Below, piece after piece: positions 1 to 64,000 of a stretch of 64,000 bases of DNA. Below the pieces are notes generated by a model. That model ran no database searches and was not told the origin of the DNA. It was given only the letters and a program-made list of their open reading frames with translations. A program made the translations under genes and the position numbers. This DNA comes from Lachnospiraceae bacterium. GTDB taxonomy: Bacteria; Bacillota; Clostridia; Lachnospirales; Lachnospiraceae. Where the stretch lies: the NCBI GenBank assembly GCA_017552985.1, contig JAFZNO010000076.1, positions 17,593 to 81,592 on the forward strand, given 5' to 3'. Numbering within the stretch: position 1 is the stretch's first letter; every line of letters starts with the position of its first letter.

Positions 1-64
1 AAACGCCGGAGATTCCCTTGGTCGTTCCTTTGTAAAATTTTTCCAGATCCTTTATCACTAACAT
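1..64 (-). CDS. ABC transporter ATP-binding protein, N-terminus only (cut by window edge)
   Basis: Only the first 21 codons are visible, read leftward from an ATG at 62-64. The peptide (MLVIKDLEKFYKG, then TTKGISGV) has the usual start of an ABC ATPase: a beta-strand, an aromatic A-loop Tyr, and the lead-in to Walker A, which lies outside the window. A good ribosome site (AAAGGAGTG, about 70-78 read on the minus strand) fixes the start. A palindrome at 111-134 lies just upstream and may be its operator. The family call is inferred from a short fragment; substrate and partners cannot be seen. Confidence 0.6.
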   Translation of the reverse strand, partial: MLVIKDLEKFYKGTTKGISGV

Positions 65-110
65 GGTTAGACACTCCTTTTGTTATATAAGAAACAATGT
101 ATTGTTTGTA

Positions 111-134
111 TTACTTGTATCTATACAAATAATA
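111..134. promoter_or_regulatory. palindromic putative operator upstream of the edge ABC gene
   Basis: TTGTAT (115-120) and ATACAA (123-128) form a perfect 6-bp inverted repeat around CT, and ATTA/TAAT extend it imperfectly. The site lies about 50 bp upstream of the minus-strand ABC start, where YtrA-type GntR regulators often bind. Binding is inferred; no regulator for it is visible. Confidence 0.35.
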
Positions 135-191
135 ATGCATAAAATAAAAAACGTCAAGAGGCATCCCGGAGGATTTCGCGTTCCCTTGGCG

Positions 192-220
192 TTGCTTTTT
201 CCCGCGGGTTCTCATATAAT
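192..220 (+). promoter_or_regulatory. sigma-A-like promoter of the YitT gene
   Basis: TTGCTT (192-197), a 17-bp spacer and a perfect TATAAT (215-220). This puts the transcription start near 227, about 40 bp upstream of the ATG at 266. Confidence 0.6.
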
Positions 221-265
221 GAATATAAGGTCCGTTAATCGAAGCGAATAGGGTGGTAGTGAAGG

Positions 266-1123
266 ATGAGTGAAGATAAGGAAATGGTTTCCAAAAGAAT
301 AGAAGAGTTTTTATCCTGTCTCTTGATCTCGGTGGGAGCGTTGCTTGCGAGTTTTTCCGTAGTCTGCATCCTGATCCCGAATGATGCGATCGATTACGGA
401 ACGGCGGGCATTGCGATCATTTTAAGCAAGCTGACGCACTGGAACCTTTCGGCGTGCGTTGCCGGCGTATTCCTGCCCTTTATCATCGCGGGCTTTTTGA
501 TCCTGGGAAAAAGATTTGGCGTAAAGGCACTGCTCGGCTCGGCAGTATACACCGTGGGCATTGCCGTATTTGAACAAATTCCTTTTGAACTCAATACGGA
601 ACATTTCCTGGCGGTCGTGTTTGGAGGCGCCATCCTTGGCGCGGGACTTTCCCTCATCCTAAAGAACGGCGGATGCATTGACGGCTCGGAAATCTTTGCC
701 AACATTGTCGTGAAGAAAATCTCCGACAAGACGGGGAAAAACTTTAGCATGACCTACCTGCTCATCGGTTTTAACGCCTGTGTTTACGCGGCGGTATTCC
801 TTTTGATCAACCGTAACGCAGCCCTGATGAGCCTTCTTGTTTACGTTGTTGCGACCTCCATCATCAATCACTTTACGGATCATTACGAGGCGATCAAGCA
901 GGTTACCATCATCACGAAGGATCCCGACAAGCTCGTGAAGGCCATCAAGGAGGAGCTCAACAAGACCTGTACCATCATGAATTCCTACGGCGCCATCGCC
1001 GGAGAAAACAAAACGCTCATCTGTTACGTCAACTATTTTGAATTACCGAAAATGAAGGAGATCATTGCGAAAAACAAAGGAACCTTTAGCACCGTATCCA
1101 CGATCGATGAAATTTTAAGATAA
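266..1123 (+). CDS. YitT family membrane protein (DUF161 + DUF2179)
   Basis: 285 residues, the family's usual length. Residues about 10-205 hold five or six hydrophobic segments with the glycine-rich pattern of YitT proteins (for example ILKNGGCIDGSEIFA around 130-145). Residues about 210-280 form the soluble ferredoxin-like DUF2179 domain (KQVTIITKDPDKLVKAI, then TGENK/LICYV-like strands). YitT proteins are integral membrane proteins of unknown transport or sensing role. The gene appears monocistronic behind the promoter at 192-220. The ribosome site before ATG 266 is weak (GGTGGTAGTGAAGG). Confidence 0.85.
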   Translation: MSEDKEMVSKRIEEFLSCLLISVGALLASFSVVCILIPNDAIDYGTAGIAIILSKLTHWNLSACVAGVFLPFIIAGFLILGKRFGVKALLGSAVYTVGIAVFEQIPFELNTEHFLAVVFGGAILGAGLSLILKNGGCIDGSEIFANIVVKKISDKTGKNFSMTYLLIGFNACVYAAVFLLINRNAALMSLLVYVVATSIINHFTDHYEAIKQVTIITKDPDKLVKAIKEELNKTCTIMNSYGAIAGENKTLICYVNYFELPKMKEIIAKNKGTFSTVSTIDEILR

Positions 1124-1140
1124 AAATTTAAAATAAGGCA

Positions 1141-1198
1141 TTGACAAATATCCGTAAACTTGGTAATATGTCCGTAAAGACATCCGCAAACTTGGTAA
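1141..1198 (+). promoter_or_regulatory. promoter with three direct repeats (putative autoregulatory operator)
   Basis: TTGACA (1141-1146), 17 bp, TAATAT (1164-1169) is a near-consensus promoter. Two copies of a 16-bp motif, TCCGTAAACTTGGTAA (1151-1166) and TCCGCAAACTTGGTAA (1183-1198), flank a third partial copy, TCCGTAAA (1171-1178). One copy lies in the spacer and -10 region and one abuts the Shine-Dalgarno. The XRE regulator encoded two genes downstream is the obvious candidate ligand (inference). Confidence 0.6.
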
Positions 1199-1209
1199 AG
1201 GAGGCAACC

Positions 1210-1533
1210 ATGGGAGAGCAAGACATTTTAAAAGCAGCCCAGGCGCAGGCGTCGAAATCGGGCGAATTTGAAAAAGAAACGGCTAACAAAGCAATGGCAA
1301 GTGCAATCTGTGCATCCGTAGTGGCGATGATCGTGATGGTCGTGGCAGAGCTGCTGGTGTATCGCAAGATCGATCTGGGGAAGCCAGCGCTTCTTCTCAT
1401 TGTAACTTGCGTCGTGGAATTGTGTCAGGGTCGTAAGCTTCAAAACAAGAAACAAGTTGTCAGAGGCGTTGTGGAAGCAATTGTCGCAGCCTTATTTTTG
1501 ATTTTATACGTGGGGGCGTTTTTCAGAAGATGA
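1210..1533 (+). CDS. small two-to-three-segment membrane protein (DUF6442-like)
   Basis: 107 residues. A short charged N-terminus (MGEQDILKAAQAQASKSGEFEKE) is followed by hydrophobic segments at about 30-50, 60-72 and 87-104. Start ATG 1210 is preferred over the upstream in-frame TTG because AAAGGAGG (1197-1204) sits at ideal spacing. The last codons overlap the XRE gene by 4 bp (ATGA), so the two are translationally coupled. Small membrane proteins of this type are often paired with an XRE regulator in Firmicutes. The DUF6442 assignment is from memory and function is unknown. Confidence 0.7.
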   Translation: MGEQDILKAAQAQASKSGEFEKETANKAMASAICASVVAMIVMVVAELLVYRKIDLGKPALLLIVTCVVELCQGRKLQNKKQVVRGVVEAIVAALFLILYVGAFFRR

Positions 1534-1745
1534 ATTCACATTTACAATTAAAAAATAAGATTAAAGAACTGAGACAGGCCAAGGGTTATTCCCAGACGAA
1601 GCTGGCGGAGGAAGTCGGTACGACGCAGAATACCATTAGCTCGCTGGAAACGGGGCAGTATTCCCCTTCCGCATATCTGTCGGGCCTGATCTGCATTGCA
1701 CTCGGATGCAAATGGGAAGAGTGCTTTTATTACGAGGTAAGCTAA
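1530..1745 (+). CDS. XRE/Cro-CI family helix-turn-helix regulator
   Basis: 71 residues, a single HTH domain. KNKIKELRQAKGYSQTKLAE, then VGTTQNTISSLETG, is the classic XRE helix-turn-helix at about residues 8-42. A short C-terminal tail (ALGCKWEECFYYEVS) is typical of stand-alone small transcriptional regulators of this type. It overlaps the preceding membrane-protein gene by 4 bp. It most likely binds the direct repeats in the shared promoter at 1151-1198 and represses its own operon (inference). Confidence 0.85.
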   Translation: MNSHLQLKNKIKELRQAKGYSQTKLAEEVGTTQNTISSLETGQYSPSAYLSGLICIALGCKWEECFYYEVS

Positions 1746-1781
1746 GGCTTATAAAAATTTCATATTAAAGGAGTACTAAAC

Positions 1782-2048
1782 ATGGCAGGATTTGGATTTG
1801 ATTCCGAAACGCTGAGGGCAGCAGGAGCAGCGGACGAAGCCTACGTCGTTATTCAGGTTGTGCTGACGGAGAAACTGTTTGGTGCAGGCTCTGGGGTGTC
1901 TAGCCTCACCAATCTCCAAAGGGCAATCAATGAGCAGGTGGCAAAGGGCTACCGGCTGCACACGATCTCAACGACCTCGTCCGGAACCAAGGGATTTCTC
2001 GGCGGCGACAAAATCCAGGCGACCATGGTGTTTGAGAAGCTTTATTGA
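1782..2048 (+). CDS. DUF4177-like small protein
   Basis: 88 residues with a good ribosome site (AAAGGAGTACTAAAC before ATG). Strand VVIQVVLTEK, helix LTNLQRAINEQVAKGYRLHTIST, and a final strand with VFEK match the DUF4177 layout, a small alpha/beta protein with a xxGWxLhxV-like motif (here KGYRLHTIS). The function of the family is unknown. A stretch of low-complexity Gly/Ser (TTSSGTKGFLGGDK) precedes the last strand. It is probably separate from the XRE pair, 36 bp upstream. A weak hairpin (ACGGCAG 2083-2089 / CTGCCGT 2101-2107) follows. Confidence 0.6.
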   Translation: MAGFGFDSETLRAAGAADEAYVVIQVVLTEKLFGAGSGVSSLTNLQRAINEQVAKGYRLHTISTTSSGTKGFLGGDKIQATMVFEKLY

Positions 2049-2154
2049 TCAGCCATGAGAACTGTCATATCGTAAAGCAATTACGGCAGGAAGCATATTT
2101 CTGCCGTTGTTGTGGTTCCTGTCATTTTCAAATATAGAGAAATGAGATATCATA

Positions 2155-2616
2155 ATGAAGACAATCAGAGTTGTGGCAGCAGTCATAAAATCCGTCGATC
2201 CTGACGGAAGGCCCGTGATCTTTGCAACCCAGCGGGGATATGGGGAGTTTAAGGACGGATGGGAATTCCCGGGCGGGAAGATCGAACCGGGCGAGACGCC
2301 CGGGGAGGCGCTGGTCAGGGAGATCAGGGAAGAACTGGGAACGGAGATCACCGTGGGTGAGAAGATCATGACGGTAGAACATGATTATCCGGAATTTCAT
2401 TTGTCCATGGACTGCTTTTGGTGTGAGGTGCAGAAGGGAAACCTGGAACTGCGTGAGCATGAGGCGGCGCGGTGGCTGACGGCGGAGACGCTGGAGGACG
2501 TAGACTGGCTTCCCGCGGACGTGGAATTGATAAGGCAGCTGCGCGATGAACTGGTGGCTGGCGGACGGAAAGAGGAAAAAACGCCATTGGAAAGGCAAGT
2601 GGAGGGCGAAAGATGA
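2155..2616 (+). CDS. Nudix hydrolase, MutT/8-oxo-dGTP diphosphatase type
   Basis: 153 residues. The complete Nudix box is present: G41, E47, R55-E56, E59-E60 and G62 (GX5EX7REUXEEXGU). The preceding WEFPGGK (about 36-42) and the C-terminal HEAARWLTAETLEDVDWLPADVELI are typical of MutT-family enzymes, which hydrolyse oxidised nucleotides such as 8-oxo-dGTP to the monophosphate. Residues after about 140 are a charged extension. The stop overlaps the start of the next gene by 4 bp (ATGA). No strong ribosome site precedes ATG 2155. Exact substrate is inferred. Confidence 0.88.
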   Translation: MKTIRVVAAVIKSVDPDGRPVIFATQRGYGEFKDGWEFPGGKIEPGETPGEALVREIREELGTEITVGEKIMTVEHDYPEFHLSMDCFWCEVQKGNLELREHEAARWLTAETLEDVDWLPADVELIRQLRDELVAGGRKEEKTPLERQVEGER

Positions 2617-4007
2617 CGCATCGACAGCTTTTTAAGGAAATATACGGAGACAACAAGAGGTATCTGTTTGCCTGCCTGACGGCATTCATTTTCTTTTCCG
2701 TGCTTGCATTTGGCGGGGGAGGCGTAGCCCAGGCTGAGGCATTGGATGCGCAAGGAACGGCGACCGCCCTTGGAGGAAGCTTTGGAAAGACTATGGCGCC
2801 GGTGATCGGGACGGGGTATTTCGCAGGCATTGACATGTCCTGGGTTATGGTGATCCTAAGTGCTGTTTCGCTCAGCGTCTCGGCTGGGAAGGGCCTTGGA
2901 CTTGCAGGATTTGACAAGCTGTCGGGCTTTTCCTTTGGAATCTTTGAGAACACCTACGTCAGCACGTTCCTGTTGGTCTGGTACGGTTTGCCCCTGCTTC
3001 TCAAGGCATTTAGCAAGACGTATGCGGCTGGACTGGCTTTGGAAAACCTGTTGAAGAAATGGAATGGCGTGGTGATGGCGGTGATCACCTCTTCGCAGAT
3101 GGTCGCGAACGTATCACCGAAGGCAACGGTCAATGCCGCGTCATTAAGTGAAGCGGCGACCTCAGTCAAGGGAGCTTTACCGCAGTGGGTCATGGTTCTG
3201 GGTTGCTTTTTCGTTCTGGTGATCACCATGTCACTGTATTTCTTAATGCGTTATCTCTTCGCGTTGATCGACATTGTGGCCGTTCCGGTCTGTACGTTTG
3301 TGCCTTTTGTTTCCTTCTTTCTGGGTTTCGGAAAGTTGATCCTCGTGATCGTGACGTTCTTAACGGCCATGTTTATGCCGGCGTTATTTTTCGTTTTCTT
3401 CCTGTTCACGGTGGCGGTGGCGCTTCTTTTGTTCCGCCAGGCTTACCTTGCGAGCAGGTACTTTAACAACGTATTCGCCAAACCCCTCTTCCGGAAGATT
3501 TTCGGTGGTTACAAAACGGATTACCCATTGGTCGCAAAGAGGATTCCCGCCAAGATCAGAAAGCAATTGGATGGCGTAAACGTTGAGCTGGCAATCCCGG
3601 TATATCTCCAGAAGAAGCTTAACGGAACGAAGAAGATGCCCCTGTTTGACCGCTGGTGGATGATCACGTCCGGCGGACGCACGCTTCTCATGAAGCCCAT
3701 GTTTGGAAAGAAGGATTGCTGGCGGATCCCGCTGGTGAACGTTCCTGAGCGTAAGGTCTTTATTAATCAGTTCATTTTCTACTATGAGGTATTTAACCTA
3801 AGCGGGCCGGAAACAAATCTGACCAACGTGTTCAAGCGCGTGCCAAAGCAGTATCACGTGGTGTTTAGCAAGGAATATTTCCATCGTTATCAAGACATTA
3901 AGCGTCTCACCGGCTTTACGGATTTTGCGGAGTACCGCACTTCCCTGATGCAAAAAAAGCCCCAGGCGCAGCAGGCCGGGGGCTGGGGACAGCAAGTGAG
4001 GTATTAG
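2613..4007 (+). CDS. multi-pass membrane protein of unknown function
   Basis: 464 residues, not recognised. An N-terminal hydrophobic segment (about 18-38, YLFACLTAFIFFSVLAFGGG) may be a signal or first helix. Further membrane segments lie near 75-95, 115-130, 190-215, 220-245 and 250-280. Residues about 290-464 form a soluble, basic, aromatic-rich C-terminal domain ending in a Gln/Gly-rich tail. It is translationally coupled to the Nudix gene (4-bp overlap). At its 3' end it overlaps the convergent PTS gene by 4 bp. No catalytic motif is evident. Confidence 0.7.
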   Translation: MTHRQLFKEIYGDNKRYLFACLTAFIFFSVLAFGGGGVAQAEALDAQGTATALGGSFGKTMAPVIGTGYFAGIDMSWVMVILSAVSLSVSAGKGLGLAGFDKLSGFSFGIFENTYVSTFLLVWYGLPLLLKAFSKTYAAGLALENLLKKWNGVVMAVITSSQMVANVSPKATVNAASLSEAATSVKGALPQWVMVLGCFFVLVITMSLYFLMRYLFALIDIVAVPVCTFVPFVSFFLGFGKLILVIVTFLTAMFMPALFFVFFLFTVAVALLLFRQAYLASRYFNNVFAKPLFRKIFGGYKTDYPLVAKRIPAKIRKQLDGVNVELAIPVYLQKKLNGTKKMPLFDRWWMITSGGRTLLMKPMFGKKDCWRIPLVNVPERKVFINQFIFYYEVFNLSGPETNLTNVFKRVPKQYHVVFSKEYFHRYQDIKRLTGFTDFAEYRTSLMQKKPQAQQAGGWGQQVRY

Positions 4008-5110
4008 GATAGCTGTTTTTTCTGGGCCATGGTCAGAAGGAATGCGATCGGGAAAGCAATGACCATGGACAGAAGGAATGCGGCAAAGCCGGGACCCACG
4101 TAGGCGACGCAGGTGACAAAGCTCGGGAATGCAAAGGAACTGCACTGCGCACCCGCGAAACCTGCGATGCCGCCGCCAACGGCACCTGCAATGCAGGCAG
4201 AGAGCATGGCGCGCGGCTTGCTGACGGTTACGCCAAACAGAGCTGGTTCCGTGACGCCCAGGGCGCAGGAGAAGGCTGCCTGGAAGCAGATGCTTTTCTG
4301 TTTCTTGTCTTTGGCGATCAACGCGAGGGCAAGGGATGCGCCGCATTGCCCGTAGACGGCGCCGCCTAGCAGAGGCAAGATGGTGTCGAAACCGTTTGCC
4401 GCGATCGCGTTGATGCAGACGGGCACGATGCTCCAGTGAGCGCCAAGGAAGACCATGGGCTGGATGAAGAAGCCCATAAATACGCCGGCAACGGTTGGAT
4501 TCCAATAGTATAATACGTAAAAGATTTTCGTTAGGAGATCTCCGATCCAGCCACCCATGGGACCAAAGAGCAGGAAGGTGACGGGTAACACGATCAGAGC
4601 ACAGATTAACGGTTTTAGGAAGCCCTTGAGAGATTCCGGAAGGAATTTTTCACAGGGCTTTTCTACAAAGTACAAAAGACCGACGGCGAGGATCACCGGG
4701 ATCACGCTGGAATGGTAGATCGCCGGCTGGATCGGGAGACCCAGAAAGCTTAATCCCTGGTTGTTTTCCAAAACGGCGACAATGTCGGGATAGAGCATGG
4801 CCACGGGGATCAGCAGCGAGATGAAAGGATCCGTGTTCCATTGCTTCGATGCCGTTAAGGCCAGAAAGAAGGGCAGAAAGTAGAAGAATCCGTCAGATGG
4901 GGCGTAGAAGACGGCATATAGGCCGCTTTGGGTGGAGAGTACGCCGAAATTGACCAGCAAAATAAGGATGCTCTTTAGAATGCTGGCGGCAGTAAGGCAG
5001 CCGATGATGGGCAGAAATAAGCCCGTGATCTGGCTGATGACTTTTTTATATCCTGATTCTTTTGTGGCTTCTGCGGAGTTCGCGGAAGCACTGTTGGTTG
5101 ATTTCTTCAC
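4004..5110 (-). CDS. stand-alone PTS EIIC, beta-glucoside/glucose superfamily
   Basis: 368 residues, all membrane (about ten segments) after a Ser/Ala-rich hydrophilic N-terminus. GAHWSI (223-228) and GVTEPALFGV (285-294) are the signature loops of bgl-type EIIC sugar channels. Normal family members carry fused EIIB and often EIIA domains with phospho-Cys and phospho-His; neither is present here or nearby. It must therefore use EIIB/EIIA encoded elsewhere, or act without phosphorylation. The start is GTG 5110 with AGGA nine bases upstream. It lies downstream of the RT gene on the same strand. Confidence 0.8.
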   Translation of the reverse strand: MKKSTNSASANSAEATKESGYKKVISQITGLFLPIIGCLTAASILKSILILLVNFGVLSTQSGLYAVFYAPSDGFFYFLPFFLALTASKQWNTDPFISLLIPVAMLYPDIVAVLENNQGLSFLGLPIQPAIYHSSVIPVILAVGLLYFVEKPCEKFLPESLKGFLKPLICALIVLPVTFLLFGPMGGWIGDLLTKIFYVLYYWNPTVAGVFMGFFIQPMVFLGAHWSIVPVCINAIAANGFDTILPLLGGAVYGQCGASLALALIAKDKKQKSICFQAAFSCALGVTEPALFGVTVSKPRAMLSACIAGAVGGGIAGFAGAQCSSFAFPSFVTCVAYVGPGFAAFLLSMVIAFPIAFLLTMAQKKQLS

Positions 5111-5156
5111 GGTTTGTAATCCTATTCTTTTTATATTTTTGTCGTGATGCGGTCCG

Positions 5157-6446
5157 TTACGGACGGCCGGACGAATGCTCTTTTAAAAATTGATGGTAGG
5201 CATTTACCAGGGTTTGGTATCCCAGGGCCTTTAGGTCTTCATAGCGCGCGTTGTATTTGGCTTTTGTGTGCTTTCCCGTGAGCAAGGTGCGGATGCACTC
5301 CTGTGCGTAAAGGTCGATGACATGGAGGCTGTCCGTGACGGTGAGCGTCGGGAAATACCAATAGCTCCAGGAGAGATCATTCTCCACGGGGCTTTCCAAA
5401 AGCTTGCGGTGAAAGGTGCGGATAAAAGCCTTTGCCGGCTTTTCACCCAAAAGGTCGTTTCGTTTTTGCCAGCGCTGCAGGGCCCTCACCTTGCGGCGCA
5501 TTTTTTTCTTGATCTTTTGGACGGAGACGGGGGATACGTCCACCTGACCGTCCCGTACGTAAAAGCCAAGGAAGAGAAAACCTTCTTCCGGCGTGCGGAA
5601 TTCTTCCTTCGCCGGATTGACGGCAAGACCCTTTTCCGAAAGAAAACTCCGGATGGCATCGGCATGGCGCTGGACTTCTTCCATGGAATCACCGAAGACG
5701 ATGACGTCATCGCTGTAACGGGCGTAGGGAATGTCCTGGTCATAAAAGAACTGATCCATGTCGCGGAGGTACAGGTTCGCGTAAAAGCATGCCAGCGGCG
5801 TGCCCGCCATGATGCCCTTTTGTTCCCGGATCAGATTGCCTTCAGGTGACTGGCCGCCCCTCACGCAGGGCTCCGTTAAAAGAGACTTTAGGAAGAAAAA
5901 CAGCGTCGGATCGTCCTTTGTCACGGCTTCCAGTTCCGGAAGGAGTCTATCGATGGGGATGGAGTTAAAGTAATTGCTGACGTCGACTTTATAAGTGTAT
6001 TTCCGTCGTAAGTCTGGAATCTTATGGAGCCGCCGGATGGCGTCCTTGGCACTCCTGTTTGGGCGAAACGAAAAAAGGTTGTCGCAAAACAGTCCGTCAT
6101 ACTTTCGAAGAAGCAGATAGGTCAAAAGCTTTAGGACCAAGTTCTCCGCTTCCGGATAGGTATAGACCACGCGCTTTTTCTGGGAGCTTTGCTTGCTGAT
6201 GACGGATTTCCGGGGCAGGGGGAACTGTACGCCGGAGGCCGTTTCCCTGGAAACAGGAAAATGTTCGGCGGAAGCGGTCTGCCGGGAAGTGATTTGCCGG
6301 ATCTCCTCGCAGACGGGAAGGTACCCCTGCACGTCAATAAACTCCCGCAGGCTCCGGGCAGCAGCCCCTTGGCAGGCGAGAGACGTCTTATATGCATAAA
6401 ATTTTTCCCAGACTTCCTGCTGGGAGAGGCTATCCAATAAAGACAT
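5157..6446 (-). CDS. orphan reverse transcriptase, group II-like/retron-like, unclassified
   Basis: 429 residues from ATG 6446 (GAGG nine bases upstream). An in-frame TTG start at 6542 would add 32 residues and run into the RNA-like element. RT core: FSFRPNRSAKDAI (125-137, motif 2); KVDVSNYF (153-160) with catalytic D155; KGIMAGTPLACFYANLYL (210-227, motif 4); YSDD (244-247), the catalytic box with Ser for Ala; and LFLGFYV (291-297, motif 7). A helical thumb-like C-terminus ends LGYQTLVNAYHQF. No maturase DNA-binding or HNH domain follows, and no intron domain V was noticed. Residues 54-77 are two tandem 12-residue repeats (SRQTASAEHFPV / SRETASGVQFPL). The classic retron motifs NAxxH and VTG were not found. 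The upstream structured element suggests a retron or defence-RT system. Confidence 0.8.
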   Translation of the reverse strand: MSLLDSLSQQEVWEKFYAYKTSLACQGAAARSLREFIDVQGYLPVCEEIRQITSRQTASAEHFPVSRETASGVQFPLPRKSVISKQSSQKKRVVYTYPEAENLVLKLLTYLLLRKYDGLFCDNLFSFRPNRSAKDAIRRLHKIPDLRRKYTYKVDVSNYFNSIPIDRLLPELEAVTKDDPTLFFFLKSLLTEPCVRGGQSPEGNLIREQKGIMAGTPLACFYANLYLRDMDQFFYDQDIPYARYSDDVIVFGDSMEEVQRHADAIRSFLSEKGLAVNPAKEEFRTPEEGFLFLGFYVRDGQVDVSPVSVQKIKKKMRRKVRALQRWQKRNDLLGEKPAKAFIRTFHRKLLESPVENDLSWSYWYFPTLTVTDSLHVIDLYAQECIRTLLTGKHTKAKYNARYEDLKALGYQTLVNAYHQFLKEHSSGRP

Positions 6447-6510
6447 TTCGGGACCCTCGGACGGCGTTTGCCAAATCACTTGCACGCGTGGATTAGATTG
6501 GTTACATATA

Positions 6511-6651
6511 AAAAACAGGAAGAGAAAAGGGTTAAAATTCAAGGAAATTCCTTGAATTCTACGGGATCGTACGTGAAACGGCTGCCTGCGAAACCATAAA
6601 TTGTTTCACGCCGGACCCGCCACAGGCGCTAAGCGTTCTCTTCCTGTTTTT
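6511..6651 (-). ncRNA. candidate structured RNA (msr-msd-like) upstream of the RT
   Basis: Read on the minus strand, this 141-bp segment starts and ends in a perfect 16-bp inverted repeat (6636-6651 pairs with 6511-6526, AAAAACAGGAAGAGAA and its complement), like the a1/a2 arms of a retron RNA. Inside lie an 11-bp palindrome (6536-6546 / 6548-6558) next to the 3' arm, and an 8-bp repeat CGTGAAAC/GTTTCACG (6572-6579 / 6603-6610). Just after the 5' arm is a TTAGC (6628-6632), the context in which some retrons branch at G, though five bases can occur by chance. It sits between the upstream gene stop (6684) and the RT start (6446). Existence as an RNA is inferred. Confidence 0.5.
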
Positions 6652-6683
6652 GGCGTTGAGCGTATGTAGTTGCTTGGTAGCGA

Positions 6684-7205
6684 TCACTGGTTCAAGGCTT
6701 TCTTGGTGCGCTCGATGACGTAAGCCTTCGTGTTCCACCAGCCTGGATGGTTGTAGTAGAACCTAAGATAGGGTACGTGCTCCTTGTGGCAGTTGTAGCG
6801 GACGCTATCGGCAGAACTGGTATCGGACATCAGTTCCACCACCAAAGCCCTTGCGTCGCCGTTCCAAAAAGTGATCTTGGTCGCGCGGCCCTTGCGGATG
6901 GAATCCGACGTCAGGCGGTACGCGGGAAAATTCTTGGAATATACGTAAAGGAAGTACTGATCATAGGTGCCGGGATAATTAAACTGATTCTCCTCATCGG
7001 GCATCGTGGGGCCCCAGGAGAATCCAGACTCCGCACCGGAAGAAGAGGGTGCGGGTGCAGCGGATGCAGGCCGTGCGTTAGACGCGGCAGAATTGGGATT
7101 TGCTGCGGCATTTACGGCATTGGTAGCTTCTTTTGCCACGGTCTCAGCGGCATTTTTAATCTTGTCAGCGACGTTGGAACCAAACAGTTTGTCTAGAAAG
7201 CCCAT
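6684..7205 (-). CDS. hypothetical protein upstream of the RT element
   Basis: 173 residues from ATG 7205, chosen over an upstream frame start because AAAGGGGG precedes it. The N-terminus MGFLDKLFGSNVADKIKNAA is amphipathic, followed by an Ala/Ser/Pro-rich linker (about 30-65). The C-terminal domain (about 75-173) is rich in Tyr/Trp (YDQYFLYVYSKN, PGWWNTKAYV). No known family or catalytic motif was recognised. The gene is on the same strand as the RT, and its stop is 33 bp before the 5' arm of the structured element. It could be an accessory partner or an unrelated neighbour. Confidence 0.65.
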   Translation of the reverse strand: MGFLDKLFGSNVADKIKNAAETVAKEATNAVNAAANPNSAASNARPASAAPAPSSSGAESGFSWGPTMPDEENQFNYPGTYDQYFLYVYSKNFPAYRLTSDSIRKGRATKITFWNGDARALVVELMSDTSSADSVRYNCHKEHVPYLRFYYNHPGWWNTKAYVIERTKKALNQ

Positions 7206-7310
7206 GTGTATTCCCCCTTTATTTTTCGATGGAAGTATGCTAATGTTTATTATAATCAAAGAAATGATGCGTGACAAGCATTTTCTTTTTGTCCATTGGA
7301 GCGTTACAAA

Positions 7311-9104
7311 ATGAAAAACCTGATCAAAACCTTAGACCGGTGCTTGCGCTGGATCGATCATAAGCCGTTATGGCTATTTGGCTTTCTTCTGTTTGCCGTC
7401 GCGTTTGCTCCCATCGCCATGCTGGGGGAGGGATGCGTGTTTACGTGGCATGATCAGTTGGATGAGTCCATGATGAACTACGTGTTGACCGCCAGGCACT
7501 TGGGGCAAAGCGAGATCCCGGAAATGATGGGAGGCATCCGAGCCAGCGGAATAACGCCTTCGGCCATTCTGTTTCTGCCGCTGTTCTTGCTTCTTTCGCC
7601 GTTCAAAGCATTTTTGACGGCTTACGTGTTTATCTTCTTTTGCGCCTTTTTGGGAACGTATTTTCTTGTGAAGGAGCTGACGGAGAGTAATCTTCTGGCG
7701 GTTGCGACCGCCTCATGCTTTGCGATGCTGCCGTATTACGTGATCTACGGCCTGTCACAGATGGGGATTCCGATGGTGATCCTTGGTTTTCTGTATCTGT
7801 GCAGGAAAAAAAGAATCCTTCCGGCCCTTGGCATGATCGCGCTGTTTGGTTTTTGCAGTCATCTGGTACTCACGGGATACTGCGTTCTCGGCTTTGCCGT
7901 GCTTCTGATCCTGTACCGCTTGATACGCAAGGAAGAGATCAAGCATTGTCTGATCGGATTCTTTGTATTGCTGGGTACCTACGTGATCTCGTGCTTTCGC
8001 CTCTTTCAGGAGATATTATTTGGCACGGGGGATTTTGTCAGTCACCGGGTGGAGACGGTGAGTGGCAGTCAGCCCTTTTTTGAAACGGTTTGGAGCGTGT
8101 TGAAGGAAGGCTCCCAGCACATGTATGGCTATCAGGGAACGCTGATCCTTCCCATGATCCTGCTACTGGCCGTGGGCGCATTTTTCCTGCGCGGGTGGGA
8201 GAAGGAGCGTAGGACCAGATATTGGATCGCCTTGGGCGGTTTCGTTGTTTTGATTGGGATCGCCGTTTTCTTCGGCATTTGCAAGTCGGAGCCCGTGGTG
8301 CAGTGGAAGAACGGTCAGGCAGGGTTCCTACGGTATTTCCAGATGGAACGTTTTTACTGGCTGTATCCAGCGGGGTGGCTTCTGGAGCTGGCCGTGATCA
8401 TTTCCTGCTGGTGGCCGGTCCGCAAGGAAGACGATGAAGAGAAAGCGTCTTACGGTAAAGCCGATGCCGGGCAGGGGAAGCTTTGGCAGAGCGAGACGAT
8501 CCTTTGCGTGATCTTCGCGGGAATCCTGCTGCCGGTGGTCATAAAGATCGCGGCGAATTCCTTTTTCTACCAGAACGTCAATCAGTATAACAACAGGACC
8601 AGGCCGGAGATCACGGGTTATATTACTTGGGAAGGTTATTACTCCGAGGACGTCATGAAGCAGATTGATGAAAAGATCGGCAAGGATAAGAAAACCTATC
8701 GCGTTGCGCATCTTGGCATGAATCCCGGCGTTTCCCTCATGCACGGATTCTATACGGTTGACGGCTATTCCAACAATTATTCCCTGGAGTATAAGCATAA
8801 ATTCCGCAAGGTCATTGCGAAGGAATTGGAAAAGGTGCCGGCGACGGCAAGCTATTTTGATGATTGGGGAAGCAGGTGCTACCTGTTCAATTCCCAGTCG
8901 GGCACGGCATACATGTTGTCGAAGCGGGATCAGGTCAAGTATCAGGGCTTGGAATTTGACCTGGATGCCTTGAAGGATCTGGGATGTGAATATATTTTCT
9001 CCGCGGGGGAGATCCGGGACGCAGAGCAGACGGGACTAAAGCCTCTGGGCTATTATGAGTCGGATACCTCTTATTGGGGAATCTGGTTATATGAATTGAA
9101 TTAG
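7311..9104 (+). CDS. DUF6044 (YkoS-like) polytopic membrane protein
   Basis: 597 residues from ATG 7311 (GGAG nine bases upstream; an upstream in-frame TTG was rejected). About ten to twelve hydrophobic segments occupy residues 15-430. They are followed by a soluble domain with the conserved run MNPGVSLMHGFYTVDGYSNN (about 470-490) and LKDLGCEYIFSAGEI. The layout resembles the Bacillus YkoS/DUF6044 family, possibly GT-C-like or YfhO-like glycosylation-related membrane proteins, but function is unproven. It is transcribed toward the ABC-F gene and ends at a shared bidirectional terminator. Confidence 0.75.
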   Translation: MKNLIKTLDRCLRWIDHKPLWLFGFLLFAVAFAPIAMLGEGCVFTWHDQLDESMMNYVLTARHLGQSEIPEMMGGIRASGITPSAILFLPLFLLLSPFKAFLTAYVFIFFCAFLGTYFLVKELTESNLLAVATASCFAMLPYYVIYGLSQMGIPMVILGFLYLCRKKRILPALGMIALFGFCSHLVLTGYCVLGFAVLLILYRLIRKEEIKHCLIGFFVLLGTYVISCFRLFQEILFGTGDFVSHRVETVSGSQPFFETVWSVLKEGSQHMYGYQGTLILPMILLLAVGAFFLRGWEKERRTRYWIALGGFVVLIGIAVFFGICKSEPVVQWKNGQAGFLRYFQMERFYWLYPAGWLLELAVIISCWWPVRKEDDEEKASYGKADAGQGKLWQSETILCVIFAGILLPVVIKIAANSFFYQNVNQYNNRTRPEITGYITWEGYYSEDVMKQIDEKIGKDKKTYRVAHLGMNPGVSLMHGFYTVDGYSNNYSLEYKHKFRKVIAKELEKVPATASYFDDWGSRCYLFNSQSGTAYMLSKRDQVKYQGLEFDLDALKDLGCEYIFSAGEIRDAEQTGLKPLGYYESDTSYWGIWLYELN

Positions 9105-9108
9105 TGAA

Positions 9109-9146
9109 AAAACGGAGAGCCGTCAGTTAGACGTACTCTCCGTTTT
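9109..9146. terminator. bidirectional intrinsic terminator between DUF6044 and ABC-F genes
   Basis: AAAACGGAGAG (9109-9119) pairs perfectly with CTCTCCGTTTT (9136-9146), and there are A/T runs on both sides. The right arm overlaps the last codons of the ABC-F gene, so its C-terminus is encoded in the stem. Confidence 0.8.
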
Positions 9147-10974
9147 CTATTCTGATCGCCAGGTCTTCCAAATATGCCCAACGGTCCATTTTCTGCTCCA
9201 GAAGGGCCTCGGCTTCTTCCTTTTCCTTGGCGATCTGGCCAAGCTTGATGAAGTCGCTGGAATGCTTTAGGTAATCCTGATCCAGCTTGGCGATCTTTTC
9301 TTCAATTGCCTCGATCTCGCTTTCGATCGTCTCGTAATCCTTTTGTTCCTGATAGGAGAATTTTAGCTTGCGCTTCCGGTCGGACCGCCAGTTGGCACTG
9401 GAAGAGCCTTCGGCATTCTTATCGGCATCACTGCGGGAAGGGACAGCGGAGCCCTCCGGGTGATTTGCCGCGGCGGCAAGAATCTCGTCCCTGCGGATCG
9501 CGTAGTCCGTGTATCCGCCTTCATATTGCTTTAGAACGCCGCCCTTTTCAAAGGCGAAGATCCGGCGGACAATGCGGTCGAGGAAGTAACGGTCGTGACT
9601 TACGGTGATGACAATCCCGGGAAATCCATCGAGGTAATCCTCGAGAATCTGCAGGGTGGTCACGTCCAGGTCATTCGTAGGCTCATCCAGGATCAGGATG
9701 TTAGGGGCGCTCATGAGTACCTTGCACAGGTGCAGGCGCCTTCGCTCGCCGCCGGAGAGCTTTCCGAGGAGACCATACTGATCCTCGCCCTCGAAGAGGA
9801 ATTTCTCCAACATTTTGGCGGCGCTGATCTTACCTTCCGGGGTTTCCACGAATTCGGCTTCGTCGCGGATATAATCAATGACGCGCTGGCTTGGATTCAT
9901 GACGGTGGTGTCAGTTTCTTGGGCATAGTAGCTGATCTTGACGGTCTGGCCAATTTCCACGGTCCCCGCATCCTGTTTCTCCAAACCAAGGATGATCTTC
10001 ATGAGGGTTGATTTTCCGCAGCCGTTTGGCCCAATGAAGCCCACGCGGTCGTCCCGCAGGAAATTGTAGGAAAAGTCCTTGATCAAAACCTGATCGCCAT
10101 AGGATTTGCTGACGTTACTGAGTTCAACGGTGGTCCTTCCAAGGCGCGAGGAGAGGGATGAGATCTCCACGCGACCGTCTTCCACGGGACCCTTGGCATT
10201 CTTTAATTCCTCAAAACGCTCCAGACGGGCTTTTTGCTTGGTGGTGCGGGCCCTGGCTCCTCTCTGTACCCAGGCGAGCTCTGTTCTCAAAATGGACGCA
10301 CGCTTTCTTGCGCTGGCGCGCTCCATGTCCTCGCGCTGCATCTTGAGTTCCAGATAGCCTGCGTAATTGGCCTCATAGGAATAAAGGGAACCCTTGTCGA
10401 CCTCGACGATGCGGTTACATACGCTGTTAAGGAAATAGCGGTCATGGGTTACCATGCATAAGGTTCCGCGGTAGTTCCGCAGCGTTTTTTCCAACCAGTC
10501 GGACATTTCGCCGTCGAGGTGGTTGGTTGGCTCGTCCAACACCAGGATTTCCGCGGGAGACAATAGGACGCTCACAAGGGCAAGGCGCTTACGCTGCCCG
10601 CCGGAGAGCTCGCCGCAGGGCTGGGAAAAGTCCGTGACGCCCAGTCTCGTCAGCATGCTTTTGGCATCGCCCTCGAGGGTCGTGGCATTATCCTCCCTGC
10701 GATTGTCCTTCATCACGGCCTCGAGAACGGTCTCCTCCGGAGGAAACGTGGGAGATTGGGGAAGGAAGCGGACCAAATGGTTATTTGCCAGGGTGCGTTT
10801 TCCCTCGTCGGGCTCCTCTAATCCGGCAATGAGCTTAAGCAGCGTGGACTTGCCGGTTCCGTTGATGCCGATGATCCCCACCTTTTCGCCCTCCTGCAAA
10901 AAGAAGGAACAATGATCAAATATTTTTCTTTGGCCAAAGGCCAAACTAACGTCATCTAAAGACAAAACATTCAC
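9127..10974 (-). CDS. ABC-F family ATPase (ribosome-associated, Uup/YdiF type)
   Basis: 615 residues with two ABC domains and no membrane segment. Walker A motifs GINGTGKST (about 36-44) and GPNGCGKST (about 315-323). Signatures ELSGGQRKR and LSGGERRRL, each followed by a Walker B with ILVLDEPTNHLD or ILILDEPTNDLD. The charged interdomain linker (about 205-265, with a WVQRGARARTTKQKAR motif) is the ABC-F P-site tRNA interaction region. The C-terminal coiled coil (about 540-615) resembles Uup/YdiF. These proteins act on stalled ribosomes; antibiotic resistance is possible but not shown. Transcribed after the CPBP gene on the same strand. Confidence 0.9.
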   Translation of the reverse strand: MNVLSLDDVSLAFGQRKIFDHCSFFLQEGEKVGIIGINGTGKSTLLKLIAGLEEPDEGKRTLANNHLVRFLPQSPTFPPEETVLEAVMKDNRREDNATTLEGDAKSMLTRLGVTDFSQPCGELSGGQRKRLALVSVLLSPAEILVLDEPTNHLDGEMSDWLEKTLRNYRGTLCMVTHDRYFLNSVCNRIVEVDKGSLYSYEANYAGYLELKMQREDMERASARKRASILRTELAWVQRGARARTTKQKARLERFEELKNAKGPVEDGRVEISSLSSRLGRTTVELSNVSKSYGDQVLIKDFSYNFLRDDRVGFIGPNGCGKSTLMKIILGLEKQDAGTVEIGQTVKISYYAQETDTTVMNPSQRVIDYIRDEAEFVETPEGKISAAKMLEKFLFEGEDQYGLLGKLSGGERRRLHLCKVLMSAPNILILDEPTNDLDVTTLQILEDYLDGFPGIVITVSHDRYFLDRIVRRIFAFEKGGVLKQYEGGYTDYAIRRDEILAAAANHPEGSAVPSRSDADKNAEGSSSANWRSDRKRKLKFSYQEQKDYETIESEIEAIEEKIAKLDQDYLKHSSDFIKLGQIAKEKEEAEALLEQKMDRWAYLEDLAIRIENGEYV

Positions 10975-11023
10975 AAACGTGTCCTCACTTATCAGTTTTT
11001 GGCATTAAATTCTGTCTACTACG

Positions 11024-11890
11024 TCATTCCTTTATGATCTTGGCAGCCTTATGCGTACGGTGAAGAAGAAAGATGCCTGCAGCTATCATGGGAATGCTAA
11101 TGAGCAGGAAAAGATTCATTTCGAAACGGTCAATATCCGGGTAATAATATGCTAAAATGGTGCCAATTCCATTGAACGCGCAATGCATCAAATAAGTGCT
11201 GAAAATGGATTCCGTCAGTTCTGCGACAACACAGAAGATGCAGCCCAAGACGGCAGCATACGCAAACCATATGGAATCACCGTGGGCTATGCCAAAGAGC
11301 AGGGAAGAGATCAGAATGCCGATCCATTTTGGAAGGGCCCTGTCAAAGCGGCTAAGCATGAGACCGCGGAAGATCAGTTCCTCCGTGAGGGGAGCGACGA
11401 GACCTTGCGCGATCATGGAAAAGACAAAAGAGCCTTCAATGATAAAGTTTGAGGACTCAGAATAGCTTTCCATGAATGAATCGGGCAGGAGATTCAGTAT
11501 GGCGGTGACTAAAAAGTAGAAACCGAACGTAAGCAGAGCCATGGCCGGAAGGTATTTAACGGAGAATTTCTTGAACCGCGTTTCTTCCCGGAAGTTTTTT
11601 TTGCGCAGGGCAAAAAAGAGGAACAGAACGATAATAAGAATGAAAGCGTAGATGATCAACCGTGCATTGACGTTCGCAAGTGCAACTTCGAGTGCGTCAG
11701 CAGAAATCTGCGCGAAATTGGTCTCCGTCCCGGAAGGGGGGTTTTTGGTCATCCGGAAGGCGTAATAAATCGCCAAGACGTTGACGGCAGCAACCTCTGT
11801 CACAATAAGAAGCAGAAAGTAAGCAAGGCCTTTGATCAACTGAAAATAGACGTCAGGTTTTGGCGATATGGCTGAATGGACGTCAGACAT
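11024..11890 (-). CDS. CPBP family intramembrane metalloprotease
   Basis: 288 residues, about eight membrane segments. The CPBP (Abi/CAAX protease-like) motifs are intact: E170-E171...R175 (EELIFRG), H203 (FGIAHG) and H236...N240 (HCAFN), which form the glutamate/histidine metal site in the membrane. The family includes type II CAAX-prenyl endopeptidases and bacteriocin self-immunity or processing proteins; the substrate here is unknown. RBS GAAAGGAG precedes ATG 11890. It lies 50 bp upstream of the ABC-F gene, probably in the same transcript. Confidence 0.88.
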   Translation of the reverse strand: MSDVHSAISPKPDVYFQLIKGLAYFLLLIVTEVAAVNVLAIYYAFRMTKNPPSGTETNFAQISADALEVALANVNARLIIYAFILIIVLFLFFALRKKNFREETRFKKFSVKYLPAMALLTFGFYFLVTAILNLLPDSFMESYSESSNFIIEGSFVFSMIAQGLVAPLTEELIFRGLMLSRFDRALPKWIGILISSLLFGIAHGDSIWFAYAAVLGCIFCVVAELTESIFSTYLMHCAFNGIGTILAYYYPDIDRFEMNLFLLISIPMIAAGIFLLHRTHKAAKIIKE

Positions 11891-11927
11891 GGGTTTCTCC
11901 TTTCGATGAATCCTTATGACGCATGTG

Positions 11928-12893
11928 TCATAAAGCAGGATCCGTTGGGAAAAAGTATGGGCGAAGCGATGATTCCTGGAGATCTTGTCCGATGACGATC
12001 AGAATCTCCTGGCCCAGGGGAACGCGTTTGCACAGGGTCTCCGAGGGAGTGGCATTGATCTGGAGCCAATCCCCTTCGGGAAGAGGCAGATAGCCTTTTA
12101 TGCGAAAGATGGTCCCCAAGTCATCCTTTTGGAATAGTTGTTGCAGTGTTTGTTCCAACGCTTCCTGCGGGAGTCTTACGTGCATGAAAAACAGGGAAGA
12201 GAAAGCTTTCTTTGGATCAAACCAAAGCTTCTCGTGATCCGCGCGCACCCAGCCGCAGCTGGAAATCAGGGTGAAATCCTCATCCGTGAGACAGTCCCAG
12301 GGCTTGCACAGGGGATTGGCCTGCGGACCGCTTATTTCAAAACGGCGCGGGCATTTGAATTCTTCCATGGCGTGATTCAGTCGGGAGAGCGTGCCGGCGA
12401 TCCTGTCCGGGGATGCATCCTGCACCTTGCTCAATATGAGCATGCCGGCGTTGGCGGACTGGGATACCATTAGGTATTCTTCCTGGCGGGACATATGCTC
12501 GTCCATGCAGGCATCCACAATGGTGATGACATTGCCGGCCTCATACCAGGAATCAATGGGTTCGTCGTGAAGAACGTCAAAGAAGGCGTCCACGTCGTAA
12601 ATGCCGGAGGGCTCCACGAGAATGCGGTTAAAACCGCGCATGGCCATGGAGATCAGCTTGGTGCGAAAGCGTCTTTTCCAATCCGTCACGACGCTGCCGC
12701 CGACGATCTGCTCCACGTCGATCCTGTCGCCGAGGAGATCCTGCAGCATGAGCATGTCCACGTTGACGGCGCCGAAATCATTCTCGATAATGCCAACGTG
12801 GTAACCCTGAGACACCAGCCATTCGGCATATTTTTTGATAAAGGTGGTTTTGCCGGAACCTAAGAATCCGGTGATCAGATCAATTTGGATCAT
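11928..12893 (-). CDS. CobW/COG0523-like GTPase lacking the CxCC metal motif
   Basis: 321 residues. Start ATG 12893 has AAGGAG eight bases upstream; an upstream in-frame extension was rejected. Walker A GFLGSGKTTF (9-18), switch region IENDFG (36-41), ILVEPSG (about 110-116) and a degenerate base-recognition loop (LSKVQD where NKxD is usual). A C-terminal CobW_C-like domain follows (about 225-315, FRIKGYLPLPEGDWLQIN). COG0523 proteins are metallochaperones with a GCxCC site after the switch; here that position reads GGSVVTDW (65-72), with no cysteine pair. Metal transfer in the usual way is therefore doubtful. Confidence 0.8.
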   Translation of the reverse strand: MIQIDLITGFLGSGKTTFIKKYAEWLVSQGYHVGIIENDFGAVNVDMLMLQDLLGDRIDVEQIVGGSVVTDWKRRFRTKLISMAMRGFNRILVEPSGIYDVDAFFDVLHDEPIDSWYEAGNVITIVDACMDEHMSRQEEYLMVSQSANAGMLILSKVQDASPDRIAGTLSRLNHAMEEFKCPRRFEISGPQANPLCKPWDCLTDEDFTLISSCGWVRADHEKLWFDPKKAFSSLFFMHVRLPQEALEQTLQQLFQKDDLGTIFRIKGYLPLPEGDWLQINATPSETLCKRVPLGQEILIVIGQDLQESSLRPYFFPTDPAL

Positions 12894-13008
12894 GCGTTTA
12901 GCTCCTTTTCTTTCCATGGTGATTGTAGCATGGGGGAGAGGTTTGCGCAACATTCTTTCGCGTCTGTAGTTTATGATTTCTTTTGTTTTCATTTTGGTGC
13001 CAGTTTGC

Positions 13009-13014
13009 TATAAT
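13009..13014 (+). promoter_or_regulatory. -10 box (TATAAT) ahead of the amidase gene
   Basis: A perfect TATAAT at 13009-13014 lies 30 bp before the amidase ORF. The -35 region is weak (TTTTCA at 12986-12991, 17-bp spacing). Confidence 0.4.
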
Positions 13015-13043
13015 GAAGGGGATTTACGGGGGCAGCCTTTATC

Positions 13044-14066
13044 ATGGGCTTGCTCGGGAAAGGAAATGGTCGTTTGGTTATGCAAAAAGGAAGATTATTC
13101 TTAGAAATAAAGAAATGCATGTTGCTGATATGCCTTTGCGTGGGCCTGGCGGCATGTTCCGATAACGCGGAATCGCTGGAAGGATTCCCGTCAGGGGTGC
13201 CGATCGAATCCTGGGAGGATACGGCAGAAGGAAAAAAGGAAGTAACGGAGAGTGAGGAAAGCGCGGCGCGGGAAGAAAGCAAAACTGCAGAGAGCGAGGG
13301 AAGCGAAGTAACGGAGAGCAAGGAAAGCACGGCGCGGGAAGAAAGCAAAGCTGCAGAGAGTAAGGAGAGCGCGGCGTCTGAGAAAAGCAAAAGTGCGGAG
13401 AGTGCCCCGCAAGGCGGAAATAACGTGAGAACTGGCGGTAAACTGATCGTGATCGATGCCGGTCATCAGAAAAAGGGAAATTCGGAAAAAGAGCCTGACG
13501 GGCCAGGTTCATCGACCATGAAGGCAAAGGTTTCCGCCGGAACGAGGGGGAAATTTACGGGGCAGGCGGAATATGAACTGAACCTGATCGTGGCGAAGAA
13601 ACTGCAGACGATCCTGTTGGATCGGGGTTATGACGTGATCATGGTGCGGGAGACGCACGACGTCAACATTAGCAACAGCGAGCGTGCGGCCGTGGCCAAT
13701 GACGCGAATGCTGATGCCTTTATCAGGATTCACGCGAACGGGTCTGATGACAGCTCCGTAAACGGCGCTGAGACCATCTGCCAGACGAAAAAGAATCCTT
13801 ACAACAGCGCGTTGTATGAGCAGAGCAGGGCTTTGTCGGATGCCGTCTTGGACGGGCTGTGCGCTGAATGCGGCTGTAAGAAGCGCAAGGTCTGGGAGAC
13901 GGACACCATGAGTGGCGTCAACTGGTGCCAGGTTCCCGTCACCATCGTGGAGATGGGATACTTGAGCAATGAGCAGGAAGACAGACTCATGGCCACGGAG
14001 GAATATCAGGATAAGCTGGCGAAGGGAATCGCCGACGGAATCGACGCCTATTTTCTCGGTCGTTAA
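13044..14066 (+). CDS. N-acetylmuramoyl-L-alanine amidase lipoprotein (Amidase_3)
   Basis: 340 residues from ATG 13044. In-frame TTG 13074 (AGGA about nine bases upstream) or ATG 13080 are also possible, so the start is uncertain. The N-terminus has basic and hydrophobic runs ending in a lipobox (VGLAAC, C38). Residues about 62-120 are a Ser/Glu/Lys/Ala linker built from imperfect repeats ([10 protein letters not shown] / [10 protein letters not shown]). The catalytic Amidase_3 domain covers about 133-337, with zinc ligands in DAGH (138-141), the Glu of EYELN, the His of RIHAN, and the catalytic Glu of VEMGYLSN. It would cleave the MurNAc-L-Ala bond outside the membrane. Confidence 0.88.
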
Positions 14067-14077
14067 ATACCATCAAG

Positions 14078-14109
14078 CCTTAGCCATGGGTTTTGCGGGT
14101 TTGCTAAGG
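14078..14109. terminator. possible hairpin between convergent amidase and SpoVAF genes
   Basis: CCTTAGC (14078-14084) and GCTAAGG (14103-14109) pair perfectly around an 18-base spacer. There is no U-run, so termination is uncertain. Confidence 0.3.
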
Positions 14110-14126
14110 TGGTCAGCTTGACTCAG

Positions 14127-15668
14127 TCAGCGCTTCCAGACCTTGCTGGGTTGGGCCTTGGCGGTGGGAGTGCGCAGGATGAGGTTGACGAGCGCTTTTC
14201 CGTTCCAGGGAATGAGAGGCCAGAAATAGCTGTAGCCCCCAAAGGTCGGGGTGGTGAGGATGGACAGGAGCACGAGTCCCAGACCGATCCAAAAGCCGGG
14301 AACGCCGGCGAAGAACGTACAAAGCAATAAAAACATGCGGTAGAGGCGCAGCGCGTCAGAAAGCTCGACACACGAGACGGAGATGGTCGCCAGGAGCGTG
14401 ATGCCGCCGTAAAATAAAACTTCTGAAGTACTCCAATGCAAACTGACGGCAATGTCACCTATCAGCAGACCGCCCACGATGGACAATGCACCGGAAAAAC
14501 GGTCTGAGCTTAAGGATGCGGAGTACTGGAACATCGCAAGAAAGAATTCAACAACGAGCACGTAAAAGAAAAGACGTCCCTTGGAGGGGATTTCCGTTGA
14601 GATCAGCTGGAGCTTTTCCGCCAGCTGTGGATAATAAGCCGTGATGAGCAGGAACAGTGGCAAAAACAAAAGGGCCACGGGCATGCACAGGAACCGGATG
14701 AATCTCAGGTAAGTCCCCACCAGGGGATTTTTGTAATAATCCTCCGCCGTCTGCGTAAAATGGAAGATGGTACAGGGCAGAACGAGAGCCATGGGAGTAT
14801 TGTCCACCAGCACGAGGACGTAGCCTTCTGCCAGATAGCTTGCGGCCACGTCCGGGCGCTCGGTCATTTGCAGGCTCGGCAGCGGATTGAAAAAGCGCCG
14901 CTTTACCAGAAGTTCCTCCAAGCTCTTTGCTCCCATGGTGAGGGCAGTGATCTTTAACTCATCTATTTTTTGGGAAATTTTCCGGACAAGCTCCGGGTCA
15001 CAGCGGTCCTCAAGATATGCGACACATACGTCAGTTTTGCCGATCTCACCCACTTCGTGCATTTCGAAGACGAGATGCGGGGAGCGGATCCGTCGCCGGA
15101 TCAGATTGGCATTGGTCAGGAGAATTTCGATGAATCCGTCTCTGGCGCCGCGGGTCATCTTTTCGAGCTCTGGCTCATCGACACTGCGGGAGTGATAGGC
15201 CCGCGTGTCCAATATGACGGCCTGCGCGAAGCCGTCGACAAAGAGGACGGAATTACCGCTGGTGAGCTTGTCAAGAACGACGGTAAAATCAAAGGCGTAG
15301 CTAATCTGCGCAATGCCGACGCGGGCTTCTATGAAGGCGTGAAGCGAATTGTCATTATCGGCGGGAGCATTTGAACCTTGCCCTGAGGCAGAAAGCTGCG
15401 GCAGGTTAGCCTGCTCCCCCTCCGTCCCTTGCAGCGCGCCAAACATTTTTTCCAATAATTCTGAGACGCAAAACCCGTTGAGGCCGATCCAGAAAGCCTT
15501 GGTTTCACCGAGAAGGAGATCTCTCGTCATCAGGTCAAAGCTTTTTCCAAGGGGCAGGAGTTTGTGAAGCTTGGCAACGTTCTCCTGCAGACTGGCATTG
15601 ATTGGGGCGTTGTCTTCCGGGTTGTCGTTTTGGCTGTAACTGCACGCGTCATTCTTGTTTTCCGTCAT
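14127..15668 (-). CDS. spoVAF: spore germination protein SpoVAF/GerA A-subunit type
   Basis: 513 residues. The N-terminal soluble GerA region (about 1-300) has RRRIRSPHLVFEMHEVGEIGK-like and MGAKSLEEL motifs. Conserved TERPDVAASYLAEG (about 280-293) and LVDNTPMALVLPCTIFHF lead into four or five C-terminal membrane helices (about 325-490). This matches the GerAA/SpoVAF family of spore inner-membrane proteins, and the motif order best fits SpoVAF, which works with SpoVA Ca-DPA channel proteins. No other spoVA or ger gene is adjacent, so the exact member is inferred. Divergent from the permease gene. Confidence 0.8.
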   Translation of the reverse strand: MTENKNDACSYSQNDNPEDNAPINASLQENVAKLHKLLPLGKSFDLMTRDLLLGETKAFWIGLNGFCVSELLEKMFGALQGTEGEQANLPQLSASGQGSNAPADNDNSLHAFIEARVGIAQISYAFDFTVVLDKLTSGNSVLFVDGFAQAVILDTRAYHSRSVDEPELEKMTRGARDGFIEILLTNANLIRRRIRSPHLVFEMHEVGEIGKTDVCVAYLEDRCDPELVRKISQKIDELKITALTMGAKSLEELLVKRRFFNPLPSLQMTERPDVAASYLAEGYVLVLVDNTPMALVLPCTIFHFTQTAEDYYKNPLVGTYLRFIRFLCMPVALLFLPLFLLITAYYPQLAEKLQLISTEIPSKGRLFFYVLVVEFFLAMFQYSASLSSDRFSGALSIVGGLLIGDIAVSLHWSTSEVLFYGGITLLATISVSCVELSDALRLYRMFLLLCTFFAGVPGFWIGLGLVLLSILTTPTFGGYSYFWPLIPWNGKALVNLILRTPTAKAQPSKVWKR

Positions 15669-15752
15669 AAGTCTTCCTTTCTTTTTATTCCGTTTTTCAT
15701 TCCGTTTTCTTCCGTCATAGTTTTCCCAGGATCACAAATGCTATGCGTCTTG

Positions 15753-15781
15753 TTTACAAAGCACTCCGCCCATGCTAAAAT
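15753..15781 (+). promoter_or_regulatory. sigma-A-like promoter of the SLC13-type permease
   Basis: TTTACA (15753-15758), 17-bp spacer, TAAAAT (15776-15781). It is positioned about 45 bp before the ATG at 15829. Confidence 0.55.
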
Positions 15782-15828
15782 GAGGTGAAAAATGATATTA
15801 TAAGCAAAGGAACGTACGTAATAAGACC

Positions 15829-17064
15829 ATGAGAAGTTTTCTTTTGTTTTTGAAGAACGAGATTGTATTGACGGCAGCAACGGTTCTGGCCATTGTGTCA
15901 GCGTTTTTGATCCATCCGGACAAGGAATACTTGGGTTACGTGGATTTTCGGACGCTGGCCCTGCTCTTTTGCCTGATGGCGGTCATGGGAGGGTTCCAGC
16001 GACTGGGATTCTTTAGGAAGATCGCCCAAGGCCTTTTGAAAAAGGTGGGGACCGACAGCGTGCGCGTGATCTTGGTTCTGGTATTACTGGCATTTTTCTT
16101 TAGCATGCTGATCACAAACGACGTAGGACTGATCACGTTTGTGCCCTTTACGTTTACGGTATTAGAGCTTCTCGGGGAGGAGACGAGAAATCGTCTGGTC
16201 ATTCCCGTGGTCGTGCTGGAGACCCTTGGCGCGAACCTCGGAAGCATGATGACGCCGATCGGAAATCCCCAGAACCTTTATTTATATGGCAAGGCGGGAC
16301 TGACCGTGGGACAATTCTTGTTGCACATGCTGCCCCTCACAAGTCTTGCGGGCATCATGCTCATCATCTGGTCCATCTGCGTTGGTAAGACGAAGGGTGC
16401 GCCGAAGGCGCAAGGGAGCGCGGGAAAACCAAATGAAGATTCCCGGGATGGTGCTGACGGGGCAGGAAAGCTTGAGATGGCGTTTGCGGAACGGGATGCG
16501 GATGCCGCAACCGTAACCGGCGCGAAAAAGACGTTTCTGCTTTCTGTTTACGGCGTATTGTTTTTATTAAGCCTCCTGACGGTGGCAAACGTGCTGGAAT
16601 ATCCGGTGACGCTTTGCGTCACGCTCGCATGCGTTTGCATTTTTGACTGGAAGACGTTAAAGAAAGTCGATTATTTCTTGCTTCTTACGTTCATTGCGTT
16701 TTTCGTGTTTATCGGGAACATGGGCAGGATCCCGGCGTTTGCGGATTTTCTCGCCGGCATTGTGAAAGACAGGGAAGTCATAGTGGGAATTCTTTCGAGC
16801 CAGGTCATCAGTAACGTGCCGGCAGCCCTTTTGCTTTCCGGCTTTTCGGATAATTACAAGGCGCTGCTCATCGGCGTGAATCTTGGCGGCATGGGAACGC
16901 TGATCGCATCCATGGCGAGCCTGATCTCGTACAAGTACGTGGCGAGACTGGTGCCGGACAAGAAGGGAAAATACTTCGGATATTTTACGGTGGCAAACCT
17001 TTGCTTCTTGGCAGTGTTGTTGATGGGATATTTTGGATTGAAAATGCTTGGCGCGTGGGGATAA
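15829..17064 (+). CDS. SLC13/ArsB-like (citrate transporter superfamily) permease
   Basis: 411 residues, about ten to eleven membrane segments. The N-terminal half carries MLITNDVGLITFVPF (about 88-102) and NLGSMMTPIGNPQNLYLY (about 140-157), the hairpin-tip signatures of Na+/dicarboxylate and ArsB/NhaD-like carriers. The C-terminal half repeats the pattern with SQVISNVPAALLLSGF and GVNLGGMGTLIASMASL. A polar loop (about 190-230) separates the halves. The substrate is probably an organic or inorganic anion but cannot be read from sequence. The ribosome site is weak (AAAGGA lies too far upstream). Confidence 0.8.
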   Translation: MRSFLLFLKNEIVLTAATVLAIVSAFLIHPDKEYLGYVDFRTLALLFCLMAVMGGFQRLGFFRKIAQGLLKKVGTDSVRVILVLVLLAFFFSMLITNDVGLITFVPFTFTVLELLGEETRNRLVIPVVVLETLGANLGSMMTPIGNPQNLYLYGKAGLTVGQFLLHMLPLTSLAGIMLIIWSICVGKTKGAPKAQGSAGKPNEDSRDGADGAGKLEMAFAERDADAATVTGAKKTFLLSVYGVLFLLSLLTVANVLEYPVTLCVTLACVCIFDWKTLKKVDYFLLLTFIAFFVFIGNMGRIPAFADFLAGIVKDREVIVGILSSQVISNVPAALLLSGFSDNYKALLIGVNLGGMGTLIASMASLISYKYVARLVPDKKGKYFGYFTVANLCFLAVLLMGYFGLKMLGAWG

Positions 17065-17112
17065 GCTTCGGGGATTTGCCTTGCGCGTGGGGATAACGGG
17101 GAGGAAAAAAAC

Positions 17113-17916
17113 ATGCAGTATGCGTATCCGGAAGGAAAACACCTGGCACTGACTTTCAGCTATGATGACGGTCAGATCTTTGACCGGCGGCTCGCGGCTT
17201 TATTCGACAAGTACGGGATGAAGGCGACGTTTCACCTGAATTCCGGAAGGATTGGCACGAAGGAGCACGGGCGAACCTTTATTGGGGAAGAGGATCTAAG
17301 AACCATTTACGCTAACCATGAAATTGCGTGTCACGGCGTGGAACATAAGGATCCCCTGCTTCTTACGGAGCAGCAGCTTTTGATGGAGTTTGGGGAGGAC
17401 AGGAGAACGCTGGAGGCGTTGACGGGGAGAATGATCCAGGGATTGTCCTATGCGTACGGCCGCTACGGTGACGTGGTGAAGCGGGTCGCAAGGACCGTGG
17501 GCCTTAAGTATTCCCGCACCGTAAACAGTACGCATGATTTTATGGTGCCTGCGGATTTTATGGAATGGAATCCGACGTGCCATCATGCGGACGAGAGGCT
17601 TATGGAGATTGGCAGGAATCTTTTGAATTCGCCGGAGTATCGCGTGATGCCGCTCATGTACGTCTGGGGACACAGCTATGAGTTTGACAGGGATGACACG
17701 TGGAACGTGATGGAGGAGTTCTGCGAGCTCATGCAGGGGCACGATGACGTATGGTACGCAACGAATCTGGAGATTTGTGATTACGTAAATGCCGTACGGG
17801 GACTGACGTATTCCATGGACGGAAAGAAGATCTACAATCCTTCCGTGATAAGCGTCTGGATCAAGGATGGCGAGAAGCTGCTGGAATGTAAGCCTGGAGA
17901 GACGGTCTGCCTGTGA
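17113..17916 (+). CDS. polysaccharide deacetylase (CE4/NodB-like)
   Basis: 267 residues, no signal peptide. Motif 1 SYDDG (16-20) supplies the catalytic base and metal Asp, and motif 2 HGVEH (74-78) supplies the two metal His. YAYGRYGD (about 117-124) and MYVWGHSYEFD (about 180-190) fit motifs 3-5. CE4 enzymes remove N- or O-acetyl groups from glycans. Lack of a leader suggests a cytoplasmic substrate or non-classical role. RBS GGGGAGGAAAAAA precedes the ATG. It follows the permease by 48 bp and is probably co-transcribed. Confidence 0.85.
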   Translation: MQYAYPEGKHLALTFSYDDGQIFDRRLAALFDKYGMKATFHLNSGRIGTKEHGRTFIGEEDLRTIYANHEIACHGVEHKDPLLLTEQQLLMEFGEDRRTLEALTGRMIQGLSYAYGRYGDVVKRVARTVGLKYSRTVNSTHDFMVPADFMEWNPTCHHADERLMEIGRNLLNSPEYRVMPLMYVWGHSYEFDRDDTWNVMEEFCELMQGHDDVWYATNLEICDYVNAVRGLTYSMDGKKIYNPSVISVWIKDGEKLLECKPGETVCL

Positions 17917-17993
17917 GATTGGCATGAAATAGTGGCGAAAGCCCGGACCAGGGGCTGAGTGGCGTTTTGGAGAATATTGGGAGGGAAGGCGAG

Positions 17994-18551
17994 ATGGTAA
18001 TGAATGACGTGGTGGCAATGGGTGATGAAGCTTATAAGGCAGCGAAAGAGCTTTTGGAAGAGGCAAAGCTGAAGAAGGGTGACCTGCTTGTCGTTGGATG
18101 TTCGACCAGCGAGGTGGGCGGTGCGACCATCGGGACGTTCTCCAGCCCGGAGCTCGCGGAGATGGTATTTGGGGGAATTTACCAGGCCACGGAAGAGGCG
18201 GGCGTCTTTCTGGTGGCGCAGTGCTGTGAGCACTTAAACCGCGCATTGATCCTGGAGAGGGAAGCAGCGGAAAAATATGGATATGAGATCGTAAACGTGG
18301 TTCCCCAGCCGAAGGCAGGCGGTTCCTTTGCAACCGCGGCCTACAATTCCTTCGAAGATCCCGTGGCGGTGGAGCACGTGAAGGCCCACGCCGGAATGGA
18401 TATCGGTGACACTCTGATCGGCATGCATCTGCGGGACGTGGCCGTGCCCGTGCGCATTCGCACGACCGGGATCGGGGACGCCCACGTGGTCTGTGCCCGC
18501 ACCCGCGCAAAATATATCGGCGGCTCCCGCGCCATTTACGTTGAGGAGTAA
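17994..18551 (+). CDS. UPF0340/TIGR01440 family protein (YwlG-like)
   Basis: 185 residues from ATG 17994 (GGGAGGGAAGG upstream; ATG 18000 is also possible). Conserved LLVVGCSTSEVGG (about 31-43), QCCEHLNRALILE (about 74-86), NVVPQPKAGGSFA (about 96-108) and AHAGMDIGDTLIGMHLR (about 126-142) identify the YwlG/UPF0340 family. It is a compact alpha/beta protein of unknown enzymatic function found in most Firmicutes, often near serine hydroxymethyltransferase; no such neighbour is seen here. It follows the CE4 gene on the same strand. Confidence 0.85.
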   Translation: MVMNDVVAMGDEAYKAAKELLEEAKLKKGDLLVVGCSTSEVGGATIGTFSSPELAEMVFGGIYQATEEAGVFLVAQCCEHLNRALILEREAAEKYGYEIVNVVPQPKAGGSFATAAYNSFEDPVAVEHVKAHAGMDIGDTLIGMHLRDVAVPVRIRTTGIGDAHVVCARTRAKYIGGSRAIYVEE

Positions 18552-18560
18552 ACCTACTAA

Positions 18561-18840
18561 AATGGGTCACAGGGACATATTTACTGACACATAAATTTCT
18601 AAAACTTGCAACATACTCGAGGGGATGGCTTGATAGTATCCCTCAGGCATGTGTGCCAAGCGTCGGTACTTAGGTGGCGTATACGAGCGAATTTGTCACG
18701 TGTGATGGATTCGCTCGTGACACCTTAGCACCGATACGCTGCACTCATAGTGCGAACGTGCCTGAGGGATACTATCAAGCCTCGGCCCCGAGTTTTTCAG
18801 TTTTGAAAATGTGTCAGTAGATATGTCCCCGTGACCCAAT
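18561..18840. repeat. 280-bp nested palindromic element (MITE/REP-like)
   Basis: The outer 32-bp arms at 18561-18592 and 18809-18840 match at 29 of 32 positions (GGGTCAC...GGGACATAT...ACTGACACAT). The middle arms at 18615-18649 and 18759-18793 contain a perfect 23-bp core (GGCTTGATAGTATCCCTCAGGCA, split here for length: GGCTTGATAGTA then TCCCTCAGGCA). The inner arms are CGGTACTTAGGTG (18664-18676) with CACCTTAGCACCG (18721-18733), and CGAGCGAAT (18684-18692) with ATTCGCTCG (18709-18717). The whole could fold into one long cruciform or RNA hairpin. No ORF is inside. It fills the gap between convergent UPF0340 and methyltransferase genes. Confidence 0.8.
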
Positions 18841-18852
18841 TATATTAAAAAC

Positions 18853-19929
18853 TTATTTTTTCAGTGCTTTCACGACTTGCTTGGCAAGTGCGACGGAGAG
18901 AAGCGGCGGTACTGCGTTGCCGATCTCTAAGTTCTTTCTGGAGCGGCTCCCGTAGAATTTGTAATCGTCGGGGAAGCTTTGAAGTCTTGCGCCTTCGCGC
19001 GTCGTCAGGGATCTGGAATCCCTAGGATGAATGCAGCGGGAAGAAGACGGTGTTGCAAAATTCCGCGTCATGGTGGGCGCCGGCTTTTTCCACCACATCT
19101 TTGCATAGGTGTTGCCGTAACCGCTGGTTGGCCGGAGCTCTTCGGGGAGATCCTCCTTGGAACCGCCGTCCGGCAATGCTTCCATGATGGCACGGATGCG
19201 CTCGCCGTTTTTTGGCGCTTCAAACTCTTCTAATGAGGTGCTGTTTTTACGCAGCCATTCCTGATAAGCGTTCTTGGGTTTCGTCTTATATTTTGTGGCG
19301 CATCCGCCGCTTTTGATCGAGGGAAGGTCCGAAAGGGCGTCCTCCAGCGTTACGTAAGGGAGAAGACCCTTGCCGTCGCCGTGCGTCGGAGCGGGATATT
19401 TGAAACAATTTGTGCCTCTCATGCCAACCAGGATCACGCGCTCACGGTACTGGGGAACGCCGTAATCAACGGCATTTAGGAGCTGGATCTGCACTTCATA
19501 TCCTAATTTCAGGAATCTTTCCTTGATCACGTCGATCAGCTTTCCGCCCTGCATGCTAAGAAGACCGGACACGTTCTCGAACAGGAAGAGTCTGGGCTTC
19601 ACAAAAGAGAGAATGCGACAGTACTCCTCGAAGAGCCATGCCCTGTCATCCATCTGGCGCTTGCCGAGGGTGGAATAGGATTGGCAGGGCGGGCCGCCGA
19701 CGAGCACGTCGATGGTCTTGCCCTCCGTTGCTTCAAGAATCCGCTTTTTGGTTAAGTTCCGAATGTCTTCATTGATCATGTTGACGCCGGGGTGGTTTAA
19801 CGTATAAGCCTTTGCAATGTCCTTTTCATATTCATTCGCAAAGATGATATTGAAATTGGGATTGTGCGCAAAGCCATAGCTTAAGCCGCCAACGCCAGCG
19901 AAGAGATCGATCACGTTATATTTTGCCAT
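18853..19929 (-). CDS. DNA (cytosine-5)-methyltransferase, orphan
   Basis: 358 residues. Motif I DLFAGVGGLSYGF (8-20), motif IV GGPPCQSYS with catalytic C82, motif VI ENV (118-120), motif VIII QYRERV (160-165), motif IX region and motif X GNAVPP near the C-terminus are all intact. The target-recognition region lies about 200-300. It methylates C5 of cytosine in an unknown site. No restriction endonuclease or Vsr gene adjoins. The ATG (19929) lies 3 bp after the murG stop, so it is likely in the murG transcript. A long palindrome lies just past its stop. Confidence 0.93.
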   Translation of the reverse strand: MAKYNVIDLFAGVGGLSYGFAHNPNFNIIFANEYEKDIAKAYTLNHPGVNMINEDIRNLTKKRILEATEGKTIDVLVGGPPCQSYSTLGKRQMDDRAWLFEEYCRILSFVKPRLFLFENVSGLLSMQGGKLIDVIKERFLKLGYEVQIQLLNAVDYGVPQYRERVILVGMRGTNCFKYPAPTHGDGKGLLPYVTLEDALSDLPSIKSGGCATKYKTKPKNAYQEWLRKNSTSLEEFEAPKNGERIRAIMEALPDGGSKEDLPEELRPTSGYGNTYAKMWWKKPAPTMTRNFATPSSSRCIHPRDSRSLTTREGARLQSFPDDYKFYGSRSRKNLEIGNAVPPLLSVALAKQVVKALKK

Positions 19930-19932
19930 GGA

Positions 19933-21015
19933 CTAATTCTCCGTTCCGTTCATGCCTGCCGCTTCCTTGATGAGTCCCATAATGGTTGCAACGGAGTCCA
20001 TCTGACTGCTGGCGGACATGGTCTGAATGTATGCCTGACGATTCCTGTATAGATTTTGTACGGCTTCCGTCAGAGACTTGGTCGTTAGGTCATCCTCCTC
20101 GATCACCACGGAGAAGCCCTGTTCCTTGAAGGATGCGGCGTTTAAGAGCTGGTCGCCGCGGCTGACCTCTGCGGGAAGCGGGATCAGAATGTTAGGTTTC
20201 TTTAATGCAAGGATCTCGCAGATGGCATTCGCGCCGGCTCTTGAGATCACAAGATCGGTGGCTGCAAAGATGTCCTTTAACTCAGCCTTCACGTATTCGA
20301 ATTGTTTATACCCCACTTGATCCAAAAGGAGATTGTCGACTTTGTCCTTACCGCACAGGTGAACGATCTGGAAATCCTTTAGGAGTTCGGGAAGCGCGGC
20401 GCGCACTGCCTGATTCACGTTTGCGGAGCCAAGGCTTCCGCCCATGACGAGAATGACAGGCTTATTTGCAGTAAATCCGCAAAGGTTAAGACCTGCGACG
20501 GCATTACCCTCTGCCAGCTCCTTACGGATCGGTGAGCCAGTCAGAACTGCTTTTCCGGCAGGCAGCGTCTTTAGCGTTTCAGGGAAATTACAGCAGACCT
20601 TTTTTGCCACGGGAATGCAGAGCTTGTTGGCGAGACCGGGCGTTACGTCGCTCTCGTGAATGATGCAGGGAATCTTTAAGGACGCAGCGGCCCGGACAAC
20701 GGGAACGCTGACAAAACCGCCCTTGGAGAACACCACGTCGGGCTGGAATTCCTTGAGATATTTCTTGGCTTCAAAGAAGCCCTTCATCACGCGGAACGGA
20801 TCGGAGAAATTCTTGGGATCCAAATATCTCCGGAATTTACCCGTGGCGATGCCGTGATAGGGAATGCCAAAATCTGCGATGAGCTTTTTCTCAATGCCCT
20901 CGTAGGAACCAACGTATTCAATCTCAAAGCCGGCTTCCCGCAAGGAGGGAAGCAACGCAAGATTTGGCGTCACGTGACCTGCCGTGCCGCCGCCCGTAAG
21001 AACAATTCGTTTCAT
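19933..21015 (-). CDS. murG: UDP-GlcNAc--lipid I N-acetylglucosaminyltransferase MurG
   Basis: 360 residues, full family length. The N-terminal G-loop GGGTAGHVTPNLAL (8-21), FSKGGFVSVP (about 96-105), HESDVTPGLAN (about 119-129), VMGGSLGSANVN (about 187-198), SRAGANAICEI (about 256-266) and LIPLPAEVSRGDQL (about 275-288) are MurG hallmarks. It adds GlcNAc to lipid I to give lipid II on the cytoplasmic membrane face. It lies away from the usual mur/div cluster. RBS GAGGATAAATTC precedes ATG 21015; a TATAAT-like box lies about 30 bp upstream. Confidence 0.95.
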   Translation of the reverse strand: MKRIVLTGGGTAGHVTPNLALLPSLREAGFEIEYVGSYEGIEKKLIADFGIPYHGIATGKFRRYLDPKNFSDPFRVMKGFFEAKKYLKEFQPDVVFSKGGFVSVPVVRAAASLKIPCIIHESDVTPGLANKLCIPVAKKVCCNFPETLKTLPAGKAVLTGSPIRKELAEGNAVAGLNLCGFTANKPVILVMGGSLGSANVNQAVRAALPELLKDFQIVHLCGKDKVDNLLLDQVGYKQFEYVKAELKDIFAATDLVISRAGANAICEILALKKPNILIPLPAEVSRGDQLLNAASFKEQGFSVVIEEDDLTTKSLTEAVQNLYRNRQAYIQTMSASSQMDSVATIMGLIKEAAGMNGTEN

Positions 21016-21084
21016 GAATTTATCCTCGAATCATTTTCTTATTATAAATTTCGCCAGCGTTGTATTCCGTCAACGCCCGCAAGC

Positions 21085-21321
21085 CTATTGCAGCTGCTCC
21101 AGGGCCTGTGCCAGCTGATCCGGGCAGGAGGTGGACTTAAAACCGCACTTAATGCCCTTCAGGCGGCTGATGGCTTCTTCCACGGGCATGCCCTTTACGA
21201 GAGCGCTGATACCTTTGGTGTTACCGTTGCAACCACCGACAAACTGTACGGATTCTATGATTCCATCCTTTACCTCCACGTCGATCGCCGTGGAGCAAGT
21301 TCCGTGAGTTACGTATCTCAT
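21085..21321 (-). CDS. TSCPD domain protein (TIGR03905)
   Basis: 78 residues from ATG 21321 (AAAGGAAG seven bases upstream). THGTCSTAIDVEV, GGCNGNTKGISALVKGMP, and the C-terminal CGFKSTSCPDQLAQAL contain the TSCPD signature and the cysteines that characterise TIGR03905. TSCPD domains occur C-terminally in some ribonucleotide reductases and as stand-alone small proteins of unknown role. Monocistronic, upstream of murG. Confidence 0.9.
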   Translation of the reverse strand: MRYVTHGTCSTAIDVEVKDGIIESVQFVGGCNGNTKGISALVKGMPVEEAISRLKGIKCGFKSTSCPDQLAQALEQLQ

Positions 21322-21483
21322 AATGATTCTTCCTTTCGTCAAAGATCATGGGGCAAACTACCCCTCATCATTATATGCGAAAGCACGGGAAAAAGCAATC
21401 GAAAGAAGTTTCAATTGTAATTGGCAGACGCATCGATTATACTTAGAGACAAAGAATACAATGACGATGGGACGGGTGAGAAA

Positions 21484-22446
21484 ATGAAAATCGTTTTACT
21501 CGAGAGAAACAGTGCAGGCACGGACATTTCCGTGGATTGCTTTAGTGAACTGGGTGAGGTGACGGCCTACGCTAATACGGTGACGGAGCAGGAGGTTGCC
21601 GAGAGGGTGGGGGACGCGGACATTATTGTCTGCAACAAATCGCCCATGCGGGAGGGTACCCTGAAGGATTGCCCGAACGTGAAGCTGATCTGCGAATTGG
21701 CAACGGGATTTGACAATTGTGACCTCGCATACTGTAAGTCCAGGGGGATCCAGGTGCGCAACGTCGTGGATTATTCCACGGGAATGGTCGCGCAACACAC
21801 GCTTACGCTGGCGCTGGCGTTGTCGCAGAAACTGATGCATTATGACATGTATGTCAAGTCTGGCGCGTATTCGGCGCAGGATCGTTTTTCGAATTTTGAC
21901 GTTCCTTTTTATGAACTGGAAGGAAAGACCTGGGGCATTGTCGGCATGGGCAATATCGGCAGGCGCGTGGCGAAGCTGGCGACGGCCTTTGGATGTAAGG
22001 TGATCTTTACCTCCGTCACTGGGAAGAGCACCTGCACGGATTATCCGCAGGTGGACAAGGATACTCTTCTTGCAGAGAGCGATTTCCTTTCGCTGCACTG
22101 CCCGCTGAGTGATCTGTCGCGCAATTATATTGATGCCGAAGCCCTTCGGAAGATGAAGAAGACGGCGTATCTGATCAACGTGGCGCGCGGCCCGGTAGTC
22201 AACAATCCTGATCTTTATGATGCCCTGATGAGTGGTGAGATCGCGGCAGCGGGCTTGGACGTGCTTGAGAAGGAGCCGCTTCAGGAATCAAATCCTTTGT
22301 CAAAGATCAAAGACAGCACGAAGCTGATCATCACGCCGCACCTGGCTTGGGCGAGCGTCGAGGCGAGAAAGCGTTGCGTGCAAGGCGTGTACGACAATAT
22401 TGCTTCTTTTTTACGAGGCGAGTGCCGCAACGTCGTTAACCCCTAA
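21484..22446 (+). CDS. D-2-hydroxyacid dehydrogenase, NAD-dependent
   Basis: 320 residues from ATG 21484 (GGGTGAG just upstream; a more distal TTG-initiated extension was rejected). Rossmann motif GIVGMGNIGRRVAKLA (about 144-159), catalytic Arg in NVARGPVVN (about 231-239), Glu in LDVLEKEPL (about 258-266) and His in TPHLAWAS (about 286-293) are complete. The best match is the HprA/glycerate dehydrogenase-like branch reducing 2-oxoacids; substrate not assignable. Divergent from the TSCPD gene. Confidence 0.9.
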   Translation: MKIVLLERNSAGTDISVDCFSELGEVTAYANTVTEQEVAERVGDADIIVCNKSPMREGTLKDCPNVKLICELATGFDNCDLAYCKSRGIQVRNVVDYSTGMVAQHTLTLALALSQKLMHYDMYVKSGAYSAQDRFSNFDVPFYELEGKTWGIVGMGNIGRRVAKLATAFGCKVIFTSVTGKSTCTDYPQVDKDTLLAESDFLSLHCPLSDLSRNYIDAEALRKMKKTAYLINVARGPVVNNPDLYDALMSGEIAAAGLDVLEKEPLQESNPLSKIKDSTKLIITPHLAWASVEARKRCVQGVYDNIASFLRGECRNVVNP

Positions 22447-22480
22447 CGTTTCCCATGGAAATAGTTGATTTGTAAAACAA

Positions 22481-22509
22481 TTGACATTCTTGCTTTAATG
22501 GAATAAGAT
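22481..22509 (+). promoter_or_regulatory. promoter of the 134-residue membrane protein gene
   Basis: TTGACA (22481-22486), 17-bp spacer, TAAGAT (22504-22509). It is followed by a strong ribosome site (AAGGGGG) before ATG 22550. Confidence 0.55.
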
Positions 22510-22549
22510 AATAGCAGGGATAAAAACGATTTACTAAGGGGGTATTGCC

Positions 22550-22954
22550 ATGGCGATGACGAATAATTGGGGTGACGACATCGATGACGAACTTAAGAAA
22601 AAAGAGAAACTGAGAGCTGGATTTACCTGGAATTTCATCAGCACCAACGTATTGATTACCAGATTTGATCAGGAAGTTGGCGAGTCAGATGAGAATTATC
22701 CGAAATATGAGCTTTCGAAGATGTGGTATTCCACGCTGGTGGTCATGCTTTTTTTTGAAATCATATTCCACAGCGTAATCTGCATCGTGGCATTGCCATT
22801 TTTCTTCCTGTATGGCATGATCTTGATCAAGATCGCCAGGCTGTTTAAGAGATTTGGATATTCTACCTTAAAGCATTGGATCGTTACGATCATTGCACTG
22901 ATCGCTGGTGCAGCCGCAAACTATCTGATCTGGTTTGTGCTTCCCGGCATGTGA
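22550..22954 (+). CDS. hypothetical membrane protein
   Basis: 134 residues, not recognised. A charged cytosolic N-terminus (about 1-60) is followed by two or three hydrophobic segments (about 65-100 and 110-130). The ribosome site AAGGGGG supports the start. It precedes the GtrA-like gene by 33 bp on the same strand, and both may form a two-gene operon behind the promoter at 22481. Confidence 0.7.
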   Translation: MAMTNNWGDDIDDELKKKEKLRAGFTWNFISTNVLITRFDQEVGESDENYPKYELSKMWYSTLVVMLFFEIIFHSVICIVALPFFFLYGMILIKIARLFKRFGYSTLKHWIVTIIALIAGAAANYLIWFVLPGM

Positions 22955-22987
22955 TCCAATGGCGAAATGGAATTGGAGCATTGATAG

Positions 22988-23431
22988 ATGTTTAATAAGA
23001 TCAAAGAACTGATGATAAAGTACCGTGAGCTCATCGTTTACGTGATCGTAGGCTTCATGGTAACGTTTTTTTGCTGGGGCGTGGCCGGCATTGGTAAACT
23101 GTTTTTGGACGTGGAGAATTCCTCCTTCCAGAACTTTTTGAACAATACGCTGAACTGGATCGCCGGCGTGTGCTTTGCATATCCGCTCAACAGAAAATGG
23201 GTATTTAAAAGCACGAATCCCCAGATATTCAAAGAATTTCTGGGGTTCGCTTCTTCCAGATTGTCCACGTGGGTGTTAGACGTCTTCATTATGTGGCTGA
23301 CGGTCAATATCTTCCACTGGAATTACTGGATCAGTAAAATATTTATTTCTTCCGTGCTAGTCATGGTCGTAAATTATATTTTTAGCAAGTTTCTTATCTT
23401 TCGGAAAAAGAAGAAAGAAGAGGAACGTTAG
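22988..23431 (+). CDS. GtrA family membrane protein
   Basis: 147 residues with four membrane segments. Motifs VGFMVTFFCWG in helix 1, NWIAGVCFAYPLNRKWVFKS after helix 2 and NYIFSKFLIFRKK at the end are the GtrA signature. GtrA proteins are linked to cell-surface polysaccharide or teichoic acid glycosylation, and the family is proposed to flip or assist undecaprenyl-linked sugars. No glycosyltransferase neighbour is visible. Its stop overlaps the convergent ABC permease gene by 4 bp. Confidence 0.88.
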   Translation: MFNKIKELMIKYRELIVYVIVGFMVTFFCWGVAGIGKLFLDVENSSFQNFLNNTLNWIAGVCFAYPLNRKWVFKSTNPQIFKEFLGFASSRLSTWVLDVFIMWLTVNIFHWNYWISKIFISSVLVMVVNYIFSKFLIFRKKKKEEER

Positions 23432-24093
23432 AATTCTTTCTTTTTCATAATGCCAATGCTGATCATCATGGAGATCACGAATGCCAGGATGCCAAGCCCA
23501 GCCAGGGAGAGTGCCACGACCTGCTGCGGCATGGCATCTAATTTTTTTACGATCGCAGCTAAGTCAATGTGATAATCCCTTACTGTGGTCTCCAGTACTT
23601 TTTTGCCCATAAGGCCTACAACAAAGACAATGCCAAAGATCACCATGAGAACGATGCGGGCTTTCTCGGCCCCAAACTTAATGGTAATGGGGAGCATCAA
23701 GCCAATGATGAACAGGAACGCGGGGAAAAAGACAAGGTCCATGCTCAGAGTATCCAAAACTTCAAAAGACTCTTTCTGGAAGATCAGGCTGGCGAACTGA
23801 AGGATCACTCCGGCAATCCAGAAGAAAAGGAGGCCCAAGAACGAGAAGACGTATTTTGCGTATACGTAGGTCTTGGCGTCAACGGGCAGAGTCATCAGGA
23901 ACGGATAACCGTTATCATAAGCGTCATAAGAAAGAGTCGTCAATACGATCAGGGACCCGATCAGGGAAAAATAGCTTAGGATGAAGGTCGAATCCATTGA
24001 AAGACTGAGAAAGAATGCTACAAATACGTACATAATCGCCAATTTCTTTTGCTTTGCAATCAGTAAAAAATCTTTTAACACTAAACCTTTCAT
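23428..24093 (-). CDS. ABC-2 type transporter permease
   Basis: 221 residues, six membrane segments. KDFLLIAKQKKL at the start and TLPVDAKTYVYAKYVFS in the first cytosolic loop match the ABC-2 permease family that partners YtrB-like ATPases. It follows the ATPase gene by one base (stop TAA then ATG), so it is translationally coupled. Third gene of a GntR-ATPase-permease operon, a cassette often induced by cell-wall-active compounds (family knowledge); substrate unknown. Confidence 0.85.
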   Translation of the reverse strand: MKGLVLKDFLLIAKQKKLAIMYVFVAFFLSLSMDSTFILSYFSLIGSLIVLTTLSYDAYDNGYPFLMTLPVDAKTYVYAKYVFSFLGLLFFWIAGVILQFASLIFQKESFEVLDTLSMDLVFFPAFLFIIGLMLPITIKFGAEKARIVLMVIFGIVFVVGLMGKKVLETTVRDYHIDLAAIVKKLDAMPQQVVALSLAGLGILAFVISMMISIGIMKKKEF

Positions 24094-24094
24094 G

Positions 24095-24940
24095 TTATTT
24101 TCCTCCCAGTAAAATCATGATCATGTCGTCGATGTTGCCGTTCTCAACGACGATGTTAGGATAATTGTCCAAGTAGAATTGCTTTTCGTTGGTAAGGCAG
24201 GAGTATCCGAAGGATTCCTTCTTCGTCGCCTTCAAATATTGCTTATCCAGCTTTGCGTATTCGTCTTCGCTGACTTTCAGGATGCCGTACTGTCCAAGGA
24301 TGGCGTCGGTGTCCTCGCGTAAAATGATCTTGCCCTTGTGGATCATGTAAACGTTGTCGCAAAGGCCTTCCAGGTCTGAAGAGATGTGGGAACTGATCAG
24401 GATGGAACGCTCACTGTCCTGTGCAAGGTAATCGCGAAGCATGTCGAGGATGTCGTTTCGCGCCAGAACGTCGAGACCGGACGTGGGCTCGTCGAGGATC
24501 AGAAGCTTGGCAGCGTGGCTGATGGCAACCAGAACGCGAAGCTTCGCCTTCATGCCGGTGGAGAAATCCTTGAGCGTCTTGTCGAAGGGAAGTCCCTGCT
24601 CCTTGCACTGCTCGCGGAAGAACTTTTCGTCAAAGCTGCGATACATGCTCTTTAGGATCTTTACGATATCCTCAAGGTTCAGCATCATGCTGAAACCGGA
24701 ATCGGAGAGGGCAACGCCAAGCTGCTCCTTGTCCTTGGAGGTGAAATCTTTGGGATCCTTGCCCAGGACCTCCAGGGTTCCTCCGTCGGGTTTGATCAGG
24801 CCGAGAATGGCCTTGATGGTGGTGCTTTTTCCGGCGCCGTTCTTGCCGATGAGGCCAGTCACGGTTCCAGCCGGGATTTCAAGCGAAACGTCCAGTGAAA
24901 AATCCTTATAGTTTTTCTGAAGATTATCTATCTTGATCAT
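24095..24940 (-). CDS. ABC transporter ATP-binding protein (YtrB-like)
   Basis: 281 residues. Walker A GKNGAGKST (about 33-41), degenerate signature FSTGMKAKL in place of LSGGQ, Walker B LLILDEPTSGLD, and the H-loop SSHISSDLE are visible. The C-terminal 60 residues are a regulatory extension typical of the bacitracin/YtrB branch. It lies between the GntR regulator and the ABC-2 permease and is expected to form a complex with the latter. Confidence 0.9.
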   Translation of the reverse strand: MIKIDNLQKNYKDFSLDVSLEIPAGTVTGLIGKNGAGKSTTIKAILGLIKPDGGTLEVLGKDPKDFTSKDKEQLGVALSDSGFSMMLNLEDIVKILKSMYRSFDEKFFREQCKEQGLPFDKTLKDFSTGMKAKLRVLVAISHAAKLLILDEPTSGLDVLARNDILDMLRDYLAQDSERSILISSHISSDLEGLCDNVYMIHKGKIILREDTDAILGQYGILKVSEDEYAKLDKQYLKATKKESFGYSCLTNEKQFYLDNYPNIVVENGNIDDMIMILLGGK

Positions 24941-24999
24941 ATTTTTTTCCCAATCCTTTTATTTCTAATGTTTTGGCGTCGCCGGGACGACGGGGAAGC

Positions 25000-25374
25000 T
25001 TAGGATTCCGAAAGGAGAATCTCTAAGATTTCCCGGATCTCGTCATCGGTGAGACCAACGGTTTTTGCCTTGGAGACCGCGAGGGAGAAGTCCTCCTCAA
25101 CGGCTTTCCGGCGTGCTTCTACTGCAAGTTGCCTGTCCATGGCCGCCACGTAGGTACCTTTCCCGTGTACGGTGACCACGAATCCTTCCTCTTCCAGCTT
25201 ATCGTAAGCCTTCTTGATGGTCAGGGCACTGATCCTGAGCTCATTGGAGAAGCTGCGCACGGAGGGAAGTGCTTCCCCCTCAGCGAGGCCACCTTGAATG
25301 ATCTCTTGCTTGATCTGTGCCATCAGCTGTTCGTAAACTGGTATCATGGATGAGTTATTCAATATAATATGCAT
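25000..25374 (-). CDS. GntR family transcriptional regulator, YtrA subfamily
   Basis: 124 residues: an N-terminal winged helix (PVYEQLMAQIKQEIIQGGL, then LPSVRSFSNELRISALTIKKAYDKLEEEGFV, about 11-70) plus only a short helical C-terminal tail, as in YtrA. Such regulators repress their own ABC operon. It is first in the operon, 59 bp before the ATPase gene. A very strong palindromic operator lies at 25471-25517 upstream. Confidence 0.92.
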   Translation of the reverse strand: MHIILNNSSMIPVYEQLMAQIKQEIIQGGLAEGEALPSVRSFSNELRISALTIKKAYDKLEEEGFVVTVHGKGTYVAAMDRQLAVEARRKAVEEDFSLAVSKAKTVGLTDDEIREILEILLSES

Positions 25375-25470
25375 ATTATGGTTTTACCTTTCTTGTAAGC
25401 AGTGACCTTGTACGCGCCATACAAAGCTATGGAAGACGTTTGCGCGATTGCCCTCCCGCTGTCTACAGTT

Positions 25471-25517
25471 AACAGTATATAACAGTTTGTAACAGTTGTC
25501 AACTGTTATATACTGTT
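25471..25517. promoter_or_regulatory. double palindromic operator of the GntR-ABC operon
   Basis: AACAGTATATAACAGTT (25471-25487) is a perfect 17-bp inverted match to AACTGTTATATACTGTT (25501-25517). A second palindrome, TAACAGTTG-T-CAACTGTTA (25490-25508), is nested inside. Repeated AACAGTT/AACTGTT half-sites suggest two or more overlapping GntR dimers. Confidence 0.75.
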
Positions 25518-25595
25518 TATTTTAAAATTTTTTAAAATAAGTCAGGGTTTGATTCAAACCCTGACTTAAACGTAAATATTTCTTATATAAACAGA

Positions 25596-26294
25596 TTAAA
25601 TGGAGGGAACTAAGTTCTCCACTAATTTTGCGCAATGCTTTGCGGCAGCCTTCTCGAAAGTGGGATAGTCCATCTCGGCACTGTCGTCCGCCTTGTCGGA
25701 GATGGCGCGGATGATCACGAAGGGGATCTGGTTTAAATAGCAGCCATGTGCAATGGCAGCGCCCTCCATCTCTGCACAGTCACCGTGAAAGGTGTTGATC
25801 AGGCGCTCCTTGACTTCTTTCTTTGCGATAAACTGATCGCCGCTGACTACGCGTCCCTTCAGGACGCTAACGTCGGGATTTACTTCCTGACAAACGTCCC
25901 AGGCCAAGTTGACAAGACGCTCGTCTGCCTTAAAGAAGCTCTCTGCCATCTGCGGAACAATGCCGGGGGCATATCCTAAGGGAGATACGTCCATGTCATG
26001 ATGAACGGCGTCCACGGAGATGAGAATGTCGCCAATGTCGAGCACGGCATTTAGAGAACCTGCCACGCCGGTGTTGATAACGTGAGTGACGTGGAAGACG
26101 TCAGCGAGAATCTGCACGCAAAGTGCGGCATTCACCTTGCCAATACCGCAACGGACGATCACGACCTGTGCGCCGCTAAGGCTCCCCTGATAAAAATCCA
26201 TGCCTGCCCGGCTGGTTACTTTTACGTCCTGGAGCAAAGACTTCAGCTCCTCCACTTCCAATTCCATTGCGCCAATGATTCCAATCATTTTCAC
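25596..26294 (-). CDS. mtnN: 5'-methylthioadenosine/S-adenosylhomocysteine nucleosidase
   Basis: 232 residues, full length. GIIGAMELEVEEL (5-17, acidic residue needed for catalysis), VRCGIGKVNAA, NTGVAGSL, AEMEGAAIAH and RAISDKAD (catalytic Asp) are the MTA/SAH nucleosidase motifs. It cleaves SAH to adenine and S-ribosylhomocysteine, the substrate of LuxS, whose gene lies immediately upstream on the same strand. The start is GTG 26294 (AAAGGA with seven-base spacing) rather than the ATG two codons later. Confidence 0.95.
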   Translation of the reverse strand: MKMIGIIGAMELEVEELKSLLQDVKVTSRAGMDFYQGSLSGAQVVIVRCGIGKVNAALCVQILADVFHVTHVINTGVAGSLNAVLDIGDILISVDAVHHDMDVSPLGYAPGIVPQMAESFFKADERLVNLAWDVCQEVNPDVSVLKGRVVSGDQFIAKKEVKERLINTFHGDCAEMEGAAIAHGCYLNQIPFVIIRAISDKADDSAEMDYPTFEKAAAKHCAKLVENLVPSI

Positions 26295-26338
26295 GTAACA
26301 ATCCTTTCTTAATAAATTAAATTGAGAATTTTATATGA

Positions 26339-26818
26339 TCAAACGGGATAGACAAGGCGATCCTCGGTGATGCCATAGAGCACGTTCTCCAGATAGCGCT
26401 TTGCGAGGAAATTCGCCATGCCCAAATTCATGTCCAGATAATTGCCGCAGTCCATGGGGGACGCGCCGGGAACCTCGCCTTGGAAGTCGCGGATGAACTC
26501 GAAGGTCTCCGTGATCAGGGGAACGATCTCTTTGGAATCCAGGTCACCTGCCAGCAGGAGATAAAACCCCGTGCGGCAACCCATGGGACCGAAATAGATG
26601 ATCTTGTCCTTGTAAGTGGGATGGTTTCTCAAGAAAGTAGCGCCCAGGTGCTCGATGGTATGGATCTCGGCGGTATTCATGACGGGCTCTTCGTTGGGGC
26701 TGGTCATTCTCAGGTCAAACGTGGTGATGGTCTCCGCACCCACCTTATCCTTGCGGGATACGTAAATGCCGGGCTGGAGTTTGATATGATTAACGGTAAA
26801 GCTGGCGATTTTTTCCAT
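26339..26818 (-). CDS. luxS: S-ribosylhomocysteine lyase LuxS
   Basis: 159 residues from ATG 26818 (AAGGAG upstream). Metal ligands H53 and H57 in HTIEH and C124 in MDCGNYL, with E56 and C81 (GCRTG) as acid/base residues, are intact. It converts S-ribosylhomocysteine to homocysteine and DPD, the AI-2 precursor. It precedes mtnN by 44 bp; together they complete the activated methyl cycle after SAM-dependent methylation. A minus-strand promoter sits at 26884-26911. Confidence 0.96.
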   Translation of the reverse strand: MEKIASFTVNHIKLQPGIYVSRKDKVGAETITTFDLRMTSPNEEPVMNTAEIHTIEHLGATFLRNHPTYKDKIIYFGPMGCRTGFYLLLAGDLDSKEIVPLITETFEFIRDFQGEVPGASPMDCGNYLDMNLGMANFLAKRYLENVLYGITEDRLVYPV

Positions 26819-26883
26819 GGCTTTTGTCTCCTTATTAAAGATTGTGCATTTATTTTTATACGTCTGTTGCATCATTAAAATAC

Positions 26884-26911
26884 AGTATACACAATTTGAA
26901 GGATTTTGCAA
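26884..26911 (-). promoter_or_regulatory. promoter of luxS-mtnN
   Basis: On the minus strand, TTGCAA (26906-26911), a 16-bp spacer and TATACT (26884-26889). Confidence 0.5.
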
Positions 26912-26933
26912 AGGAGAAAAAATATCGGAAAAT

Positions 26934-26963
26934 TTGACAATTCCCGCCCTTTGGTGCTAATGT
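26934..26963 (+). promoter_or_regulatory. promoter of the DUF3048 lipoprotein gene
   Basis: TTGACA (26934-26939), 18-bp spacer, TAATGT (26958-26963), about 58 bp before ATG 27021. Confidence 0.5.
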
Positions 26964-27020
26964 ATATATGATGTGTTACTATGCGCAATTGCTTTTATTA
27001 TGAAAAGAGGGTATATATTC

Positions 27021-28442
27021 ATGAAAAAAGGCGTGATTTTGCTGGCGCTGGTATTGATCCTCTGCCTTGCCGGATGTAGTATTTTGCCGGAAGGTTCCCC
27101 CATTCTGATGGATGGTGAGGAGACAGAAACAAAAGGGCCGGCAAAAAACAAAGATACCACGGAGGAGTCGTCCGGCTCGGAAGAAGAGCCGACGGATGAG
27201 GCGACTCCGGAACCGACTCCGGCGCCTACACCGAGAGAGCCCCAAAAAGCAAAGTTCTTTGGTGAAGCGGAAGGCAGTTGGGTAGAATTGCCAGAGGGCG
27301 GCGAAGCGGAACCTATCCGGGAGCGAGTTGTCAAGGACAAAGAGATCGAACCAGATGACGAAGATCCGGAATTGGCAACGGAAGAACCGGTTGATCAGAG
27401 GGTGCTCGAGGACGGAGAGGGAACCCCTAAGGTGATGCAGAGTTATCTCACGGGCGAATGGAAGGACGTAGACATTGTCAATCGCAGAAGCCTTGCGGTG
27501 ATGTTTCCCAATGCCTATCGCGCGGGCGGAAGCAACAATTCCCCCATCTTGCAGTTGTACGGAATATCCAGGGCCGGCATCATTTATGAGGCTCCCGTCG
27601 AGGGAAGAATCACGGCGCTGATGGGAATTTTCGAGGAGTATGACCAGCTGGAGAGACTCGGACCCATCGCAAATGCCCGGGACTATTTCATCTATGACGC
27701 CATGTCCTTTGATTCCATTTACGTGAGCTGGGGAATGGCGAGAGCCTTTACGGAAGCATTGATCAATTCCGACAGAATTGATGACGTAAGTGCACCTACG
27801 GCTGGAATCGCAAAGGGATACGATGACGCATTCTTTAGGGATGAAGACATTATTCCTGACGCGAGCAAGGATTATAATGGATACTTCGACTTGACGATAC
27901 TGAAGGAAGCGCTTGAAGATTACGGGTACGCCACGGAATATCGTGACACCTTTGAGCAGGGCTTCCTCTTCGCGAATGATAAGCTTGCAACCTATAAGGA
28001 TTATCCCAGCGTGACCAAGATCTGGCCCGGAGGAAAGGGCAAGAATGCCGGCGGATACGGCAATTATGCAGACAAGAATCCTCACTTTGAGTATGACGAG
28101 GAGAGACATCTGTATTACCGTTACCAGTATGGTGAGCCGCTGTCAGATTCCATGAATAACAAAAAGATCGCCGTGACCAACGTGGTGTTTAAGATCTGTC
28201 ATGGTGAGGAGAGAACGCCCGATCAGCCGAAACTGGATTACCTGGCATACAGAGTTCACGGACAGGACGAGTGCATCGTCTTTACGAACGGTAAGATGAT
28301 CAGGGGAACCTGGGTGAAATCCAGCGACCAAAGCGCGGATTACCTCTATGATGAAAATGGTAATGAGATCGTACTGAACCAGGGAAAGACCTGGGTATGC
28401 CTGATCTGGCAGGAATTTAGCCAGTACATGACGTTTGAATAA
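27021..28442 (+). CDS. DUF3048 domain lipoprotein (YerB-like)
   Basis: 473 residues from ATG 27021 (GAGGG upstream). Signal peptide with lipobox LCLAGC, then a Glu/Thr/Pro-rich linker (about 30-75, with repeats such as TPEPTPAPTP). DUF3048 core from about 150: RSLAVMFPNAYRAGG, PILQLYGISRAGIIYEAPVEG, ITALMGIFEEYDQLERLGPI and ARDYFIYDAMSFD. A conserved C-terminal WVKSSDQSADYLYDENGNEI is the DUF3048_C region. YerB-like proteins are envelope proteins of unclear function. It ends at a hairpin shared with the convergent GGDEF gene. Confidence 0.88.
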   Translation: MKKGVILLALVLILCLAGCSILPEGSPILMDGEETETKGPAKNKDTTEESSGSEEEPTDEATPEPTPAPTPREPQKAKFFGEAEGSWVELPEGGEAEPIRERVVKDKEIEPDDEDPELATEEPVDQRVLEDGEGTPKVMQSYLTGEWKDVDIVNRRSLAVMFPNAYRAGGSNNSPILQLYGISRAGIIYEAPVEGRITALMGIFEEYDQLERLGPIANARDYFIYDAMSFDSIYVSWGMARAFTEALINSDRIDDVSAPTAGIAKGYDDAFFRDEDIIPDASKDYNGYFDLTILKEALEDYGYATEYRDTFEQGFLFANDKLATYKDYPSVTKIWPGGKGKNAGGYGNYADKNPHFEYDEERHLYYRYQYGEPLSDSMNNKKIAVTNVVFKICHGEERTPDQPKLDYLAYRVHGQDECIVFTNGKMIRGTWVKSSDQSADYLYDENGNEIVLNQGKTWVCLIWQEFSQYMTFE

Positions 28443-28446
28443 AAAA

Positions 28447-28474
28447 TTGGGTCAGGGGACGTCTCCTGACCCAA
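28447..28474. terminator. REP-like palindrome / bidirectional terminator
   Basis: TTGGGTCAGG (28447-28456) and CCTGACCCAA (28465-28474) pair perfectly, with AAAAAA before and AAAACTTT after. It separates the stops of convergent DUF3048 and GGDEF genes. The GGGTCA...GGGGAC string is shared with the outer arms of the palindrome at 18561-18840. Confidence 0.7.
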
Positions 28475-28478
28475 AACT

Positions 28479-30377
28479 TTACCGGAGGCTTTCGCCTCTG
28501 TTTTTTTTGTTCTCAAGCTTGTTATGATACATGAAGCTGTCTGCAACCTTGACAAAGTCATCCAGGGTTTCCGCGTCCTTGGGAACGTCGAAATAATAAC
28601 CTTGGCTGGCGTGAATCTCATAAGGCTTTTTCTTTGAAGCGTTAAAGGTTTCCAGTTCCTTCTCGATCGCGGCCATGCATTTTGCGCCTGTCTTTTCGTC
28701 CAAATCCTTCGCCACGACGTAATATTCATCACCGCCGGTGCGGGCATAGACGTATTGATCGCCGCAACAGCTGGAAATGATGGAGGCAACGCGCTTGAGG
28801 GCATAGTCGCCTTCCACGTGCCCGAATTCATCATTGATCAGCTTTAGGTTGTCCATGTCCATGACGGCAACAAATACAGGCTTGTGAACGGCCTTAGCCG
28901 CGTCAAAGGTCTGACCGCCATAGTTTGTAAAGGCAGTCCGGTTATAAAGACCCGTCAGGGAGTCATGCATGGATGCGGCCTTAAGCTCGTCGATCATGCT
29001 TTGCATCTTTGCGTGCGTCAAGGTCTTGTATATGTTGTTTCCAACGATGACGTCGAACTGAAAGTACGTTATGCCGGCCGAATGATCCTCCTCAAACCGG
29101 AAGGCTTCGTATCCAAGGCAATAATCCATAAAATGCAGCGGAATAAAAAACCATGCCTGCGGCTCAGGTCCCGTAAGCTCCTGGGGAAGTAAATCCTTTT
29201 TGTTATACGGCAGGCGGGCGTCCGGGATCATTTGTCCATCCTTGTATGCAACCCGCACCTCCATGTTGTTGGCATAGTCGAGCATCTTGTGATCGCTGGA
29301 CATGTCCTTATTGAGGCAGATCGCATAGCTGCGCAGATGCGAAAAATGATTCAAATATTCGGATAGTACGCTGGAGATGCCTTCCATGTCAGAGAATTCC
29401 GTCAGCTGAGCCGACATGTAACTGAATACGACGCTCAGGTGACTGCCGTTTTGAAGATTTTCATATTCATCGCGTCGGGTCGTCATCAGCTTTAAGTTGT
29501 GTCCCTTTAGGCACCCGCAGGATTCCCTGAGGCAAAGCCGTGACTTCAAGTGGAGAATTTCCGGCTTGGAATAATCGTCTTGCTGTTCATCGATCAGTTC
29601 AATGCTTTTCTTGCCCATCTCTTCCAGCTGCGCTTCCGCGGTCGTGATGGAAGGGGAGAAGGAGAGGGCAAAATCCAATCCGTCATATCCGCAGACGATC
29701 ACGTCATTCGGAACGCGATATCCGCGATGGATCAACTCACTGGCCACTGCCAGCGCCATGTGATCGTTGGCGCAAATGATGGCGTCAGGCTTTTCGGGCC
29801 CGGCCAGGAACTGATCGCAGGCGGCAGGCCCCATAAACTTCCAAAAGTCCCCGTAAAAGATCTGATCATCCTCCACGGGAAGCTGATACTCCTTCATGAT
29901 GGCCAGAAAACCGTTCAGGCGCTCTACGGCATCAAAGTGATCCTTGGGTCCCGTCATAAAACAGATCCGTTTTGCCTTGTGATGATCGATCACGTGGCGG
30001 ATCACGTTCTCCATGCAGGTGGCATTATCCACCAAAATGGTGTTGACGCCGGGAATGGTCATGCGGATGCTCACGATGGGACAATGGCTGCGACTCTTCA
30101 CGATGTCGACAACCTTCTGGATGTTTTCCTTCCGGTCCATCGTGTCCAGGATCAGAATGGCGCCGGCCAGCTCTTCATAGGGAGGAAGATGAAAGATCTG
30201 CATGTCGCCCGTGCAGAAAAGTTCGCTCTGGCCATAGCTTCCCTGAGACGAAAAAAGGGCAACGTTATACCCCTTTGCCCTGGCCTCACGGATGATGCCA
30301 TCGCAAACCTTGTGCTGAACTTCATTTGACATGTTTTCGGCGAATACGCCGATGGTCTTTCTGCCGTTATGAAACAT
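28479..30377 (-). CDS. cytoplasmic LacI-type sugar-sensor-like domain fused to GGDEF diguanylate cyclase
   Basis: 632 residues, no membrane segment and no DNA-binding HTH. Residues about 5-275 match the periplasmic-binding-protein fold of LacI regulators (TIGVFAENM, AIICANDHMALAVASELIHRGY, VIVCGYDGLDFA). A middle helical/GAF-like region follows (about 300-450). The GGDEF domain (about 465-625) has HDSLTGLYNR, DMDNLKLINDEFGH and the active site RTGGDEY (546-552). The usual inhibitory I-site RxxD is CGDQ-like and absent. It likely makes cyclic-di-GMP in response to a ligand bound by the N-terminal domain (inference). Confidence 0.85.
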   Translation of the reverse strand: MFHNGRKTIGVFAENMSNEVQHKVCDGIIREARAKGYNVALFSSQGSYGQSELFCTGDMQIFHLPPYEELAGAILILDTMDRKENIQKVVDIVKSRSHCPIVSIRMTIPGVNTILVDNATCMENVIRHVIDHHKAKRICFMTGPKDHFDAVERLNGFLAIMKEYQLPVEDDQIFYGDFWKFMGPAACDQFLAGPEKPDAIICANDHMALAVASELIHRGYRVPNDVIVCGYDGLDFALSFSPSITTAEAQLEEMGKKSIELIDEQQDDYSKPEILHLKSRLCLRESCGCLKGHNLKLMTTRRDEYENLQNGSHLSVVFSYMSAQLTEFSDMEGISSVLSEYLNHFSHLRSYAICLNKDMSSDHKMLDYANNMEVRVAYKDGQMIPDARLPYNKKDLLPQELTGPEPQAWFFIPLHFMDYCLGYEAFRFEEDHSAGITYFQFDVIVGNNIYKTLTHAKMQSMIDELKAASMHDSLTGLYNRTAFTNYGGQTFDAAKAVHKPVFVAVMDMDNLKLINDEFGHVEGDYALKRVASIISSCCGDQYVYARTGGDEYYVVAKDLDEKTGAKCMAAIEKELETFNASKKKPYEIHASQGYYFDVPKDAETLDDFVKVADSFMYHNKLENKKNRGESLR

Positions 30378-30398
30378 GGCGCTCCTCCTGCCACGCTA

Positions 30399-30746
30399 TT
30401 ATTTCTCTTCTTTTGGCGCGAGTGCCTTCTTCTCGTTTTTGATCTCCCAGTGGATCAAGAACGTGAGGGCGGCCCTCAAGGTGATGATGGCTCCAAGGAT
30501 TCCCAATTCAGCCCATTCCCTGACGACCACGGTTCGGAGAACCTCGCCGCCAAGCTTGAATTCCAAGGCAAGGGCGATGCCCTGTGCAAGGCGGAGCCTG
30601 ATGGAATCATCTTTTTTGATCCAAAAAATAAAGCATTTGACTGCCGTAAACACGAGAATGCAAATGCCAAAAAATTCAAGCAGCAAAGTGGAAAACTCCA
30701 CCACGTAACGCAGCACGCATTCAGCATTTTGATACAGATCCTCCAT
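30399..30746 (-). CDS. DUF1622 membrane protein
   Basis: 115 residues with two or three membrane segments (about 15-40, 75-100). The cytosolic stretch RLRLAQGIALALEFKLGGEVLRTVVV is the DUF1622 signature. Strong ribosome site (AAGGAGGTGT) before ATG 30746. It lies upstream of the GGDEF gene on the same strand, with a short 21-bp gap, so the two may be one operon. Function unknown. Confidence 0.85.
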   Translation of the reverse strand: MEDLYQNAECVLRYVVEFSTLLLEFFGICILVFTAVKCFIFWIKKDDSIRLRLAQGIALALEFKLGGEVLRTVVVREWAELGILGAIITLRAALTFLIHWEIKNEKKALAPKEEK

Positions 30747-30911
30747 GGGCTACACCTCCTTCTCTTCTAGTATTATATATGGATTGACGGAAAATTTCAA
30801 TCCAGACGGGGAAGAAACCTCTTTTTTCCTTAGCGGAATCATGTTAAAATGGTTTCACGAGATCGGATCACCTTGGCATCCGTAATGACGGAGCGGAAAG
30901 GCGCGAACGAC

Positions 30912-32108
30912 ATGTATAAGATCAAGAGCGATCAGGAAGAAAACACCATACTGTTACCGGCGACGCTGGACGCACATTTTCCTTTGCTGAAGTACATGTT
31001 TTGGAGCAAGGGCTATTGCGTCGTGCCTTTGGATGAGAGCGATGAATTTGAGATCAAGTCGGAGGGCATGAAATATGCGAATCATGACATCTGTTTCCCG
31101 TTCATCTTAATGACGGGACAGGTGGTCAGGGCGCTCAAGACGGGTAAGTATGATCCCAAGAAGACTTTTATCCTGATGCCTACGGCGGGAGACGCGTGCA
31201 GGGGAGCGTGCTACATCGGTTTGATGAGGCGATCCCTAATGAAGGCGGGTTACGACGACGTAAGGGTTCTGACCATCAACGTCAGGCACGTGGAGGACGA
31301 GATTTCCCTCAAGATCAATTTCGATACCGCCATCCGGGGCCTGTTTGGCCTGTTCTACGGAGACATTCTCATGCTGCTCTCGAATCAGGTCCGGCCATAT
31401 GAAGTGAATAAGGGCGAGACGGACGCGCTGTATCAAAAATGGGTGGAGGAACTTTCCCGGGATCTGCGGCTCGGTAAGAATCTCACCCTCGGAAAGATGA
31501 AGAAGAATTTCGAGAGGATTGCCGAGTCCTTTGAGAAGATCGAGAGAGACGGCAAGCAGCGAAAGGTCGTGGGGATCGTGGCGGAGTTCTACGTAAAATA
31601 CTGCGCGCTGGGAAACTGGGACGTCATCAAGTATCTGGAGGAGAATGGCTGCGAGGCTTTTGTGAACGGCGCTTCCTGGTATGCGCTTTACTACGTCGAC
31701 TCCCACAAGCCGGATAAGTTCAATCTGGAGAGGGCGGGCTTCGAAGTCGTTAAAAAGATTTTAGTTCACGCCCAGGAGACCATGAGAAGCGTGATGGCGC
31801 GTCATGGGTTCAAGACCCTTAGCGCATATGACGTCATGGACAAGAACTCCCGGGAGCAGATCTCCCACAATTTCCTGATCGGAGATGGATGGCTCCTTGG
31901 CGCTGAGGTGGTGGATTACGTTCATAATGGCGTAAATAAGGTCCTCTGCATTGCGCCCTTCGGGTGCATGCCGAACGTCTGCGAGGGAAGGGGGCTGTAC
32001 CCTTACCTGAAACGCCAATATCCGGAGGCTTCCATCGTGGTGGTGGAGACTGACATGAGTGGATCGAAATTAAATTATTATAACCGGATACAGTTGCTGA
32101 TAAATTAG
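30912..32108 (+). CDS. 2-hydroxyacyl-CoA dehydratase activase-related protein (DUF2229/COG3581)
   Basis: 398 residues from ATG 30912 (AAAGG upstream). HDICFPFILMTGQVVRAL, GDACRGACYIGLMRR and the C-terminal FGCMPNVCEGRGLYPYLK carry conserved cysteine pairs that probably bind an iron-sulfur cluster. This corresponds to the C-terminal half of the large CoA dehydratase activase-related proteins, here as a free-standing polypeptide without the BadF/BadG ATPase domain. It has no other acyl-CoA dehydratase genes around it. Physiological substrate unknown. Confidence 0.8.
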   Translation: MYKIKSDQEENTILLPATLDAHFPLLKYMFWSKGYCVVPLDESDEFEIKSEGMKYANHDICFPFILMTGQVVRALKTGKYDPKKTFILMPTAGDACRGACYIGLMRRSLMKAGYDDVRVLTINVRHVEDEISLKINFDTAIRGLFGLFYGDILMLLSNQVRPYEVNKGETDALYQKWVEELSRDLRLGKNLTLGKMKKNFERIAESFEKIERDGKQRKVVGIVAEFYVKYCALGNWDVIKYLEENGCEAFVNGASWYALYYVDSHKPDKFNLERAGFEVVKKILVHAQETMRSVMARHGFKTLSAYDVMDKNSREQISHNFLIGDGWLLGAEVVDYVHNGVNKVLCIAPFGCMPNVCEGRGLYPYLKRQYPEASIVVVETDMSGSKLNYYNRIQLLIN

Positions 32109-32145
32109 AACGTAAATATAGACTTATTAGTTACGGAGGATTGCT

Positions 32146-32928
32146 TTGAACGGGGAAAATGCCATGACGCAGGGGATCAGCAGAAATTTGCTAAAGCTGA
32201 TCGCCATCATAACCATCACGATCGGACATTTCTTTTTGTATACGTTTACGACCTTTCGGGCATTCGGTTTGGGCAAGCCCTGGATTGGGATTGCGTGCTA
32301 CGTTTGCTTTGTTGGACCGCCGATTTTTATGTTTTTTATTTCGGAAGGGTTTCAGTACACAAGCTCAAAAATAAGATACGGAAAGCGCCTTTTGATCTTT
32401 GCACTCATTACGCAGGTTGCGCATGCCGTCACGGCGGATTCCCAATTGGGTTTTAGCTTCAAGACCTTCTTTTTTGAGTGGAACGTTTTCTTTACCCTGC
32501 TGTTTGGATTTATTGACTTGTGCATTTTGACGTCGGAGAAAAAGTGGATCGTCAAGATCACGGGCGTGCTTGCGGTGCTGACGCTTTCTTATCTGATGAA
32601 CACGGAATGGTGGGTGTTTGGACAACTGATCATCATCGCTTACTATTATCTTAGGAAGAACCGCGTATTGAAATTTATTGTCGTGTCGCTGCTGATATAC
32701 TTTATGTTCGTTTTCAGCGACTGCAATTTTGGGGGAGACTTCGTCGTTTGTTTTTATACCCGCGGCATGCGTTATTACATGCCCTTCTCCGTGATCGGCG
32801 TCGCCCTGCCGTCCTTCTTTTATAAGGGAAGAAACGGCAAAAAGAGCAAATTCCTGCAGTACTTCTTCTATGTCTTTTATCCCTTGCACCTCCTGCTGAT
32901 CGATGCGTCGATGTTGCTGGCGGGCTAA
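32146..32928 (+). CDS. TraX family membrane protein (acetyltransferase-like)
   Basis: 260 residues, eight hydrophobic segments. ISRNLLKLIAIITITIGHF (N-terminal helix with the buried His), RYGKRLLIFALITQVAHA and the C-terminal FFYVFYPLHLLLI match TraX, the F-pilin N-acetylase family related to acyltransferase-3 proteins. In Firmicutes its target is unknown. TTG 32146 is preferred as start (GGAGG with six-base spacing); ATG 32164 is an alternative. It lies 37 bp after the activase-related gene. Confidence 0.8.
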   Translation: MNGENAMTQGISRNLLKLIAIITITIGHFFLYTFTTFRAFGLGKPWIGIACYVCFVGPPIFMFFISEGFQYTSSKIRYGKRLLIFALITQVAHAVTADSQLGFSFKTFFFEWNVFFTLLFGFIDLCILTSEKKWIVKITGVLAVLTLSYLMNTEWWVFGQLIIIAYYYLRKNRVLKFIVVSLLIYFMFVFSDCNFGGDFVVCFYTRGMRYYMPFSVIGVALPSFFYKGRNGKKSKFLQYFFYVFYPLHLLLIDASMLLAG

Positions 32929-32954
32929 AGAAAATAAGAATTCCAAACGTCAGG

Positions 32955-32985
32955 CTGTCAGCCCATTTCGGGCTGGCAGTTTTTT
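32955..32985 (+). terminator. intrinsic terminator after traX-like gene
   Basis: CTGTCAGCCC (32955-32964) pairs with GGGCTGGCAG (32970-32979) and a T6 tract follows. Confidence 0.85.
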
Positions 32986-33076
32986 ATAAAAAAATAAATT
33001 AAGGATACGTTAAGGAAAACGTAAAACATGGGAAAGAATCGGGCGGTATCATGTTGTCAAAAGGAGGCGAAAGAAT

Positions 33077-33994
33077 ATGTCTGAATACATACTGGAAACT
33101 TTTGGCCTGACAAAGCAATATGGTTCATTTACCGCTGTCAGGGACGTTAACCTTCACGTTGAAAAGAAGGATATTTATGGATTTGTAGGAAAGAACGGAG
33201 CCGGAAAGAGTACTTGCATGAAAATGATCTCCGGACTTAGTCATCCAACGGCAGGACAGATTTCCATGTTTGGTTGCCGCGGCAGTGAAAAGGAATTAAA
33301 TCAAAAAGGTGCATTTGCGAGAGTGGGCGCTCTGATCGAGTCGCCGGCGTTTTATCCGAATTTGTCTGGTTACGATAACGTAGAGTTGATCGCCAAGGGC
33401 ATCGGCGGCGTGACAAAAAAAGATATTGACGAAACACTTGAGATCGTTGGGCTGACGCAGGCGGCCAAGCGCAAGACCAAGGGATATTCCTTTGGCATGA
33501 AGCAAAGGCTTGGGATTGGCATTGCACTATTGACGCATCCGGAGTTCCTGATTTTGGATGAACCGATCAATGGTTTGGATCCACAGGGAATCGCAGAGAT
33601 CAGGGAGCTTGTCCACAGACTCGTGGATGAGAAGAACGTAAGCGTCATGATATCATCCCACATCCTTGGGGAACTCGAAAAGATCGCAAAGAGAATCGGA
33701 ATCATTCACAAAGGCAAGCTTCTTTGCGAGTTTAACAAGGAAGATTTCCTAAGAGAACACAACGGCAGTATCGTATTGGAAACACCGGATGCCAAGAAGG
33801 CAATCGACTACGTGCGGGAACAGCCGGGAAGCGGGTACGTCGTAAACGAAGAAAGGCAGATCATCATTTCAAACTGTCAGCTTCCCATGGGATCCCTGAT
33901 CCGCGAGTTGGTACTCCGCGACGTCTATATTCATCGGATTACGGAAAAGCAGCTTTCGCTGGAACAATACTATTTTGAATTGACAAACGGTTGA
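33077..33994 (+). CDS. ABC transporter ATP-binding protein (BcrA-like)
   Basis: 305 residues. Walker A GKNGAGKST (about 37-45), signature YSFGMKQRL, Walker B FLILDEPINGLD, and SSHILGELE are complete. The C-terminal domain (about 220-305) is typical of the bacitracin/lantibiotic-immunity BcrA branch. RBS AAAGGAGG precedes ATG 33077. It overlaps or abuts the permease gene downstream and would energise it. The exported substrate, possibly a peptide antibiotic, is inferred from family only. Confidence 0.9.
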   Translation: MSEYILETFGLTKQYGSFTAVRDVNLHVEKKDIYGFVGKNGAGKSTCMKMISGLSHPTAGQISMFGCRGSEKELNQKGAFARVGALIESPAFYPNLSGYDNVELIAKGIGGVTKKDIDETLEIVGLTQAAKRKTKGYSFGMKQRLGIGIALLTHPEFLILDEPINGLDPQGIAEIRELVHRLVDEKNVSVMISSHILGELEKIAKRIGIIHKGKLLCEFNKEDFLREHNGSIVLETPDAKKAIDYVREQPGSGYVVNEERQIIISNCQLPMGSLIRELVLRDVYIHRITEKQLSLEQYYFELTNG

Positions 33995-34008
33995 TCGGAG
34001 GTATGAAT

Positions 34009-34791
34009 ATGTTAGCTAAATTGATAAACATGAACCTGTTTCGGATGCGCCGTTCCGCTTCGACTTACGTAACCATTGGCGCATATGCCGCATTTCTTGT
34101 CATGGTATTTACGGTTATGCTTGGTTCACGGATGATCTCAAGCGGGAATGCCGAGTTCGCGGAGGTTTCTCAAAACGTAACGACCGGCGGATTGTTTCAA
34201 TACGTGATCGGAGGTGACGTGCTCTGCATGTTTGTGGCGATTGCCACGACCGTGTTCCTGCACGGGGAAATCTCAAATGGCAATCTGAAGAATATTTATG
34301 GCAAGGTTTCACGGAAATACTTGTTGGTACTATCTAAGACCGCAGTCATCCTTCCGGTCATTCTGGCCTTTACGGGGATTGCTTTGGGTGCTTCCGTGAT
34401 CGCAGGTCTGATCTATTCTCCGCATTGCATCAGTTTTGGAGATCAAGGCTGGAACTTGACGTGTTTTACGCTTACGCACGTTGTTCTGCTGCTGGCTGCA
34501 GCTTCTCTTGCGGTTTGCGTGAACGTAATCACGAACAGTACGATGGTAACGCTGATCGCGAGCTTTTTGTTCTGCCAATTCGGCATTGCCGTCACGGGTA
34601 CCGTTACTGAGTGGATTCACGGATTCAGCAAATTTACGCTCTCGGATTACACGTTGCTTGGAAACTTATATGCCATCACGCCGGATTCCACCGGCATGGA
34701 GTGCTTACGTGCTTCGATTGTGGCGATTGCCGTTATCGCAGTAACCACGTTCATAAGCACTTGCGTTCTTGAGCGCCGTGACGTCAAGTGA
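34009..34791 (+). CDS. ABC-2 type permease partner of the BcrA-like ATPase
   Basis: 260 residues from ATG 34009 (GGAGG 33997-34001; ATG 34003 also in frame). Six hydrophobic segments with a soluble N-terminal entry LAKLINMNLFRMRRS, and the internal motif HGEISNGNLKNIYGKVSRK as in ABC-2 permeases of antibiotic-peptide exporters. It starts 14 bp after the ATPase stop and ends 38 bp before the M48 peptidase gene. Confidence 0.8.
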   Translation: MLAKLINMNLFRMRRSASTYVTIGAYAAFLVMVFTVMLGSRMISSGNAEFAEVSQNVTTGGLFQYVIGGDVLCMFVAIATTVFLHGEISNGNLKNIYGKVSRKYLLVLSKTAVILPVILAFTGIALGASVIAGLIYSPHCISFGDQGWNLTCFTLTHVVLLLAAASLAVCVNVITNSTMVTLIASFLFCQFGIAVTGTVTEWIHGFSKFTLSDYTLLGNLYAITPDSTGMECLRASIVAIAVIAVTTFISTCVLERRDVK

Positions 34792-34829
34792 TTCAAAATT
34801 GGAGAAATAAGCGAAAGGAAAGGATTACA

Positions 34830-36053
34830 ATGAATTACAAGGTTTTGGGACTTACGTTATTGACCGTAAGTTTTCTGTTCCGACAGGGCATAAAGTTTCT
34901 GGATTGGAAGTCAATGAAAAACCCCATACCGGCAAACGTTGATGACATATTTGATGCAGAGACGTACCGGAAGTGGAAGGGGTACCATACGGAAAAAGCC
35001 AAAGTTGGACTTATTTCCGCTGTATGTGAATTCGTGGTGGCACTGCTTGCATTTGGATTTGATTGGTATGCAAGTTTTGCGGGATTATTTCCTGACCATC
35101 CCGTCTGGGGAATCTTTGCAGTCTTGCTGTTTGATTCTCTGATCCATTTGATCGAGTTGCCGTTTACCTATTATGACGATATTAAGATCGAGGGGAAATA
35201 TGGATTTAACCGTTCTACGAAGAAAACCTTTTGGGTGGATCAGGCGAAAAGTTTTATCATCGAACTGATCGTGATGACGCTTATAGGAATGCTGCTCATG
35301 GCGATCCATAGGTGGCTGGGCGATTGGCTGATCCCGGTGATGGCAGCGACATTCACTCTCATCCTTCTCGCCATTACCTTCCTGTATCCCTTTTTTAGCA
35401 AGATATTCAATCATTTTGTGGATTTGGAGGACGGTGAACTAAAAGAGAAGCTGACTGCGCTACTTCAAAAGAACGGATACCACGTACGCGCAATCCGGGT
35501 GATGGACGCTTCAAGGCGTACCACGAAGATGAATGCATATTTTACCGGATTTGGAAAGATGAAGACCATTGTGCTTTACGATACGTTGAAGGAGGCCATG
35601 AGCGCGGATGAAATTTGCGCCGTGTTTGCGCATGAGATGGGTCATGGCTTGCATAAGGATACGCTGAAGAGTAAGATTTTTACGTTCTTCCAAATGCTGA
35701 TGCTGGCTTTCATGGCATGGTTTACGTTCCGGACGCCGGAGTTATTTACTGAATTTGGATTTCAGAACGTCAATTACGGATTTGCCATGATTCTCATCAT
35801 GATCATTGAATTCCCTGTTATTTCGCCGCTTTATGACCTGATTGCAAACGTATTCTCCCGCAAGGCGGAATATCGTGCGGACGCACAGGCGGTAAAAGAA
35901 GGATATGCCGATGAGCTGGTCAGCGCGTTAAAGTTTCTTGCCAAGAGCAATTACGCGAATTTAAGCCCGGATCCCTTGGTCGTAAAGCTTCAGTATTCTC
36001 ACCCCACGCTTAGCCAGAGAATTGATGCCATTGAAAAGAAGAATTTAAAGTGA
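34830..36053 (+). CDS. M48 family metallopeptidase (Ste24/CAAX protease 1 type)
   Basis: 407 residues from ATG 34830 (AAAGGA upstream). Several membrane segments (about 5-20, 60-110, 140-190, 285-330), the zinc site HEMGH (268-272), and the distal Glu in SRKAEYRADAQA (about 352-363). Layout and length match Ste24-like CAAX prenyl proteases rather than HtpX. In bacteria these act in membrane protein quality control or peptide maturation. It follows the ABC pair on the same strand, so a role in processing an exported peptide is possible (inference). Confidence 0.88.
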   Translation: MNYKVLGLTLLTVSFLFRQGIKFLDWKSMKNPIPANVDDIFDAETYRKWKGYHTEKAKVGLISAVCEFVVALLAFGFDWYASFAGLFPDHPVWGIFAVLLFDSLIHLIELPFTYYDDIKIEGKYGFNRSTKKTFWVDQAKSFIIELIVMTLIGMLLMAIHRWLGDWLIPVMAATFTLILLAITFLYPFFSKIFNHFVDLEDGELKEKLTALLQKNGYHVRAIRVMDASRRTTKMNAYFTGFGKMKTIVLYDTLKEAMSADEICAVFAHEMGHGLHKDTLKSKIFTFFQMLMLAFMAWFTFRTPELFTEFGFQNVNYGFAMILIMIIEFPVISPLYDLIANVFSRKAEYRADAQAVKEGYADELVSALKFLAKSNYANLSPDPLVVKLQYSHPTLSQRIDAIEKKNLK

Positions 36054-36061
36054 CGTCCCAC

Positions 36062-36114
36062 TTGCATTATTGGTCAGAGTCTGCTATATTCTAATTAGGC
36101 GCAACCGTTTGCGC
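36062..36114 (+). promoter_or_regulatory. promoter and LacI operator of the galactan regulator gene
   Basis: TTGCAT (36062-36067), 17-bp spacer, TATATT (36085-36090), followed by the near-palindrome GCGCAACCGTTTGCGC (36099-36114) over the expected start site. The same core GCAACCGNTTGC recurs at 37210, implying autoregulation by the LacI protein encoded next. Confidence 0.7.
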
Positions 36115-36137
36115 AAATAAACCCAAAGGGTGGAAAA

Positions 36138-37121
36138 ATGGACAACGAAAAGACAACGATCGACGACGTGGCAAAGGCCCTCGGCCTGTCAAAATCAACG
36201 GTATCCAGATCCATATCCGGCAAGGGGAGGATCAGTGCCGACACGAGACAAAAGGTGCTCGATTACATCGAGGAGCGCAACTACAGGCCCAATCCGCTTG
36301 CCAAGGGCTTAAGTGAATCCAAGACTTATAACGTTGGCTGGGTGATCCCGGGAGATGACCATCTGACGTCGCTGTATTTCTATCAGCGATGCCTGCAGGG
36401 AGTGATAGGTGCCGCGGCAAAGGCCGACTATGACGTGCTGATCACCACCATCGGAAAGGATGACATTTCCGGCCTGAAGCGGATCACGGAAAATCACAAG
36501 GTTGACGGCGTGATCCTCGGGCGTACGCTCCGCAAGGACAAAGCCATCCGTTATCTCAAGGAGAAGGGAATTCCTTTTGTGGTAGTGGGATCCACGGAGG
36601 AAAAGGGCGTGATCCAGGTGGATAATGACCACGTGGCAGCCTGCAGGGAACTCACCTCCATACTCAGGATGAAGGGAGTAAAGCGCGCCGTTTTCATCGG
36701 CGGGGACACCGGGCAGGTGGTTACCAACAGCCGTCTGCAGGGATTTCAGGAGGGGATGGAGGACGCCAGAACGCAGATCTACCTGGACTGTGTAAACAAG
36801 GACCGGGTGGACAGGGCCGTCGAGGCGGCCATCGCCTATGGAACGGACTGCATCGCATGCGAGGATGACAGAATCTGCCAGATGGTGATGGAAAAGTTGA
36901 AGGAGATGGAGCTGGAGGTACCCGCGGACCTAAAGGTGGCAAGCTTTTACGACAGTAAGTTGCTGGGAAATTATAAGCCGCAGATCACCGCCCTGAAGTA
37001 TGACCCCACGGAGCTTGGGAAAAAAGCCTGTGAAACTTTGATGGCCGTCATCAACGGGGAGAAGGTGGAAAACCGGCAGCTGCTCAGCTATGAAGTGCTG
37101 CTCAAGGGCTCAACCCAATAA
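36138..37121 (+). CDS. LacI family transcriptional regulator of the galactan locus
   Basis: 327 residues. HTH TTIDDVAKALGLSKSTVSRS (6-25), hinge helix RPNPLAKGLSESKTYNVGWVIP (about 50-70), then a periplasmic-binding-like effector domain to the C-terminus. Two copies of a GCAACCGNTTGC operator, one before this gene and one before the binding-protein gene, make a self- and operon-regulating repressor very likely. The inducer is probably galactose or a galacto-oligosaccharide (inference). Confidence 0.9.
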   Translation: MDNEKTTIDDVAKALGLSKSTVSRSISGKGRISADTRQKVLDYIEERNYRPNPLAKGLSESKTYNVGWVIPGDDHLTSLYFYQRCLQGVIGAAAKADYDVLITTIGKDDISGLKRITENHKVDGVILGRTLRKDKAIRYLKEKGIPFVVVGSTEEKGVIQVDNDHVAACRELTSILRMKGVKRAVFIGGDTGQVVTNSRLQGFQEGMEDARTQIYLDCVNKDRVDRAVEAAIAYGTDCIACEDDRICQMVMEKLKEMELEVPADLKVASFYDSKLLGNYKPQITALKYDPTELGKKACETLMAVINGEKVENRQLLSYEVLLKGSTQ

Positions 37122-37170
37122 AAATATGGCTTGGTAAAACCTTTTACGTCGGGAAATTTTGAATATCGTA

Positions 37171-37223
37171 TTGACAAGACGCCATATAATTGGTAAAATT
37201 TCACATAGAGCAACCGATTGCGC
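37171..37223 (+). promoter_or_regulatory. promoter and LacI operator of the galactan transport operon
   Basis: TTGACA (37171-37176), 17-bp spacer, TAAAAT (37194-37199), then GCAACCGATTGCGC (37210-37223) overlapping the expected +1 region. Confidence 0.75.
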
Positions 37224-37278
37224 AAAACCGCAATTGAATAATTTTTACAAGGATTGCTATAAGGGAGGATAAGAGGAC

Positions 37279-38601
37279 ATGAGAAAAAGAGCATTAGCAC
37301 TGTTAATGACGTGTGTTTTGTCCATGACGGCTCTTGCGGGCTGCGGCGGCAATACGGGAGGTAGCAGCGAGGCCGGAGTTCAATCTACGGCGAGCAGCGA
37401 ATCCGGCGCGGGAGAGATCCAGAAGCTGGATGAGAAAACTGCGGCGAGCGCAATTGACAATCTGGTGGCAAACACCAAGGATACCGTACAGCTTACCGTT
37501 TGGGCATCTGAGATGGATCAGGATTTCACCCAGACGCTCCTGGATCAGTTCAAGGCAAAGTACCCTAGCGTTAAGTTTGATTTCCAGTTGGGCATTCAGT
37601 CAGAGGCTGGCGCAAAGGACGCGGTAATGGCGGATCCCACCGCTGCTGCTGACGTATATGCGTTTGCAGACGACCAGCTCATCGAGCTCATCAACGTAAA
37701 GGGTCTTACGGAAGTAAGCACCGCTTACACCTACGACGTGGCTTCCGAGAATTCCGCAAGTTCCATCGCGGCAGCTACCTATAACGGAAAAGTATACGCA
37801 TACCCCATGACGGGTGACAACGGCTACTTCATGTATTACAACAGCAGCATCTTCTCCGCTGAAGACATGGTAAGCTTCGACAAGATGGTAGAAGTTGCTA
37901 AGCAGAAGGGCGTGACCATCGGTTATCAGAAGGGCGGCTGGTATCTCCACGGTTTCTTCGATGCAGAAGGCACTGGACACTATGCAGACCTTCAGAGCGA
38001 CGGCAGCACCACTTGTAACTGGAACGACCAGGTTGGCGTTGACATTGCAAACGCGATCATCCAGTATGCAAAGGACGGCGTTCTGGTAATGGCAGACGAC
38101 AGCACCGCAGCTGAAGCCTTCAAGGCAGGCACCATGGGTGCGGTAGTCAGCGGTACCTGGGCAGCACAGACCTTCTCCGATGCACTTGGTTCCAACTACG
38201 CAGCTTGCATCATGCCGAAGTTCAAGGCAGGCGGCAAAGAGTATCAGATGACCGCATACCTCGGCTTCAAGCTGATCGGCGTTAACCCTAACAGCGCATA
38301 TCTGCCTTGGGCAATGCTTCTGGCTGAGTACTTAACCTGTGAAGAGAGCCAGATCGCAAGATTCCAGGCTAGACAGTTAGGACCCTCCAACGTTAAGGCA
38401 GCTTCTTCTGACGCAGTACTCTCAGACGTGGCAATCGCAGCCATCTCCGCACAGGGCGCTCACGGAACGCTTCAGAGAGTGGGCGGTAACTACTGGGCAT
38501 CCAGCGAATCACTTTCAGACATTCTGATCAGCGGCAATCCTGACGGACAGGATATTCAGAAGCTTCTGGATGACGCGGTGAGCGGAATTACTGCAAAATA
38601 A
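37279..38601 (+). CDS. sugar ABC transporter substrate-binding lipoprotein (GanS/CycB-like)
   Basis: 440 residues. Signal peptide with lipobox ALAGC (cysteine at about residue 22), Gly/Ser linker, then an MBP-type binding protein (TVQLTVWASEMDQDFTQTLLDQF, YNGKVYAYPMTGDNGYFMYYN, AFKAGTMGAVVSGTWAA). It captures an oligosaccharide, by context a galacto-oligosaccharide, and hands it to the two permeases downstream. No ATPase gene is in the cluster, so a shared MsmX-type ATPase encoded elsewhere is expected. Followed by a strong intercistronic hairpin. Confidence 0.9.
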   Translation: MRKRALALLMTCVLSMTALAGCGGNTGGSSEAGVQSTASSESGAGEIQKLDEKTAASAIDNLVANTKDTVQLTVWASEMDQDFTQTLLDQFKAKYPSVKFDFQLGIQSEAGAKDAVMADPTAAADVYAFADDQLIELINVKGLTEVSTAYTYDVASENSASSIAAATYNGKVYAYPMTGDNGYFMYYNSSIFSAEDMVSFDKMVEVAKQKGVTIGYQKGGWYLHGFFDAEGTGHYADLQSDGSTTCNWNDQVGVDIANAIIQYAKDGVLVMADDSTAAEAFKAGTMGAVVSGTWAAQTFSDALGSNYAACIMPKFKAGGKEYQMTAYLGFKLIGVNPNSAYLPWAMLLAEYLTCEESQIARFQARQLGPSNVKAASSDAVLSDVAIAAISAQGAHGTLQRVGGNYWASSESLSDILISGNPDGQDIQKLLDDAVSGITAK

Positions 38602-38615
38602 ATTGGATCCTTAGT

Positions 38616-38655
38616 AACCCCATATGAGAGCGGTGGCAATCATATGGGGTTTTTT
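38616..38655 (+). terminator. intercistronic hairpin/attenuator after the binding-protein gene
   Basis: AACCCCATATGA (38616-38627) pairs perfectly with TCATATGGGGTT (38640-38651), followed by a T-run to 38655. Lying between binding protein and permease, it probably lowers permease expression relative to the binding protein. Confidence 0.8.
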
Positions 38656-38685
38656 CTATCAAAAATAGTGTGAAAAGGAGAAAAA

Positions 38686-40146
38686 ATGGCTACGGAAAAA
38701 GCAAAACAAAAAAAGTTATTCGCACAAACTGCCTTTGCACGATATTTTCTGGATTTCGGAGAGGCAATTGCCAAAGGAGACTGGGCTGTAAAGGCCTCTT
38801 TGGGCGTGATGGGCATGAGTTTCTTTAAGAGAAAGCAGATTGCAAAAGGCGTTCTGGTCACTTTGGTGCAGCTGGCCTACCTTCTTTGCCTTATTCTTTT
38901 TTCCATTCCAAATCTTGCAAAGTTCTCTACCCTGGGAACGGTGCAGTATCAGGATCCGAAGATCAACCCCCTCACCTTTGAGGTGGAGCAGTTCCCTTAC
39001 GACAATTCTTTCCTGATCCTGATCTATGGCATTGCGTCGCTGTTCCTGCTCTTTGTATTTCTGCTGTATTACGTTCATAACGTTAAGCGGGCATACGCAG
39101 TGATGCTTGACGAAAAGAATGGAAAGCATGTCAATTCCTTTAAGGAAGACCTGAAGCAGATGCTGGGAAAGAAGTTCCACGTAACCTTGATGAGCATCCC
39201 CGCCATCGGCGTGGTCCTGATGAACATCCTTCCGCTGCTTGTGCTGATTGCCATAGCGTTCACCAACTATGACAAAAACCACATGCCTCCCGGAACCCTC
39301 TTTACCTGGGTCGGCTTCGAAAACTTTACGGACCTCTTTGGCGGAAAGTTGAGCCTTACCTTTGGATACGCATTCAAAAAGGTTCTTGCCTGGACTCTGA
39401 CGTGGGCGTTCCTTGCAACCTTTACCTGCTTTATCGGCGGTATTTTACTGGCACTGCTCATCAACTCCGAGGGCGTAAAACTCCCTAAGATGTGGAGAAC
39501 CCTCTTCGTTATCGCCATCGCAGTTCCGCAGTTCGTAACGCTGATCCTGGTGAGAAACTTCTTCGCGGATCAGGGTATCTTTAATCAGATCTGTCAGAAC
39601 CTGGGAATCCTGGATCTCTGTAAGAACCTGGGACTCGTGAACAAAAACGCGGTGTTTATCCCGTTCCTGACGGATAAGAACTGGACCAAGGTCATGATCA
39701 TACTGATCAACATCTGGGTAGGTATCCCTTACCAAATGCTGATCGCAACCGGCGTGCTGATGAACGCACCCAAGGATCAGCTGGAGAGCGCAAGGATCGA
39801 CGGCGCAAACAAGTGGAAGATCTTCTGGAGGATCATCATCCCTTACATCCTGGTGGTGCAGGGACCTGCATTGATCACGGACTTTGTACGAAACATCAAC
39901 AACTTCAACGTAATCTATCTGCTCACGCAGGACGTATACATCACCCAGGATGCGGGACTCTACAAGTCCAATGCAAAGGAAGTCGACCTGCTGGTAACCT
40001 GGCTCTTTAGACTGACGCAGGAAGAGCAGAACTATAAGATGGCATCCGTTATCGGTATCATAGTATTTGTGATCAGCGTGGTATTTACCCTGATTTCCTA
40101 CTCAAGACTGATGAAGGGCGGAAGAGAGGAGGATTACCAGATATGA
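38686..40146 (+). CDS. sugar ABC transporter permease, MalF/GanP-like
   Basis: 486 residues, eight or more membrane segments. The long periplasmic loop after helix 2 and the EAA-type cytosolic motif ESARIDGANKWKIFWRIIIPYI (shown here in part: ESARIDGANKWKIF) are typical of MalF/GanP. RBS AAAAGGAG precedes the ATG. Its stop overlaps the next permease gene by 4 bp, so both are translated together. Confidence 0.92.
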   Translation: MATEKAKQKKLFAQTAFARYFLDFGEAIAKGDWAVKASLGVMGMSFFKRKQIAKGVLVTLVQLAYLLCLILFSIPNLAKFSTLGTVQYQDPKINPLTFEVEQFPYDNSFLILIYGIASLFLLFVFLLYYVHNVKRAYAVMLDEKNGKHVNSFKEDLKQMLGKKFHVTLMSIPAIGVVLMNILPLLVLIAIAFTNYDKNHMPPGTLFTWVGFENFTDLFGGKLSLTFGYAFKKVLAWTLTWAFLATFTCFIGGILLALLINSEGVKLPKMWRTLFVIAIAVPQFVTLILVRNFFADQGIFNQICQNLGILDLCKNLGLVNKNAVFIPFLTDKNWTKVMIILINIWVGIPYQMLIATGVLMNAPKDQLESARIDGANKWKIFWRIIIPYILVVQGPALITDFVRNINNFNVIYLLTQDVYITQDAGLYKSNAKEVDLLVTWLFRLTQEEQNYKMASVIGIIVFVISVVFTLISYSRLMKGGREEDYQI

Positions 40147-41048
40147 TGAGTCAAATGGATAAGTCAGGCGATGGCATTCTCATAAGGCAAAAGATGGGCA
40201 TGTCCCAAAAAAGAAGGATTGGCGGCGCCTTTAAGACCGTATTGCTGTTCATTTTGGCCTGCATATGGCTGATTCCCATCCTGTGGCTTCTTGTCACGGC
40301 TTTCAGCGCATATCCCGGCATGAGCAGAACGAGATTTTTCCCGGAAAAGTGGACGCTGGATAATTTCAACAGATTGTTCTTCCATCCGGATTCGATCCTG
40401 CAGTATGGAAGATGGTTTTTTAACACCCTTGTCATTGCGCTCTTTACCTGTATCGTATCCAGTATTTTCGTGCTGATGGTGAGCTATTCGCTGAGCTGCA
40501 TGCGTTTCCCGGGCAGACAGGGAATCATTCGTTTCTCGATGATACTGGGCATGTTCCCCGGCGCCCTGTCAATGATCGCAGTGTACTTCATCATGAAGTC
40601 CATCGGTCTTACCAATTCCCATATCGGAATGGTGGTGGTATATTCCGCCGGATCGGGCTTGGGATATCTGATCGTGAAAGGTTTTATGGACACCGTACCG
40701 GCGTCCATGCGAGAGGCTGCCAAGATAGAAGGGGCGAACGAATTCATGATCTTCACTAAGGTAATGCTCCCGCTTTGCCGTCCGATCATTGTTTACACCG
40801 TGATCAGTACGTTCCTGGGACCTTGGTCGGATTTCATGTTTGCAAGACTGATGCTCAATTCCGGTCTTTCGAAGGACTGGACGGTTGCCATCGGTTTGTA
40901 CAATATGCTGGATAAATCCCTGATCGGCCAGAACTTCTCTGCTTTCTGTGCAGGCGGTCTGGTGATCTCCATCCCCATCGCAATCCTCTTTGCCATCATG
41001 CAGAAGTATTACGTTGAGGGCGTGACCAGCGGTTCAACGAAGGGTTAA
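40143..41048 (+). CDS. sugar ABC transporter permease, MalG/GanQ-like
   Basis: 301 residues, six membrane segments. EAA loop SMREAAKIEGANEFMIFTKV leads to VMLPLCRPIIVY; C-terminal MQKYYVEGVTSGSTKG matches MalG/GanQ tails. With the upstream permease it forms the translocation pathway for the galacto-oligosaccharide importer. No ATPase gene follows. Confidence 0.92.
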   Translation: MMSQMDKSGDGILIRQKMGMSQKRRIGGAFKTVLLFILACIWLIPILWLLVTAFSAYPGMSRTRFFPEKWTLDNFNRLFFHPDSILQYGRWFFNTLVIALFTCIVSSIFVLMVSYSLSCMRFPGRQGIIRFSMILGMFPGALSMIAVYFIMKSIGLTNSHIGMVVVYSAGSGLGYLIVKGFMDTVPASMREAAKIEGANEFMIFTKVMLPLCRPIIVYTVISTFLGPWSDFMFARLMLNSGLSKDWTVAIGLYNMLDKSLIGQNFSAFCAGGLVISIPIAILFAIMQKYYVEGVTSGSTKG

Positions 41049-41096
41049 AACCCATAGAAATAAAAGAAACGGATCGGATTTTAGAAAGGACGGAAA

Positions 41097-42938
41097 ATGG
41101 AAAATACGTTTGTGGTTAACGTCATCCACAGGCCGGAGATGGTGCCTGAATATGCTGAGAAGGTGACGGGACAGGGAAAGGCTGAGGACATCGGAAGAAA
41201 GGCACTTTTGACCGAATCCCTGGACATCTTCAAGTTTCAGCAAAAGACCGCACATGACAACGGTTTGAAGTGCACCATTCAGATGACCTATGCTTCCTTG
41301 TTTAACGAGGAGGCGGTTCAGCTGGCCAAGGATGATCATGAAAAATATGGGGATGAGATCGCATTGACCCTGCTTGGGCTCCCCTGCAAGGAGTTTCGCG
41401 AGAAGTACAAGACAAAGGATTTCTGCATCTGGATGTTCTCCATGGAAGACAAGAAGAACATCGTGGATGATGTGTTTGGAAAGTTTTATGAGTGCTTTGG
41501 CTTTTATCCCGAGTCCACCGGTTCTTATTACATGGACGCGGAGCTGACGAACTATATCAAGGAAAAGTACCCTTCCATCAAGTGCGCAGTGGCCACCTGC
41601 TGGGAGGAGGGTCCGAAGGCATATCATACCACCAACAATTCCTGGTATACCCTGTTTGACGGTGGCCCCTGGAACCCCTGGATCCCGTCGAAGCAGAACA
41701 CGCATGCGCCTGCCGCGAACGAGGCTGAGGATTCCGGCATCGTGGCGATCCCGCATCTTTCGAGAGACCTTTTGGCGTGCTATGACGGTAACGGCTCCAA
41801 TTTTGGAACCCATCCCCAGAACGTGCTGAGAGGCATGATCTATGACACGAAGACCTGGGAGTATCCCTATCTTTACAATCTGATCGACCAGTACCGGCAC
41901 CTTGCGAAGTACAATAACGGCTATTCCTACAACATGATGTTTGTGGGACCCGGCTGGCTGAACAAGATGGGCCGTTGGGAGCAACCCTATGAGCTCCTGA
42001 AGAAATCCTATGAGGACGGCATGCGCTATTACGGCGAGCTCAAGAAAGAGGGCAAGCTGATTGACCTTACCATGGCGGAGTTTGCTGACTTCTACAGGGC
42101 AAACAAGACCTATACGGAGCCGGAGTGCGCGCTTTGGAAAGACATTCTCTATGGCTCGAACAAGCAGTTATTCTGGTACGTGGATCCCTTTATGAGAGCC
42201 TGCGTGAACATGGACCAGGGCGGCGCCATCGTTGACCTGCGTCCTTACGTTGCCAAGCTTAAATGGGAGGTTGGCATTGGAACGCCGCACGTGCAGGATG
42301 CTTCCTACCCGTTCCTGATCCAGGAAAAGTACAGGGCCGGATATTTCACCCATTATGCCGGAGAGGGCACGGTGCGCAGCGCGAAGATCTGCTGCGGCGC
42401 GGAGGAAGTGGACCTGTGTCTTTGCAGGACGCACGCAACCTTCTCTCAGGAAGGGAAGAACAGGGTTCTGACCCTGGATCCCGTAGACATTGAGTTTGCA
42501 GAGGTGAGCGTAAAGCTTCAGACGAAGGTGATCTTCCCCGAGGGTGAGAGCAGGATCCAGATCAGCAGGGAAATCCTCGAAGTCAGTGATCCGGCGGCCG
42601 AGATCAGTATCAACGAATACATGGTAGCCTGCTACGGTACCACGGAGTATCCGGAGGACATGACCTCCATCAAGCTCTCCGTAGGTGATGGCGCAGACGC
42701 GAAAAAGATCGAATATGCCTACAAATGCAGGGAAGCTGCCGTGGAAGGAGCTAAGGTGGCGGAGGCCATCATCCCGCCCGTGCAGACAAAGGTGACGCTC
42801 ACGACGGATGCGGATGACGCTACGAGCTACGTCAAGGAAGGCTATGCGTTTTCACCGATGTTCACGCTGGGTATGACAAAGAAGATCAGAAAGGGAGAGG
42901 TGATCAACACGTGGCTCAATCTGGAAAAGGCAAACTAA
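41097..42938 (+). CDS. unknown protein in galactan operon, putative carbohydrate-active enzyme
   Basis: 613 residues, no signal peptide, no family recognised with confidence. The first about 340 residues look like a (beta/alpha) barrel: YPESTGSYYMDAELTNYI, AVATCWEEGPKAYHTTNN, and WNPWIPSKQNTHAPAANEA with several conserved-looking acids and histidines. They vaguely resemble GH57/polysaccharide-deacetylase-like or DUF3863-type putative glycoside hydrolases. The C-terminal half (about 400-613) looks like beta-sandwich. Placed between transporter and GH53 genes, a role in cytoplasmic handling of imported galactan fragments is likely. Its 3' end overlaps the next gene by 28 bp. Confidence 0.6.
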   Translation: MENTFVVNVIHRPEMVPEYAEKVTGQGKAEDIGRKALLTESLDIFKFQQKTAHDNGLKCTIQMTYASLFNEEAVQLAKDDHEKYGDEIALTLLGLPCKEFREKYKTKDFCIWMFSMEDKKNIVDDVFGKFYECFGFYPESTGSYYMDAELTNYIKEKYPSIKCAVATCWEEGPKAYHTTNNSWYTLFDGGPWNPWIPSKQNTHAPAANEAEDSGIVAIPHLSRDLLACYDGNGSNFGTHPQNVLRGMIYDTKTWEYPYLYNLIDQYRHLAKYNNGYSYNMMFVGPGWLNKMGRWEQPYELLKKSYEDGMRYYGELKKEGKLIDLTMAEFADFYRANKTYTEPECALWKDILYGSNKQLFWYVDPFMRACVNMDQGGAIVDLRPYVAKLKWEVGIGTPHVQDASYPFLIQEKYRAGYFTHYAGEGTVRSAKICCGAEEVDLCLCRTHATFSQEGKNRVLTLDPVDIEFAEVSVKLQTKVIFPEGESRIQISREILEVSDPAAEISINEYMVACYGTTEYPEDMTSIKLSVGDGADAKKIEYAYKCREAAVEGAKVAEAIIPPVQTKVTLTTDADDATSYVKEGYAFSPMFTLGMTKKIRKGEVINTWLNLEKAN

Positions 42939-43123
42939 ATTACAGATGTCCCTCCTGCTTTATGCGGGATCTGGACATTGACATGTTCTATGACAAGGAC
43001 AAGAAAGAGTACTACTGCCTGCGCTGCCAGTATACCGGCTCGGAGGAGGACGTGCTTGAAAAGAATGAGATGATCCGTTTCCGTTACCGGAAGATGATGG
43101 AACGCATCACGGATTTTGATTAA
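42911..43123 (+). CDS. small zinc-ribbon protein
   Basis: 70 residues from GTG 42911, inside the end of the 613-residue gene (28-bp overlap). C13, C16, C36 and C39 (CPSC...CLRC) form a zinc ribbon. The first CPSC pair would be lost if a later ATG were used, which supports the GTG start (GGGAGAGG about ten bases upstream). The C-terminal half is charged and helical. Function unknown; the fold suggests nucleic-acid or protein binding. It lies 52 bp before the cytoplasmic GH53 gene. Confidence 0.6.
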   Translation: MAQSGKGKLNYRCPSCFMRDLDIDMFYDKDKKEYYCLRCQYTGSEEDVLEKNEMIRFRYRKMMERITDFD

Positions 43124-43175
43124 AAACGTGGCGCATGGTAAGTTTTGGCTGCGGACGAAATGAAGGAGTACAACG

Positions 43176-44270
43176 TTGGACTTTATCAAAGGAATGGACG
43201 TCTCTACGCTTTTGGAAGAAGAGCGTTGTGGAGCAAAGTATTATGATCATGGCGTACGAAAAGAGCTTTTGGATATCCTGAAAAGCTACGGGTGTAACTA
43301 CGTAAGGCTTCGTCTTTGGAATGATCCCTATGCCGAGGACGGCAGGCCCTATGGTGCCGGGACCAATGACCTTGAGACGACCATGGAGTTGGCAAAGCGC
43401 GCCCTGGGAAAGGGAATGGGATTTCTTCTCGATTTCCACTACAGTGATTTCTGGGCAGATCCCGGAAAGCAAAACGTTCCCAAGGCGTGGCGCGGCCACG
43501 ACGCGGAAGAGCTTTCGAAGGACGTATACGCCTACACAAAAGAAGTGATGGAGACTCTGAAGAGGGAAAACGCCATGCCGACCATGGTGCAGATCGGGAA
43601 TGAGATCACCAACGGGCTTCTCTGGCCCTATGGCAAAAAGCCGGAGTTTGACAACATTGCAAAGCTTGTCAGCGCCGGGATCAAGGCCGTCAGAGAGGTT
43701 GACGAAAAGCTTCCCGTGATGATCCATCTGGATAACGGTGGCAATAACGAAATGTACGTCGAGTGGTTCGAAAATTACGTTAAGAGGGGCCTCGACTTTG
43801 ACATTCTCGGGCTTTCCTACTATCCGTTCTGGCACGGCACGCTGGACGCACTGTCCTATAACATGAAGGACATGGCGTGCAGGTATGGCAAGAAGATCGT
43901 GGTGGCGGAAGTGTCCATGGGCTTTAGCACTGAGGATTACAGGCGCTATGAAGGGATCGACGAAAGTGAACTCAAAGGGATGGCGACCAAGGAAGAATTG
44001 ACAAAATCCCTGGAATATCCCATGACGCCCATGGGACAGGCAGATTTCATGAAGGACGTGATGCGCCGGATCAAGGAAGTGCCAGGCGGCCTTGGCTTCT
44101 TCTACTGGGAACCCGCTTGGGTGCCAGTTCCGGGATGCGGCTGGGCAACGGAGGCTGCGCTGGAGTATACGGGAGAGCAGGGACCGGGAGGAAACGAGTG
44201 GGCAAACCAGGCGCTGTTCGACTACGAAGGCAACGCATTGCCCGCGCTTACCGCCATTAGAGATGCGTAA
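43176..44270 (+). CDS. cytoplasmic GH53 endo-beta-1,4-galactanase
   Basis: 364 residues, TTG start at 43176 with GAAGGAG at seven-base spacing and no signal peptide. GH53 hallmarks: KGMDVSTL at the start, NYVRLRLWNDPY, FLLDFHYSDFWADPGKQ, acid/base E143 (QIGNEIT) and nucleophile E245 (VVAEVS). It hydrolyses beta-1,4-galactosidic links. Without a leader it likely trims imported galacto-oligosaccharides in the cytosol. No GH42 or GH2 beta-galactosidase is in the window. It is about half the length of, and related to, the extracellular GH53 that follows the repeat array. Confidence 0.92.
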   Translation: MDFIKGMDVSTLLEEERCGAKYYDHGVRKELLDILKSYGCNYVRLRLWNDPYAEDGRPYGAGTNDLETTMELAKRALGKGMGFLLDFHYSDFWADPGKQNVPKAWRGHDAEELSKDVYAYTKEVMETLKRENAMPTMVQIGNEITNGLLWPYGKKPEFDNIAKLVSAGIKAVREVDEKLPVMIHLDNGGNNEMYVEWFENYVKRGLDFDILGLSYYPFWHGTLDALSYNMKDMACRYGKKIVVAEVSMGFSTEDYRRYEGIDESELKGMATKEELTKSLEYPMTPMGQADFMKDVMRRIKEVPGGLGFFYWEPAWVPVPGCGWATEAALEYTGEQGPGGNEWANQALFDYEGNALPALTAIRDA

Positions 44271-44340
44271 GTGACCTAGAGCAAATGAAAGACCTAACTG
44301 ATTATCTCAAATTTTGAAGATACCATGGAATAACATTTGA

Positions 44341-44646
44341 ACTACGGGTGGAAAGTCAAAAGAAGAAAGATGACCCGTAGGAAAAAGGAAAAAACTACGG
44401 GTGGAAAGGCAAAAAAAGAGAAATGACCCGTAGGAAAAAGGAAAAAACTACGGGTGGAAAGGCAAAAGAAGAGAAAAGACCCGTAGGAAAAAGGAAAGAA
44501 CTACGGGTGGAAAGGCAAAAGAAGAGAAATGACCCGTAGGAAAAAGGAAAAAACTACGGGTGGAAAGGCAAAAGAAGAGAAACGGCCCGTAGGAAAGAGG
44601 AAAAGGCTACGGGTGAAATAACGGAAAACCAAGTTTTACCCGTAAG
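44341..44646 (+). repeat. six tandem 53-bp hairpin repeats between two GH53 genes
   Basis: Copies start at 44341, 44394, 44447, 44500, 44553 and 44606, a constant 53-bp period. Each has CTACGGGT, a 23-base A/G-rich loop, then ACCCGTAG (copy 1 arms 44342-44349 / 44373-44380), and a purine linker (GGAAAAAGGAAAAA). The first five are nearly identical. Copy 5 has GCCCGTAG, which keeps pairing by G-U. Copy 6 diverges in the loop yet keeps a 7-bp stem and the 23-base loop (44608-44614 / 44638-44644). It fills most of the 444-bp gap between GH53 genes and has no terminator T-run, so it is probably transcribed in the operon. Confidence 0.95.
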
Positions 44647-44714
44647 ATGGAGGAGCAGGTTCATTTTGGTAATAAAGTGAAACCTATGACATGAAGGATG
44701 AGGACAGGGATGGC

Positions 44715-46808
44715 ATGAAAAAGAGATTCATTACTTTGATGTTGCTGTTATCGATGGCCATGGCGGGATGTGCCGGGAAGGGCGGGGACGCTACGGGCGC
44801 CGCGGAGGTTCCGGGCCAGTCCAGTGAGACGGAGGTACAGACCGTATCGGAGGAAAGCACGGCAGCGCCGGAGGAGGCGATTGCGGTAACGTGGAATGGC
44901 TGCGAGGTGGCGAAGCAGGTATATTCGGCGCAGCTGCCGACTGCGAAGGAAAAAGCGGAGATCTACGTTGAGCCGATCGCGGGACTTTCTGATGATTTTA
45001 TCAGGGGCATGGACGTCTCCACGGTAATCGTGGAGGAAGAAAGTGGCGTTACGTACCGCGACGAGAACGGTAACGTGCGGGATCTGTTTGAGATCCTCGC
45101 GGATGCCGGCGTGAACTATATCAGAGTCAGGGTTTGGAATAATCCCTATGATGCCGACGGCAATGGATACGGCGGCGGAAACTGTGACATGGAAAAGGCG
45201 GCTGAGATAGGCCGCAGGGCTGCGGAGCACGGAATGAAGCTCTTGGTGGATTTCCATTACAGTGATTTCTGGGCAGATCCGAACAAGCAGTTTGCGCCAA
45301 AGGCCTGGGCCAGAAAGCGCATAGGCGACAAGGAGACCGCGATCGCGCAGTTCACGGAGGAATCCTTGTATACCATTCTGAATGCCGGTGCGGACGTGGG
45401 CATGGTTCAGATTGGCAATGAGATCAATAAGGGTGTTTGCGGAACCTATGAAGAGGCTGACGTCATGAAGCTGTTATCCTCCGCTTCCGGGGTCGTGAGA
45501 AAGGTTTCTTCGGTTACTGGCAGGGAGATGCAGGTGGCAGTGCATTATACCGCGGTGGATGACTCGGCGATGACCCTGAAAAGGGCAGAAATCCTGCAAA
45601 ACTATGGCGTGGATTATGATATCTTTGGCATATCCTATTACAGCTACTGGCATGGCAGCTTTGAGAACATGTGTAACGTTCTGGGGGAAATCAGCTCCAA
45701 GTACGGAAAGAAGACTTGCATCATGGAGACCGCGTATCCCTTTACCTCGGATGACGGCGACATGAACGGCAACAGCGTGGGCAGCGGCGGCGTGGAGGGA
45801 TATCCCGACAGCGTGCAGGCCCAGGCGAAGAACTTCCGGGACGTTGCATATTATGCCAACGAAGCCGGAGCGCTCGGGGCATTCTACTGGGAAGGTGCTT
45901 GGGTTCCCGTAGGTTCGCTTCGTGAGAGCAACGAAAAGATCTGGGAGAAATACGGATCGGGCTGGGCTTCCAGCTATTCGGTTGATTATGATCCCCAGGA
46001 TGCCGGTCAGTATTACGGCGGCTGCGCATGGGACAATCAGGCCATGTTTGATTTCTCGGCGAAGGCCCTGCCTTCCCTGAACGTATTCAAGTGGCTGAAA
46101 TACGGCACCGATGCGCCGCTTCAAGTGATGGAATTCAAGGAAGTGTATATCGAAAGCGGGATCGGCGTGCCTCTGGACATGCCAAAGACCGTTGACGTAT
46201 ACTACAATGACCCTTCCGTCAAGGATGGCATGGAAGTCACCTGGGATGCAGATTCACTTGCGGCCGTGAACGTAAATGCCGCGGATACCTATGAGGTTAA
46301 GGGCAAGGCGGCAGACGGCAGCAGCGTTACGGCCACCGTCAAGGTGATGAACATCAATTACGTGCAAAATCCTGGCTTTGATGAAGCGGATATGAGCATG
46401 TGGACCGTGACCGATAATGGCGCAGGGGATACGACTGACGTGCAGAAAAAGGCGGCGGACGCCCTGTCCGGGGATAATGCCTTCCACTTCTATTCTACTT
46501 CCGCGATTGATTTCGCCGTGGAGCAGGAGATCACGATCGCAGCCGGCGGAGAATATGCGGCAGTCGCAAACATTCAGGGCGGCGACGTGGGCAGCTCTGC
46601 AGAGATTTACCTGTACGTGATCTGCGGCGACAAGACTTATAAGTCCGATCCTGCAAAGCTCAGCGGTTGGAAGCAGTGGCAGAAGTTGAAGGTTGACGAA
46701 GTGCCGGTCAAGGCCGGTGACGTTGTTAAGGTGGGCATGGCCGTGAAGGCTGCGGCAAAGGGCTGGGGAACCATTGACGACATTGAATTTTACGCCCTGG
46801 CGCAGTAG
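44715..46808 (+). CDS. extracellular lipoprotein GH53 galactanase with Ig-like and CBM61-like domains
   Basis: 697 residues from ATG 44715 (AGGG upstream; the distal ATG 44691 lacks a ribosome site). Lipoprotein signal with lipobox AMAGC (C19) and linker to about 85. The GH53 domain (about 90-425) has RGMDVSTV, VDFHYSDFWADP, acid/base E236 (QIGNEIN) and nucleophile E338 (IMETAYP). A Big_4-like Ig domain follows (about 480-550, VDVYYNDPSVKDGMEVTW, NAADTYEVKGKA). A C-terminal beta-sandwich (about 555-697, NPGFDEADMSMWTVTD... GWGTIDDIEFY) resembles galactan-binding CBM61. It cuts pectic galactan at the cell surface. Confidence 0.92.
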   Translation: MKKRFITLMLLLSMAMAGCAGKGGDATGAAEVPGQSSETEVQTVSEESTAAPEEAIAVTWNGCEVAKQVYSAQLPTAKEKAEIYVEPIAGLSDDFIRGMDVSTVIVEEESGVTYRDENGNVRDLFEILADAGVNYIRVRVWNNPYDADGNGYGGGNCDMEKAAEIGRRAAEHGMKLLVDFHYSDFWADPNKQFAPKAWARKRIGDKETAIAQFTEESLYTILNAGADVGMVQIGNEINKGVCGTYEEADVMKLLSSASGVVRKVSSVTGREMQVAVHYTAVDDSAMTLKRAEILQNYGVDYDIFGISYYSYWHGSFENMCNVLGEISSKYGKKTCIMETAYPFTSDDGDMNGNSVGSGGVEGYPDSVQAQAKNFRDVAYYANEAGALGAFYWEGAWVPVGSLRESNEKIWEKYGSGWASSYSVDYDPQDAGQYYGGCAWDNQAMFDFSAKALPSLNVFKWLKYGTDAPLQVMEFKEVYIESGIGVPLDMPKTVDVYYNDPSVKDGMEVTWDADSLAAVNVNAADTYEVKGKAADGSSVTATVKVMNINYVQNPGFDEADMSMWTVTDNGAGDTTDVQKKAADALSGDNAFHFYSTSAIDFAVEQEITIAAGGEYAAVANIQGGDVGSSAEIYLYVICGDKTYKSDPAKLSGWKQWQKLKVDEVPVKAGDVVKVGMAVKAAAKGWGTIDDIEFYALAQ

Positions 46809-46853
46809 GGATCATGTGTTAATTAAATAGCAAAAAAGAAAGATTAAGATACT

Positions 46854-46890
46854 GCCTCCAGGATCCGGACGGATTTTGGAGGCTTTTTTT
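46854..46890 (+). terminator. intrinsic terminator of the galactan locus
   Basis: GCCTCCA (46854-46860) pairs with TGGAGGC (46877-46883), followed by T7-8. Confidence 0.85.
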
Positions 46891-46899
46891 TGCTCACAT

Positions 46900-46946
46900 C
46901 TTGACAATGTAAAGATGAATGATTATAATAACTTTACAATGTAAAG
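46900..46946 (+). promoter_or_regulatory. promoter with two TetR-type operators
   Basis: A consensus promoter TTGACA (46901-46906), 17 bp, TATAAT (46924-46929). Operator 1 CTTGACAATGTAAAG (46900-46914) overlaps the -35. Operator 2 CTTTACAATGTAAAG (46932-46946), a perfect palindrome around A, lies at +1. The TetR protein two genes downstream is the likely binder. Confidence 0.8.
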
Positions 46947-46972
46947 ATTGAGAGGTAAGAGGATTGAAGAAG

Positions 46973-48055
46973 ATGACAAAAGTGATCCTGATCGTTTGCG
47001 CATGTATGATGGCGGCCTTGGCACTGCTTTTTGTGGTCTGGATGATTATGAGTCCCGGGACGATCCGGCAATATACGGAAGAAAAGAGCCTGTCCGAGAA
47101 ATTTGTAATGGACGTAAACGGTGCTCCGAACGGATTCTTTGTCAATAGCAGAAACACGGATAATCCCGTGCTTTTGTTTGTGTCGAGTGGGCCAGGAACG
47201 GATGATTACATGCTCACGGACAAGTACAAGGACATGAACCTAGAGGCTGATTTTACTGTCGTGTATTGGGATTACCGCAACATGGGCATCGCTTATGACA
47301 AGTCTTATGACGTAACGCAGATCACGCTGGAAAACATGATGAAGGACGTGCAAACGGTCACGGAGTATTTGAAGGAAAAGTTTTCGAAGGAGAAGATCTA
47401 CCTCATGGGGTTCTCGGGAGGAACGACGATCGCGCTGAGAGCAGCCGCAGAGTACCCGGAGAACTATATTGCGCTGATCGACATGGCGCAGAGCGTGACC
47501 AATTCCTCTGAGCGCGACACTTACATGTACAATTTCATGAAGAAGGTTTTCACGGAGCGGAGCGATAAGGCATCCCTAAAAAAGCTGGAGGCGTCAGTCA
47601 AACAGCTGGGAGACGGAAACGTAAAGTGCGACAGCTGGATCGATTACGTTGACCTGCTTCATCATGCCGGCGGCGGAACGATATTGAATCAGACGGAATT
47701 TGAGGGGATCGTTCTTCCCATTCTGCTGTGCAAATGCTATACTGTAAAGGAAAAGCTGAATTACGTGCCAGCGATGAAAAAATATCGCACGACGCCTTTT
47801 TATCAGGAGGTTTTGGAGAAGGATTTTGATTTCCGGAATGATATCCCTGAGCTCCAGATCCCAGCCTATTTTATCAGCGGCGAGACGGACTATAACTGTC
47901 CGTGGGAACTGGTTCAGGACTATTGTGAAAAGCTAAAGGCGCCGGATAAGGCATTTTATCTTGTTCCAAACTCAGCGCACAGTCCGCTCTGGGAAAATCC
48001 GGAGGTTACCTGCGCCATCATGAGGGAAATAAAGGAGAAGACAAGGGATGAGTGA
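46973..48055 (+). CDS. alpha/beta hydrolase with N-terminal membrane anchor
   Basis: 360 residues from ATG 46973 (AAGAGG with seven-base spacing; the TTG three codons earlier is also possible). A single membrane anchor (about 4-28) is followed by an alpha/beta-hydrolase domain: oxyanion strand VLLFVSSGPG, nucleophile elbow GFSGGT (S148), and the catalytic His in PNSAHSPLW near the end. Resembles proline-iminopeptidase-like hydrolases. It overlaps the TetR gene by 8 bp. Substrate unknown; control by TetR suggests response to a small molecule. Confidence 0.85.
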   Translation: MTKVILIVCACMMAALALLFVVWMIMSPGTIRQYTEEKSLSEKFVMDVNGAPNGFFVNSRNTDNPVLLFVSSGPGTDDYMLTDKYKDMNLEADFTVVYWDYRNMGIAYDKSYDVTQITLENMMKDVQTVTEYLKEKFSKEKIYLMGFSGGTTIALRAAAEYPENYIALIDMAQSVTNSSERDTYMYNFMKKVFTERSDKASLKKLEASVKQLGDGNVKCDSWIDYVDLLHHAGGGTILNQTEFEGIVLPILLCKCYTVKEKLNYVPAMKKYRTTPFYQEVLEKDFDFRNDIPELQIPAYFISGETDYNCPWELVQDYCEKLKAPDKAFYLVPNSAHSPLWENPEVTCAIMREIKEKTRDE

Positions 48056-48629
48056 CGGTTATCATCATGGAAATTTGAGGCAGGCCCTGATCGATGCGGG
48101 GATCAAGATCATTAACGAGAGGGGGGAGGATGGGCTTTCCCTCCGGAAGGTTGCGGCCGCCTGCGGCGTTTCCCACGCAGCTCCATACGCACATTTTAAG
48201 GACAAAGAGGAACTGATGGAGGCAATCAAGGCGAGCGTGAACGAACAGTTTATGGACGAACTGGAACAGGCGGTTGCCGAGGCAAAGAATGCCGAAGGAG
48301 CGATCATAAACATGGGAAGGAGCTACGTGTCCTTCTTCGTTCGCAATCCGGATTATTTCCGGTTTCTCTTTGGCAACCAGAATATTATTGCCCATCCGCG
48401 ACCGGACAAACATTTCAAGGAGGATTATCCCCCGTTTACGCTGTTAAAGGACACTTACCAGAAATATCTAAAAGAGAAAAAAATCAAAAAGAAGAAAGAA
48501 GAACAGGAGCTCGACGTCATCCGCCTGTGGTCATCCGCACACGGCTTGGCCGCAATCGCATGCATGCCAGGCGTGGAAACCTCTTTTGACTGGGAGGAGA
48601 AGAAAATCTGGGCCGTTCTTCTGCGATGA
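48048..48629 (+). CDS. TetR/AcrR family regulator
   Basis: 193 residues. N-terminal HTH: YHHGNLRQALIDAGIKIINE, then SLRKVAAACGVSHAAPYAHF (about 5-51). The C-terminal helical ligand domain with LWSSAHGLAAIACMPG fits the WHG-type TetR_C. It overlaps the hydrolase gene by 8 bp, so it is the second gene of the operon. It probably represses that operon through the two CTTTACAATGTAAAG-type operators at 46900-46946. Confidence 0.9.
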   Translation: MSDGYHHGNLRQALIDAGIKIINERGEDGLSLRKVAAACGVSHAAPYAHFKDKEELMEAIKASVNEQFMDELEQAVAEAKNAEGAIINMGRSYVSFFVRNPDYFRFLFGNQNIIAHPRPDKHFKEDYPPFTLLKDTYQKYLKEKKIKKKKEEQELDVIRLWSSAHGLAAIACMPGVETSFDWEEKKIWAVLLR

Positions 48630-48700
48630 GGCCGACAAACCAAAAGCACTATAAAGAGCGAAATAAAGATCGAAATAAAGAGCAATAAGGGTAGGAATAC

Positions 48701-49045
48701 ATGAGCGTTGCGACAAAAGGAAGAAGAAAAATAGAAGTTGACGGGAGGCGTTACGTCTGGTACGTGGCCGATGATTACGACAGCGCATATAAGGTTTTGA
48801 ACGTCATCTCGGAAGACAAAAAGATGATTTTGACATTGCCTTTGCATGCGCCGTCCGCCTACGTGATAAGCAAGGGATCCGTTTTTCAGGGAAAGAAGAC
48901 CAGCGGAACGTGGGAACGATATGCTTTGCCCTATGCCGTCCCAGACGCGATCATTCCCAGCTTCGTGGCTGACGTCATTCAGTGGTCGACAGGGGACAAC
49001 GGCACCGTGGCGGTAGCATGGGATGGGAAGCAATATCCCCTGTGA
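48701..49045 (+). CDS. hypothetical small protein
   Basis: 114 residues, not recognised. Strand-rich (RRKIEVDGRRYVWYV, VLNVISEDKKMILTLPL) and without membrane segments or cysteine motifs. RBS AAGGGTAGGAATAC precedes ATG 48701. It lies 71 bp after the TetR gene and before a tandem repeat array. Confidence 0.65.
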   Translation: MSVATKGRRKIEVDGRRYVWYVADDYDSAYKVLNVISEDKKMILTLPLHAPSAYVISKGSVFQGKKTSGTWERYALPYAVPDAIIPSFVADVIQWSTGDNGTVAVAWDGKQYPL

Positions 49046-49195
49046 CGTGGACGTGACCGCAAACAAGGAATCCAAGAAATGTGTCAAAGAAGCAGGATCT
49101 CGGCATGACCGCAAATGAAGAAACAGAGGAATGAGTCAAGGAAAGCGGGACCTTGGCATGACCGCAAATGAAGAAGCAGAGAAATGAGTCATGCA
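49045..49195 (+). repeat. tandem repeat array, three copies, 52-53-bp period
   Basis: TGACCGCAAA recurs at 49054, 49106 and 49159 in three imperfect copies, purine-rich on the plus strand. Copy 3 has a 7-bp stem GCATGAC (49156-49162) / GTCATGC (49188-49194) around a 25-base loop; copies 1 and 2 keep only TGAC/GTCA. The period and layout resemble the 44341-44646 array though the sequence differs. Confidence 0.8.
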
Positions 49196-49219
49196 TGAAG
49201 TGGCAGAAAGGATGAAAGC

Positions 49220-49660
49220 ATGGTACGGGAAGCGAAGAGAGAAGATTTAAGGGCGTTGTTGGAACTGTATCTGTACTTGCATGAAGACAGCATACCGGAA
49301 TTTGACGCGCATTTGGAAAGCACGTGGGATCAGATCATGGAAGACGGCAATCACCATCTGATCGTGAATGAAATAGACGGAAAGATCATTTCTTCCTGCG
49401 TTTGCGTCATCATTCCGAATCTGACGCGAAACGTAAGGCCCTACGCCTTTGTGGAGAACGTTGTGACGCATGAGGACTATCGGGGGAATGGTTATGCCGG
49501 CGAATGCCTGGATTACGCAAAGAAAATCGCCGGGAAGGAAAACTGCTATAAGATGATGCTCCTGACCGGTTCCAAGAAGCCCGAGACGCTGCACTTTTAT
49601 GAGAAGGCCGGATATAACAGCAGCGACAAGACGGCCTTCATACAGTGGTTGGGGAAATAA
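49220..49660 (+). CDS. GNAT family N-acetyltransferase
   Basis: 146 residues. The acetyl-CoA-binding motif ENVVTHEDYRGNGYAGECLDYA (about 79-100; the P-loop is RGNGYAG) and the C-terminal HFYEKAGYN are typical GNAT features. Transfers an acetyl group from acetyl-CoA to an unknown amine. RBS CAGAAAGGATGAAAGC precedes ATG 49220, just after the repeat array. Confidence 0.85.
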   Translation: MVREAKREDLRALLELYLYLHEDSIPEFDAHLESTWDQIMEDGNHHLIVNEIDGKIISSCVCVIIPNLTRNVRPYAFVENVVTHEDYRGNGYAGECLDYAKKIAGKENCYKMMLLTGSKKPETLHFYEKAGYNSSDKTAFIQWLGK

Positions 49661-49729
49661 AGCATAAATGAAATTCTTTATGAATTCCTTACGATTTCGT
49701 AAACGATTTCCTTAAAATCTTTCTTTATC

Positions 49730-49775
49730 ATGAGATTTGTAAACAAGATAACCCGCGAGGGAAAAACAAATCTCA
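49730..49775 (+). promoter_or_regulatory. inverted repeat abutting the ribosome site of a 58-residue gene
   Basis: TGAGATTTGT (49731-49740) pairs perfectly with ACAAATCTCA (49766-49775). The right arm runs into the AGGAGG Shine-Dalgarno (49775-49780), so folding could affect translation, or it could be an operator. Confidence 0.45.
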
Positions 49776-49788
49776 GGAGGATAAAAAT

Positions 49789-49965
49789 ATGAAGAAGGTT
49801 TTGGATATCGTAACGCTCGTTTTGGCTCTGGCAGGTACTGCACTGTTGATTTATTCCATGTTTCAGCCCATTAAGCTTTGGATCCCGCTGGCACTGATCA
49901 ACGTGGGATTTTGGATTTCGATCATTCGCATGTTCGCCAGGAACAAGAAGGAAGCAGAGAAATAA
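49789..49965 (+). CDS. 58-residue membrane protein
   Basis: A short gene with an excellent ribosome site (AGGAGG at 49775-49780, nine bases before ATG 49789). The product starts MKKVLDIVTLVLALAGTALL, has two hydrophobic segments (about 5-24 and 30-48), and ends in a charged tail (ARNKKEAEK). No family recognised. An inverted repeat overlaps its leader. Confidence 0.7.
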   Translation: MKKVLDIVTLVLALAGTALLIYSMFQPIKLWIPLALINVGFWISIIRMFARNKKEAEK

Positions 49966-50039
49966 AGAATAATTAAAAAACAGGCAAAGATTTGCGCGGC
50001 GCGGCATGCTATACTCCTAGTAAAGGAGGAACGTGCCAT

Positions 50040-50444
50040 ATGAAAACCACGGGAATTACTTTGATAACATTCGGGCTGTGCGCCATTGTGATGACCATCG
50101 TGCTTACGATCAAGAGGAACAGGAAGTATTCCGTCCCCGTTACTGCCAGATGTATCCAGGTGGAGGAGCGGTACTTGCCCATGGAAGGCAACCAGCGGGC
50201 GGGCATATTTGAATATGAGCTCGAAGGAAATAAGCATACGGTTAAGGGCACGTACGCAAAATATGGATACGCGCGCGAAGGCGAGGTAAGGAAATTCCTT
50301 GTCAATCCGAAGAATGAAAATGAGTTCTATGATACGAGTTCTAATCAGGGAATAGGCAAGGCCGTCGTAACGTTTTCGCTTGTGATGATAGTGATTGGAG
50401 TCATCATGATCTATGCCGGGAACGTAATGCAGACAATGGGATAA
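50040..50444 (+). CDS. DUF3592-like membrane protein
   Basis: 134 residues from ATG 50040 (AAAGGAGG about ten bases upstream). Membrane segments at about 6-23 and 105-130 enclose a beta-rich extracytoplasmic domain: VPVTARCIQVEERYLPMEG, IFEYELEGNKHTVKG, and EVRKFLVNPKNENEFYD, a pattern like DUF3592. Function unknown. Followed by a strong terminator. Confidence 0.65.
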   Translation: MKTTGITLITFGLCAIVMTIVLTIKRNRKYSVPVTARCIQVEERYLPMEGNQRAGIFEYELEGNKHTVKGTYAKYGYAREGEVRKFLVNPKNENEFYDTSSNQGIGKAVVTFSLVMIVIGVIMIYAGNVMQTMG

Positions 50445-50458
50445 ATTGCGAAGGAACA

Positions 50459-50498
50459 AAAAAGCCTTCCCCCAGAAAATCGGGGGAGGGCTTTTTGC
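50459..50498. terminator. intrinsic terminator
   Basis: AAAGCCTTCCCCC (50461-50473) pairs with GGGGGAGGGCTTT (50482-50494) with one mismatch, A-run before and T5 after; works for both strands. Confidence 0.85.
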
Positions 50499-50551
50499 AT
50501 GGAACTATTTGTTTGGAGACTTTGTGCTTGCGGGAGTGGAGTTAGGATAAA

Positions 50552-52849
50552 TCACTCGATCCCGTCGATGCGGTAGATGAACTTCACCTGACCGTCCATG
50601 TCCTCTGAGATACCGGAGAAATTGCGGTACTGCTTGGAGGCGTTCACGGTTGCCTGCAGTCTGTTTACAAGGCCTTCCAGGTCGCCGTCAATGGCATTTA
50701 CGAGCTTTTCAATACCTTCTTCGTTGAAGGTCTCCAGACCATCCTTTAGGGCTGCGGAACCGTCATAAAGCTTACTTACTCCGTCCAGGAGCGCGGGCAT
50801 GGAATTCTGAAGCTCCGCCAAGCCGCCCGAAAGCTGCCCGGCGCCTTCATAAAGCTTTTGCGTGCCATCCTTCAGGGAACCTACGCCTGCAGTAAGTTGA
50901 CCTGCGCCTGAGGAGAGCTGCCCGGCACCTGAAGTGAGCTGCCCGGCGCCCGCAGTGAGCTCACTTGCGCCCGTGCAAAGCTGGCTGGCACCGGTAGCTG
51001 CCTGTGCAACGCCGGCAGTGTAGGCCTGAAGGCCAAGGTAGAAGGTATTGTAGTTGTCCAAGGAAGCCTTCAGGGAGATAACGGCCTTTGCGCCTTCCGA
51101 GGCTGCGGCCAGCTTTTCCTGTACGGCCGGGCTTGCCATGTTGTCAGTGATGGCTTTTTGCTTCTGCGCTTCCACGTTCTGGGCAATAGTTGCCTGAATG
51201 GAATCCTCCGCCATCTTGGCATCAATGTTTGCAGTAATGATGGCTTTCACTTCGTCCGTATCCATCCGCGCGTCGGTATTGGAGACGATCAGGGCCTGTA
51301 CGGTTTCCTCGGGCGTTTGCTCCGGAACCTGAGCTTTGACGGCTTCCGTTACCTGTGCTTCCACCTGTGCGCGAACGGCTTCGGTCACGCCGCTTTCCAC
51401 CTGTGCGCGAACGGCGGCAGTCACCTTTTCCGTGATCAGGTCGCTCTGCGCGTTCACGGCGTCCGTTACTGCCTGCAGGGCTTGCGCGTAAACCGCATCA
51501 TTATCCAGGGAAGAGATAATACTGTTTAATGCGTCTCCGTAGTTCTCTATGGTCATGGCGGGAACGGATAGGCCGTTTGCATTCAGCTGAGACTGGGCAG
51601 TGGCAAGGAGCGTTTCAAATACCTGGCGGGCACCGCCGTTTAAGCTGTCATTATTGGAGACCAAGGTATCCAATCCGGCGGAAAGCTGCCGTGCGCCGCC
51701 TTGGAGCTGCGAAACACCGTTTTGAAGCTTTGCTGCGCCGTCATGCAACTGGGTCGCACCGCCCTGGAGCTGCTGCGCGCCGCCTAAGAGCTGCGCCGCA
51801 CCGTCATTTAAGCTGCCCGCGCCGTTTGCAAGTTCCTTGGCACCGTCCGCCAACTTGGTAACGCCGTCCGACATTTCGCCGGACTTTTCCAAAAGCTCCT
51901 TCAGACCATCGGTAAGCTGGGAGGATCCATCCATGAGCTGGCTCATGCCGTCGCTAAGCTGCGTCATGGCATTCTGCAATTCCTCCATGGATCCGACACC
52001 GTCCAGATTCAGGTGATTGAAGATTTCATTGGTGGCGATGGTAACGGAAGTGCCAAGCTTGAAATCCGTTACGTCAGCCTGGATCTCAAGACAGTCCGGA
52101 ATCTCGAATTTACCGGCATCCAGCTTCAAATTCTTTTGGAGTCCGGGGAAGGTCACGCCTGCAACGATGGTACGGTTTCCGTCGTTGATAAGACGGCCGC
52201 CGGTCACTTCCACGTTGGTGAATATGTCGTTATCAAGAAGCAGTCCCGTGAGCATGGCAAAGGGGACGAAAATTTTTTCTTCCTTACCGTCAACTTCCAT
52301 GAGCTGGTACTGCGTGTTCTGATATGTGTAACGAATGGTCACGTGGCCGCTCTTTCCCTTTAATTCCTCGGGAGTCACGGCCTTGCCATCCAATAGGTAG
52401 GTCACGCTAACGCTCACGGGAAGGGACTGATCGGAATTGCCCTGATAATATACGTCCTTGCCCTGGCTGTTCCAGTAGGTGTTTCCCTGGTCGGTAACAA
52501 AGGTTTCGTCGCCCTTTACGTTTTCAATGTTTTTCAGGTTGGAGACGTCCTTAAGGGCGGTTTCGCCCAAGGCGTTTTTCAGCCAATCGCTGACGATGAC
52601 CTTCTGCACGGAACCGTCAGCGTTTGTCAGAACATAGACGGTCTCGTCCTTACTTGCCTTATTCCCATTGGTATCACTGGTGAGAAGGGATGCGCCAGAG
52701 AGCGTCGTCTCAAGAACGGATACCCCTGACGGTACAGAGGTATCGGAAGTGCCGTTTCCGTCGGCACGGACGAACGTGGTAATGCTGGTTGCGGCAAGCG
52801 CGCCGCAAAGACTTAAGGATAATAATTTAATCACGCTTTTCTTTTTCAT
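50552..52849 (-). CDS. secreted YhgE/Pip-like heptad-repeat protein
   Basis: 765 residues. Signal peptide (KKKSVIKLLSLSLCGALAATSITTF), a beta-rich N-domain (about 60-270), then two blocks of xxxLxxG heptads (about 295-400 and 620-700; for example LTDGLKEL, LANGAGSLNDG, LTAGAGQLTSG). Between them lies an Ala/Val/Gln helical region with VTEAVRAQVE repeats. This matches the TIGR03057-type domain of YhgE/Pip phage-infection proteins but without their membrane helices. It follows an MMPL gene on the same strand and probably works with it at the envelope. RBS GGAGGTAATCC. Confidence 0.85.
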   Translation of the reverse strand: MKKKSVIKLLSLSLCGALAATSITTFVRADGNGTSDTSVPSGVSVLETTLSGASLLTSDTNGNKASKDETVYVLTNADGSVQKVIVSDWLKNALGETALKDVSNLKNIENVKGDETFVTDQGNTYWNSQGKDVYYQGNSDQSLPVSVSVTYLLDGKAVTPEELKGKSGHVTIRYTYQNTQYQLMEVDGKEEKIFVPFAMLTGLLLDNDIFTNVEVTGGRLINDGNRTIVAGVTFPGLQKNLKLDAGKFEIPDCLEIQADVTDFKLGTSVTIATNEIFNHLNLDGVGSMEELQNAMTQLSDGMSQLMDGSSQLTDGLKELLEKSGEMSDGVTKLADGAKELANGAGSLNDGAAQLLGGAQQLQGGATQLHDGAAKLQNGVSQLQGGARQLSAGLDTLVSNNDSLNGGARQVFETLLATAQSQLNANGLSVPAMTIENYGDALNSIISSLDNDAVYAQALQAVTDAVNAQSDLITEKVTAAVRAQVESGVTEAVRAQVEAQVTEAVKAQVPEQTPEETVQALIVSNTDARMDTDEVKAIITANIDAKMAEDSIQATIAQNVEAQKQKAITDNMASPAVQEKLAAASEGAKAVISLKASLDNYNTFYLGLQAYTAGVAQAATGASQLCTGASELTAGAGQLTSGAGQLSSGAGQLTAGVGSLKDGTQKLYEGAGQLSGGLAELQNSMPALLDGVSKLYDGSAALKDGLETFNEEGIEKLVNAIDGDLEGLVNRLQATVNASKQYRNFSGISEDMDGQVKFIYRIDGIE

Positions 52850-52935
52850 GATGGATTACCTCCAATTCTTTCAATCTATTTCTTTCCGTTTGGTTTTACG
52901 GAATTCGCTCAGGTTTATTAAGTAATTGTGCCGCA

Positions 52936-55041
52936 TTACCGCAGCAGGTGAAGCAGCCTTCTTCTGACCGGATGGTACAAATGCGTCAAGCCAACGGTGG
53001 TGTCGCAGATGACTCTGTCAAATGCCAGGAGTAGCGCAGGCAATATGAAGATGACCATCAGTACGCTGATGATTGCGCCTCTTGCCATCAGCATGCACAT
53101 GGAGCTGATGATGTCGATGTCTGAGTAAACGGCAACGCCGAAGGTTGCGGCAAACAGACCCATGCCGGATACGATGATAGAGGGGATGGAGCTATGAACG
53201 GCCACGTGGACGGCATCCCGCTTTTCCTTGCCCAACATGCGCTCCATCTTATATCTTGTGGTCATCAGTATCGCGTAGTCCACGGTCGCGCCAAGCTGGA
53301 TCGTACTGATGCAGATCGGTGCGATGAAGGGAAGGCTCTGTCCCAGGTAATGAGGAAGGCCAAGGTTGATGAAGATGGCAACCTCAATGACGGAGATCAG
53401 GATGAAGGGGAGCGTCGCACTCTTTTCCACCAAGGCGATGATGACGAAGATTGCAACAATGGAAACCATGTTCACCACCTGGAAATCATGATCGGTTGTT
53501 TCGATCATGTCCTTCATGCAGGGGGCTTCGCCGATGAGCATGCCGCCCTCGTCATATTGCTTTAAGATGTAATTCAGTTCATTGATCTGGCCGTTGACCT
53601 CATCGCTGGCCACCTTGTAGCTGGAGTTGATGAGAAGCAGCTCCCATTTGTTGCTCTTTAGCAGGGAAGTCACGGATTCGGGAAGGATTTCCTCAGGAAT
53701 CCTGGAACCGATCAGGGACTCCAGGCCGATGACGTATTTTACGCCTGGAACCTTTTCCATTTCCTTGATCATGGACCTTACCTGCTTTGCGGGAAGACTG
53801 GAATCCACAAGGAGCATGTGCGTGCTTGCAACATCAAAATCTTCGTGAAGCTTTGCGTTGGCGATCACATAGCTCATGTCTTTCGGAAGGCATTCGCCCA
53901 TGTCATAGTAAACTTCCTTGTTGGTCTTGTTATAACCGACGTAAGCGGGCATAACAATCAGTGCAAAGAGGATCAGGAACGCCGGGAAGAATCTCACAAT
54001 GCCCTTTGCCAATCCATTGGTATCCGGGATCAGGGATCTGTGTTTCGTTGCCTGCAGGGGCTTGTCAAAAATAAGAATGAGCGAAGGCAGCACGGTCACG
54101 CATCCAATGACGCCAAGCACCACGCCCTTTGCCATGACGATTCCAAGGTCACGGCCCATCGTGAAGGACATAAAGCACAGTGCTATAAAGCCGGCAACCG
54201 TCGTGATTGAGCTTCCTACCACGCTGGTCAGGGTCTCGTGAATGGCAGCGGCCATGGCTTCTTTCTTATCCTCATGACTTTGCAGCTGCTCATTATAGCT
54301 GTGCCACAGGAAGATGGAATAGTCCATGGTGACGGCCAGTTGCAGTACTGCGGATAGGGCTTTTGTGATATAGGAGATTTCTCCGAAAAAGTAATTGCTT
54401 CCAAGGTTGAGCAGGATCATCATGCCGATGGAGGCAAGAAATACAAAGGGAACCAGCCAGCTGTCCAAAAGGAGCAGCATGGAGGCCAGTGCCAGTGCCA
54501 CGGCCAGGCCGACGTAAATGGGCTCTTCCTTTTCGCACAGGTCTTTCAGGTCAGTAACCAAAGCGGACATGCCGGAGACAAAGCACTGCGTTCCCGCGAT
54601 GGAACGGATCTCGCGGATCGCATCCATTGTGACGTCTGCCGAGGTGGCGCTGTCAAAGAATACTGCCATCATCGTGGCATTTTCGGTATTGAAGGCGTTA
54701 TAAACCTTTTCCGGAAGCAGTTCCATGGGAATGGAGAGGTCCGCGAGGGAATCATACCAAAGCACGGTTTCCACGTGATCCACCTGTTCAATCTTTTCTT
54801 TTAACGTGGCCACTTCCTTCGGCTTCATATCCTCAAAGATCAGGAAGGAAAAGGCTCCTTTGCCAAACTCATTCATGAGTTCGTTTTGGCCGGTGACCGT
54901 ATCCATGTTTTCGGGCAGATAGTTTAACATGTCATAATTAACTCGCGTGCCAACATAGCCCAGAACTGCGGGGATCATCAACAAGAGCGTGATGACCAAA
55001 ATGGGAATGCGGTGTTTTACAACCGCGTTTGCGAATTTCAT
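52936..55041 (-). CDS. MMPL/RND family transporter
   Basis: 701 residues in two homologous halves, each with one membrane helix, a large extracytoplasmic domain and a five-helix bundle. QLAVTMDYSIFLWHSYNEQ (about 240-258) and TIQLGATVDYAILMTTRYK (about 590-608) carry the Asp-Tyr proton-relay motif of MmpL/RND proteins. Likely a proton-driven exporter of lipids or hydrophobic compounds. The ATG lies 4 bp after the DUF308 gene stop. Middle gene of a three-gene operon. Confidence 0.9.
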   Translation of the reverse strand: MKFANAVVKHRIPILVITLLLMIPAVLGYVGTRVNYDMLNYLPENMDTVTGQNELMNEFGKGAFSFLIFEDMKPKEVATLKEKIEQVDHVETVLWYDSLADLSIPMELLPEKVYNAFNTENATMMAVFFDSATSADVTMDAIREIRSIAGTQCFVSGMSALVTDLKDLCEKEEPIYVGLAVALALASMLLLLDSWLVPFVFLASIGMMILLNLGSNYFFGEISYITKALSAVLQLAVTMDYSIFLWHSYNEQLQSHEDKKEAMAAAIHETLTSVVGSSITTVAGFIALCFMSFTMGRDLGIVMAKGVVLGVIGCVTVLPSLILIFDKPLQATKHRSLIPDTNGLAKGIVRFFPAFLILFALIVMPAYVGYNKTNKEVYYDMGECLPKDMSYVIANAKLHEDFDVASTHMLLVDSSLPAKQVRSMIKEMEKVPGVKYVIGLESLIGSRIPEEILPESVTSLLKSNKWELLLINSSYKVASDEVNGQINELNYILKQYDEGGMLIGEAPCMKDMIETTDHDFQVVNMVSIVAIFVIIALVEKSATLPFILISVIEVAIFINLGLPHYLGQSLPFIAPICISTIQLGATVDYAILMTTRYKMERMLGKEKRDAVHVAVHSSIPSIIVSGMGLFAATFGVAVYSDIDIISSMCMLMARGAIISVLMVIFILPALLLAFDRVICDTTVGLTHLYHPVRRRLLHLLR

Positions 55042-55045
55042 AAGA

Positions 55046-55639
55046 TCATTCCTCCTTATAACTTGTATCGATCACGTCCGGATACTGATTCTTTATGATT
55101 TTGACCGTGCAAACGGCCACGCAAAGATTCAGGATTCCTTCCGCAAATAGAGCAACGCCGAGCAAAACAGTGAGAAGTGAAGCGCTTTCCCAAGGCCGGA
55201 ACACTAATGCCAGGCCGATGAGGCCGGTTGCGATCGCCAATGTCAGGATGGTCCACCAGGTACTGATTCCAAAGGCCTTAGAATCAAAAGCGATCCTTGC
55301 CTTAAACAGCGCATCGACCAAGATGGCCACGCCAACGGCGATGAAGATAAAGTTCATGACGTCGATGGTTTCCGTGACGGCGATGACGCCGAGCAGCAGA
55401 AGTAAAATGCCGATTTCCAGGTCGTATTGAAAGGCCAGGCGGAACAAATCCTTTGAGAAGTAACCAATTAATTTGATGATGCCGAAGACGATCATGGCAA
55501 TTCCGAGGGCCCTGCCAATCAGGATCGCGGAGGCCTGGGGCCTCGTCATAAACAAGATTCCGATCAAGCAGAACGCAAGGGACATAATGACGTATCCGCT
55601 CTTTGCAATTTTCATTGGCATTATGGAACGCATTTTCAT
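55046..55639 (-). CDS. DUF308/HdeD-like membrane protein
   Basis: 197 residues from ATG 55639 (AAGGAGG with eight-base spacing; the GTG just upstream overlaps the ribosome site). Six hydrophobic segments in three repeated pairs (MTRPQASAILIGRALGI, LLLLLGVIAVTETIDVMNF, VFRPWESASLLTVLLGVALF) fit DUF308. HdeD proteins aid acid resistance in enterics; here the gene leads a transport operon. Function inferred only from family. Confidence 0.85.
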   Translation of the reverse strand: MKMRSIMPMKIAKSGYVIMSLAFCLIGILFMTRPQASAILIGRALGIAMIVFGIIKLIGYFSKDLFRLAFQYDLEIGILLLLLGVIAVTETIDVMNFIFIAVGVAILVDALFKARIAFDSKAFGISTWWTILTLAIATGLIGLALVFRPWESASLLTVLLGVALFAEGILNLCVAVCTVKIIKNQYPDVIDTSYKEE

Positions 55640-55704
55640 AATTGTCACCTCCTTGATTCATAAGATATCGCGGAAAAATGGAAAAAGAAACGGGCAAAAA
55701 AAAT

Positions 55705-55728
55705 CCCGTGCCCAAAATTTAGGCACGG
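55705..55728 (-). terminator. intrinsic terminator after TetR gene
   Basis: CCGTGCC (55706-55712) and GGCACGG (55722-55728) pair; on the minus strand an eight-T run follows, ending the upstream TetR transcript before the DUF308 operon. Confidence 0.75.
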
Positions 55729-55780
55729 AACCAAATCTGTCTAAAATTTTTAGTTAATTAACAGAGATCGGCTTGATTTT

Positions 55781-56338
55781 CTAGAGGGGGGCACTGCGTT
55801 CGAGCATTTCTTCCACCATGCCGTGATGGAGCTGACAGAAGCGCTCGATGTCCTTTTTTACGTCTCTGGACATGCTTTCATTAAGCCACAGGGTGATCAG
55901 CCCGAAGCATTCGCATTTGTAAAAACGACCGATGAGATCCTTGTCCTCTGCAGAGACGGCGCGTCCTGCCATGACGGTATCGCCGTATTTGTCTACCACG
56001 TGTTCGCATACGCGCCAAAGGTATTTTTCAAAGATGTCGCGGTTGACGGAGTTGTAGACGTGGAGGATGGCGCGGCGCTGCTTTGATGCAAAATCCGCCG
56101 TGGCTTTCAGGGCCTCTTCTATCGAGTCGATGGTGGGGTGACTTTCGATGATGGCATCGGCTTCTTCTTGAAAGATTTCCTCAATCAGGGTAGGAAGGTC
56201 CTGGTAGTGATAATAAAAGGAATTGCGGTTGATGCCACATTCCTCCACGATCATTTTCACCGTAATCTGACTAAGGGGCTTTTGCTCCAGTAACTGCAAA
56301 AAGGTTGTTTTGATTGCTTTTTTCATGAAATCTGACAT
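55781..56338 (-). CDS. TetR/AcrR family regulator
   Basis: 185 residues from ATG 56338 (GAGG upstream; an upstream extension was rejected). HTH KKAIKTTFLQLLEQKPLSQI, then VEECGINRNSFYYHYQDLPTL (about 5-50). The C-terminal domain is of the type found with MMPL/YhgE genes. It precedes that operon on the same strand but is separated by a terminator, so it probably regulates it through a separate promoter. Confidence 0.88.
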   Translation of the reverse strand: MSDFMKKAIKTTFLQLLEQKPLSQITVKMIVEECGINRNSFYYHYQDLPTLIEEIFQEEADAIIESHPTIDSIEEALKATADFASKQRRAILHVYNSVNRDIFEKYLWRVCEHVVDKYGDTVMAGRAVSAEDKDLIGRFYKCECFGLITLWLNESMSRDVKKDIERFCQLHHGMVEEMLERSAPL

Positions 56339-56378
56339 GGCAATACCTCGCGTGAAAACAAACTCTAAATACAGAGAT

Positions 56379-56407
56379 ATTATAACGCTTTTGAAAGGGA
56401 AAAACAA
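56379..56407 (-). promoter_or_regulatory. promoter of the TetR gene
   Basis: On the minus strand, TTGTTT (56402-56407), 17 bp, TATAAT (56379-56384). A CTCT-n6-AGAG dyad (56363-56376) lies just downstream and may be its operator. Confidence 0.6.
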
Positions 56408-56588
56408 GGTTGCGGGGACCGACAAAACAAATGGAAGATGATCGTGACGATTTCATGAGGGTAAAAAATTGCATGGCTCTGGTAGGGAAACGGGTGGCTT
56501 TCGGCCGCCCGTTTTGTTACAATGAAAAGAGAGAGGACTCACGCACATGGGCGTGCGCTGCACGCTCCCGGATTGGAGGAAAAGAAAA

Positions 56589-57518
56589 ATGAAAATGATT
56601 AACGTTGTAAATGGACCGCAGAACGCATCGGCCATCATTCAGGGCTGCATGAGAATGCCCAGTCTTTCGAAGGAAGACGCGGCCAAAGTAATCCGCACCG
56701 CCTATGATTGCGGCGTAAATTTCTATGACCATGCCACCTGCTATGGAAAAGACGGAGAAGCGGAAGTGCGGTTTGCGGAAGCCTTCCCGTTAACCGGGAT
56801 CAAGAGAGAGGACGTATATATCCAAAGCAAGTGCGGCCTTTGCTTTGACAGAAACGAGTTTGACTGGACAAAGGAAAACATTCTTTCGAGCGTGGACGAC
56901 AGCTTGCGGCGCCTCAAAGTGGAGTATCTGGACGCGCTTCTCCTTCACCGTCCGGACGTTTTGTTTGATCCTGAGGAAGTGGCGGCTGCGTTTGATGAAT
57001 TGGAAAAGGCTGGAAAAGTGCGCTTCTTTGGCGTGAGCAATCTGGTTCCCATGCAGATTGAGCTTTTGAAAAAGTATGTAAAGCAGCCGCTGGTATTCAA
57101 TCAGGTCCAGCTTTCTTTAGAGCAGTCCCAACTGATCGATCAGGCGCTTTACATGAATAACAAGTCTACCGAATTTTCCATCAACCGCGATGGGAATGCT
57201 TTGGATTATTGCCGGTTGAAAGACATTACCATTCAGGCGTGGTCGCCGCTGCAGTTTGGAATGTTCGGAGGTTCCTTCATCGATCATCCTGATTTCCCGA
57301 AGCTGAATCAGGTTCTTGCTGAGATCGCGGACAGGGAGAAGGTTTCCAAGGCAGCAGTCGCCATCGCATGGATCCTCCGCCACCCCGCAAAGATGCAGAC
57401 CATCATCGGGACCATGAATCCCGAGCACGTCAAGGATGCCTGCGCCGCAACGGAGGTCAATTTGTCGCATCATGACTGGTATGCATTGTATCTCGCGGCC
57501 GGGAAGTATTTGCCGTAA
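56589..57518 (+). CDS. aldo/keto reductase (YdhF-like)
   Basis: 309 residues from ATG 56589 (GGAGG nine bases upstream). Catalytic Tyr in ATCYGKDGEAEVRF (about 43-56) following the NFYDH Asp, Lys in YIQSKCGLC, His in LLHRPD, and the NADPH loop AWSPLQFG/ TIIGTMNPEH are in place. The closest named relative is YdhF. Reduces carbonyl compounds with NADPH; substrate unknown. Confidence 0.9.
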   Translation: MKMINVVNGPQNASAIIQGCMRMPSLSKEDAAKVIRTAYDCGVNFYDHATCYGKDGEAEVRFAEAFPLTGIKREDVYIQSKCGLCFDRNEFDWTKENILSSVDDSLRRLKVEYLDALLLHRPDVLFDPEEVAAAFDELEKAGKVRFFGVSNLVPMQIELLKKYVKQPLVFNQVQLSLEQSQLIDQALYMNNKSTEFSINRDGNALDYCRLKDITIQAWSPLQFGMFGGSFIDHPDFPKLNQVLAEIADREKVSKAAVAIAWILRHPAKMQTIIGTMNPEHVKDACAATEVNLSHHDWYALYLAAGKYLP

Positions 57519-57547
57519 GGATACGGAAGGAGAATGGGTATAGAAAC

Positions 57548-58060
57548 ATGGAATGGCTGACGCATCCGTTTCCACCGCTTTATGATAAGGACTCACGGAT
57601 ATTGATCTTGGGGAGTTTTCCTTCGGTAAAATCCAGAGAGCAAATGTTTTTCTACGGGCATCCGCAAAACCGTTTTTGGAAAGTGATTGCAGGAGTGTTT
57701 GAGGAAAAAGTACCGGACGCAATTGAAGAGAAAAAGCGTCTGATATTAAAGCATCACCTGGCCTTGTGGGACGTAATTGCCGAATGTGAGATCGTCGGTT
57801 CGTCGGATGCAAGTATTAGAAATGCCAAAGCGAATGATTTGAGTGAGATTCTTAAGAATGCACCGATTGAGAAGATCCTTGTGAATGGAAAGACGGCGGA
57901 AAAACTGTATAAAAAATATATCGAGCCCAAGACAGGCATCTCGGCGCAGGTTATGCCATCTACCAGCCCGGCAAATGCAGCATGGAAACTGGACGTGCTT
58001 ACGGAAACCTGGGGAAAGGAATTAAAATTTACGCGGTCATCCCCAAACAGTCTAAAATGA
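57548..58060 (+). CDS. DNA-deoxyinosine glycosylase (UDG superfamily, family 6)
   Basis: 170 residues. The start HPFPPLYDKDSRILILGSFPS (about 6-26) and YGHPQNRFWKVI (about 36-47) are hallmark sequences of TIGR04274 hypoxanthine/deoxyinosine glycosylases. The distal motif PSTSPANA (about 137-144) supplies the UDG-fold loop. It would remove deaminated adenine from DNA. It follows the aldo/keto reductase by 29 bp. Confidence 0.9.
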   Translation: MEWLTHPFPPLYDKDSRILILGSFPSVKSREQMFFYGHPQNRFWKVIAGVFEEKVPDAIEEKKRLILKHHLALWDVIAECEIVGSSDASIRNAKANDLSEILKNAPIEKILVNGKTAEKLYKKYIEPKTGISAQVMPSTSPANAAWKLDVLTETWGKELKFTRSSPNSLK

Positions 58061-58241
58061 TGGCAATGACGCGTATCATCATATATATGCCGACGCGCAG
58101 ATTTGACTTTGAAGACGGCACGTGAATATGATTCCGCTTGCATATTGGGCGTCGTCGTGATAGGATGATGCAAGAGACCGGGCGGATAAAATCAGTTGAT
58201 TCTGGAAGAAAATAGGCCGGCAAAAGATGGGGGACGTACAA

Positions 58242-58712
58242 ATGGAACAGAATTTCGTGACGTTGACGATTGGCAAGCAAAAGAACATTGCATTGATTGC
58301 CCATGATAATAAAAAGGCAGAGCTGATCGCCTGGTGTGATGCTAACAAGGAGATTCTGAAAAAGCATTTCCTTTGCGGAACGGGTACGACGGCTAAGATG
58401 ATCACGGAGCAGACAGGGCTCCCCGTGCGCGGCTATAATTCCGGCCCTTTGGGCGGTGACCAGCAGATCGGTGCAAAGATCGTGGAGGGAAGAGTGGATT
58501 TTGTGATCTTTTTTTCGGATCCCCTGACGGCGCAACCGCATGATCCTGACGTGAAGGCACTGCTTAGAATCGCGCAGGTGTACGACATTCCGATTGCCAA
58601 CAATAAGTCGACGGCAGACTTCCTGATTACTTCTTCCTATATGGATGAGGAGTATAATCATACGGTTTTGAATTTTAAAAAGAGTATTGAGGAGCGGGCT
58701 CACACGCTCTAG
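58242..58712 (+). CDS. mgsA: methylglyoxal synthase
   Basis: 156 residues from ATG 58242 (GGGGGA with seven-base spacing; ATG 58227 in frame upstream). ALIAHDNKKAEL, the phosphate-binding CGTGTTAKMI, catalytic Asp in GPLGGDQQIGA, and DPLTAQPHDPDVKALLRIA are complete MgsA motifs. Converts dihydroxyacetone phosphate to methylglyoxal in the cytosol, a bypass under phosphate or carbon imbalance. Confidence 0.95.
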   Translation: MEQNFVTLTIGKQKNIALIAHDNKKAELIAWCDANKEILKKHFLCGTGTTAKMITEQTGLPVRGYNSGPLGGDQQIGAKIVEGRVDFVIFFSDPLTAQPHDPDVKALLRIAQVYDIPIANNKSTADFLITSSYMDEEYNHTVLNFKKSIEERAHTL

Positions 58713-58723
58713 AAAGTTTTGAA

Positions 58724-58884
58724 GGCCGGCGGAGGATTTTTGTCGGCTTTTGTGGATGAAAACCGTGAGCAAAAGACTTAGATAGAGTATGGAGCTTCTA
58801 CCCTCATGACCTCCGTTCAATTCGGAATGCGGGTATCATATTGACGCTAAAGAAAAGGCCAGGACCTCCTGTCCTTTTCTTTTT
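58724..58884 (+). terminator. two hairpins after mgsA; remainder of gap shows no gene
   Basis: A first imperfect stem (GCCGGC 58724-58729 / GTCGGC 58742-58747, then T4) is followed by a strong one: GAAAAGGCCAGGA (58852-58864) with TCCTGTCCTTTTC (58867-58879), 12 of 13 paired, and T5. The rest of the 437-bp gap to 59149 is AT-rich leader for the next gene; no further gene is supported. Confidence 0.7.
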
Positions 58885-59149
58885 GCTTAGAACTGCAGTA
58901 TTCCCTTTTCAGTTTAATGTCAATTGCCTTGTTTTGTCCGGAAAGAGATTTGTATTATATATAAATGTGCACGATAACCGCTTTATGGTATGAAGTATGG
59001 TTATGTATTTTTAGTAATAACAGTGATACGATTATATTGTAATAAGTAAGGAAATGGAAAGGAGGGATTATTGGTTTGTTGTCTCGAAAAGAGGCATAAT
59101 TGCAAGGTGCTTGCGAAACAACAATGTAAAAGACAAAGGAGGGGCATTA

Positions 59150-60856
59150 ATGAAAAAACTAATTAAGTATTATGTGTTCACGGTTCTTGGCTTGGCGCTG
59201 GTGTTTTCCTTATTCGGTAACGCAATGACTGTAAAAGCAACGCCAGGGTATTACAAAATTACGTTTAGTGCAAATGGAGACAGCGGAGTAAGTAATCTTC
59301 CGGCAACGTGTGAGGTTGCCAGTGGAGCGATATATACTGTTCCGAAATCACCAGTACCAAGCAAAAGCGGTTATACGTTTGCTGGTTATTATGATCAATC
59401 AAATCCAAGTAGTGTATATCAGCCAGGGAGCCGATTAACGGATTCACTTCAAAAAAGCTATGTTTTGATTCCCAAGTGGACGAAAAACTCGACTCCTAAA
59501 TACAGTATTAGTTTGACCTCCGTAAATGCGGCAAGAGGAGGAGAAACGAAAAAAATTACGGTTAATCCCCAGGGGAGCACATGGAAAGTATCCAATAATA
59601 GCGGATCGGAATGGATTACGGCCAAAAAAGACAGTAATACGCTTGTGCTTACAATAAAAGAGAATGAAAGCACGGGAAAGAGATCTGCTAAAGTGGCCAT
59701 TACAATTGGTGATAAAAATAAAGGACAAGTTGTTACAACATTTACCGTTACGGTAACTCAGGAACCTAACTACCATTATGTTACTCTTAATGCCGTGGAT
59801 GGAACCATTTATGGGAAAAAAACATATGGTTTTAAGGTTAAACGCGGAACTACGGTTTCGTCAGCCATTTCTAATAAATCAAAACCTGTAGGGAAAGTTG
59901 GTCGTGTTTTTGTTCAGTACACCGACGAGAAGGATCCAGCGACTCGGACTAAATCTGAGCAGTACATTAAGCAACTATACGGGCGGAAAATAGAAAAAGA
60001 CATTACTCTGTATGCATTATATTGGGTGGATCTTTCGAAATATGAAAAAATCAATCCGAACCAGAAGAGAGTTACGGATATTTGGAAACAGAAGATTGCT
60101 TGTGGCGGAAGCTCGATTTTGAATTTTCTTGCCGAGTGCATAACCATTGGAGGTGCAAATGATTCACAAGCGTATTATAATTCTGTAGACAATGCAATTG
60201 CCCAAAGCAAACGCGGCGGAGAATATGGGTTAAACGATAACAGGTCGCTTGAAGCAAGGCTAATTAATGACCAGAATGAGTTATACATGTATCATATTGG
60301 AAACAATACTATGGACAATGCCGGATGCGGAGTAGTTGCTTGCTATAATGCTCGTACTTTGTTGGGGGTAAAGACTGATCTCGTCAAGATCATTGAAAAA
60401 GTGGACGATAAAGGCTACATGCTTCTGGGAGGCACGGTAGGTGCAGGATTTGTGGGATTGAATCCGTCATACGTGAAAGAAACAATTAACTACGATGGAA
60501 ACAAACTAAATGTTCAAACATTCGACAAATCCACTTCTTTTGACGAGGCTGTTTTGAATGACTTGACAATGATGAGAGGAGACGGCACTAGTCAAAAGGT
60601 AGTATATATCGTTTGTTATTGGAACCAAGATAGCATTGGGTCAGCTCACTATGTCTGCTTTGTACCAGATTATAATGAGTATAGAGGGTTTGTTCTGCAT
60701 GCTTACAACCGTAGTAATTTAAAATGCGCGAACAGCGTTTTGGCTATTATCAATAATGATCATGCGAATAAAGAGAATGCCAAAATTTTTAGCGACTATG
60801 ATGCTAACGTTACAAAATATGACAGATTTATTGCTGGTTACAGAATTACGCGTTAA
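59150..60856 (+). CDS. secreted protein: InlB-like, BACON-like and putative papain-fold peptidase domains
   Basis: 568 residues from ATG 59150 (AAAGGAGGGG upstream; an upstream in-frame start was rejected). Signal peptide (about 1-30), a Listeria-Bacteroides/InlB-type repeat (about 33-112, SGYTFAGYYD), a BACON-like domain (about 118-205, NAARGGETKKITVNPQGSTW, then TKKDSNTLVLTIKEN-like strands), and a second InlB-like stretch. The C-terminal domain resembles C39/papain-fold peptidases: candidate C393 (NAGCGVVACYNA), H500 (GSAHYVCF) and N520 (HAYN). AT-rich codon use differs from neighbours and suggests horizontal acquisition. Catalytic assignment is inference. Confidence 0.7.
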   Translation: MKKLIKYYVFTVLGLALVFSLFGNAMTVKATPGYYKITFSANGDSGVSNLPATCEVASGAIYTVPKSPVPSKSGYTFAGYYDQSNPSSVYQPGSRLTDSLQKSYVLIPKWTKNSTPKYSISLTSVNAARGGETKKITVNPQGSTWKVSNNSGSEWITAKKDSNTLVLTIKENESTGKRSAKVAITIGDKNKGQVVTTFTVTVTQEPNYHYVTLNAVDGTIYGKKTYGFKVKRGTTVSSAISNKSKPVGKVGRVFVQYTDEKDPATRTKSEQYIKQLYGRKIEKDITLYALYWVDLSKYEKINPNQKRVTDIWKQKIACGGSSILNFLAECITIGGANDSQAYYNSVDNAIAQSKRGGEYGLNDNRSLEARLINDQNELYMYHIGNNTMDNAGCGVVACYNARTLLGVKTDLVKIIEKVDDKGYMLLGGTVGAGFVGLNPSYVKETINYDGNKLNVQTFDKSTSFDEAVLNDLTMMRGDGTSQKVVYIVCYWNQDSIGSAHYVCFVPDYNEYRGFVLHAYNRSNLKCANSVLAIINNDHANKENAKIFSDYDANVTKYDRFIAGYRITR

Positions 60857-60940
60857 TTTATTGAAACTATCCGTTAGTTGATTGTTTTGGCGTGGTAGAG
60901 CCACACTGGAATAATAAGAAACTGCCTTAAGAATCCAGAT

Positions 60941-60976
60941 GGATCAAGCGATCAATTGACCGCTTGATCCATTTTT
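60941..60976 (+). terminator. intrinsic terminator
   Basis: GGATCAAGCG (60941-60950) pairs perfectly with CGCTTGATCC (60961-60970), followed by ATTTTT. Confidence 0.85.
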
Positions 60977-61053
60977 GGTATACTTTAAGAAAGATTTTGA
61001 GGAATGGAAGTAACTATCTAACATGTTAAGGATTATGCTCACGGGGTAAAATC

Positions 61054-61779
61054 ATGAAAATATTAATTACCAATGATGATGGTATTTCTTCAGAAGTTCT
61101 TTTGCCGCTTGCAAAGTGGGCAAAACAATTTGGCGAGGTGACGGTTGTTGTCCCCAAACATGAACAGAGTGGCAAAAGTCATTGCGTTGAATTTCGGAAA
61201 GCCTATGAGGCAAAGCAGGTTCCCGTTGATGACCCGGTCGTCAAGGTTTATACGGTTGATTCATCGCCGGCGGATTGCGTCCGTTTTGCGCTGGTGGGCA
61301 TGCAGACTTCCTTTGATTTCGTAATCTCTGGAATTAACAAGGGATTGAATATGGGTGTCGACGTGTTATACTCCGGCACCTTGGGAGCAATATTTGAGGC
61401 GGCGACTTATGGACTTCCGGCAGTGGCACTTTCCACAAGACCGGGAGGCTTTGGTGAGGCAATGGAAGCATTGGACGAAATCAAGGATTTCTTTGTCGCC
61501 CATGATTTGATGAAGAAAAACAATTTGTACAACGTAAACATCCCGTTGCATCACAAAGGAATAAGAATTACCCGCATGGGGGATCGATATTATGCGGATG
61601 AATTTATCCCGCAAGGCAATGATCTTTATTTGCCTGTTTACAAGGACACTTGGACGGGAGCAAATAATATTGAGTATGACGTGGATGCTGTTTATTCGGG
61701 GTATGTTTCCGTGACGCCGATGAAGCTGGATCGGACAAACCTGGATGCGTTCGATGAACTAAAAGCATTGAATGAATAA
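61054..61779 (+). CDS. surE: 5'/3'-nucleotidase SurE
   Basis: 241 residues. ILITNDDGISS (3-13) provides the metal-binding Asp pair; PKHEQSGKSH, SSPADCVRFAL, VISGINKGLNMG (Asn ligand) and YSGTLGAIFEA are the SurE signatures. It is a metal-dependent phosphatase for nucleoside monophosphates, possibly in stress survival. Monocistronic, following a terminator. Confidence 0.93.
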   Translation: MKILITNDDGISSEVLLPLAKWAKQFGEVTVVVPKHEQSGKSHCVEFRKAYEAKQVPVDDPVVKVYTVDSSPADCVRFALVGMQTSFDFVISGINKGLNMGVDVLYSGTLGAIFEAATYGLPAVALSTRPGGFGEAMEALDEIKDFFVAHDLMKKNNLYNVNIPLHHKGIRITRMGDRYYADEFIPQGNDLYLPVYKDTWTGANNIEYDVDAVYSGYVSVTPMKLDRTNLDAFDELKALNE

Positions 61780-61826
61780 GGGATAGGGAACGGCTGGAAA
61801 AATAGCAATATGCAACGGAGTATAGT

Positions 61827-62005
61827 ATGTTTAAGATACAATATAAGATTGTTCCTTTTGAGTTTGACGACTTTGTCGGGCAAGGCGTTTTCTAAAGATC
61901 AGAGTTAATGATTCTTATTTTGGTGAAATCTGGCCTGATGAGCTGAATGAGGTTATGCCAACAGATTACTTGTGTGATTGGATGGAGCGGCGGCTGGTGG
62001 CATAA
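61827..62005 (+). pseudogene. decayed gene remnant with frameshift
   Basis: A 22-codon frame (MFKIQYKIVPFEFDDFVGQG, then VF stop at 61893) is followed, after a frame change near 61895, by 36 codons ending TAA 62003-62005 (RVNDSYFGEIWPDELNEVMP, then TDYLCDWMERRLVA). Both parts look like real protein sequence with a clean stop, so a single small gene with a frameshift is likely. Family unknown. Confidence 0.4.
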
Positions 62006-62162
62006 GGATTTACGGATATTTTGATGCTCGTGGTTGGCAGTCCTAAATGGGGCTGCCATTTTTGAAGAATAATTTTCATGGACGTGTAACCAGCCCTGCG
62101 AAGAAACCGATAAGGAGGGTGAAGGCCTTCAAAACACTATCAATGAAAGGAGGGCAATGTTT

Positions 62163-62723
62163 ATGGAAGATGATAAGATCATTCAACTATACTTTCATCG
62201 GGATGAGAATGCAATTCAGCAAACGGCCGATAAGTACGGCGCGCGGCTTCGTGCAATTTCTTATCGGATCACCGGTGACAGGGAAACGTCAGAGGAATGT
62301 GAAAACGACACTTACCTTGAAGCGTGGAAGCGAATCCCGCCGAGTGAACCTAAGGATTATTTTTTTGCGTTTCTTGCAAAGATCACCCGCGCTTGTTCCA
62401 TCGATCGGTGCCGCGAGCGTACGAGACTGAAGCGCAACAGTTACGTTGTTGAGCTTACGGATGAGCTTGAAACTTGCATTCCTGCAGTGAATGACGTTGC
62501 GGATGAAGTGGAAGCCAAGCTCCTTGGTGAAGCGATCAGCCGTTTCCTGTACACTCTGTCCGATGAAAAGCAAGTCACGTTCATTCGCAGATATTTCTAC
62601 ATGGACACCGTGGCAGAAATATCTGAGCGCCTCTTGATCAGCGATAGTAAGGTAAAGACCACGTTATTCCGGATCCGTAAGGAACTCCGGGACTACCTTA
62701 TCAAGGAGGGTTATTCGTTATGA
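62163..62723 (+). CDS. RNA polymerase ECF-type sigma-70 factor
   Basis: 186 residues from ATG 62163 (AAAGGAGG nine bases upstream; ATG 62157 also possible). Region 2: RLRAISYRITGDRETSEECE, then NDTYLEAWKRIPP (about 25-60). Region 4: LSDEKQVTFIRRYFYMDTV, then AEISERLLISDSKVKTTLFR (about 135-175). It overlaps the next gene by 4 bp, the usual layout for a sigma/anti-sigma pair. Target promoters unknown. Confidence 0.9.
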   Translation: MEDDKIIQLYFHRDENAIQQTADKYGARLRAISYRITGDRETSEECENDTYLEAWKRIPPSEPKDYFFAFLAKITRACSIDRCRERTRLKRNSYVVELTDELETCIPAVNDVADEVEAKLLGEAISRFLYTLSDEKQVTFIRRYFYMDTVAEISERLLISDSKVKTTLFRIRKELRDYLIKEGYSL

Positions 62724-63445
62724 AAAAGAACCAATTGGACTGTATTGCATACGTCGACGATCGGCTGATCGAAAAGGCTGAAAAATATGTTGGCGCAAAG
62801 AAAAGGAATACCTGGATGAAGTGGGGCGCCATTGCAGCATGCTTATGCCTTGTAGCCGTCGGAGCAGCTACAATCATGCCAAAGTTTTCACGGGAGGCGG
62901 GTACCGGCGGGAAGCAGCCTATTTCGGGTGGTATCGATGAGGGAAAACTATACAGTATTGCCGTCCTGCCGGCAGACAAAAATCGTGATGACGTCAGGGA
63001 TGCTTCCTGTAATGAGATCAGCGAAGCAGAAATTCAGAATGAAGTGGGGCTACGGGATTACTTACCAACCAAGCTTCCTGACGGTTTCCATTTCGGTCAG
63101 GCAAGCCTCTACGTTACGACCATGAAAGACGGTACGATCTATAAGAGACTTTTAATCACCTATCGTACGGGGGAAGGTGCTAAGGCATTGCCTAATGAAG
63201 AGGGAGCTGAGGTGATTCCAAACACTCATGATTTGGGTGATGAGTTTAGAATCAACGTGTTCTCTTTCATGCCGGATACAAGAGTTCAGATTTATTCGGT
63301 GGAAGAGGTACGAAGCGAGCTGCAAAGCGGAAGTTTTGGAAACGGATACTTCTACGTTCAGTATGGTGATTATTACGTAGGAATTGAGCCGCTTTCACTG
63401 AGCGCGGAGGAAATCCTTGGCCTAATTGACAGCATTGGGAAATAA
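62720..63445 (+). CDS. membrane-anchored putative anti-sigma factor
   Basis: 241 residues. A short cytosolic N-terminus with DDRLIEKAEKYV (about 13-24), one membrane helix (about 33-52, WGAIAACLCLVAVGAATIM), and an extracytoplasmic domain of about 180 residues (LPDGFHFGQASLYVTTMKDG, YFYVQYGDYYVGIEPLSLSAEEI) resembling DUF4367-like sensor domains. The 4-bp overlap with the sigma gene supports an anti-sigma role. No zinc-binding ZAS motif is visible. Confidence 0.75.
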   Translation: MKKNQLDCIAYVDDRLIEKAEKYVGAKKRNTWMKWGAIAACLCLVAVGAATIMPKFSREAGTGGKQPISGGIDEGKLYSIAVLPADKNRDDVRDASCNEISEAEIQNEVGLRDYLPTKLPDGFHFGQASLYVTTMKDGTIYKRLLITYRTGEGAKALPNEEGAEVIPNTHDLGDEFRINVFSFMPDTRVQIYSVEEVRSELQSGSFGNGYFYVQYGDYYVGIEPLSLSAEEILGLIDSIGK

Positions 63446-63452
63446 GACGACA

Positions 63453-63545
63453 GTATGTATGGGAATAACATATAAGGACATATGGGAACAACGCGACAAG
63501 ACATATGGAAACAAGGCGAAAGGACATATGAGAACAACGCGCACG
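63453..63545 (+). repeat. tandem 23-bp repeat, three clear copies and one degenerate
   Basis: GACATATG(G/A)(G/A)AACAA-type units start at 63477, 63500 and 63523, exactly 23 bp apart, with a degenerate copy from about 63453. Each contains the palindrome CATATG. It directly follows the anti-sigma gene and precedes its terminator. Confidence 0.8.
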
Positions 63546-63551
63546 AATGGT

Positions 63552-63586
63552 AAAGATCCTGGGTTTATACAAAACCCGGGATCTTT
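63552..63586 (+). terminator. intrinsic terminator after sigma/anti-sigma operon
   Basis: AAAGATCCTGGGTTT (63552-63566) and AAACCCGGGATCTTT (63572-63586) pair at 14 of 15 positions and end in a T-run. Confidence 0.8.
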
Positions 63587-63702
63587 TGCGTTGTTGCCTG
63601 CTATGAATTGACCGCAGTTTCCATCTTTGATATACTTGAAATGGTGAAATGCGGGTTATAGGACTAGTTTGTTTGGCAAATCGGGGGTATGTCGAGCTAA
63701 AG

Positions 63703-63756
63703 TGGACCATGGGGACGGGGTTAGTGGTCCAAAATAATGCCCCACTGACCTCGTCC
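63703..63756. repeat. REP-like dyad
   Basis: TGGACCA (63703-63709) pairs with TGGTCCA (63725-63731). Alternatively GGACGGGGTTAGTGG (63713-63727) pairs with CCACTGACCTCGTCC (63742-63756) at 13 of 15 positions. The GGGGAC string recalls the palindromes at 18561 and 28447. Confidence 0.5.
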
Positions 63757-63793
63757 TCAGAGCTCATAGCCTACCGTTTTTTCTGATGAGGTG

Positions 63794-64000
63794 GAAAGCA
63801 ACAAAATAGGCGAGAATTCGGGAAATTGTTGCTTTCATAGGCGGACGAGGAAGAATAAACGGCGAAATAAAAAGAAAACTCTGTTTTCGCCGTACCACAG
63901 AAGCAAACGAGGAAGAAGGAACGGCGGAATCCAAGACAAACTCTGTTTTCGCCGTACCACCGAGTCAAAATGGGGAAAAAGGACGGCGGAATCCAAGGTA
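63794..64000 (+). repeat. tandem 62-bp hairpin repeats running off the window
   Basis: CGGCG(A/G)AA units start at 63860, 63922 and 63984, exactly 62 bp apart; in the first two, TTTTCGCCG (63884-63892 and 63946-63954) closes a stem. Linkers are purine-rich (GAGGAAGAAGGAA, GGGGAAAAAGGA). Immediately before, a unit with a different stem, GAAAGCAACAA (63794-63804) / TTGTTGCTTTC (63826-63836), has the same layout. The third copy is cut by the window end. Confidence 0.85.

What the first reader, a model, noticed from the sequence alone, without database searches (positions are those of the whole stretch)
5157..6651. Orphan reverse transcriptase with a 16-bp-armed RNA-like element: possible new retron or defence-RT system
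The RT start is preceded by a 141-bp segment whose two ends form a perfect 16-bp inverted repeat. Inside are an 11-bp palindrome and an 8-bp inverted repeat. That order (5' arm, structured middle, 3' arm, RT gene, same strand) is the retron a1-msr-msd-a2-RT order, and RT defence systems such as DRT2 and DRT9 also use upstream noncoding RNAs. A TTAGC follows the 5' arm, as near the branching G in some retrons. Yet the RT core reads like group II-like or unclassified RTs, without recognisable retron NAxxH/VTG motifs. The combination may be a new type.
Basis: partly seen in the sequence, partly recalled or inferred. Interest (0 to 1): 0.88.

Follow-up and report, generated by a model that had tools for sequence, protein, structure and literature searches.

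The report
Three-part UG26 antiviral reverse-transcriptase cassette
This stretch, probably from a gut Lachnospiraceae bacterium, holds a little-studied kind of predicted antiviral reverse transcriptase with its own folded RNA and a small partner protein; it is not a retron, and what DNA it makes is untested.

Summary
In detail: a perfect 16-bp inverted repeat (6511-6526/6636-6651) encloses a structured RNA upstream of an intact reverse transcriptase (RT). The RNA is Rfam RT-5 (86 bits). The RT is PADLOC RT_UG26 (544 bits), a predicted defence RT. It is neither a retron nor a group II intron. In 105 loci (window included) the RNA is in 98 and a partner in 96. The RNA lies a median of 19 nt behind the partner's stop codon; in six loci it is 491-2240 nt from the RT yet still beside the partner. 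New over the Rfam model: outer stem, small hairpin and a 6-bp pseudoknot; stem and pseudoknot show compensatory changes. The partner's C-terminal domain resembles a PD-(D/E)XK nuclease fold, without a full catalytic set. Best reading: a DRT whose RNA is scaffold and probably template. The segment after the last hairpin, UUUU-AACCC-UUUU in the window, resembles the A-B-A' template of DRT10; support for that is weak. Function is untested.

The parts
5157..6446 (-). UG26 reverse transcriptase, 429 aa, YSDD active site intact; likely start ATG at 6446
   Evidence: PADLOC RT_UG26 544 bits, E 4.1e-164; Pfam RVT_1; YSDD in 73 of 73 aligned family members
6511..6651 (-). Whole RT-associated noncoding RNA, about 141 nt, including the outer stem
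   Evidence: Own covariance model R1 (window is one of its 61 seed rows): 127 bits, E 4.6e-27, the only match in the window at E 1; Rfam RT-5 core at 6524-6631
6636..6651 (-). Outer stem P1, 5' arm
   Evidence: 15 of 16 P1 pairs have a change on both sides in the family, 91.7% of cells paired
6511..6526 (-). Outer stem P1, 3' arm, ending in a U run
6627..6635 (-).
   Evidence: 98.9% of cells paired in A5, but no pair changes on both sides there; it does covary in the 16 group B RNAs
6621..6626 (-). Pseudoknot PK1, 5' strand (pairs with 6585-6590)
   Evidence: 99.7% of cells paired; 3 of 6 pairs with changes on both sides; coordinates checked
6585..6590 (-). Pseudoknot PK1, 3' strand, in the apical loop of P2b
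6564..6618 (-). Long hairpin P2 with apical helix P2b (6592-6595 with 6580-6583)
6533..6561 (-). Hairpin SL3
   Evidence: not part of the RNAalifold consensus of the 16 group B RNAs
6525..6537 (-). Candidate template UUUU-AACCC-UUUU (A 6534-6537, B 6529-6533, A' 6525-6528); hypothesis
   Evidence: Pattern read from sequence; A/A' identity above re-paired control over 57 distinct segments, p 0.003; not corrected for relatedness
6684..7205 (-). Partner protein, 173 aa: hydrophobic N-terminal motif, linker, C-terminal PD-(D/E)XK-like domain
   Evidence: PADLOC RTasCOG2852 198 bits; partner found in 96 of 105 loci; AlphaFold2 model and fold comparison
7249..7277 (-). Promoter-like site TTGTCA-17-TATAAT ahead of the partner; the only one found in 6350-7450
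   Evidence: consensus scan, 11 of 12 matches; 1 site found where shuffles give 1.4 on average, so not evidence of function

Best explanation
This is a UG26-type predicted defence-associated RT (DRT) made of three parts encoded together: partner protein, RT-5 noncoding RNA, RT. Shown here: family identity, intact RT active site, conserved RNA structure with pseudoknot, linkage of the three parts. Inferred: the RNA is made with, or cut from, the partner's transcript and is bound by the RT as scaffold. The single-stranded segment between SL3 and the 3' arm of P1 is copied again and again into short-repeat cDNA, perhaps primed by a C-terminal hydroxyl of the RT. The partner, with its nuclease-like fold lacking a full catalytic set, senses or delivers that product, in the place SLATT takes in DRT10. 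The outcome is phage defence. My odds: family and three-part unit 0.95; RNA bound by this RT 0.9; RNA is the template 0.65; short tandem repeats from that segment 0.4; phage defence 0.75.
Confidence: 0.68

Rival explanations
1. A retron: the outer arms are a1/a2, the middle is msr-msd, priming from a branched G, msDNA product.
For: Order of arms, structured middle and RT on one strand; an AGC near the 5' arm (sequence).
Against: UG26 model far ahead; NCBIfam retron model 47.8 bits against a cut-off of 235; NAxxH 0 of 73; VTG 12 of 73, not in the window and not in a retron-like context (retron context recalled); the AGC lies in hairpin SL1; one pseudoknotted fold spans the whole RNA.
Confidence: 0.03
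2. The RNA is scaffold or regulator only. The RT makes untemplated or host-templated DNA, and the segment after SL3 is a structural kissing partner of the SL3 loop.
For: Group B loop/segment complementarity above re-paired control; strong structural conservation throughout.
Against: By eye I see no such pairing in the window's own group A (not tested by script). The Class 2 DRTs studied so far use their RNA as template (PMC13174585, passages), but UG26's class is not established here.
Confidence: 0.25
3. The RNA belongs first to the partner, as its 3' UTR product or an RNA-protein pair; the RT is a later addition.
For: The RNA stays within 140 nt of the partner (n=94) while the RNA-RT gap reaches 2240 nt.
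Against: RT without RNA is rare (3 of 101 loci with enough upstream sequence). RNA without RT was not looked for systematically: in the 146 relatives RNA hits and UG26 hits fall in almost the same genomes (22 and 24).
Confidence: 0.12
4. A decayed group II intron that kept its RT and a piece of its RNA.
Against: No intron domain in the window at Rfam gathering score; group II model 113 bits against a cut-off of 300; YSDD kept in 73 of 73 RTs and a covarying RNA in 98 of 105 loci.
Confidence: 0.01

Closest known systems
PADLOC RT_UG26 / RTasCOG2852 (DRT class, 2023 models)
   Same: RT and partner match these models
   Different: The models name the families only; they give no mechanism, and what the tool shows of them includes no RNA
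Rfam RT-5 RNA (RF03026)
   Same: The RNA is a full-length member, 86.3 bits
   Different: The Rfam model covers 104 nt and does not pair the outer stem P1, hairpin SL1 or pseudoknot PK1 found here
DRT10 (UG17) with ncRNA and SLATT protein (PMC12632851, sections 6-8)
   Same: Three parts; short ncRNA; candidate template just 3' of a stem-loop and before the closing 3' arm
   Different: Order partner-RNA-RT instead of RNA-SLATT-RT; partner is a nuclease-like fold, not SLATT; UG17 model scores only 101 bits; repeats not shown
DRT9 (PMC12483538, passages)
   Different: No poly-U template; extra partner gene
DRT2
   Same: Pseudoknotted RNA next to the RT (PMC12039810, abstract start in listing)
   Different: UG26 RNA is about 141 nt; DRT2's assembly of a gene from its RNA has no visible counterpart here (not tested)

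Membership tests
UG26 RT (PADLOC DRT) | match to RT_UG26 well above other RT families | tested here: met
   544 bits, next best 123
UG26 RT (PADLOC DRT) | intact RT catalytic motif | tested here: met
   YSDD in 73 of 73; D155, D246, D247 invariant
UG26 RT (PADLOC DRT) | phage defence | not testable with these tools
   needs plaque assays
Rfam RT-5 | score above gathering threshold | tested here: met
   86.3 against 45.7 bits
Class 2 UG/DRT | ncRNA encoded in cis with the RT | tested here: met
   98 of 105 loci
Class 2 UG/DRT | RNA-templated repeat cDNA | not testable with these tools
   needs sequencing of RT-dependent DNA
Class 2 UG/DRT | place in the UG tree | tested here: inconclusive
   no tree built; UG17, UG27, UG4, Drt9, UG18 and Drt3a score best among other UG models, but the group II model scores 113
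DRT10 | UG17 RT | tested here: not met
   101 bits against 544 for UG26
DRT10 | SLATT partner | tested here: not met
   partner matches RTasCOG2852 and has no Pfam match at E 0.001
DRT10 | A-B-A' template | tested here: inconclusive
   weak enrichment, p 0.003 without correction for relatedness
DRT9 | conserved poly-U template | tested here: not met
   the candidate segment is UUUAA... in 80 of 97 RNAs and UUCAAA or UCUCAAA in 17; if the template lay elsewhere this would not bear on it
Retron | NAxxH and VTG motifs in the RT (recalled) | tested here: not met
   NAxxH 0 of 73; VTG 12 of 73, 11 as VTGRHYKG near the C-terminus, 1 in an insert; neither in the window
Retron | branched msDNA | not testable with these tools
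   needs nucleic acid analysis
Group II intron | intron RNA domains | tested here: not met
   only RT-5 reaches threshold in the window
PD-(D/E)XK nuclease (partner) | core alpha-beta3-alpha-beta-alpha fold | tested here: inconclusive
PD-(D/E)XK nuclease (partner) | catalytic D and (D/E)xK (recalled) | tested here: not met
   E124 in 57 of 57 window-like and 0 of 15 divergent partners; K two residues on in only 3 of 57 and 0 of 15; no D at 111-113 in any of 72

The most novel reading that the evidence does not exclude
UG26 is a compact, telomerase-like repeat synthesiser of gut Clostridia: the RT copies the 9-nt segment after SL3 over and over (window product predicted as repeats of GGGTTAAAA), A' resets the template, and a nuclease-derived, catalytically degenerate partner made from the same transcript reads the DNA repeats to trigger defence.
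Probability: 0.3. Interest if true: 0.82.

Novelty: new variant of a known kind. Interest (0 to 1): 0.6.

Why it matters
Defence RTs whose RNA is known make strange DNA (a new gene in DRT2, poly-dA in DRT9, tandem repeats in DRT10). This work ties three separately named database entries into one unit, completes the RNA structure with a pseudoknot and outer stem, and gives a concrete, cheap prediction of the DNA product. If right, it adds a new partner type to the DRT10-like systems proposed as close to the origin of telomerase.

Tried and rejected
Retron, group II intron, DRT9-like poly-U and plain DRT10 membership were tested and rejected (see Membership tests). A pairing of the SL3 loop with the downstream segment is suggestive in the divergent group B but changes register between members, so I keep it as a rival only. 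A universal C-terminal priming residue was sought and not found. The partner's N-terminus as an amphipathic membrane helix is only weakly supported: mean moment 0.33 against 0.22 shuffled, 24% of 94 sequences above the 95th percentile, the window's own at 0.22. Viral contigs gave none with the window RT and 2 distant RTs, 23-27% identity, with the alignment. Weinberg 2017, the 2021 FEMS review and Mestre 2022 are not held, so what they say about UG26 or RT-5 is unknown to me; 'no paper' rests on the named searches in this library only. No RT tree was built. UG17 and DRT9 loci (L159-L163) were fetched for comparison but used only by eye and as negatives for model R1. Selections before counts: A5 is the window plus 60 of 79 window-like RNAs, near-identical and over-long ones dropped; A6 is 16 group B RNAs; A4 has 73 RTs and A3 72 partners, chosen for diversity from about 100 and 94; one search covered 62 of the loci. 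The 80 named loci are the best of 535 or more, so they lean towards close relatives; 5 pairs of loci have identical RNAs.

Full report
WHAT IS THERE. On the minus strand of the window, in order, lie a 173-aa ORF (7205-6684), a structured RNA (6651-6511) and an RT (6446-5157). The 16-nt arms 6511-6526/6636-6651 are perfectly complementary, and none arose in 40 first-order simulations of the window, though two further such sites exist elsewhere in it. The RNA strand folds at -59.7 kcal/mol, z -6.98. Rfam calls its core RT-5 (RF03026), 86.3 bits against a threshold of 45.7, the only family over threshold in the 64-kb window. The RT is PADLOC RT_UG26, 544 bits, E 4.1e-164, with the next models at 123 bits or less. 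The upstream ORF is PADLOC RTasCOG2852, 198 bits; it has no Pfam match at E 0.001.

FAMILY. RT-5 RNA was found in 22 of 146 relatives, own genome included, 20 of them over the family's cut-off. UG26-like RTs were found in 25 of 146 at E 1e-40; one of these (L075) is 25% identical to the window RT and lies beside a group II intron, so 24 remain. In a phylum sample 3 of 398 matched: the window's genome, L074, and L076, which is again a group II intron RT. The nearest, L077, 96% identical, is an uncultured Lachnospiraceae bacterium; the window's own source is inferred from that. Some are the same genome or near copies: 92 of 97 RNAs are distinct.

THREE PARTS. The RNA was found in 97 of 105 loci by nhmmer, and in L074 by Rfam and by my own model, so 98. 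Of the seven without it, L071, L098, L107 and L140 have under 160 nt of upstream sequence; L053, L094 and L126 have enough and lack it. A partner was found in 96 of 105. That count includes two odd ones, L074 (E 5.5e-7, unlike in sequence) and L156 (best hit a downstream fusion), and the 22 proteins from which the search model was built. Of the nine without a partner, L071, L098, L107, L117 and L140 have too little upstream sequence; L053, L090, L094 and L126 have enough. Of 72 partners scanned, 62 match RTasCOG2852. From partner stop to RNA the gap is 3-140 nt, median 19, n=94 (the 96 less L074 and L156). From RNA to RT it is 8-2240 nt, n=97, with six loci above 250 (L059, L065, L104, L129, L141, L144). 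So the RNA keeps company with the partner's 3' end. A promoter-like site, the only one found in 6350-7450, lies ahead of the partner; shuffles give 1.4 such sites on average. From this I infer, without proof, one transcript from which the RNA is cut or terminated.

RNA STRUCTURE. Alignment A5 holds 61 distinct window-like RNAs. For P1, SL1, PK1, P2 and SL3 together, 93.8% of cells pair, 33 of 46 pairs change on both sides, and 0 of 500 shuffles reach any of the five measures; sliding by one column drops pairing to 45-49%. Apical helix P2b adds four pairs with changes on both sides, 89.7% of cells paired. PK1 links CCUGYG near the 5' end with CGCAGG in the apical loop of P2: 99.7% of cells pair and 3 of 6 pairs change on both sides, including U-A to C-G in five RNAs. 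SL1 shows no compensatory change in A5 but does in the divergent group. The Rfam model pairs neither P1, SL1 nor PK1. A folding of 16 divergent RNAs (group B, A6) on their own recovers P1, SL1 and P2, with 21 of 31 pairs compensatory, but not SL3. Model R1, built from A5 alone, finds all 16 of group B and L073, at E 2.4e-14 to 5.5e-4, and nothing in five UG17 or DRT9 loci or two group II loci at E 1. Shuffle controls ignore relatedness, and R-scape was not available.

MECHANISM. In DRT10 the template lies just 3' of a stem-loop, with an A-B-A' pattern that lets the cDNA slip back (PMC12632851 section 8). Here the comparable place holds UUUAA plus a short variable stretch and pyrimidines in 80 of 97 RNAs, 73 of them as UUUAA-NNN-YU(U/C), UUCAAA or UCUCAAA in the other 17, and UUUU-AACCC-UUUU in the window. 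Identity of A and A' is above re-paired controls (3.32 against 3.11 over 57 distinct segments, p 0.003), but relatedness was not removed and the pyrimidine arm favours matches; 18 of 57 reach only 2 nt. In group B the segment may instead pair with the SL3 loop (p 0.003, 0.017 without duplicates). So the template assignment is a hypothesis with a clear test.

NOVELTY. RT, RNA and partner each have a database name, so none is new alone. Searches for UG26, RT-5 RNA, RF03026 and COG2852 and general DRT searches showed no study of this system in title, abstract start or term counts; the one UG26 hit that concerns RTs is a viral survey that names UG26 in passing (PMC10504277 passages). The papers by Mestre and by Weinberg that I know of from memory are not held. 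Hence: a new variant of a known kind, most likely an uncharacterised DRT type.

Noticed in passing
window 18630-18778 and 25471-25517: Two other perfect inverted repeats of 16 bp or more with span up to 150 bp; not examined.
   Followed up: no
window 2155-2616 (+): A 153-aa ORF matches PADLOC candidate defence model PDC-S07 at 162 bits; its sequence looks like a Nudix hydrolase (recalled), so it may be ordinary.
   Followed up: no
L156, about 7722-8507 (+): A second partner-like protein downstream of the RT, fused to what looks like a zinc ribbon (recalled); this locus also carries an extra hairpin between SL3 and the candidate template, and A and A' are both GTTT.
   Followed up: partly
L053, L094, L126: UG26 RTs with ample upstream sequence but neither RNA nor partner; may be orphans or use an RNA elsewhere.
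   Followed up: partly
L061, L066, L068: In these three the cassette sits just upstream of a luxS-like and a nucleosidase-like gene (names recalled from sequence), while other loci shown have other neighbours: the cassette looks like a movable unit.
   Followed up: partly
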